Origin: a bacterium
GTDB taxonomy: Bacteria; Actinomycetota; Acidimicrobiia; Acidimicrobiales; CATQHL01
NCBI GenBank assembly: GCA_026706565.1
Contig: JAPOYM010000042.1
Coordinates: 1 to 34,930, forward strand
DNA: 34,930 nt
Direction: 5' to 3'
In this document: in pieces, positions 1 to 34,930 of the stretch
How the letters are laid out: every line of letters starts with the position of its first letter
How positions within the stretch are numbered: the first letter of the stretch is position 1
Translations under genes and position numbers: made by a program
Notes under the pieces: model-generated
The model's database searches: none
Told to the model about the DNA's origin: nothing
Seen by the model: only the letters and a program-made list of their open reading frames with translations

Positions 1-718
1 GGGCCACCTTGTCGTAGGCCTCGCCGGCGGCGTCGTCGAGGGTCTGGCCCAGCAGTTCGTAGCGGCCGTGGCCGGTCATCTCGATGAGCATGGTGTGCCC
101 GCCGGACACCAGCAGCACGATCATGGGGAGTTCGGGGCCGGGATCGGAGGTTGGAGCTGCCGCCTCGGTAGGCGCGGGGGCCGGGTCGGCCGGCCGGGGG
201 GCCGCTGCCGGGGTGTTGGCGCCGTCCGCCCGGCCGCCGGGAGTTGCCTCGTCCCTCGCGGCGGCCGCCGCTCGCCTCGCCGCCGCGTCGGGGCCGTTCG
301 TCCGACCGCCGGCGGCAGTACCGCCGATGTGGCCGGCACCGTCCAGGAAGGCGGCGTAGAGGTGGGCCTCGAGGTGGTTGACGGCCACGAACGGCACGTC
401 CCAGGCCAGTGCCAGGGCCTTGGCGGCCGAGACGCCGACGACGAGGGCGCCCAGCAGGCCCGGCCCGGCCGTGGCGGCCACCGCATCGGGAACCTCCAAC
501 TCGGCGTCGGTCAGCGCCTGCTCGACGGCGGCGGGAAGCAACTCCAAGTGGGCCCGGGAAGCGATCTCGGGCACGACGCCGCCGAACGCCCGGTGCAGGT
601 CGATCTGGCTAGTGACCACCGAGGAGCGCACCCGGTGGCCGCCGGCTACGACCGCAGCCGCGGTCTCGTCGCACGACGTCTCAATGCCCAGCACGGCGGC
701 GGCGGGGTCGTAGCTCAC
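1..718 (-). CDS. tsaD: tRNA N6-adenosine threonylcarbamoyltransferase TsaD (C-terminus beyond window edge)
   Basis: Manual minus-strand translation from GTG at 718: [16 protein letters not shown]...[17 protein letters not shown]...[14 protein letters not shown]...[42 protein letters not shown]; TsaD/Kae1 motifs. Not listed in the ORF track because it starts with GTG and is open at the edge. Confidence 0.95.
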
Positions 719-742
719 ACGACTCACGATACGTCGGCCACG

Positions 743-1528
743 CTAGGGCCTCACGAAACGGTCGCCTGACGGGGGGCTGGCGTCGGGGGGACGCAGGTAG
801 ACGGGTTCGGCAGCTTCGGGGGCGACCGCGGCGCCGGCCAGCGCCTGCTCGCGGCCCAGCAGAGCCACGGCACCGGGCGACGGGTAGAGCAACTCGGCGG
901 GCATCGGGTCCTCGGGGCTCGCGTTCCCGTTGCCTACGTGAACGAGGCAGCCAGCGGTGTAGTCGAGGAGGCCGTCGGGAGAAAAGATCACGTCGGCCCG
1001 CCCTTTGGGCGTGTCGAGGCGCGGGAGCACCAGGAACTCCAGCCTGCTGTCGAATCCCTTCTCGCCCGGCTGCTTCGTGAGGCCGGGAATGTGTCTCCTC
1101 TGGCCGGAGATCACTTCCGCGAGGTCGGTTTCGTCGACCTGGTAGGCGGCCCAGAAGACCTCGCCTCTGCGGGCGTCCAGGGCGCTGATTATGACCTCGC
1201 CCGATTCGACCAACGGGGCTGCGCCGAACGCCAAAGCCTCCAGGCTGCAGACCTGCACGACGCCGATGCCGAGCGCCGCGGCGGTGGCCTTGGCGGTGGC
1301 GAGTCCGGCCCGCAGCCCCGTGTAGAGCCCCGGGCCGTGGTCGACGGCGATGGCTTCTACGTCGCCCAGCGCTACCCCGGCCTGCTGGCAGACGAACCGC
1401 ATCTGCGGCGCCAGCGCCTCAGCGTGGCGTCGGGGCAACGCCAAGCGGGTCTCGGCGATGACGCCGTCCTCGGCCGCCAGAGCGCAGCCGCACTGGTCCG
1501 AGGCGCTCTCGATCCCCAGTATCAGCAT
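743..1528 (-). CDS. tsaB: tRNA threonylcarbamoyladenosine biosynthesis protein TsaB
   Basis: [17 protein letters not shown]...DHGPGLYTGLRAGLATAKATA; RBS AAGGAGG upstream; adjacent to tsaE and tsaD. Confidence 0.9.
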   Translation of the reverse strand: MLILGIESASDQCGCALAAEDGVIAETRLALPRRHAEALAPQMRFVCQQAGVALGDVEAIAVDHGPGLYTGLRAGLATAKATAAALGIGVVQVCSLEALAFGAAPLVESGEVIISALDARRGEVFWAAYQVDETDLAEVISGQRRHIPGLTKQPGEKGFDSRLEFLVLPRLDTPKGRADVIFSPDGLLDYTAGCLVHVGNGNASPEDPMPAELLYPSPGAVALLGREQALAGAAVAPEAAEPVYLRPPDASPPSGDRFVRP

Positions 1529-2109
1529 GAATCCTCCTTCAGCACAGACTCGGGCCCCTCGCGGCTGTGCCAGTCGGGGCCGCGGGGGGCGACGGTGACG
1601 ATCCGGTGGTCAGCGGTGTCGGGGAGACCGGCAGGATCGGGAGGGGCGGCGCCGGGATCGGGGAGAGCGGCGCCGGGATCGGGGAGGGCGGCGCCGGGAT
1701 CGGGCGGGAAGGCGAAGTGGAGGTCCAAGCGGTCGGTCGGGAGGGTCAGGCGATCGGCCCACTCCACGACCACGACGCCGCCGCTGTCGAACAGCTCCGG
1801 CAGGGCGAGGTCCTCGGCGTCGGCGTCGCCTTCGAGGCGGTAGGCGTCGATGTGGTGGATGATGAGCGGCGGGCCCGCACCCTGAAATGACTCGTAGGTG
1901 TTCGCCAGAGTGAAGGTGGGGCTAGTCACCGGGGTGGTGACGCCGAGCGCTCGGGCCAAGAAGCGCACGAAGGTGGTCTTGCCGGCGCCGAGGTCGCCGT
2001 TGAGGCCCAGCACGTCGCCCGGCCGCAGCACGGCGGCAACCGACTCGGCCAGTCGCTGCGTCGCCTGAAGGCCGCGCAACTCGACGAAGGATCGGCGTTC
2101 GGTCGTCAT
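1522..2109 (-). CDS. tsaE: tRNA threonylcarbamoyladenosine biosynthesis ATPase TsaE
   Basis: [23 protein letters not shown] (Walker A), [31 protein letters not shown]; start taken at ATG 2109 rather than the longer ORF. Confidence 0.92.
1634..1708 (-). repeat. 21-bp in-frame tandem repeat encoding (PDPGAAL)n in TsaE
   Basis: About 3.5 copies of ggatcggggagagcggcgccg; protein [26 protein letters not shown]. Confidence 0.85.
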
Positions 2110-2165
2110 GCTCCTCGAAGTGTGCCCCGGCGTCAGCGGCGAGCGACACCCGAGACGGCGTGCTC

Positions 2166-2191
2166 TGGATTCCGGCCTGCGCCAGAATGAC
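2166..2191. repeat. dispersed palindromic intergenic repeat copy 1
   Basis: tggattccggcctgcgccagaatgac. Confidence 0.85.
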
Positions 2192-2231
2192 AAGTGAGGG
2201 GCGGACCGAGTTGGGCATCCGCGGCACGGGC

Positions 2232-2831
2232 TCAGGTTTGGCGGGGCTCCATTGCCTCCATGAGGGAGAGCCTGGCGCGGACTAGGTCGGCGCGGGTCTC
2301 GGCGACCCGTTCGCTGCCGCCTCGCAGCAGGGCGGCCGGGTGGTAGGTGGGCACGAGCACCACCCCGTCGCCCCAAGCGTAGCGCTTGCCGCGCAGCCGG
2401 GTGATGCCCTCGGTGGTGTCCAGCAGCACCTTGGTGGCGAAGTTGCCGAGCGTGACCAGCACCCGGGGCGCCACCAGCTCCACCTGACGCTGCAGGTAGG
2501 GGCGGCAGGCGGCGATCTCCTCGGGCTCCGGATCACGGTTCTCGGGCGGGCGGCACTTCACCACGTTGGCGATGTACACCGCCGAGCGGTCGAGTCCCAC
2601 CTCCTGGGCCAGCAGCTCGTCGAGCAGCTTCCCGGAGCGGCCCACGAACGGCAGCCCTTGGCGGTCCTCCTCGGCGCCGGGCCCCTCCCCCACGAGCATC
2701 AGGTCGGCGTCGGGGTCGCCGGTGCCGAACACCACGGTGGTGCGCCCCTCCGACAGCGGGCAACGGGTACAGGCCGACGCTGCCGCCGCCAACTCGCCCA
2801 ACTCCAGGGAACCGAAGTCCACGTCGCTCAT
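2232..2831 (-). CDS. uracil-DNA glycosylase, 4Fe-4S family 4/5-like
   Basis: [54 protein letters not shown]...[21 protein letters not shown]. Confidence 0.93.
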
Positions 2832-2878
2832 CGGATGTTGCCTAGCCGCGGAGGCGGGAAGTCACCCCCGAGAAGCCG

Positions 2879-3466
2879 TCACTCGGCGGGCTCGGGTTCG
2901 GGGCCGAAGATGTCCCCCAACGGGCAGGTGAAGCCCGCCACCACGTCGAACCCGTCGAGGGCGCCGCTGCCGATGATCGTCTCGACAGGCCGGCCGGGGC
3001 GGTGTACGTCCACGGACCGCCGCTGCGGGTACACCACCCAGACGAGGCGCACGCCGTGACTGAGCCACATGCGCGCCTTGTCGTGCGTCGCCCACCCTCT
3101 GTCGCTGGGCGAGGCCACCTCCACTACCAGGTCGGGAACGACTTCGGCGTAGCCGTCCACTTCGGTGCCCAGCGGCATTCGCTGAACCGAGGTGAAGGCG
3201 AGGTCGGGCTCGCGCACCGTGTCGGGGTCGCGCTCCAGCCAAACGCCCGAATCCGAACCCACCACCGTGCCCAGCCGCCCCGCGTCGGCGAAATCCACAA
3301 GCCTCGCCCCCAACCTCACCACGACCGAGCCGTGTCGCTGCCCTGCTGGCATGGTCTCACAGAACTCCCCTCGGATCAGTTCGCCGCGCACACCCTGCAC
3401 GTCGAGGCGCAACAGGTCGGCCGCCGTCAGCAGTGCTGTCTCGCTTCTCGCCTCGGTGATCGTCAT
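2879..3466 (-). CDS. Uma2 family (DUF820-type) restriction endonuclease-like protein
   Basis: [15 protein letters not shown]...[47 protein letters not shown]. Confidence 0.85.
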
Positions 3467-3557
3467 GCTCGCTCACTCCCCTCCCGGCCCGCACACCCTA
3501 CCGCAGCGACACTGCGGAGGCGGAACTGCGCCAGCGCCCGGCGGGGGCCTCGGGGGG

Positions 3558-5258
3558 TCAGCTGCCGACGGTTAGGACTGAGCTCCCTAGCCAGCGGTCC
3601 TCGGGGGGCTGGGCGGGGAGGTAGCGGGCGGGGGGCAGGAGGCGGTTGCTCCAAGTGGCGCCGTCGCGCTCCTGGAGGGCGAACTCCACCCGTCCGCTGG
3701 CCCGCAGGCGGGCGATGATGCGCACCTGGGTGTCGCTCACCGTCATGGCGCTGCTGCCGAGCCACTGATCCACCCTGGCGTTGCGGGGCAGCAGCCTCGC
3801 CGCGGGCAGGATGCGATCCGACCACCCGCCGCCGGTGCCGCGGGCCTGCAGGGCGAACTCCACCCGGTCGTCGCTGGACCGCTTGCGCACCACGATGCGC
3901 ACCTCCGCTTCGCCGCTGGTGGGGATGAGGTCGGTGCCGCCGGAGGAGGCCTGCGTGGTGGGCGGCGGGGCGGGCGGCGGCAGCGCCTGCGTAGTCGTGG
4001 TCGTGGCGACCGCGGCGGCGCAGTCGACGATGAACTCGAAGATGAAGTCGTCGGCGCCGCCGGCCCGCCAAGTGCGGGTCTGGGTGGTGCCGGCGGCCAC
4101 GCCGCAGTTGGAGGGCAGGTCGCTGATGGTGGCGGTGACCGTGCAGCCTTCGACGTTGTTGGACGTGAGGCTGCGGGCCAAGGCGAGGTACATGCCGCCC
4201 GGGCCGAAGAGGGTGAGTCCGTGCTCTTCGTCGTGAACGGTGAAACGCCCTTCGTTGAGGGGAGCGGCGAACCCTCCGCCCGGACGCCTGACGATGGTGG
4301 CCGAACTCGGGGCGCCGATGGCCGGCGGGAGAGTGCCGGAGGCCACGCCCCCGCAGGAACGGCTGATCTCGTAGGAGGCGGTGCCCTGGTTGTTGGAGTT
4401 GCGGACGTTCTGCACGATTGCGATGCGCCCGTAGGGGAGTTGCACCAGCTTCCCGAGCTCGACGGTCATGGCACCGTCGTTGCCTGCGCTGCTGGTGTCG
4501 AAGGTGAGCCCGCCGGAGTCGGTGATCCTGAACGGGGCGGGCGCGTTCTGGATCGTCACGTCGAACTTGCAGGAGCCGTTGCTGGGAATGCCGGGGAACG
4601 CCTGCTTCACGGTGCCGTCGTCGCCGCCTTGGAGGGTGAGCACGAAGACCTTGTTGCAGCCGCGCCCGCTGCGGGTGGCGCTGTTGGGCCCCACGCGGAT
4701 GCGGAACGTGGAGGCCTCCACGGCGCGCTCGGCCCGGGCCTCCAAGGCGGAGTCGTAGGACGACCGGGGCAGTGCTTCGATGGCGTCCTCGGGCTCGATG
4801 TGGAACGTCACGTTGATGGAGGCGTCGCAGGCGCCGTTCGTCTTGCGTTGCGCCTGAACGGCAGTGGCGCCGCCGCGGGCGCTGTCGTTGGTCATCACCT
4901 CGTCGGCCCAGTTGCTGCCGTCCCAGCTGACCTCGGCCTCGCAGATGCTGCCCGGTTGGCTGGATTCGTTGCGGGCGGTGGCTGTGATGGTGTAGGTGCA
5001 GTTCAGGTTCAGGATCTGGGCGGTGTTCCCCTTCGGATCCAGCCAGCCGGACTCCCAGTCGCCGTGACCCGTCGACTCGCCGCAGCCTCCGAAGGAGTCG
5101 ACGAAGACCTTCACCTCCCAGTCGGAGTTGCTGGCCTCCGCGTTGGCGAACGTGAACCCGGTGACCTGAGCCGACGCGGACGATCCGACGGCCACCAGCG
5201 TGGTCGCCGTCAAGGCCACCGCCAGCAGGGACAGTCGCAGGCGTTTGAAGTTCAACAC
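3558..5258 (-). CDS. secreted Cys-containing protein of unknown function (paralog 1 of 4) with duplicated C-terminal module
   Basis: Signal peptide MLNFKRLRLSLLAVALTATTLVAVGSSASAQ; shares a Cys-patterned domain (IVQN...YEISRSCGG...LNEGRFTV...C..C...FEFIVDC) with the three following genes; C-terminal DQWLGSSAMTV / DRWLGSSVLTV repeat. Confidence 0.85.
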   Translation of the reverse strand: MLNFKRLRLSLLAVALTATTLVAVGSSASAQVTGFTFANAEASNSDWEVKVFVDSFGGCGESTGHGDWESGWLDPKGNTAQILNLNCTYTITATARNESSQPGSICEAEVSWDGSNWADEVMTNDSARGGATAVQAQRKTNGACDASINVTFHIEPEDAIEALPRSSYDSALEARAERAVEASTFRIRVGPNSATRSGRGCNKVFVLTLQGGDDGTVKQAFPGIPSNGSCKFDVTIQNAPAPFRITDSGGLTFDTSSAGNDGAMTVELGKLVQLPYGRIAIVQNVRNSNNQGTASYEISRSCGGVASGTLPPAIGAPSSATIVRRPGGGFAAPLNEGRFTVHDEEHGLTLFGPGGMYLALARSLTSNNVEGCTVTATISDLPSNCGVAAGTTQTRTWRAGGADDFIFEFIVDCAAAVATTTTTQALPPPAPPPTTQASSGGTDLIPTSGEAEVRIVVRKRSSDDRVEFALQARGTGGGWSDRILPAARLLPRNARVDQWLGSSAMTVSDTQVRIIARLRASGRVEFALQERDGATWSNRLLPPARYLPAQPPEDRWLGSSVLTVGS

Positions 5259-5411
5259 GGCGCGCCCTCCTTTCCGACGCCGGGCAGCGGACCCCGACTA
5301 GGTCCCGTGCCGAGTGCCGGCTGTTGAGATTCCGGCGAAGGTCAAGGTTAGTAGCCTTCGGTGGCCGACGGGCGGATAGGCGCCGCCCGCGGCTCGGCGG
5401 CGGGCATCCGC

Positions 5412-6839
5412 TCAGCCCGCGAACATGTCCATGACCGGTCCGTCCGCAACCGGGCCCGCGTCCTGCGCCGCCGGGGCGGGCGGCGGCGGGGCGGAGGGCG
5501 GCGGCGGGGCGGAGGGCGAGAGGGGCGCGGCGTCCTGCGGCGGCGGGGCGGCCGGCGAGAGAGGCGCGGCGTCCACCGGCGGCGCCTCCTGGGCCTCGGC
5601 GGGCTGGGTGCAAGTGATGTCGAAGGTGAAGTCGAAAGCTGTCAGCGGTTCGGCGACGGTCCAGACGAGCGAGCGGATGGCGCCGCCGGCCACGCTGCAA
5701 CGCTCCGGCACGCCGAGGACGGTGGCGATGACAGAGCACCCCACGAGGGTGTCGGCCGCCGCTCGGGAAGCTGTCGCGGCGTAGGTGTAGACAGGGCCGA
5801 AGTTGGGCGCTGCGGGCGAATGCACCGTGAAGCGGCCCTCGCTGAGCGGCACCGTGGCGGACGACGGGGGCGGGCCGTCGTGCGAGAGGCCACCGCACTC
5901 GCGCGCGACTGCGTAGGAGACCTCGCCGCGGTTCTGCGAGCCGGCGACGTTCTGCACGATGGATATGCGGGCGTGCGGCAGGGCGGCCAGCGAGGTGAGG
6001 TCGACCAGGATGGTGCCGCCGGTGTCCTCGAAACGAACGGCGCGGCCCTCCCGGGCGGCGAAGGGAGGGGCCGCCCCCAAGACGGTGGCCCGGCGCAGGC
6101 AGGCGTCTAGGACCTGCCCCACGTCCACCGACGCGGGCGCCCCGTCGCCCGCCACGGTGATGAGGTACGTGTGCTCGCAGCCGACGGGCACTCGGGCGTC
6201 GGGCGCGTAGTCCGGCTCGATGAGCACTTCGAAGTCGACCAGCGGCGCGGCGGCGCGGGCCAGGGCCGCCAGTTCGGCGTTGGCGGAGGCGCCCGGAAGG
6301 TCGGCCACCACCGTGGCGGCGTCGATCTTGAAGCGGGTCTCGGAGACGCCGCGGCACCCCGAGCCGGGCGCCTGGCGTATCGAGAGCCTGTGCTGCCCGT
6401 CGGGCCTGGTGACGCTGAGCAGGGGGAGGCTCACGTAGTCGGAGTCGCCGGGGTCGGCGCCCCACGCTGCCTGCGGGGTCACGGTGCAGGCGTCCCGCGA
6501 GGCGTCGCGCAGGGTCGCGAAGATCTCGTAGACGCACTCCTGGAAGCCGAACTGCGCCGCGGCCTCGTCTCCTGCCTCTATCCAGTGGCTGGTGTACGTC
6601 GTGACCCCTTCTTCGGAGGCACAGCGATTGAGAGTGCGGGCGGTCACCCGGACCTGCCACCGCTCGTCGGGGCCGGTCGAGCGTTCGGCGTTGTCGAGAG
6701 TGTTGCGGAATATGAGCGGCGTGGTGGGCGGCGGATCGTCGTCGTCGCTCTGCGCCGACACGGGCGACAGGCTGAGCGCCGCGGCGAGCGAAAGCGCCGC
6801 GGCGAGCACTAGCCCTCGGCCCCCTCGAAGGTGTGACAC
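5412..6839 (-). CDS. secreted Cys-containing protein of unknown function (paralog 2 of 4), Pro-rich tail
   Basis: Signal peptide; ISIVQNVAGSQNRGEVSYAVARECGG...LSEGRFTVHS...FDFTFDITC then Pro/Ala-rich linker and C-terminal GPVMDMFAG. Confidence 0.85.
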   Translation of the reverse strand: MSHLRGGRGLVLAAALSLAAALSLSPVSAQSDDDDPPPTTPLIFRNTLDNAERSTGPDERWQVRVTARTLNRCASEEGVTTYTSHWIEAGDEAAAQFGFQECVYEIFATLRDASRDACTVTPQAAWGADPGDSDYVSLPLLSVTRPDGQHRLSIRQAPGSGCRGVSETRFKIDAATVVADLPGASANAELAALARAAAPLVDFEVLIEPDYAPDARVPVGCEHTYLITVAGDGAPASVDVGQVLDACLRRATVLGAAPPFAAREGRAVRFEDTGGTILVDLTSLAALPHARISIVQNVAGSQNRGEVSYAVARECGGLSHDGPPPSSATVPLSEGRFTVHSPAAPNFGPVYTYAATASRAAADTLVGCSVIATVLGVPERCSVAGGAIRSLVWTVAEPLTAFDFTFDITCTQPAEAQEAPPVDAAPLSPAAPPPQDAAPLSPSAPPPPSAPPPPAPAAQDAGPVADGPVMDMFAG

Positions 6840-6955
6840 GCTCAGTCTCCCTCAACCTCGGCATTCAACGGGTGTACCGGCCGATCCCCTCCTCGCTCCA
6901 TCGTAGCGACATCGCCGCCGACGGTGGCGGGATTCTCCGCCTTCGGACCGGGCCG

Positions 6956-8035
6956 TCAGCCCGTGGGGGCGTCGAGGGGAGGGCCGACCTCGGGCGGCGG
7001 CTCGGGGGGCGGTGGCGGAGCGGGCGCAGGCGGCGGAGCAGGCGGCGGCAACTCGGGCGGCGGAGGCGGGACAGGCGGAGGCGCAGGCGCAGGCTGGGGC
7101 GGAGGCGGCGGAGGCGGCGGAGGCGGCGGAGGCGGCGGAGGTGGCGGGGCTTGGGCGGGCTGGGGCTCGCTGCAGACGACAAGCACCTCGAAGATCACCC
7201 GGCCGTCTGCGTCGGCGTCGGTGAGCAGGTTCTTCGAGTCGCCGCTCGAGTAGCCGAACACGCAGTGGGCAGGAACTTCCGACGCTAGGAGCTTCACCCC
7301 GCACGGCTCTCCCCGACCGTTGACGGCAGGTGTGCTGTAGCCGTCGGCAGTGGGCCCGATAGCGGCGGAGACGTTGTAGGTGCCCTCCCGGAGTTCCACG
7401 GTGGACCAACGCTCGAAGGTTCTCCCCGCGGGCACCGCTTCAAGCTGGCCGGGGAGTTCGCCCAACGCGCACTCCCCGATCTCGAGCCGGTAGCCGATTC
7501 TGCCCCTGTGGGAGTCGCCGGCGACGGTCTGCACGAGGTGTACGGTGCGGACGGCCACCCGCACCCGCAGCGTGACGTAAGAGTTCCGGCCCCGCACGTC
7601 CCGCGCCCTGTTGGCGCCGCCCGGGGCGTCGAACCCGGCGGGCGGCACCACCTCGACGTTGTAGCGGCAGTTAGTGGCGGTCGTCCTGCCGGCCACCGTC
7701 GCGGTGTCGCCCGCTACTCGCAGCACCGCGCGGATGCGGCCCCCGACCGATTCGGTGGTGGCGCTCGCGGACCTGCACTCGGCGTGCGACCCCGGCACTG
7801 GGGCGGCGACCACAGTGAAGCGGGTGTTGGCGACGGCGCTGGCGCTGCGAAGATCGGAGGTTGTGCCGGTGTCGTCCTTGTAGCCGGTGTCGACGACGGT
7901 CACGGTGATGGTGCCCGACGGCTCGGCGTCTTGGGCGACCGCCGGCACCGAGGTGAGGGCCGCCGCGGCGGCGAGAAGGCAGAATGCGGCGGCCGTCGCC
8001 GACCCGGTTCGCCGCGGCGGTAGCCGTTCGATCAA
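6956..8035 (-). CDS. secreted protein of unknown function (paralog 3 of 4), long polyproline tail
   Basis: Signal peptide; TRFTVVAAPVPGSHAECRS...NCRYNVEVVPPAGFDAPGGANRARDV; TVELREGTYNV; FEVLVVC; uninterrupted Pro run; C-terminal GPPLDAPTG. Confidence 0.85.
   Translation of the reverse strand: MIERLPPRRTGSATAAAFCLLAAAAALTSVPAVAQDAEPSGTITVTVVDTGYKDDTGTTSDLRSASAVANTRFTVVAAPVPGSHAECRSASATTESVGGRIRAVLRVAGDTATVAGRTTATNCRYNVEVVPPAGFDAPGGANRARDVRGRNSYVTLRVRVAVRTVHLVQTVAGDSHRGRIGYRLEIGECALGELPGQLEAVPAGRTFERWSTVELREGTYNVSAAIGPTADGYSTPAVNGRGEPCGVKLLASEVPAHCVFGYSSGDSKNLLTDADADGRVIFEVLVVCSEPQPAQAPPPPPPPPPPPPPPPPPQPAPAPPPVPPPPPELPPPAPPPAPAPPPPPEPPPEVGPPLDAPTG
7090..7146 (-). repeat. 9-bp GGCGGCGGA tandem repeat encoding a polyproline run
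   Basis: ggcggaggcggcggaggcggcggaggcggcggaggcggcggagg on + strand. Confidence 0.85.
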
Positions 8036-8098
8036 GGCACCGATCGTAGCACTGCCGCGCCGGGTTTCCGTTGCGGGCGGCGCCTGGGGGCAAAACGG

Positions 8099-8128
8099 CG
8101 AGGGGGCCGGCCGCGGCCGGCCCCCTCG
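8099..8128 (-). terminator. rho-independent terminator: perfect 30-nt palindrome followed by TTTT on the minus strand
   Basis: cgagggggccggccgcggccggccccctcg; adjacent + strand caaaacgg gives CCGTTTTG on the minus strand, downstream of the 8151-9659 gene. Confidence 0.85.
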
Positions 8129-8150
8129 GGGTTAGGAATCGTGGGGTGGA

Positions 8151-9659
8151 TCAGCCGGTGGGCATGTCGACCATCGGGCCGTTTGCGGGTGCAGCAGGCT
8201 CGGGCGCCGGCTCGGGCATCGGCTCTTCGGTCTCGAGGCTGCCGGTGTCGTCGCCGCCGGTCTCGCCCATGTCGCCGCCGCCGTTCATGTCGCCGCCGCC
8301 GTTCATGTCGCCGTTGTCGGCGGGCTCGGGCATCGGGTCGGGCTCGGGCATCGGGTCGGGCTCGGGCATCGGGTCGGGCTCGGGCGCAACGTCGTTGCAG
8401 GTGATGCTCATGGGCACGAGGGCATGGCCGTCGCCGCCGTTGGCCTGACCCGCGGCGTCCTCAACGAGGTTGATGGACACGACGTTGGTGGGGTTGTCCG
8501 CATGGCAGTTGTCGGGCAACTCCATGACCTTGGCAGCGACAGTGCAGGCGACCGCCTTTTCGTCCAAGGCCTTCCTCGCCTGGCTGGTCCGGAGTGCCTC
8601 CACACCGCGCGACACGTCGTAGTGGCCTTCACGCAGCTCCACCGAGATGGTGCTGATGATGCCTCCGACTTGCCTGCCGCCGAGCGCGGGGGGCAGGCCC
8701 ACCGAGCAGGAGCGGTCGTGGAACTCGTAGACGGCGAAGGCACCACCGGAGGGACCGGTCACGCGCTGGGTCAGGTGAACATTCGGCTCGGCGATCTTGA
8801 CCATCAGGTCGATGGTGCTGTCGGCTCCCGTTCCGGGGACATCCGCCTTCTTGTTGCCACCGCCCGGAGCCGCGAAGCCGCCGGGCAGGCCCACCAAGAC
8901 GTCGTAGTGGCAGTTGACGGCGACGTTGCTGCCCTCGACGATGGCGTTGTTGCCGACCACGTTCAACTTGGCAACGGTCACGCCGCCGGAACGCTCGGTC
9001 TCGGCGGAGACCTCTTCGCACTGATCCTTCGATTTCGCAACCGGCGTGGCGGTGACGGTGAAGGTGGTCTCGCTGATCGCCCCGTTGGTGTCATCGTCGC
9101 CATCGTTCCCGGGCGTGGTCACCGTATCGTCACTGGTGTCGTTGGGAGTGTCGTTGTCGTCAATGACCTCCTCCACCCAGTTCATGGCCCGCACGTTGAC
9201 GGTGATCTGCCCGCCAGCGACACAGCCAGAGTTGACAACCGACAACGACATCGTCGCTGGCGTGTCGTCAGCATTAGGCGCAGGCAAGCCTCCGACCGCG
9301 CAGCTCTGGCTGCGCACCACGGATACGAACGAAGCCGACCACTCGTAGGTGCAGGCATCGTTCACCGTGACAACGATGGTCCCCGTTGATCCCGTCACAG
9401 CCTCGACCGCGACATCGTCGGCATCCGGGTCACCGTTGCTGACGGCCACGGTGCTGGTCTTCGAACCGGACGCACCGGAGGTGTCGGCACCCGGATCGCA
9501 GCCTCCCACCGTGTCCCAGCTCACCGTGTAGGTGCCTGCGGCGCCGGCGGTGGTGATCGTGATCGCCTTGACGGTGGCAGAGGCAGGCCCGGAGGCCAAG
9601 GCCAGTACCGCCGACATCAGACCGGCGACGCTGAGGACGCCGACCAGAATCTTTCTCAT
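8151..9659 (-). CDS. secreted Cys-containing protein of unknown function (paralog 4 of 4), acidic/Pro repeat tail
   Basis: Signal peptide MRKILVGVLSVAGLMSAVLALASGPASA; TTFTVTATPVAKSKDQCEE...NCHYDVLVGLPGGFAAPGGGNKKADV; SVELREGHYDV; (EPDPMP)n; (NGGGDM)n; C-terminal GPMVDMPTG. Confidence 0.87.
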   Translation of the reverse strand: MRKILVGVLSVAGLMSAVLALASGPASATVKAITITTAGAAGTYTVSWDTVGGCDPGADTSGASGSKTSTVAVSNGDPDADDVAVEAVTGSTGTIVVTVNDACTYEWSASFVSVVRSQSCAVGGLPAPNADDTPATMSLSVVNSGCVAGGQITVNVRAMNWVEEVIDDNDTPNDTSDDTVTTPGNDGDDDTNGAISETTFTVTATPVAKSKDQCEEVSAETERSGGVTVAKLNVVGNNAIVEGSNVAVNCHYDVLVGLPGGFAAPGGGNKKADVPGTGADSTIDLMVKIAEPNVHLTQRVTGPSGGAFAVYEFHDRSCSVGLPPALGGRQVGGIISTISVELREGHYDVSRGVEALRTSQARKALDEKAVACTVAAKVMELPDNCHADNPTNVVSINLVEDAAGQANGGDGHALVPMSITCNDVAPEPDPMPEPDPMPEPDPMPEPADNGDMNGGGDMNGGGDMGETGGDDTGSLETEEPMPEPAPEPAAPANGPMVDMPTG

Positions 9660-9898
9660 CTCGCTGTTTTCCTTCCCTTGATTCCTTGAGGCACCCCGGC
9701 AAACGCGCCGGAACGGCTGCCTCGCTCCAACAGGTTTCCTAGGTTACACCCCACCGCCGCCGCAAGCAACACCAAATTTCCGCCGCCGCCCACCGCGGCG
9801 TTCCACCGCAGCGAGGCCCCGCCCCCGGGCCATCAGATCCGGGGTGGCCCCCCTGCTCGAGATTTCCTGCGGTCGACTGCAAAGCGCCTGCTCAGAGC

Positions 9899-10957
9899 CT
9901 AACCGCTCACGCCCTGAAGGGCCCCAGGGCCGGGAGGCTCGGGCGGCTCGGGGATGCCCATCTGCGCGGTCGGCGTCTCCCGCGTGAAATCCCAGCCCGC
10001 CGCGGCCCGCTCTATATCGGCGCAACCCAGGGCCGCTCTCTCCGCCTCCCAGGCCGCGGAACCCTCAGACGGCGCCGTGCCGGCCTCGACGGCGGGAGCA
10101 GCGCCGGCGACGTGCCGCGCGGCGAGCCTGACTAGGGCGCAGGCCGCCGACGCTAGAGCATGCGCGGTGAAGACCAAGTCCTCGAGGGCCACCTCCGGGA
10201 AGTCCGCCGGATAGGTCCCCTCCTGGCGCCACATCGAGACCGCCCGCAGGTCCAGCCCCTTCAGGGTTGCCGCAGCGTGCCGCCGGGGGGGATCGGGAAC
10301 CTTCGCCAACAGCTCGTCCAGCCAATGCACGTCCCGAGGCGGCCCGGGGGCGTACAGGTGCATTAGGGCCTTCAATGAGTTCTCCAACGCCGACTGCGCC
10401 CGCGAGCAGACGCCCCTGAGACGGCCAGCGACCTCGGTCCTGTACCTGGGCGCGTTCGCGTCGGCGAGCCACCGACGCTCCGGCGGACCCGGCTCGAGGT
10501 CTCGGTGGACTCCGCTCAGGGCTTCGTTCGTGTTGCGCAGCGAGGCGACGGCCTCGTCGAAGTCGCTGGCTGGCATGCCGATCTCCTTGGTCCAGTCCAC
10601 GCCGTTCGGCGGGCGCTCGCGCAGCACGACCGCCTCGGCGGCGATGCCCGCCTCGAACGCCGTGGCCACCCGCAGGCTGCGGTGGCGCCACTCCGGGCGG
10701 TCGGTCACGAACACCTCCACCGGCCGCCCCGCCGCCTCGCTCGCCAGCCTCTCCAGCTCGTACCGCCTGCGCCAGCGCTCGGCGTAGTCCAGATCGTCCA
10801 GCACCGCCACCAGGTCGATGTCGCTGTCGGCGTGCTGGTCGCCTCGGGCCACCGACCCGTACAGCAACACCACCCCAGCGCCCGCGTCGGCCAACGCCGC
10901 AGCCGCCCTGCCCGCGTCCCTCAGAGAAGGCGCCCCGACCGGTGCCAGAACCGTCAC
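9899..10957 (-). CDS. fused MNT-type nucleotidyltransferase + HEPN-like domain protein
   Basis: LLYGSVARGDQHADSDIDLVAV (GS...DxD minimal nucleotidyltransferase) followed by helical region AQSALENSLKALMHLYAPGPPRDVHWLDELL (HEPN-like). Confidence 0.8.
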   Translation of the reverse strand: MTVLAPVGAPSLRDAGRAAAALADAGAGVVLLYGSVARGDQHADSDIDLVAVLDDLDYAERWRRRYELERLASEAAGRPVEVFVTDRPEWRHRSLRVATAFEAGIAAEAVVLRERPPNGVDWTKEIGMPASDFDEAVASLRNTNEALSGVHRDLEPGPPERRWLADANAPRYRTEVAGRLRGVCSRAQSALENSLKALMHLYAPGPPRDVHWLDELLAKVPDPPRRHAAATLKGLDLRAVSMWRQEGTYPADFPEVALEDLVFTAHALASAACALVRLAARHVAGAAPAVEAGTAPSEGSAAWEAERAALGCADIERAAAGWDFTRETPTAQMGIPEPPEPPGPGALQGVSG

Positions 10958-11016
10958 AACCCCACTCTACGCCCCCCGAAGCACCCGCACGCGGCGAGGC
11001 GGCTGCGGCGCGCGGG

Positions 11017-12174
11017 TCAACCCCGGCGGCCCCTGAGCCGCTTGGAGGCGCCGGGGCCAGCCGGCAGGCGGGGGGCCGCGCCGTGCTCCTGCAGGTGGCG
11101 GCGGACGGCCGCTGTGACCGCATCGGACGTCGACACCCCCAAGAACGCAGCCAGACGCTCGATCATCTCGAAGGTGGCGCCGTCGAGGCGGATCTCCTCG
11201 ACCCGGAGAACAGCGCCGCCACGTTCCTCGCTAGAGGAAGCGGCAGGAACCACCGTCAGCGGTGCGGAGGCGGCAGGGTGGTCGGCGGCAGGGTGGTCGG
11301 CGGCCGCGGGGTGGTCGGCGGCGGGGACGGCGGCGATGGCAACCGGGGCGGACGGCTGCTCGCCCCCGTCGACGGGCTCGGCGGTCGGGGAGTCAGCGGC
11401 CGCCGGCGCGTTGGGGTGCGCCGCCACCGCCTCACGAACCATCTCATTGGGGTCGCTCGCCAGCACGCCCAGAGCGTCCGGCGGCGTGTCGTGGTGCTCA
11501 GCGACGGCCAAGCGGACGTACGTGTCGTCGTCGCGGGCCATCCGAGCGAGACAGAGGGGCGGCGTGGCCGCGTGGTGGGCGACGGCGCGCCGAACGTCCA
11601 CGACGGAGTGGCCGTACAAGGCCCGCAACGCCTCCGACGGCGACCGAGGGTTCTGTGCCACAGCCACCGCGATCTCCGCGCCCTTGCTCTTCGCGAGGAC
11701 CGCCAGCAAGTCGGCGGGACACGAACTGTTGGCGGCGACCTGAGACAGGCGGCTGCTCGGGAACCCCTTCGACCAGTCCTTGACGAAACGCCGCAGCACC
11801 GTCTCGGGGGTCTTGGGGTTGCCGGCCACCGCGTACAGCACGCTGGTGTCACCGTCGGCGGCGAGAACCTCCAGAACGTCCGGCGGCGCGGCCTCGTTGC
11901 GAGCCAGGGTTCGACGGATCTCCGCGTCGACGTCGCCGGCGAGCCGCAGCAACAGCTCCCGGTACGAGCAATGGCGCGCCAGAGTGCGCCGCACCTCGAC
12001 GTCGGGGTCGCGCACCAACACCCGCAGAGCCTCCAAGGGGGCGTTGCTGTTCCCTGCGACTCTCGCACGTATGGTGGGATCGTCGGCTGCCACGTAGGGA
12101 AGGAACTCCGAAGCGTCGCCCTTCAGCGCCGCGGCCTGCATCCAGTCGAGGGGTTCGTCGCTGTCTCGGATCAT
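11017..12174 (-). CDS. leucine-rich-repeat-variant (LRV)-like solenoid protein with C-terminal ribbon-helix-helix-like segment
   Basis: Repeated (A/V)AGNSNAPLEALRVLVRDPDVEVRRTLARH-type units; C-terminus VEEIRLDGATFEMIERLAAFLGVSTSDAVTAAVRRHLQEHG. Start among TTG/GTG/ATG 12180/12177/12174 uncertain. Confidence 0.7.
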   Translation of the reverse strand: MIRDSDEPLDWMQAAALKGDASEFLPYVAADDPTIRARVAGNSNAPLEALRVLVRDPDVEVRRTLARHCSYRELLLRLAGDVDAEIRRTLARNEAAPPDVLEVLAADGDTSVLYAVAGNPKTPETVLRRFVKDWSKGFPSSRLSQVAANSSCPADLLAVLAKSKGAEIAVAVAQNPRSPSEALRALYGHSVVDVRRAVAHHAATPPLCLARMARDDDTYVRLAVAEHHDTPPDALGVLASDPNEMVREAVAAHPNAPAAADSPTAEPVDGGEQPSAPVAIAAVPAADHPAAADHPAADHPAASAPLTVVPAASSSEERGGAVLRVEEIRLDGATFEMIERLAAFLGVSTSDAVTAAVRRHLQEHGAAPRLPAGPGASKRLRGRRG

Positions 12175-12270
12175 CACCAACCTAGTTCCTGCTTGAGCCT
12201 GCCCTGGCTACGACGGGGACATTCCGTAGCACACCAAGAGGGGCGCCAGCGAAACGCTCCCGCCGGAACC

Positions 12271-12319
12271 GCCCGGCCCCGCGGGAACCGCCCCGACGCC
12301 TGGCTCGCCGGGGCCGGGC
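12271..12319 (-). terminator. putative hairpin terminator downstream of the coiled-coil gene
   Basis: 11-bp perfect inverted repeat gcccggccccg / cggggccgggc with 27-nt loop; no clear U-tract. Confidence 0.45.
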
Positions 12320-12343
12320 GACTGTCTCGGGCCGGCGGGTCGC

Positions 12344-13294
12344 TCAGCCGGCGGTGCCGGTGAACAGGGCGAAGTAGATGGGCGTCATGACCGCCGCCAG
12401 CGCCGCCAAGATCACGTAGGTCTGGCGGGCGATGCCAAGCTTCATGTCGCCGCGCAGAATGTGCATTTCGCCGCGCAGCTTGGCGAGGCCCGCCTCAATC
12501 TTGGCCCCCAACTCGACGCGGACGGCATCGGTCTTGGCCTCGAGGACCGCCACGTCGGACTTGATGACCCCCACGTCCGACTTGAGGACCCCCACATCCG
12601 ACTTGAGGACCCCCACATCCGACTTGAGGACCCCCACATCCGACTTGAGGACCCCCACATCCGACTTGAGGACCCCCACATCCGACTTGAGGACCCCCAC
12701 ATCCGACTTGAGGACCCCCACATCGGCCTCGAGTGCCCCCACGTCGGACTTGATGACCGCCACATCCGACTTGAGGACCCCCACATCGGCCTCGAGTGCC
12801 CCCACGTCGGACTTGATGACCGCCACATCCGACTTGAGGACCCCCACATCGGCCTCGAGTGCCCCCACGTCGGACTTGATGACCGCCACATCCGACTTGA
12901 GGACCCCCACATCGGCCTCGAGTGCCCCCACGTCGGACTTGATGACCGCCACATCCGACTTGAGGACCCCCACATCGGCCTCGAGTGCCCCCACGTCGGA
13001 CTTGATGACCGCCACATCCGACTTGAGGACCCCCACATCGGCCTCGAGTGCCCCCACGTCGGACTTGATGACCGCCACATCCGACTTGAGGACCCCCACA
13101 TCCGACTTGATGACCGCCACGTCGGACTTGAGGGGCACCACGTCGGACTTGAGGACCCCCACGTCGGACTTGGTGGCGAGTTCGTGCCAGCTAACGGGCG
13201 GAAGACTCTCCATGAGCGTCGTCGCCGGTCCTTCCTCCAGTACTTCGATTAGTTTTTCCCGCAACTCTAAGCGTCGCGACTCTGTCGATTCCAC
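12344..13294 (-). CDS. tandem-repeat coiled-coil protein with C-terminal transmembrane helix
   Basis: GTG start at 13294 with GAGGAGG RBS; VESTESRRLELREKLIEVLEEG... then heptads VGVLKSD/VAVIKSD/VGALEAD; C-terminal TYVILAALAAVMTPIYFALF. Confidence 0.8.
   Translation of the reverse strand: MESTESRRLELREKLIEVLEEGPATTLMESLPPVSWHELATKSDVGVLKSDVVPLKSDVAVIKSDVGVLKSDVAVIKSDVGALEADVGVLKSDVAVIKSDVGALEADVGVLKSDVAVIKSDVGALEADVGVLKSDVAVIKSDVGALEADVGVLKSDVAVIKSDVGALEADVGVLKSDVAVIKSDVGALEADVGVLKSDVGVLKSDVGVLKSDVGVLKSDVGVLKSDVGVLKSDVGVLKSDVGVIKSDVAVLEAKTDAVRVELGAKIEAGLAKLRGEMHILRGDMKLGIARQTYVILAALAAVMTPIYFALFTGTAG
12550..13175 (-). repeat. 21-bp heptad-encoding tandem repeats, including a 6 x 63-bp higher-order array
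   Basis: Six near-identical 63-bp units (VGVLKSD-VAVIKSD-VGALEAD) spaced 63 bp by the ctcgagtgcccc marker, followed by 7 VGVLKSD units and one VGVIKSD. Confidence 0.95.
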
Positions 13295-13372
13295 CGTCGG
13301 CTCCTCCTCGGTGTTCCTTGTCCTTGGGTCCGTGACCAAGAGGGGGGCCGAGGCTCCCGAATGCTTCGAGTG

Positions 13373-13400
13373 AGTATAACAGTCCCACCCGCAAGTGCAA
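13373..13400 (-). promoter_or_regulatory. putative sigma-70-like promoter of the coiled-coil gene
   Basis: Minus strand TTGCAC-N16-TATACT, about 80 nt upstream of GTG 13294. Confidence 0.6.
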
Positions 13401-13440
13401 CCCCACCCCGGGCCCCCAGCGGGGCGGGACGGGACGGGGT
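13400..13440 (-). terminator. putative hairpin terminator downstream of groES-groEL
   Basis: accccaccccg / cggggtggggt 11-bp inverted repeat with pairable GC-rich interior. Confidence 0.5.
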
Positions 13441-13452
13441 GGGGTACGGGGG

Positions 13453-15150
<1,698 letters not shown>

Positions 15151-15441
15151 TCAGCCGACGGTGGCCAGCACGTCGCGGGCCGACAGGATGAGAAGGTCCT
15201 CGCCGCCGACGGTGATCTCGGTACCGCCGAACTTGCTGTACACCACCGTGTCGCCGACGCTGACGCCGACAGCGATCAGTTCGCCGGTCTGCTCGGAACG
15301 CTTGCCCGGCCCGACTGCGAGCACCTCGCCCTGCTGGGGCTTCTCTTTGGCGGTATCGGGAATGACGAGACCGCTGGCGGTGACTTCCTCGGACTCGTTG
15401 GGCCGCACGACGATGCGGTCCTCGAGGGGCTGAAGGTTCAT
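15151..15441 (-). CDS. groES: 10-kDa co-chaperonin GroES
   Basis: [46 protein letters not shown]...[13 protein letters not shown]. Confidence 0.98.
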
Positions 15442-15456
15442 TGGCTCTCCCTTTGG

Positions 15457-15483
15457 TTAGCACTCTCGGTATGAGAGTGCTAA
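15457..15483 (-). promoter_or_regulatory. CIRCE element (HrcA operator), perfect
   Basis: ttagcactc-tcggtatga-gagtgctaa, exact 9-9-9 CIRCE, directly upstream of groES. Confidence 0.97.
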
Positions 15484-15643
15484 CGATACCGGCCCGAGAC
15501 GAGACGCCAACCCGCCGGGCGACACTCCCTCCGATCAGCCGGGGGATCGTCCGGGCGATCCGCCGATCAGCCGGGCGGCGCTTCGGGCGGCGAGGGGAAT
15601 CCGCTAGGCAGCACTCCCGGCGGCGAGGGGGCAGGGCGTGCAG

Positions 15644-15717
15644 AGCCCGAGGTGGGAATCGAACCCACTGCCTCCGGTTTACAAGACCGGTGCTCTGACC
15701 AGACGAGCTACTCGGGC
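15644..15717 (-). tRNA. tRNA-Thr(TGT)
   Basis: GCCCGAGTAGCTCGTCTGGTCAGAGCACCGGTCTTGTAAACCGGAGGCAGTGGGTTCGATTCCCACCTCGGGCT; anticodon loop CTTGTAA. Confidence 0.96.
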
Positions 15718-15800
15718 GACGAATCCAGCCTAGAGGCCCGGAGCCGCAGCGCCTTGCGGGGGGCGGGGCGGGTATTGCCCAACTCTCGCCGCGGCGCGTC

Positions 15801-15846
15801 TAGCCTGTGCCCAATGGCCATTGGAACGTCGCTGAGGGAGCGATGA
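15801..15846 (+). promoter_or_regulatory. putative leaderless promoter (TAGCCT) and 10-codon ORF MAIGTSLRER with ATGA overlap to the next CDS
   Basis: TAGCCT, 7 nt, ATG 15814; stop TGA 15844-15846 overlaps ATG 15843; ORF contains GGGAG ahead of the downstream start. Confidence 0.5.
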
Positions 15847-16481
15847 ACGCGGTCCGCGGCGCCATCGTCGTCATCGTCGCCCTCGTGATCGGCGTCGTGG
15901 TTCTCGCACGCGGGCTCGACGGGCCCGACACCGCAGAGGGGCCGGTTCAGACCACCGACACGACGCAGCCAGCGGCGAGCGCCCCGCCCGCGGGCGAGGC
16001 CCCGCCTCCCGGACCCGTCGCCCCGCCTCCCGGGCCGGTGGCCCCGCCTCCCGGACCCGTCGCCCCGCCTCCCGGGCCGGTGGCCCCGCCTCCGGCAGCC
16101 GCAGAGGTCGAAGTCCCGCCCTCGGCGCCCGAGGACATGTTCGCCGACCCCCAGCAGACGCCGCCGACCCACTACCGCGGCGACGTGCGGGTGCTGGTGG
16201 CCAACGGCACTTCGGTCTGCGGCGCGGCCGGGCGGATCGCCACATCGCTGAGCGCCCAAGGGTTCAACGTGCTGCCCGCCGCCAACGCCGACAACCCCGC
16301 CGAGGCGTCGGCCGTGTACTACGTGGAGGGGTACGGCGCCGACGCGGGCGTGGTGGCCTCGCTGCTCCAGGTGGACTCCTCGCGGGTGCTGGCCATGCCC
16401 TCGTCTCCGCCGACGGCGCCCGGAGACGCCCACGTGGTGCTCCACATCGGCGCAGACGACTTGGCCCAGCCGAACTGCTGA
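15843..16481 (+). CDS. membrane-anchored LytR C-terminal-domain-like protein
   Basis: N-terminal TM AIVVIVALVIGVVVLA, (PPPGPVA)n linker, C-terminal RVLVANGTSVCGAAGRIATSLSAQGFNVLPA...AVYYVEGYGADAGVVASLL. Confidence 0.8.
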   Translation: MNAVRGAIVVIVALVIGVVVLARGLDGPDTAEGPVQTTDTTQPAASAPPAGEAPPPGPVAPPPGPVAPPPGPVAPPPGPVAPPPAAAEVEVPPSAPEDMFADPQQTPPTHYRGDVRVLVANGTSVCGAAGRIATSLSAQGFNVLPAANADNPAEASAVYYVEGYGADAGVVASLLQVDSSRVLAMPSSPPTAPGDAHVVLHIGADDLAQPNC

Positions 16482-16534
16482 GGCCCTGCCGGGGTCGTTC
16501 GCAGGCGCCGGCGGGACGGCACGGGACAGCACAG

Positions 16535-17593
16535 GTGAGCCCGCCTGCTGAGTCCGGGCCAGCGGAGGGCGAGGCCGCGGAGGGCGGGGCCGCGCAGGCC
16601 CGGCGGCGCCTAGTGGCCGCCCCCGACAAGTTCAAGGGAACCGCGTCGGCCGCCGAGGCGGCGGCCGCCGTCTGCCGGGCGGCCGGGGCGGCGGGCTGGG
16701 ACTGCGAAGCGCTGCCGATGGCCGACGGCGGGGAGGGCTCGCTCGACGCCCTCGGCGGGGCCAACCGCCAGACCGTCGTCTCGAACCCGCTGGGCGACCC
16801 GGTGACAGCGGGATGGCGACTCGCCGGGGGGACCGCGGTCATAGAGACGGCCTTGGCCTCGGGGCTGCAGCTCGTGGGCGGCGCCGCCGGGAACGACGCC
16901 CTCGCCGCCTCCACCTACGGCACGGGCGAGCTCATCGAGGCGGCCCTCGAGCGGGGCGCCAGACGCATCGTCGTCTGCGTCGGCGGGTCGGCGACCACCG
17001 ACGGCGGGTTCGGGGCTCTGCGGGCGCTCCTGCCGGGGCACCGCCTGCGGGGGGTGGAGCTCATCGTGGCCTGCGACGTGCGCACCCGGTTCTGCGACGC
17101 CGCCGAGGTGTTCGGGCCGCAGAAGGGGGCCACTCCCGCCGAGGTGAGGCTGCTGCGGCGGCGCCTCGAACGGCTCGTGGGCGTCTACGCCGCCGAGCAC
17201 GGCGTAGACGTGAGCGCCATGGCGGGCGCCGGCGCCGCCGGGGGGCTGGCGGGCGGGCTGGCGGCGCTCGGCGGGCGCATCGTCGAGGGTTTCGAGGCCG
17301 TCGCCGCCGAGAGAGGCCTGGCCGAGCGCCTCGAAGGCGCCGACCTGGTAGTCACCGGGGAGGGCTTGCTGGACGCTGAGTCGTTCAACGGCAAGGTGGT
17401 GGGGGGCGTCTGCGAGCTGGCGGAGCGCCTAGGAGTTCCGGCGATGGCCGTGGCAGGGGCCGTGGACGAAGACGCGGCGCCGCCGGCGACGGTGCCGGTG
17501 CTGTCGCTCAGCGAGCGCTTCGGCCCCGACCGCGCCTTCGCCGAACCGACGGCCTGCGTGGAGCTGGCGGTGGCGGAGCACCTCGCCGGCTGA
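16535..17593 (+). CDS. glycerate kinase (GlxK/GarK type)
   Basis: VAAPDKFKGTASAAEAAAAV...PMADGGEGSLDAL...ARRIVVCVGGSATTDGGFGALRAL...DLVVTGEGLLDAESFNGKVVGGV. Confidence 0.93.
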   Translation: MSPPAESGPAEGEAAEGGAAQARRRLVAAPDKFKGTASAAEAAAAVCRAAGAAGWDCEALPMADGGEGSLDALGGANRQTVVSNPLGDPVTAGWRLAGGTAVIETALASGLQLVGGAAGNDALAASTYGTGELIEAALERGARRIVVCVGGSATTDGGFGALRALLPGHRLRGVELIVACDVRTRFCDAAEVFGPQKGATPAEVRLLRRRLERLVGVYAAEHGVDVSAMAGAGAAGGLAGGLAALGGRIVEGFEAVAAERGLAERLEGADLVVTGEGLLDAESFNGKVVGGVCELAERLGVPAMAVAGAVDEDAAPPATVPVLSLSERFGPDRAFAEPTACVELAVAEHLAG

Positions 17594-17637
17594 CGGGGGG
17601 CGGCGGGGGGCGGCGGGGGCTCGGTAGCATGTCGGCC

Positions 17638-17922
17638 ATGACTGTGACCGTTCGGATCCCCACCACGCTGCGGCCGCTCACCGCCGGCGCGGCGACCGTC
17701 AGCACCAGCGGCGCCACCGTGGCCGACGTGCTGGACGACCTCGAGGCGCGCCATCCCGGCCTGCGGGAGCGGGTCCTCGACGAGTCGGGCGCGCTGCGGC
17801 GGTTCGTGAACGTCTTCCTGGACGACGAGGACGTGCGCTTCCTGGACGGCCCCGGCACCACGGTGCCCGACGGATCGACCGTCGCCATCGTCCCCGCAGT
17901 CGCCGGCGGCGCCGGCGTCTGA
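17638..17922 (+). CDS. MoaD/ThiS-family sulfur carrier, CysO-like
   Basis: MTVTVRIPTTLRPLTAGAATV...RFVNVFLDDEDVRFLDGPGTTVPDGSTVAIVPAVAGGAGV; start moved to ATG 17638 because the upstream ATG 17629 overlaps a TAGCAT -10-like hexamer. Confidence 0.88.
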   Translation: MTVTVRIPTTLRPLTAGAATVSTSGATVADVLDDLEARHPGLRERVLDESGALRRFVNVFLDDEDVRFLDGPGTTVPDGSTVAIVPAVAGGAGV

Positions 17923-17968
17923 ACTTCCGGCGGGGTGTTGGAGCCGCCGCCGGGCGCCCTTAGGCTTG

Positions 17969-19655
<1,687 letters not shown>

Positions 19656-19694
19656 GAACGGCGAGCCATACCGGATCCAGACGGCCTCCGGCCC

Positions 19695-19720
19695 TGGATT
19701 CCGGCCTCCGCCGGAGTGAC
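19695..19720. repeat. dispersed palindromic intergenic repeat copy 2
   Basis: tggattccggcctccgccggagtgac. Confidence 0.85.
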
Positions 19721-19765
19721 GGTCGTCGCCGGAATGGCATTCGGCCCAGCGGGCTAGCACAGCCC

Positions 19766-20263
19766 GTGGACCTGCACCCCGCCGTCGCCCACATGGGCCC
19801 CCTGCTGGGCACCTGGCGGGGCGGCGGCCGGGGCGACTACCCCACGATCGAACCCTTCGAGTACACCGAAGAGGTGACGATCGGCCACGTCGGCAAGCCC
19901 TTCCTGGCGTACAGCCAGCGGACCAAGGGCACCGACGGCGCTCCGCTGCACGCCGAGTGCGGGTACTGGCGGCCCGCCGGCGAGCGGGGCCTCGAAGTGC
20001 TGGTGGTACACCCCAGCGGCATCGCCGAGGTGCTCGTCGGTGAGGTGACCGAGACCCACTACGGCCTGCTGACGACACTGCGGGCCGGCGCCGGGGCCGG
20101 CGCCGGCGCCCGGGTGGCCCTGGCGCCCACCGCCAAACAGGTGGACGCCACCGAGCGCCGCATCTCCGTCGACGGCGACACCATGCGCTACGAGGTACAC
20201 ATGGCCGCCGTCGGCGAAGCGATGACCCTCCACCTGGAGGCGAGCCTCAGGCGAGTCGACTGA
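19766..20263 (+). CDS. nitrobindin-like (FABP/THAP4-type) heme-binding beta-barrel protein
   Basis: HMGPLLGTWRGGGRGDYPTIEPFEYTEEVTIGHVGKPFLAYSQRT; GTWxGxGxGxYPTI motif. Confidence 0.87.
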   Translation: MDLHPAVAHMGPLLGTWRGGGRGDYPTIEPFEYTEEVTIGHVGKPFLAYSQRTKGTDGAPLHAECGYWRPAGERGLEVLVVHPSGIAEVLVGEVTETHYGLLTTLRAGAGAGAGARVALAPTAKQVDATERRISVDGDTMRYEVHMAAVGEAMTLHLEASLRRVD

Positions 20264-20288
20264 GGCCCAGGGCACGGCGGCACAGCGC

Positions 20289-20314
20289 CGGATTCCGGCC
20301 TGCGCCGGAACGAG
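20289..20314. repeat. dispersed palindromic intergenic repeat copy 3
   Basis: cggattccggcctgcgccggaacgag. Confidence 0.8.
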
Positions 20315-20360
20315 CGGGCGCGGCGGGCGGCGGCGCGGGGGGCCTGGTTCCGCTCGCCCG

Positions 20361-21671
20361 CTATAGGGCTTTGAAGCCGAGTTCCAAGTCGGCGATGATG
20401 TCGTCGGCCGTCTCTAGGCCCACGGCGAGGCGCACGAGGCCGGGCTGCACCCCGGCGGCAGCCTGCTCCTCCTCGGTGAGCTGCGAATGGGTGGTGGAGG
20501 CCGGGTGGATCACCAGGCTGCGCACGTCGCCGATGTTGGCCACGTGGCTGTGCATCTGCAGCGCCTCCACGAAGCGCTGGCCGGCGTCACGGCCGCCGGA
20601 GACGATGAACGACGGGATGGCGCCGTAGCCCCGCCCGCCGGTGAGCCGTGTGGCCCGCTCGTGGGTGGGGTTCGACGGCAGGCCGGCGAAGAACACCTGC
20701 TCCACCTCGTCGCGGCCCTCCAGGTACTCCGCCACGATCTGGGCGTTCTGGCAGTGCCGCTCCATCCGCAGGCTGAGGGTCTCCAGCCCCTGCAGGAACA
20801 GGAACGAGTTCAGCGGTGCGACCGCCGCCCCGATGTCCCGCAGCAACTGCACCCGGGCCTTGATGATGTAGGACCCCGGACCCAGCGCCGGCCAGTAGGC
20901 CAGGCCGTGGTAGCTGGGGTCGGGCTCGGTGAAGTTGGGGAACTTCCCGCTGCGGCTGAAGTCGAAGGTGCCGCCGTCGACGATGCAGCCGCCGATGGAG
21001 GTGCCGTGTCCGCCGATGTACTTCGTCAGCGAGTGCACGACGATGTCGGCGCCCCACTCGATCGGCCGCACCAGGTACGGCGAGGCCGCCGTGTTGTCGA
21101 TCATCAGCGGGCAGTCGTTGGCGTGCGCCAGGTCGGCCACGGCCTCGATGTCGAGGAAGTCGTTGCCGGGGTTGCCGAACACCTCGCCGTAGAAGCACTT
21201 GGTGTTGGGACGCACGGCCGAGGACCACTCGTCGAGGTCATGCGGGTCGTCCACGAAGGTGACCTCGATGCCCAGCTTCGGCAGCGTGTAGTGGAACAGG
21301 TTGTAGGTGCCGCCGTAGAGGGACGCCGAGGAGACGATGTGATCGCCGGCCTCGGCCAGGTTCAGGATCGCCAGCGTCTCCGCCGCCTGGCCGCTGCTGA
21401 GGACCAGCGCACCGGGGATGCCCACTGCTGTCTCGGTGCCACCCTCCAAGCTCGACATTCGCGCTTCCAAAACCGCCTGGGTCGGGTTCATGATGCGCGT
21501 GTAGATGTTGCCGATCTCGGCGAGGGCGAACAGGTTCGCAGCGTGCTCGCTGCTGTTGAAGGTGTACGAGGTGGTCTGGTAGATGGGTACCGCTCGAGCA
21601 TTCGTCGCCGAATCCGGTACCTGACCGGCATGGATCTGGCGGGTCTCGAAACCCCAGGTTGATTCGGACAC
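20361..21671 (-). CDS. metY: O-acetylhomoserine (thiol)-lyase / sulfhydrylase, PLP-dependent
   Basis: WGFETRQIHAGQVPDSATNARAVPIYQTTSYTF...ALVLSSGQAAETLAILNLAEAGDHIVSS...HSLTKYIGGHGTSIGG; GTG start with GGAGAG-type RBS. Confidence 0.92.
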   Translation of the reverse strand: MSESTWGFETRQIHAGQVPDSATNARAVPIYQTTSYTFNSSEHAANLFALAEIGNIYTRIMNPTQAVLEARMSSLEGGTETAVGIPGALVLSSGQAAETLAILNLAEAGDHIVSSASLYGGTYNLFHYTLPKLGIEVTFVDDPHDLDEWSSAVRPNTKCFYGEVFGNPGNDFLDIEAVADLAHANDCPLMIDNTAASPYLVRPIEWGADIVVHSLTKYIGGHGTSIGGCIVDGGTFDFSRSGKFPNFTEPDPSYHGLAYWPALGPGSYIIKARVQLLRDIGAAVAPLNSFLFLQGLETLSLRMERHCQNAQIVAEYLEGRDEVEQVFFAGLPSNPTHERATRLTGGRGYGAIPSFIVSGGRDAGQRFVEALQMHSHVANIGDVRSLVIHPASTTHSQLTEEEQAAAGVQPGLVRLAVGLETADDIIADLELGFKAL

Positions 21672-21846
21672 GTCCTACTCTCCTTCGCTCGATTCGCGGC
21701 CGTGGACGTACCGCCGCAGGGGATCAGGCTAAGGGGACGCGGGCGAAATACGACCGCCGGGGTAGGGAATTGGAAATGGCCGGGGCGGGAGAGGCCCAGA
21801 ACTACGCTCGGTGGGGACCGCTGACGCACGAACCGAAGGGCAGCCC

Positions 21847-22797
21847 GTGCCGAACAGCCCGCAGAGAACGGCCGAGCGCGGCCAGCCCGAGGTCGACCGC
21901 ACGCAGGCGCCCATCACCAAGTCGTTCCTGTTCTTCAAGCCGCGGCCCCTGTTCGGCGGGCCCGGCTACGAGAGCATCCTCACCGACCGGGGGCGGATTC
22001 TGAAGCGGCGGTTCAGCGTGGCGATCGTGCTCGCCGCGGTGGCGGTCATCCCCCTGCTGGTGATGGAGGAGCAGTTCACGAGCCCCACCGCCGTGACCTG
22101 GCTGCGGGTGGCCGACTGGGTGACCTGGAGCGTGTTCGCCGTCGAGTTCTTCACGATGCTGGCCATCACCCCGGACAAGAAGGCGTACGTGCGCTGTGCC
22201 TGGCTGGACATCGTGATCGTGCTTGTGACCCTGCCGCTGCTCCCGTACCTGATGGCCACCCTCCGCCTCGCCCGCCTGGGGCGCCTGGTGGAGATCCTGC
22301 GGCTGCTGCGGCTGCTGCGGCTGGCAGCGATTGTGAACCGAGCCGGGGCGCTCGTCCAGCGGATCTTCGGGACCTCCGGCCTGGGCTGGCTGCTGACCGG
22401 GCTCATCATGATGGTGGTGGTCAGCGGGACCGTGTTCTCGTTCGTGGAGGGCCGCCACAACGTGCCGGAGGGAATCTGGTGGGCGGTCGTCACGGCGACC
22501 ACCGTGGGGTACGGCGACGTGGTGCCCTCGACGGGGCTCGGGCGGCTGATCGCCACGGTGCTGATGTTCACCGGGCTCAGCTTCGTGGCCCTGCTGTCGG
22601 CCGCTACCGCCGCTCGGCTCGTGGAGATAGAGGCCGAGGAAGGGCAGGAGGAGATGCTGCAGAGCCTGCGAGGGACGCGCCGCCACGATCAGCAGATGGA
22701 GAAGGATCTGCACGAGGTGAACGAGCGCCTCGCCCGCCTCGAGGAACTGCTGAGCCGCAACGTCGCCGGCGGTGCTCCGGTGGAGAGGGGAACGTAG
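21847..22797 (+). CDS. six-TM ion channel family protein (potassium channel-like)
   Basis: Arg-rich S4-like LRLARLGRLVEILRLLRLLRL, selectivity filter TATTVGYGDVVP, C-terminal coiled coil; start GTG 21847 (alternative GTG 21811). Confidence 0.9.
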   Translation: MPNSPQRTAERGQPEVDRTQAPITKSFLFFKPRPLFGGPGYESILTDRGRILKRRFSVAIVLAAVAVIPLLVMEEQFTSPTAVTWLRVADWVTWSVFAVEFFTMLAITPDKKAYVRCAWLDIVIVLVTLPLLPYLMATLRLARLGRLVEILRLLRLLRLAAIVNRAGALVQRIFGTSGLGWLLTGLIMMVVVSGTVFSFVEGRHNVPEGIWWAVVTATTVGYGDVVPSTGLGRLIATVLMFTGLSFVALLSAATAARLVEIEAEEGQEEMLQSLRGTRRHDQQMEKDLHEVNERLARLEELLSRNVAGGAPVERGT

Positions 22798-22856
22798 CTA
22801 CGCACTCGGCGGCAGCCAGCATCCCCGGCCTCGGCAGGAACCGGCGGAGGCGGGGC

Positions 22857-23459
22857 TCAGAGCCGGGCAGCCGTGACGGGGAGCCAGGTCGGGCGGGTCT
22901 GCTCGAAGGCGTCGATGGCCTCGGCGTGGCCGAGGGTGACGGCGATGTCGTCGAGGCCGCCGAGGAGGCGCTCTTGGACGGCCTCGGGCAGCGGGAACGT
23001 CGCGGCGAGGCCCGCGGCGGGCGCCTCGACGGTGCGGTTCTGCACGTCCACCCGAACGGTGAGAGTGTGGTCGGCGAGGACGGCGTCGATCAGCGCCCGG
23101 CCGAAGTCGGCGTCCACCGCGGCGGTCACGAGGCCGCACTTGGCGGCGTTGTTGCGGAAGATGTCGCCGAAGCGGGGGGCGACGACGGCCCGGAAGCCGT
23201 ACTGCTGGATGGCCCACACGGCGTGCTCGCGCGACGAGCCGATGCCGAAGTTGGGGCCGGCCACGAGCACCTCGGCGCCGGCGTAGCGCCGGTCGTTCAG
23301 CACGAAGGCGGGATCCTCGCGCCACGAGGAGAACAGGCCCTCCTCGAAGCCGGTGCGCTCCACCCGCTTCAGCCAGTGGCTGGGGATGATCTGGTCGGTG
23401 TCCACGTCGGAGCGGTCCAGCGGCAGCGCCCGGCCCTCCACGATCCGTACGGGTTCCAT
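22857..23459 (-). CDS. leuD: 3-isopropylmalate dehydratase small subunit
   Basis: GRALPLDRSDVDTDQIIPSHWLKRVERTGFEEGLF...FGIGSSREHAVWAIQQYGFRAV. Confidence 0.97.
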   Translation of the reverse strand: MEPVRIVEGRALPLDRSDVDTDQIIPSHWLKRVERTGFEEGLFSSWREDPAFVLNDRRYAGAEVLVAGPNFGIGSSREHAVWAIQQYGFRAVVAPRFGDIFRNNAAKCGLVTAAVDADFGRALIDAVLADHTLTVRVDVQNRTVEAPAAGLAATFPLPEAVQERLLGGLDDIAVTLGHAEAIDAFEQTRPTWLPVTAARL

Positions 23460-23526
23460 CGGCTACTTCGCTCCTCGCACCGTCGCCGGGTGGTCCGCCG
23501 ACGCCGCAAGTCGGGTCCCCGACTCC

Positions 23527-23552
23527 TGGATTCCGGCCTGCGCCGGAATGAC
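23527..23552. repeat. dispersed palindromic intergenic repeat copy 4 (between leuC and leuD)
   Basis: tggattccggcctgcgccggaatgac. Confidence 0.88.
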
Positions 23553-23594
23553 GGATCTTCTCGTCGGGGCCGTAGGTCGGTGGGCCATCGGGGC

Positions 23595-25004
23595 TCAGTC
23601 CAGGTCGGCCGGGGCGGCGAAGTGGCCGGCCACCGCGGTTGCGGCCGCCACCGCCGGCGACACGAGGTGGGTGCGCCCGCCGATCCCCTGGCGGCCCTCG
23701 AAGTTGCGGTTGCTGGTGCTGGCGCAGCGCTCGCCGGCGGAGATCTTGTCGGGGTTCATGCCCAGGCACATGGAGCAGCCCGGCTCCCGCCAATCGAACC
23801 CGGCTGCGATGAGCACCTCGTGCAGACCCTCGGCCTCGGCCTGGTGCTTCACCTGCATCGAACCCGGTACCACCAGGGTGCGCATGCCCGGCGCCACCCG
23901 CCGACCCGCCACCACCTCGGCGACCGTGCGAAGGTCCTCGATGCGGCTGTTGGTGCACGACCCGATGAACACCGTGTCCACGGGAATGTCCCGGATCGGC
24001 GTGCCGGCGGTGAGGCCCATGTACTCCAGGGCCCGGGACGCGGCGTCCCGCCCGGCGGCGTCGGCGGCCGCATCCGGGGCGGGCACGGCGCCGTCGAGGG
24101 GGGCCACGTGGCCGGGGTTGGTGCCCCAGGTGACGTGCGGCGGGATGTCGGCGCCGTCGAGGTGCACCTCGGTGTCGAAGCCCGCCCCGGGGTCGCTGCG
24201 CAGCGTCCGCCAGTGATCGACCGCGGTGTCCCAGGCGGCGCCGGCGGGGGCGTGCGGGCGGCCCTGCAGATAGGCGAAGGTGGTGTCGTCGGGGGCGACC
24301 ATGCCGGCCCGGGCGCCCGCCTCGATGGACATGTTGCACACGGTCATGCGGCCCTCCATGGAGAGGGCCTTGATGACGGCGCCCCGGTACTCGATGACCG
24401 AGCCGATGCCGCCGCCGGTGCCGATGCGCCCGATGATCGACAGGATCACGTCCTTGGGGCCCGAACCGGCCGGCAGCTCGCCGTCCACGGTGACCGCCAT
24501 GGTGCGGGGCCGGGCCTGCGGCAGCGTCTGGGTGGCCAGCACGTGCTCGACCTCGCTGGTGCCGATGCCGAATGCCAGCGCCCCGAAGGCACCGTGGGTG
24601 GAGGTGTGGCTGTCGCCGCAGACCACGGTGCTGCCCGGCAGGGTGAGGCCCAGTTCGGGGCCGATGACGTGGACGATGCCCTGGCGGTCGTGGCCCATGG
24701 GGTACAGCGGCACCCCGAATTCGGCGCAGTTGGCCCGCAACGACTCCAGCTGGCGGCGCGACACGGCGTCGGCCACCGGGCCGCTGATGTTGGTGGTGGG
24801 CACGTTGTGGTCCTCGGTCGCCACGGTGAGGTCGGGGCGGCGCAAGCTGCGGCCCGCCATGCGCAGCCCGTCGAACGCCTGCGGGGAGGTGACCTCGTGC
24901 AGCAGGTGCAGGTCGATGAAGAGGATGTCGGTGCCGTCGTCGCCGGCGTGGACGACGTGGGCGTCCCAGACCTTCTCGCTGAGCGTGCGAGGGCCGGCTG
25001 CCAT
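23595..25004 (-). CDS. leuC: 3-isopropylmalate dehydratase large subunit
   Basis: [12 protein letters not shown]...[19 protein letters not shown]...[33 protein letters not shown]...[13 protein letters not shown]...[10 protein letters not shown]. Confidence 0.98.
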
Positions 25005-25489
25005 CAGTGGCGGTCCTCGGCGGTGACGACGTCCACGACGGTGACCTCCACCGGGCCGGCGGGCGCCTCGTAGCGCACCACGTCGCCGGGCCGGGCGCCG
25101 ATCATGGCCACCCCGAGCGGCGAGGAGGGCGACACCACGTCGTAGTCCTCGTGGCGCTCCTCGATGGTGCCGATGAGGTAGCGCTCGGTGTCCTCGTCGC
25201 CCTCGAAGCGCAGGTCCACCAGCGAGCCCACGGTGGCGCGGTCGGCGGGCCCGTCGCCGGGGGAAATCACCACCGCGTTCTCCAGCAGCGCCTGGATCTG
25301 CTGGATGCGGCCCTGCATCTTGCCCTTCTCCTCGCGGGCGGCGTGGTAGTCGCCGTTCTCGGAGAGGTCGCCGAGGGCCCGGGCGGCGGCGATCTGCGCC
25401 GTGATGGCCTCGTTGGCCGGCCCGGTGAGGTAGGCGAGCTCCTCCTGCAGCCGCTCGTAGGCCACACGCGTCAACTGCGGGGCGTTCAT
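25004..25489 (-). CDS. greA: transcription elongation factor GreA
   Basis: [18 protein letters not shown]...[34 protein letters not shown]...[25 protein letters not shown] 25489 favoured by the TAGATT-6nt-ATG architecture. Confidence 0.96.
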
Positions 25490-25494
25490 CACAT

Positions 25495-25534
25495 CAATCT
25501 ACTGACCCCCCGCCGCGAAACGCCCGGTAGATTG
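25495..25534. promoter_or_regulatory. symmetric divergent promoter pair for greA and leuB
   Basis: 8-bp inverted repeat caatctac...gtagattg carrying TAGATT on each strand, each exactly 6 nt from an ATG. Confidence 0.75.
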
Positions 25535-25539
25535 TTCGC

Positions 25540-26526
25540 ATGGCGACACATCGCATTGGAGTGCTGGCAGGCGACGGGATCGGGCCGGAGGTGATCGGCG
25601 AGGGCCTGAAGGTCATCGAGGCCGCCGGCGTGAACTTCGAGACGGTGGACTACGACCTCGGCGGCGAGCGCTACCTGCGCGACGGCACCGTGCTGCCCGA
25701 CAGCGTGGTGGAGGAGTGGCGGGGCCTCGACGCCATCTACGTGGGCGCGGTGGGCACCCCCGACGTGCCGCCGGGCACCCTGGAGCGGGGCCTGCTGCTG
25801 CGGATGCGCTTCGAGTTGGACCTGTACATCAACCTGCGCCCCTTCCGGCTGCCCGAACGCAACATCGACATGGCGGTCATCAGGGAGAACACCGAAGGCG
25901 CCTACGCCGGCGAGGGCGGGTTCCTGCGCAAGGGCACACCGCACGAGATCGTCACGCAGGGCTCGGTGAACACCCGCATGGGCGTGGAGCGGGCCATCCG
26001 CTTCGGCTTCGAGTTGGCCTCCAAGCGGCGCCGCCACGTCACGCTGGTGCACAAGACCAACGTGATGACCTACTCCGGCGACCTGTGGTACCGCACCTTC
26101 GAGGAGGTCGCGGCCGAATACCCCGACTACGGCACCGCCTACAACCACGTGGACGCCGCCTGCATCTACTTCGTGGACTCGCCGGACCGCTACGACGTGA
26201 TCGTGACCGACAACCTGTTCGGCGACATCCTCACCGACCTGGGCGGGGCGGTCAGCGGCGGCATCGGCAAGGCCGCCTCGGCGAACCTGAACGCGGCCGG
26301 CACCGGACCGTCGATGTTCGAGCCGGTGCACGGCTCGGCGCCCGACATCGCCGGGCAGGGCATCGCCGATCCGAGCGCGGCGATCCTGTCGGCGGCGATG
26401 ATGCTGGAGCACCTGGGCGAGAACGCCGCCGCGGCGGCCATCGACCGGGCCTGCATGGCCGTCGACGGCAGCGTGGGTGGCACCAGCGCCATCGGCGACG
26501 CCATCGCCGGCGCCGTAGCCGGCTAG
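25540..26526 (+). CDS. leuB: 3-isopropylmalate dehydrogenase
   Basis: [22 protein letters not shown]...[14 protein letters not shown]...[17 protein letters not shown]...[28 protein letters not shown]. Confidence 0.93.
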
Positions 26527-26552
26527 GGGCCCGCCGGAACCACGGCGAGCCC

Positions 26553-26578
26553 CGGTGACGGTCCGCGGGCCGTCACCG
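26553..26578 (+). terminator. stem-loop between leuB and ilvE (terminator or attenuator-like hairpin)
   Basis: cggtgacgg-tccgcggg-ccgtcaccg, 9-bp perfect stem, no U-tract. Confidence 0.45.
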
Positions 26579-26626
26579 CCCGCATTGGACCATCATTGAC
26601 GCACCGAGACAACGAAGGGATACCCG

Positions 26627-27547
26627 ATGCCGATTCAGCCCGTCGAGAAGATCTGGATGGACGGTGAGTTCGTGGACTGGCACGACGCCAAGGTGCACAT
26701 CCTCACCCACACCCTGCACTACGGGAACGGCGTATTCGAGGGCATCCGCGCCTACGCGACCGACCGGGGGGCCGCCGTTTTCCGCCTCACGCCCCACATC
26801 GAGCGGCTGTTCCGCAGCGCCAAGATCCTCGGCATCGACATCCCGTACACGCCCGAGGAGCTGGTGGAGGCCACGAAGCAGACCGTGGCGATCAACGAGC
26901 TGGAATCGTGCTACATCCGCCCGCTGGTGTACCTGGGCTACGGCGAGATGGGGCTCAACCCCATGCCCTGCCCGGTGAACGTGTCGATCGCCACCTGGAG
27001 CTGGGGGATCTACCTGGGCGCCGACTCCATCAACACCGGCGTGCGCATGATGATCAGCTCGTGGCAGCGCCACGACCCCAACGCCATGCCGCCGGCCGCC
27101 AAGGGCTGCGGGCACTACATCAACAGCCAGATGGCCAAGGTGTCGGCCCTGAACGCCGGCTACGACGAGGCCATCCTGCTGTCGCCGCAGGGCCACGTCA
27201 GCGAATGCACCGGCGAGAACCTGTTCGTGGTGAGCGGCGGGCGGATCATCACGCCGCCGACCAGCGCGGGCGCCCTCGGGGGCATCACCCAGGACGCCAT
27301 CGAGACCATCGCCGGCGACCTGGAGATCCCGTACGAGACCGGGAACCTGCTGCGCAGCGACCTGTACACGGCCGACGAGGCGTTCCTCAGCGGCACCGCG
27401 GCGGAGGTGGTGCCGATCCGCTCAATCGACGACCGGGAGATCGGCGACCCGGGGCCGGTGACCCGCCAGATCCAGGAGGTCTTCTACGAGGCCGTCCAGG
27501 GGCGGGTGGACCGCTACAAGGAGTGGAACGAGTATGTCAACGAGTAG
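26627..27547 (+). CDS. ilvE: branched-chain amino acid aminotransferase
   Basis: KIWMDGEFVDWHDAKVHILTHTLHYGNGVFEGIRAYATDRG...GCGHYINSQMAKVSALNAGYDEAILLSPQGHVSECTGENLFVV. Confidence 0.96.
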   Translation: MPIQPVEKIWMDGEFVDWHDAKVHILTHTLHYGNGVFEGIRAYATDRGAAVFRLTPHIERLFRSAKILGIDIPYTPEELVEATKQTVAINELESCYIRPLVYLGYGEMGLNPMPCPVNVSIATWSWGIYLGADSINTGVRMMISSWQRHDPNAMPPAAKGCGHYINSQMAKVSALNAGYDEAILLSPQGHVSECTGENLFVVSGGRIITPPTSAGALGGITQDAIETIAGDLEIPYETGNLLRSDLYTADEAFLSGTAAEVVPIRSIDDREIGDPGPVTRQIQEVFYEAVQGRVDRYKEWNEYVNE

Positions 27548-29387
27548 CGGCGCGGGCCGCGGGGTGGCCGGCGACGGCGCCGACACCGCCGCGGCAGGCG
27601 CCGCGCCAGCCCTGCCGACCGGGGCCGGTGCTGCTGCTCGAACCGGAGCCGCCGCCGGAGCCGGTACCGCTGAGGCCGGTGCTGCTGCTCGAACCGGAGC
27701 CGCGAGAGCCCGTGCCGTCTGGCTGAGCGGCGACCTCGAAGCCCGGGCCCGGGCCGCGGCGGCCGCCCACCGCACGCCGGCCGCGGTGGAGATCTACGAC
27801 ACCACGCTGCGGGACGGCAGCCAACTCGAGGGCATCTCGCTGACCGTCGAGGACAAGCTGCGCATCGCCCGGGAGCTGGACCGCCTCGGCGTGCACTACA
27901 TCGAGGGCGGCTGGCCGGGCGCCAACCCCAAGGACGACGAGTTCTTCGCCCGGGCCGCCGAGGAGCTGCGGTTGGAGACGGCCCGCCTGGCAGCGTTCGG
28001 CTCCACCCGGCGGGTGGGGGGCCGCTGCGACCGCGACGCCGTGCTGGCGAACCTGCTGGCGGCCGGCACCCGGACGGTGTGCATCGTGGGCAAGTGCTGG
28101 GACTACCACGTCAGCGAGGCGCTGCGCACCAGCCTGGACGAGGGCATCGCCATGGCGGCGGAGTCGGTGGCGTACCTGGTCGGGGCGGGCCGGCGGGTGT
28201 TCTTCGACGCCGAGGGGGCCTTCGACGGCTACAAGCACAACCCGGACTACTCGCTGGCGGTGCTGGCGGCGGTGGCCGAGGCCGGGGCGGAGCGGCTGGT
28301 GCTGTGCGACACCAACGGGGGCTCGCTGCCGCACGAGGTGTACGCCATCGTGGCGGAGATCGTGGACGCCCTCGGCGCCCCGGTCGGGGTGCACCTGCAC
28401 AACGACACCGGCTGCGGGGTGGCCAACGCGCTGGCCGGCGTGCGGGCCGGGGCCACCCAGGTGCAGGGCACGATCAACGGCTACGGCGAGCGCACCGGCA
28501 ACTGCGACCTGGTGCCGATCATCGCCAACCTGAGCCTGAAGATGGGCGTGGCGACGCTGCCGCCGGAGCGGCTGGAGCTGCTGACGTCGGTGTCCCGGCG
28601 GGTGGCGGAGATGGTCAACTGGGTGCCGGACCCCCAGCAGCCCTACGTCGGCACCTCGGCGTTCGCCCACAAGGCCGGGCTGCACGCCAGCGCCCTGGCC
28701 CGGCGCGCCGACGCCTACGAGCACATCGACCCGGTAGCGGTGGGCAACGGCACCCGGTTCGTGGTCTCGGAGATGGCGGGGCGCTCGTCGATAGAGCTGA
28801 AAGCTGAAGAGTTGGGCATCGAGATGGACGCCGCCACCGTGGCCGAGCTGATCGAGACCCTCAAGCGGCTGGAGTACGAGGGGTACCAGTTCGAGGTGGC
28901 CGACGCCTCCCTGGAGCTGTGGATGCGGGCCGCGGCGGGCTGGGAGCAGCCCTGGTTCCGCATCGAGTCGTTCCGAGTGGAGGTGGGGCGCCACATGCGG
29001 CCGGCCGGCGAGCCCCCGCCCGAGGATGCCGCCGCGTTCGCCCAGTGCGAGGCCACCATCAAGCTGTGGGTGGGCGACCAGCGCCGCATGACCGTAGGCG
29101 AGGGCAACGGACCGGTACACGCCCTGCACAACGCCCTGCTGTCGGCGGTCGGCGACCACTATCCCGAGATCGCCCGAATCACCCTCACCGACTACAAGGT
29201 GCGTGTCCTGGACACGGCCGCGGGCACCGCCGCGGTCACCAGGGTGCTGATCGACTCCAGCGACGGCGCCCGCACCTGGACCACCATCGGCGTCTCGGAG
29301 AACATCGTGGAGGCCTCCTGGGAGGCCCTGTCGGACTCCATCGTCTGGGGCCTGCTGCACAGCGGCACCCGAGCACCCGCCGCCTGA
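27534..29387 (+). CDS. cimA: citramalate synthase CimA-like, with Ala/Gly/Pro-rich N-terminal extension
   Basis: VEIYDTTLRDGSQLEGISLTVEDKLRIARELDRLGVHYIEGGWPGANPKDDEFF...VGVHLHNDTGCGVANALAGVRAGATQVQGTINGYGERTGN; overlaps ilvE by 14 nt. Confidence 0.93.
   Translation: MSTSSGAGRGVAGDGADTAAAGAAPALPTGAGAAARTGAAAGAGTAEAGAAARTGAARARAVWLSGDLEARARAAAAAHRTPAAVEIYDTTLRDGSQLEGISLTVEDKLRIARELDRLGVHYIEGGWPGANPKDDEFFARAAEELRLETARLAAFGSTRRVGGRCDRDAVLANLLAAGTRTVCIVGKCWDYHVSEALRTSLDEGIAMAAESVAYLVGAGRRVFFDAEGAFDGYKHNPDYSLAVLAAVAEAGAERLVLCDTNGGSLPHEVYAIVAEIVDALGAPVGVHLHNDTGCGVANALAGVRAGATQVQGTINGYGERTGNCDLVPIIANLSLKMGVATLPPERLELLTSVSRRVAEMVNWVPDPQQPYVGTSAFAHKAGLHASALARRADAYEHIDPVAVGNGTRFVVSEMAGRSSIELKAEELGIEMDAATVAELIETLKRLEYEGYQFEVADASLELWMRAAAGWEQPWFRIESFRVEVGRHMRPAGEPPPEDAAAFAQCEATIKLWVGDQRRMTVGEGNGPVHALHNALLSAVGDHYPEIARITLTDYKVRVLDTAAGTAAVTRVLIDSSDGARTWTTIGVSENIVEASWEALSDSIVWGLLHSGTRAPAA
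27623..27703 (+). repeat. 30-bp direct duplication, 51-bp period, in the cimA N-terminal extension
   Basis: ggccggtgctgctgctcgaaccggagccgc at 27623-27652 and 27674-27703. Confidence 0.9.
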
Positions 29388-29399
29388 AGGCGCCGGCCA

Positions 29400-29415
29400 C
29401 GGGACTCGGGTCCCG
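29400..29415. terminator. hairpin between convergent cimA and LLM oxidoreductase genes
   Basis: cgggac-tcgg-gtcccg. Confidence 0.5.
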
Positions 29416-29442
29416 CATCGGGCCGGTGTTTCAGGACCCGGA

Positions 29443-30285
29443 TCAGTCCGCCAGGGGGGTGAGGGCTTCGGCCAGGGGTTCGAGGACCGCGGGGTCGTGC
29501 GGCGGGGGGAGGTAGCAGATGGCGAGGTCGGCGCCGGCCTCGCGGTAGGCGGCGGCCTGGGCGGCCACTGGGCCGGGGTCGCCGTCGTGGGGCACCCGAA
29601 CGTGGACCGAGGTCATGATCTCGGCCGGGTCGCGTCCGATGGCCCCGCAGGCATCTTCGAGCACCGCGTGCTTGCCCCGGAACTCCTCGACCCCGAAGAC
29701 GGGGCAGTTCCAGTGGTCGGCGTAGCGGGCCACCAGCGGCAGGGTGCGCCGCTCGCCCTGGCCGCCGATGCAGATCGGCGGGTGCGGCTGCTGGACGCCG
29801 GGCGGGTTGTTGCGGGCCTCGCTGAGGGTGAAATAGCGGCCCTCGAAGCTGGTGAGCTCTCGGGTGAGCAGGCCCTTGATGACCTCGCATGCCTCGGCGA
29901 AGCGGTCGAAGCGCTCGGTGAGGGTGCCGAGCTCGATGCCGTAGGCGTCGCACTCCTCGACGTTCCAGCCGGCGCCGATGCCCAACTCCAAGCGGCCGGC
30001 GCTGATGATGTCCAACGAGGACGCCATAGCGGCCAGCACCGCCGGGTGGCGGTAGACGATGCCGTTCACCATAGAGCCGACGCGGATGCGCTTCGTGGCC
30101 TGCGCCAGCGCCGCCAGCGTCGTCCAGCCTTCGAGGCACTCCCCCGCAGAGTCGGAGAAGATCGGGTAGAAGTGGTCGAAGTTCCAGGCCGATGTGAACA
30201 CCGGAATGTCGTCGGCCTCGGTCCAGACGGCCAGCATGTCGGCCCACGCGGTGTCCTGCTGAGAGGTCTTGATCCCGAAGAGCAT
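29443..30285 (-). CDS. LLM-class F420-dependent oxidoreductase-like
   Basis: MLFGIKTSQQDTAWADMLAVWTEADDIPVFTSAWNFDHFYPIF...SSLDIISAGRLELGIGAGWNVEECDAYGIELGTLTERFDRFAEACEVIKGLL. Confidence 0.93.
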   Translation of the reverse strand: MLFGIKTSQQDTAWADMLAVWTEADDIPVFTSAWNFDHFYPIFSDSAGECLEGWTTLAALAQATKRIRVGSMVNGIVYRHPAVLAAMASSLDIISAGRLELGIGAGWNVEECDAYGIELGTLTERFDRFAEACEVIKGLLTRELTSFEGRYFTLSEARNNPPGVQQPHPPICIGGQGERRTLPLVARYADHWNCPVFGVEEFRGKHAVLEDACGAIGRDPAEIMTSVHVRVPHDGDPGPVAAQAAAYREAGADLAICYLPPPHDPAVLEPLAEALTPLAD

Positions 30286-30407
30286 GGCCGCACGGTACCG
30301 GACCTCGGCCGGCGCCGGGCGATCTGTCGGGGCGGCGAGTCGGATCGCTGGGCGACGGTTGCTGTCTCGGGCGCTGAAGCCCGACTCGCCGCAAGTACAT
30401 TTGCGCC

Positions 30408-30878
30408 ATGGCCCAGCCCCCCTACGTGCCGCACGCCCCCGGCGGGGCGGCGCCCCACTACACGTCGCCCCCGCAGCGCCGCGGCGGCTGGCGGGCCGGC
30501 CGTCCCGGCGAACTGGCCGAAGGGCCGCAGCCGGCCGGAGACGGGTTCGGCCACCAAGGGCCCGACCAGGGCTACGCCCTGCGCCTAGCGAAGCGCTTCG
30601 TCCCTCGGCTGGCGCTGCAACCCGGCGAGAAGGCCGCCGACGTGGTAGCCGGCTGCGTGACGGTGGCGATCAAGCGGGCCTCGCTGTTCGGCCGGGCGCC
30701 GGTGGCCGCCGACCTGCAGACAGCGTTCGACCACTGGGGGTATCTCGACGCCGGCACGCCCGTGGAGGTGGTGGCCTCGCGGCGGGCGCTGTTCGCCGGC
30801 GCCGGGGGGCACGACGGCTACACCGTCCGCAGCCGCATCGCCGAGGAGGTGCCGCCCGAGGCGCTCGGGGCGCCGTGA
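30408..30878 (+). CDS. conserved hypothetical protein upstream of gltX
   Basis: Open frame with TACATT-6nt-ATG start and 4-nt GTGA overlap with gltX. Confidence 0.7.
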   Translation: MAQPPYVPHAPGGAAPHYTSPPQRRGGWRAGRPGELAEGPQPAGDGFGHQGPDQGYALRLAKRFVPRLALQPGEKAADVVAGCVTVAIKRASLFGRAPVAADLQTAFDHWGYLDAGTPVEVVASRRALFAGAGGHDGYTVRSRIAEEVPPEALGAP

Positions 30879-32230
30879 GCGCGGCGCGGGTGCGGTTCGC
30901 CCCGTCCCCCACGGGGTTCCTGCACGTCGGCTCGGCCCGCACGGCGCTGTTCAACTGGATCTACGCCCGCTCGGTGGGCGGACGGATGCTGCTGCGCATC
31001 GAGGACACCGACGAGGCACGCAACCAGCCCGAGGCAGTCGACCTCATCTACGACCTGCTGACGTGGCTGGGCATCGACTGGGACGAGGCGCCGCTGTTGC
31101 AGTCCCAGCGCCGGGAGCGCCACCGGGAGGCCGTGGAGTCGCTGCTGGAGTGCGGCGCCGCCTACCTGTGCGACGCCGACAACCAGCCCGTAGCGGGGAC
31201 GACGCTGCGGGCCGGTCTGGCGGCCCGGTTCCGGATGCCCGCCGGGCGGAAGGTGTCCTTCCACGACGCGGTGCGCGGGGAGGTGTCCTTCGCCAGCGAC
31301 GACCTGGAGGACTTCGTGGTGTGGCGCTCGGGGGGCGCCGCCACGTTCCTGCTGGCCAACGCCGTCGACGACGTGGACATGGGAGTCAGCCACGCCATCA
31401 GGGGCGAGGACCTCCTGTCGGGGGCGCCGAAGGTGATCCTGCTGCTGGAAGCGCTGGGGGCGCCGCCGCCGGTCTACGCCCACCTGCCGCTGCTGGTGAA
31501 CGCCGCCCGCAAGAAGCTCTCCAAGCGGCGCGACGACGTGTCGCTGGGCGACTACCGGGCCCGCGGCTACCTGCCCGAGGCCATGGCGAACCACCTGGCG
31601 CTGCTGGGCTGGGGGCCGACCGACGGCGTCGAGATCCGCCCCATGGCCGAGATCATCCAGCAGTTCCGCCTGGCCGACGTGAACCGGGCGCCGGCGTTCT
31701 TCGACACCAAGAAGCTGGAGCACTTCAACGGGGTGTACATCCGGGCGTTGAGCACCGAGGAGTACCTGCGGCGCTCCGAGCCGTGGCTGGGCGAGGCGGC
31801 TCCCTGGCCCGCCGAGCGGACCCGCCCCGAGGTGCTGGAGGCCCTGGCCCCGGTGGTGCAGGAGAAGGTGCGCACCCTCGGCGACATCGGCCGCTACGTG
31901 GACTGGCTGTTCCTGGAGGAGCCGCCGGCCGATGACGACTCGTGGCGCAAGGCCATGGGCGGCCCGCAGGCCCCGGCGGTGCTGGACGACGCCATCGCCA
32001 CCTACGCCGCCGCCGACTGGACCCCCGAAGCCGCCCACGCCGCCGCGCTCGCCCTCGCCGAGCGCCACGACCTGAAGCTGGGCAAGGCCCAGGCCCCGAT
32101 CCGGGTGGCGCTCACCGGACGCACCGTCGGCCCGCCGCTCTTCGAGTCCATGGTCCTGCTGGACCGAGCCGAGGTCCTCCGCCGCCTGCGGAACGCCCGG
32201 GCCCGCCTGGATTCGGAGCCCGCCGGCTGA
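30875..32230 (+). CDS. gltX: glutamyl-tRNA synthetase (GltX)
   Basis: GTG 30875: VSAARVRFAPSPTGFLHVGSARTALFNWIYARSVGGRMLLRIEDTDEARN...KKLSKRRDDVSLGDYRARGYLPEAMANHLALLGW. Confidence 0.96.
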   Translation: MSAARVRFAPSPTGFLHVGSARTALFNWIYARSVGGRMLLRIEDTDEARNQPEAVDLIYDLLTWLGIDWDEAPLLQSQRRERHREAVESLLECGAAYLCDADNQPVAGTTLRAGLAARFRMPAGRKVSFHDAVRGEVSFASDDLEDFVVWRSGGAATFLLANAVDDVDMGVSHAIRGEDLLSGAPKVILLLEALGAPPPVYAHLPLLVNAARKKLSKRRDDVSLGDYRARGYLPEAMANHLALLGWGPTDGVEIRPMAEIIQQFRLADVNRAPAFFDTKKLEHFNGVYIRALSTEEYLRRSEPWLGEAAPWPAERTRPEVLEALAPVVQEKVRTLGDIGRYVDWLFLEEPPADDDSWRKAMGGPQAPAVLDDAIATYAAADWTPEAAHAAALALAERHDLKLGKAQAPIRVALTGRTVGPPLFESMVLLDRAEVLRRLRNARARLDSEPAG

Positions 32231-32443
32231 CAGTCCTTCCGGGGCGGGGCCCGCCTGGAGACTGAGCGCGCCCAGCTCTTCTCCTCCAAGTGCCGGCAAC
32301 CGTCCCAAGAATCACCACAACCGAGGGCGGTCGACGCCGGGGGCGAAGTCCGGATCGATTACGCAGGCGAGAGACGGACTCGGCACCGGGGGCGCCCGCC
32401 CGGGCCGTCGCCAGCGGGTTGCCGGTAGCCTTGTCCCACCCTT

Positions 32444-32515
32444 TCGGGGGTGGTGTAATAGGCAACACAGCGGGTTCTGGTCCCGTCGTTGGGGGTTCGA
32501 GTCCTCCCCCCCGAG
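32444..32515 (+). tRNA. tRNA-Gln(CTG)
   Basis: TCGGGGG...CCCCCGA acceptor, G73, anticodon loop TTCTGGT. Confidence 0.94.
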
Positions 32516-32562
32516 CATCTCCGAGCGCTCCGGTCAGCCGGCGCGCTCCGCCGCATCCGGCG

Positions 32563-34440
32563 CTAACCCTCGGCGGGACAGTCCACGTCGCCCGACGGCA
32601 CGACGAGGTCGACTAGGTACTCGTCCGCGACCGCGGTTACGCAGCGGCTCAGGCCGTAGCTGGTGTGGTCGTTTCCGTCGTAGCTGACGAGCACCCCGGA
32701 GGCGAGTTGGCGGGACACCGACACCGCCCACTCGTAGGGGGTGGCGTTGTCGCCCCGGTTGCCGACGACCAGGATCGGCGGCGCATCCGGGGCAGCGATG
32801 GGGCCGACAGGCAGCGTGCCGGCAACCACCGGCCAGTGCTCACAAGGCAGGCCCGACACCGCCGAGGCTCGCCCGAAATCGCCGGCCACCGCTACCAGCG
32901 CCTCGGTGAAGGCGTCCAACTCTGCACGGTCGGCCGCGCCGCCGTCGGTGCAGACGACGCTGACGAACGCGCCGAGGTCGCCGAGATCGGTGTAGAACTC
33001 GCCCAGCAGGCCGAGCAGCGTCCCGTCGCCGTTCACCGCGGCGGCGAGCCCGTCGAAGAATTCCGGCCAGAGCTCCGAACTGTATGAGGCCATCACCGCC
33101 GCCAGGATCGCACGGGCAGGCCCGAGCACGACCTGCTCGGCGGAGTCCCGCATCGGCTCAGCGTCAATGCGGACCAGCAGCCGGTCGTAAGTCTCCTCGG
33201 GGTCGTCGGTCACCGCGCAGCTCCGATCGCTGCGGCACCAGGCGAACATCGCCTCGATGGCGCGGGTGAAGCCGACCATCTGCCCCACCGCCAGCTCGGC
33301 GCCGCCAAGCGACGGGTCGACCACGCCGTCGAGGACGGCCGCCCGGAGTCGCTCGCCGAACATGTCGGCGTAGAGGAGGCCCAGCCGCGTGCCGTAGCTG
33401 AACCCGAGGAAGCTGATCGTCTCGGTGCCCAGCGCCCGGCGGATGGCCTCCATGTCGCGCACCGTGTCCATGGTGCCGATGTGGCCGACCGCGGCGCCGA
33501 GGTTGGCGACGCACGCCTCGGCGAGGGTGCGCGCCGCGGCATCGAGCTCCGCCTGCTCAGCGGCCGAGTCCGGCGCGGGGTCCACCAGATGGAAGTGCCG
33601 GGCCTCGTCTCGGCACCCGGAAGGGACACTGCCGCCGACGCCTCGAGGATCCCAGCCGACCACATCGAAGCGCCCCAGCAACTCATTCGACAGCCCGGCC
33701 CCGAAGTCCAGGAAGCCGTCCATGCCTCCGCCGGGGCCGCCCGGATTGACCAGCAGGTAGCCGATCCGCAGGGCGGGGTCGCGGGCGGGAACCATGCCGA
33801 CAGCCAACTCCACCGCTGCGCCGCGGGGATCGTCGTGATCGAGGGGCACCGTCACGGTGCCGCACAGGTAATCCCGCTCGCAGTCGGCGAACTGCAGCAT
33901 CACCGGCACATCCGGCCGCTCGCCGACGGGCGCCGGCACCGCGTCCTGCACTTCGTCATCGCGGGCCGGCTCGTGCGGCGGCGCGGCCTCGGGCGGTTCA
34001 GGCGGCGCCGCGGGCTCAGGCAACTCGGGCGGCAAGGGCTCGGGGGGCTCAGGCGGCGCCGCGGGCTCAGGCAACTCGGACGGCAAGGGCTCGGGGGGCT
34101 CAGGCGGCGCCGCAGGCTCGGGGGGTATAGAAGGCGGCTGTGGCGGCGGACCGGCCGGCACACCTGCGGCGGCGGGCGCCACCGATGGCCCGTGTTCGTC
34201 CGGCGCGGCAGGTTCGACCGCTTCGCCGCCCCCCTCGGCCATCCCGGCGGGCGGAAGTCCAGGCTCCGGCGCGCTCGGCAGCTCCTCGCCTGACGACGGC
34301 TCGGGCGCCTCGACGGGCACCCCCGCAGCAGGCTCGCGACCCGCGGGTCCGCCGCCTCCGGCACCGCCGCCGCACGCCGCCGCGACGAGCATCACCGCCA
34401 CGAGCGCGGCGACCATCCTACCCAACCCACCGCCGAGCAC
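32563..34440 (-). CDS. secreted lipoprotein alpha/beta hydrolase (TAP-like, proteinase/tripeptidyl aminopeptidase family) with Pro-rich N-terminal linker
   Basis: Lipobox LVAAAC; YLLVNPGGPGGGMDGF; ISFLGFSYGTRLGLLYADMFGERLRAAVLDGVVDPS; PILVVGNRGDNATPYEWA; SYDGNDHTSYG. Confidence 0.92.
   Translation of the reverse strand: MLGGGLGRMVAALVAVMLVAAACGGGAGGGGPAGREPAAGVPVEAPEPSSGEELPSAPEPGLPPAGMAEGGGEAVEPAAPDEHGPSVAPAAAGVPAGPPPQPPSIPPEPAAPPEPPEPLPSELPEPAAPPEPPEPLPPELPEPAAPPEPPEAAPPHEPARDDEVQDAVPAPVGERPDVPVMLQFADCERDYLCGTVTVPLDHDDPRGAAVELAVGMVPARDPALRIGYLLVNPGGPGGGMDGFLDFGAGLSNELLGRFDVVGWDPRGVGGSVPSGCRDEARHFHLVDPAPDSAAEQAELDAAARTLAEACVANLGAAVGHIGTMDTVRDMEAIRRALGTETISFLGFSYGTRLGLLYADMFGERLRAAVLDGVVDPSLGGAELAVGQMVGFTRAIEAMFAWCRSDRSCAVTDDPEETYDRLLVRIDAEPMRDSAEQVVLGPARAILAAVMASYSSELWPEFFDGLAAAVNGDGTLLGLLGEFYTDLGDLGAFVSVVCTDGGAADRAELDAFTEALVAVAGDFGRASAVSGLPCEHWPVVAGTLPVGPIAAPDAPPILVVGNRGDNATPYEWAVSVSRQLASGVLVSYDGNDHTSYGLSRCVTAVADEYLVDLVVPSGDVDCPAEG
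34010..34115 (-). repeat. 51-bp in-frame repeat (PEPAAPPEPPEPLPSEL)n in the lipoprotein hydrolase linker
   Basis: ggcggcgccgcgggctcaggcaactcgg...ggcaagggctcggggggctca repeated; protein PEPAAPPEPPEPLPSELPEPAAPPEPPEPLPPELPEPAAPPEPPE. Confidence 0.85.
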
Positions 34441-34551
34441 CGCCCCACCCTAACCACGGGACTGGCGCCCGCCGGGACTCCCCAGAGCAGTTGCGGTGGG
34501 CGGTGCCGGTGGTCGGGGCGGGGTGGGGGCCGCTAGCCTGTGGGGTGACCT

Positions 34552-34624
34552 GCCCCGTTCGTCTAGAGGCCTAGGACGCCAGATTCTCAATCTGGTAACA
34601 CGGGTTCGAATCCCGTACGGGGTG
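34552..34624 (+). tRNA. tRNA-Glu(CTC)
   Basis: GCCCCGTTCGTCTAGAGGCCTAGGACGCCAGATTCTCAATCTGGTAACACGGGTTCGAATCCCGTACGGGGTG; loop TTCTCAA. Confidence 0.96.
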
Positions 34625-34652
34625 CCCAGCCGCCGATCGCCGCGAGGCCTCC

Positions 34653-34826
34653 ATGACGACCCACATCGTGGACGGGCCCTGCCCCAGCCCCGACTGCCTC
34701 GCGCTGGTCTCCTACGGCATCGACCACGTCGACGGCGTCCGGGTGCTGGCCGGCACCTGCAAGGTGTGCGGCGCCTACCGGGCCTACGACGGCGCCAAGA
34801 ACATCACCGTCATGCCCGAGGAGTAG
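34653..34826 (+). CDS. 57-aa putative zinc-ribbon-like protein between tRNA genes
   Basis: MTTHIVDGPCPSPDCLALVSYGIDHVDGVRVLAGTCKVCGAYRAYDGAKNITVMPEE*; CPSPDC...CKVC; GAGG upstream; below the ORF-track length cutoff. Confidence 0.65.
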   Translation: MTTHIVDGPCPSPDCLALVSYGIDHVDGVRVLAGTCKVCGAYRAYDGAKNITVMPEE

Positions 34827-34843
34827 CCGGGGACACAACGGCG

Positions 34844-34869
34844 CGGCCCCGACGGCAGGGTCGGGGCCG
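34844..34869. terminator. strong hairpin between the 57-aa ORF and convergent tRNA-Pro
   Basis: cggccccgac-ggcagg-gtcggggccg, 10-bp perfect stem. Confidence 0.65.
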
Positions 34870-34876
34870 AGAGGCG

Positions 34877-34930
34877 TCGGGCTGGCCGGATTTGAACCGG
34901 CGACCCCCTGCTCCCAAAGCAGGTGCGCTG
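34877..34930 (-). tRNA. tRNA-Pro(TGG), 5' part beyond window
   Basis: Minus strand CACCTGCTTTGGGAGCAGGGGGTCGCCGGTTCAAATCCGGCCAGCCCGA; loop TTTGGGA. Confidence 0.92.

Follow-up and report, generated by a model that had tools for sequence, protein, structure and literature searches.

The described proteins closest in architecture to the one considered here are those of the DUF1640/CCDC90-like group (PF07798; MCUR1, CCDC90B, yeast Put6 and Put7, and prokaryotic members), in which a head is joined via an ATK beta-layer neck to a stalk that ends in a C-terminal transmembrane (TM) helix. Hartmann et al. (2016; PMC4786415) described the motif of the beta-layer, [aliphatic]-A-T-K-[polar]-[DE]; after the beta-layer, the heptad register begins at position e. 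The alpha/beta coiled coils of DUF3782/Tcar0761 (PMC4786415) also contain the ATK motif and have tandem repeats inside the coiled coil. Another relevant system is Braun's lipoprotein, Lpp, a heptad coiled coil in which the length of the rod can be changed by whole heptads.

The window studied here, which is the whole stretch of 34,930 nucleotides that was analysed and comes from an uncultured actinobacterium, contains on its minus strand a gene for a 316-aa stalk protein that runs from a GTG at 13294 to a stop at 12344-12346, with a ribosome-binding site (RBS), GGAGGAG, 6-7 nt 5' of the GTG. The protein begins VESTESRRLELREK and ends FALFTGTAG. Its features are as follows:

13373..13378, minus strand: putative -10 element TATACT (TATGAT or TATGGT in genus orthologues)
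12344..13294, minus strand: coding sequence of the tail-anchored coiled-coil stalk protein (GTG start, at which the orthologue starts align, with RBS)
13181..13294, minus strand: conserved N-terminal head, residues 1-38 (two short helices, signature TLMESLPPVSW)
13163..13180, minus strand: neck LATKSD, residues 39-44, with the beta-layer motif
12533..13162, minus strand: stalk of 30 uninterrupted heptads in a/d register, residues 45-254
12722..13099, minus strand: six identical 63-bp units (VGVLKSD VAVIKSD VGALEAD)
12575..12721, minus strand: seven 21-bp VGVLKSD units (six identical, the last differing by GAT to GAC)
12359..12415, minus strand: C-terminal TM anchor VILAALAAVMTPIYFALFT, residues 294-312 (Kyte-Doolittle 19-residue maximum 2.16)

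The protein resembles those of DUF1640 in its build: LATKSD stands directly before heptad 1, and the coiled-coil stalk is followed by one C-terminal TM helix. Moreover, the neck rule places K42 at e, S43 at f, D44 at g and V45 at a, which is the register of the thirty heptads. The stalk is, however, much longer here and its heptads are near-perfect, and many relatives use 11-residue units. We do not file the protein under DUF1640, because it gave no match to PF07798 at E <= 1 and did not reach the Pfam gathering score of 33.5 bits; formal membership is not established. Two relatives tested singly scored 29.1 and 17.4 bits, again below this cut-off, and matches at E <= 0.01 were obtained for 8 of 30 relatives (best, 6.9e-9). 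The head sequence TLMExLPPVxW lies outside the single-relative matches (residues 45-132 and 61-154). The best match of the family profile to a solved structure, at the neck and stalk, is 6h9l, and a Foldseek search of the PDB returned nothing significant for the fold of the stalk protein.

In DUF3782/Tcar0761, the repeat is the nine-residue motif itself, whereas the window protein has the motif once and its repeats are plain heptads. The Lpp profile (PF04728) does match the repeats (E 3.6e-17, 62.9 bits), but the window protein has neither a lipobox signal peptide nor a C-terminal lysine, and, unlike Lpp, it carries a head and is anchored by a TM helix; homology to Lpp was rejected, the match being one of periodicity. 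Matches to apolipoprotein, S-layer, M-protein-like and similar profiles likewise have periodicity in common with the protein and nothing more.

The first-pass annotation of this DNA had recognised the repeat but missed the conserved head and neck before it. Yet it is these 44 residues, and not the repeat, that identify the protein. Using a query made of the head, neck and anchor minus most of the repeats, relatives were found in the genus and the order, and the signature that resulted is TLMExLPPVxWxxLATKxD, of which 9-12 positions do not vary when 8-34 relatives are aligned. In the alignments of 30-34 relatives, R8, L27, M28, L31, P32, P33, W36 and A40 are invariant, and T41 and D44 in the neck are nearly so. 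The family is defined here by LMExLPPVxWxxLATKxD in the head together with a C-terminal TM helix, and the window protein has both. When public genomes were scanned, 102 relatives were confirmed, and almost all of those listed come from metagenome-assembled genomes (MAGs) of Acidimicrobiia and other Actinomycetota; a phage origin was rejected, as no relative was confirmed in viral contigs. Of 240 genomes of good quality from the class, 65 have at least one member and some have up to 8, and members occur in 31 of 291 genomes sampled across the phylum. The window protein belongs, then, to a multicopy actinobacterial, mostly Acidimicrobiia, family, hitherto unannotated, that now has a recognisable architecture and signature.

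Several loci in this collection have features of their own. At L005/L038 (G042:C8) and at L059, three to four family copies are crowded into about 6 kb; their leaders and heads are nearly the same, their stalks differ and one copy is truncated, which reads as local duplication or gene conversion. Three entries titled Bifidobacterium breve (L103, L104 and L106) share the locus of freshwater Ilumatobacteraceae MAGs (L098), and their labels look wrong. A contig binned as Terriglobia (L050, VXMF01000042.1) carries a gene closely orthologous to that of G007, with 84% identity apart from a 14-aa gap, and is probably a misbinned actinobacterial contig.

The repeat array had been placed at 12550-13175 from a first reading, which was about right. 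Read 5' to 3' along the gene, it consists of three divergent heptads, which differ from the later units in codons or residues, then the six 63-bp units, the seven 21-bp units, VGVIKSD and VAVLEAK. The 63-bp units, previously described as near-identical, in fact match in all 378 bases, and the Tandem Repeats Finder score of the array is 1010. To separate DNA identity from protein repetition, 1000 synonymous versions of the stalk gene were generated, with codons weighted by their use in 15 genes of the window. At a 63-bp lag, the gene itself shows an identity of 0.944, whereas the recodings average 0.80 and do not exceed 0.861, and the longest exact repeat at this shift is 343 bp as against at most 50 bp. 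Since the recodings fall short of the observed identity, the array has been homogenised at the DNA level, beyond chance or codon bias, in agreement with the recent expansion or homogenisation first proposed. A uniform centre with diverged edges is the expected trace of slippage or unequal exchange, and we read the window gene as an extreme case in its family, expanded and homogenised recently. The open reading frames on the opposite strand and in other frames across the array were set aside; their openness follows from a repeat length that is divisible by 3.

At the protein level, the array is an exact heptad coiled coil, as had been suggested: position a is Val in 30/30 heptads; d is taken by Leu in 22 and Ile in 8, e by Lys in 23 and Glu in 7, and g is Asp in 29. 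Counting against the coiled coil is Gly, a weak helix former, at b in 21 of the 30 heptads. AlphaFold2 (AF2), given one chain of the window protein with 29 relatives, predicted helices at 5-19 and 21-29, a break, and then a single helix at 42-315, with a pLDDT that is lowest at residues 39-41 and rises to 98 in the stalk. The break in this single-chain model is compatible with a beta-layer neck, and a 121-aa genus orthologue has the same predicted plan. The stalk is probably a trimer. Taking 0.1485 nm per residue, the rod would be about 31 nm long over the heptads alone and 37 nm as far as the membrane.

The membrane anchor that had been read from the sequence holds for the family at large, a C-terminal TM helix being present in 141 of 144 distinct members. 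In these 141, the mean number of K/R is 2.6 before the TM helix and 0.33 after it, and in the window protein, too, the positive charges lie N-terminal to the sole TM helix, which is followed by a tail of only 4 residues. Neither a signal peptide, LPXTG nor an outer-membrane anchor was found in the window protein. These charges, the short tail and the missing signal peptide argue for a head and stalk that are cytoplasmic.

The first-pass annotation had also held that gain or loss of units would alter the length of the rod in frame, and comparison of relatives bears this out. Total length in the family ranges from 78 to 317 aa (median 128), with the window protein the longest and the next at 240, and an identical unit number was not seen at the level of species or paralogues. 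In other members, units of 33 bp (11 residues) are commoner than those of 21 bp. A minimum spanning tree that joins close relatives (gaps aside, 80% identity or more) contains 26 indels, and 19 of these are multiples of 7 or 11 residues (7, six times; 11, six times; 14, 22 and 28, twice each; and 33); the other seven are 2, 4, 4, 15, 29, 32 and 36. This excess has a binomial p of about 5e-8 under a simple uniform null in which related events are pooled. Among individual cases, the C179 paralogues, from the same genome as the window, are 98% identical with the same leader and head and are 14 aa apart, the L122 paralogues in one 3.0-Mb contig are 99% identical outside a gap of 28 aa, and freshwater loci that share a syntenic position (groES-tsaB) differ in stalk length by 7, 11, 22, 33 or 55 residues. 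Unit-wise change of length is a habit of the family, of which the window gene is the extreme. The family is, in effect, a natural series in which head and anchor are kept and whole structural units are added to or lost from the stalk, and this makes the role of coiled-coil length directly testable.

The explanation that we favour, with moderate confidence, is that of a tail-anchored head-neck-stalk-anchor protein in which the stalk is a spacer with a length that drifts by in-frame units. It builds on a repeat, a family, an anchor and unit-sized indels that were computed, and joins to them an oligomeric state, a topology, a spacer role and a mutational mechanism that we infer. The head of about 38 residues would be joined via the beta-layer-type neck to a parallel coiled coil, and the 30 heptads and a linker would run into the one TM helix that anchors the protein, so that the spacer would hold the head about 31-37 nm off the membrane. 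Slippage or unequal recombination would add or remove units of 21 bp, 63 bp or, in relatives, 33 bp in frame, and those changes that preserve helical phase would be tolerated, letting the stalk drift while head and anchor are conserved. Judging from the sequences of relatives of the window's species, stalk length looks tolerated more than finely tuned. As to the head, one lead by analogy may come from MCUR1, a eukaryotic DUF1640 protein that has been described as scaffolding a membrane complex (PMC7519068).

An important question is whether the array, though genuine, has the copy number that the contig gives it; that this number is a product of assembly, collapsed or inflated, is unlikely but is the likeliest of the alternatives. 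The source assembly has 187 contigs and is 75.6% complete, several relatives are on short-read NODE contigs, and within the array a 127-mer can occur as many as 5 times and a 251-mer as many as 3. As an exact repeat of 343 bp is beyond ordinary short reads, the count of 30 heptads is provisional, and the unit number is not reliable at face value if the assembly came from short reads. Against an artefact, the contig crosses the array with unique flanks and an intact frame, the edge units have diverged in the usual way, and unit-sized differences in length also occur in single-contig megabase assemblies, such as that of L122.

A molecular ruler or spacer had been offered as one hypothesis at the outset, and of the two it is the spacer that fits better. 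A true ruler, in which a selected stalk length fixes the distance from the membrane to the target of the head, would suit rigid heptads without interruption, and there is a precedent in Lpp, where a coiled coil longer by 14 or 21 residues makes the E. coli periplasm 3-4 nm wider and blocks Rcs signalling (PMC5736177). However, coiled coils that set a width, such as the length-selected proteins of the synaptonemal complex, show conserved length and few coil indels (PMC8598163). In the present family, members with 97-100% identity outside the gap are 11 to 33 residues apart in length, within a total range of 78-317 aa, and the spacer is preferred because a ruler should conserve length. Nor, to our knowledge, does a typical actinobacterium of such a kind have a second membrane, without which there is nothing for the stalk to measure to. 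We regard the ruler as improbable.

It is just as doubtful that the gene is a contingency locus, with a stalk length that switches within the population and a variability that is itself selected. Homogenised units and in-frame steps do make frequent changes of length plausible, and cells of the same species would then vary in unit number, and so in the reach and partners of the head, which we also think improbable; if true, it would make the window gene the extreme of a fast in-frame length process. However, in-frame units cannot switch the gene off, and the period is a multiple of 3 in nearly all of the other tandem arrays in the window as well, so that it is simpler to assume a general tendency to in-frame minisatellites. 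Finally, a surface stalk or adhesin with its head outside, like the trimeric autotransporter adhesins, in which beta-layer necks and trimeric stalks are known (PMC4786415), or M protein, is very improbable for a protein without signal peptide, outer-membrane anchor or LPXTG and with positive charges on the N-terminal side of its only TM helix.

With the tolerant spacer as the preferred reading, there remains the region upstream of the gene. Of the promoter previously described as good, TTGCAC-N16-TATACT, the TATACT hexamer is conserved in genus orthologues, but the TTGCAC (13395-13400) is not, and a consensus promoter scan reported no site upstream of the stalk gene. A conserved leader of ~72 nt follows the putative -10. 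This leader (CTGTTATgATC ... CTCTTGGTCtyGGACC; 13290-13385) is shared by the G002, G003, G004 and G007 orthologues, and the proteins behind it are only about 40-59% identical; it may be a regulatory leader. Covariation in the leader RNA is weak, with 2 of 24 pairs covarying among five sequences.

Between groEL and the stalk gene, there is an inverted repeat without a T run (ACCCCACCCC/GGGGTGGGGT; 13400-13446), which may separate the two transcripts. A functional link to groESL was rejected: among the genomes examined, the stalk gene comes after groEL in this one only, three genus relatives with a groEL1 92-95% conserved have no relative of the stalk gene downstream (flanks of 124 bp to about 1.5 kb), and the freshwater relatives sit on the groES side, opposite to the groEL side occupied in the window. 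No conserved partner gene of the family was found outside local synteny.

Elsewhere in the window, tandem arrays lie at 1634-1704, 5478-5584, 6993-7147, 8250-8385, 11264-11335, 15980-16093, 27618-27702 and 33962-34122, mostly within coding genes, and the genome seems prone to in-frame minisatellites. Four tandem genes at 3558-9659 (minus strand) encode proteins that begin with a signal-peptide-like stretch and have C-terminal tails rich in proline or in repeats, and relatives of the last of them (8151-9659) lie near the stalk gene in G002, G003 and G007.
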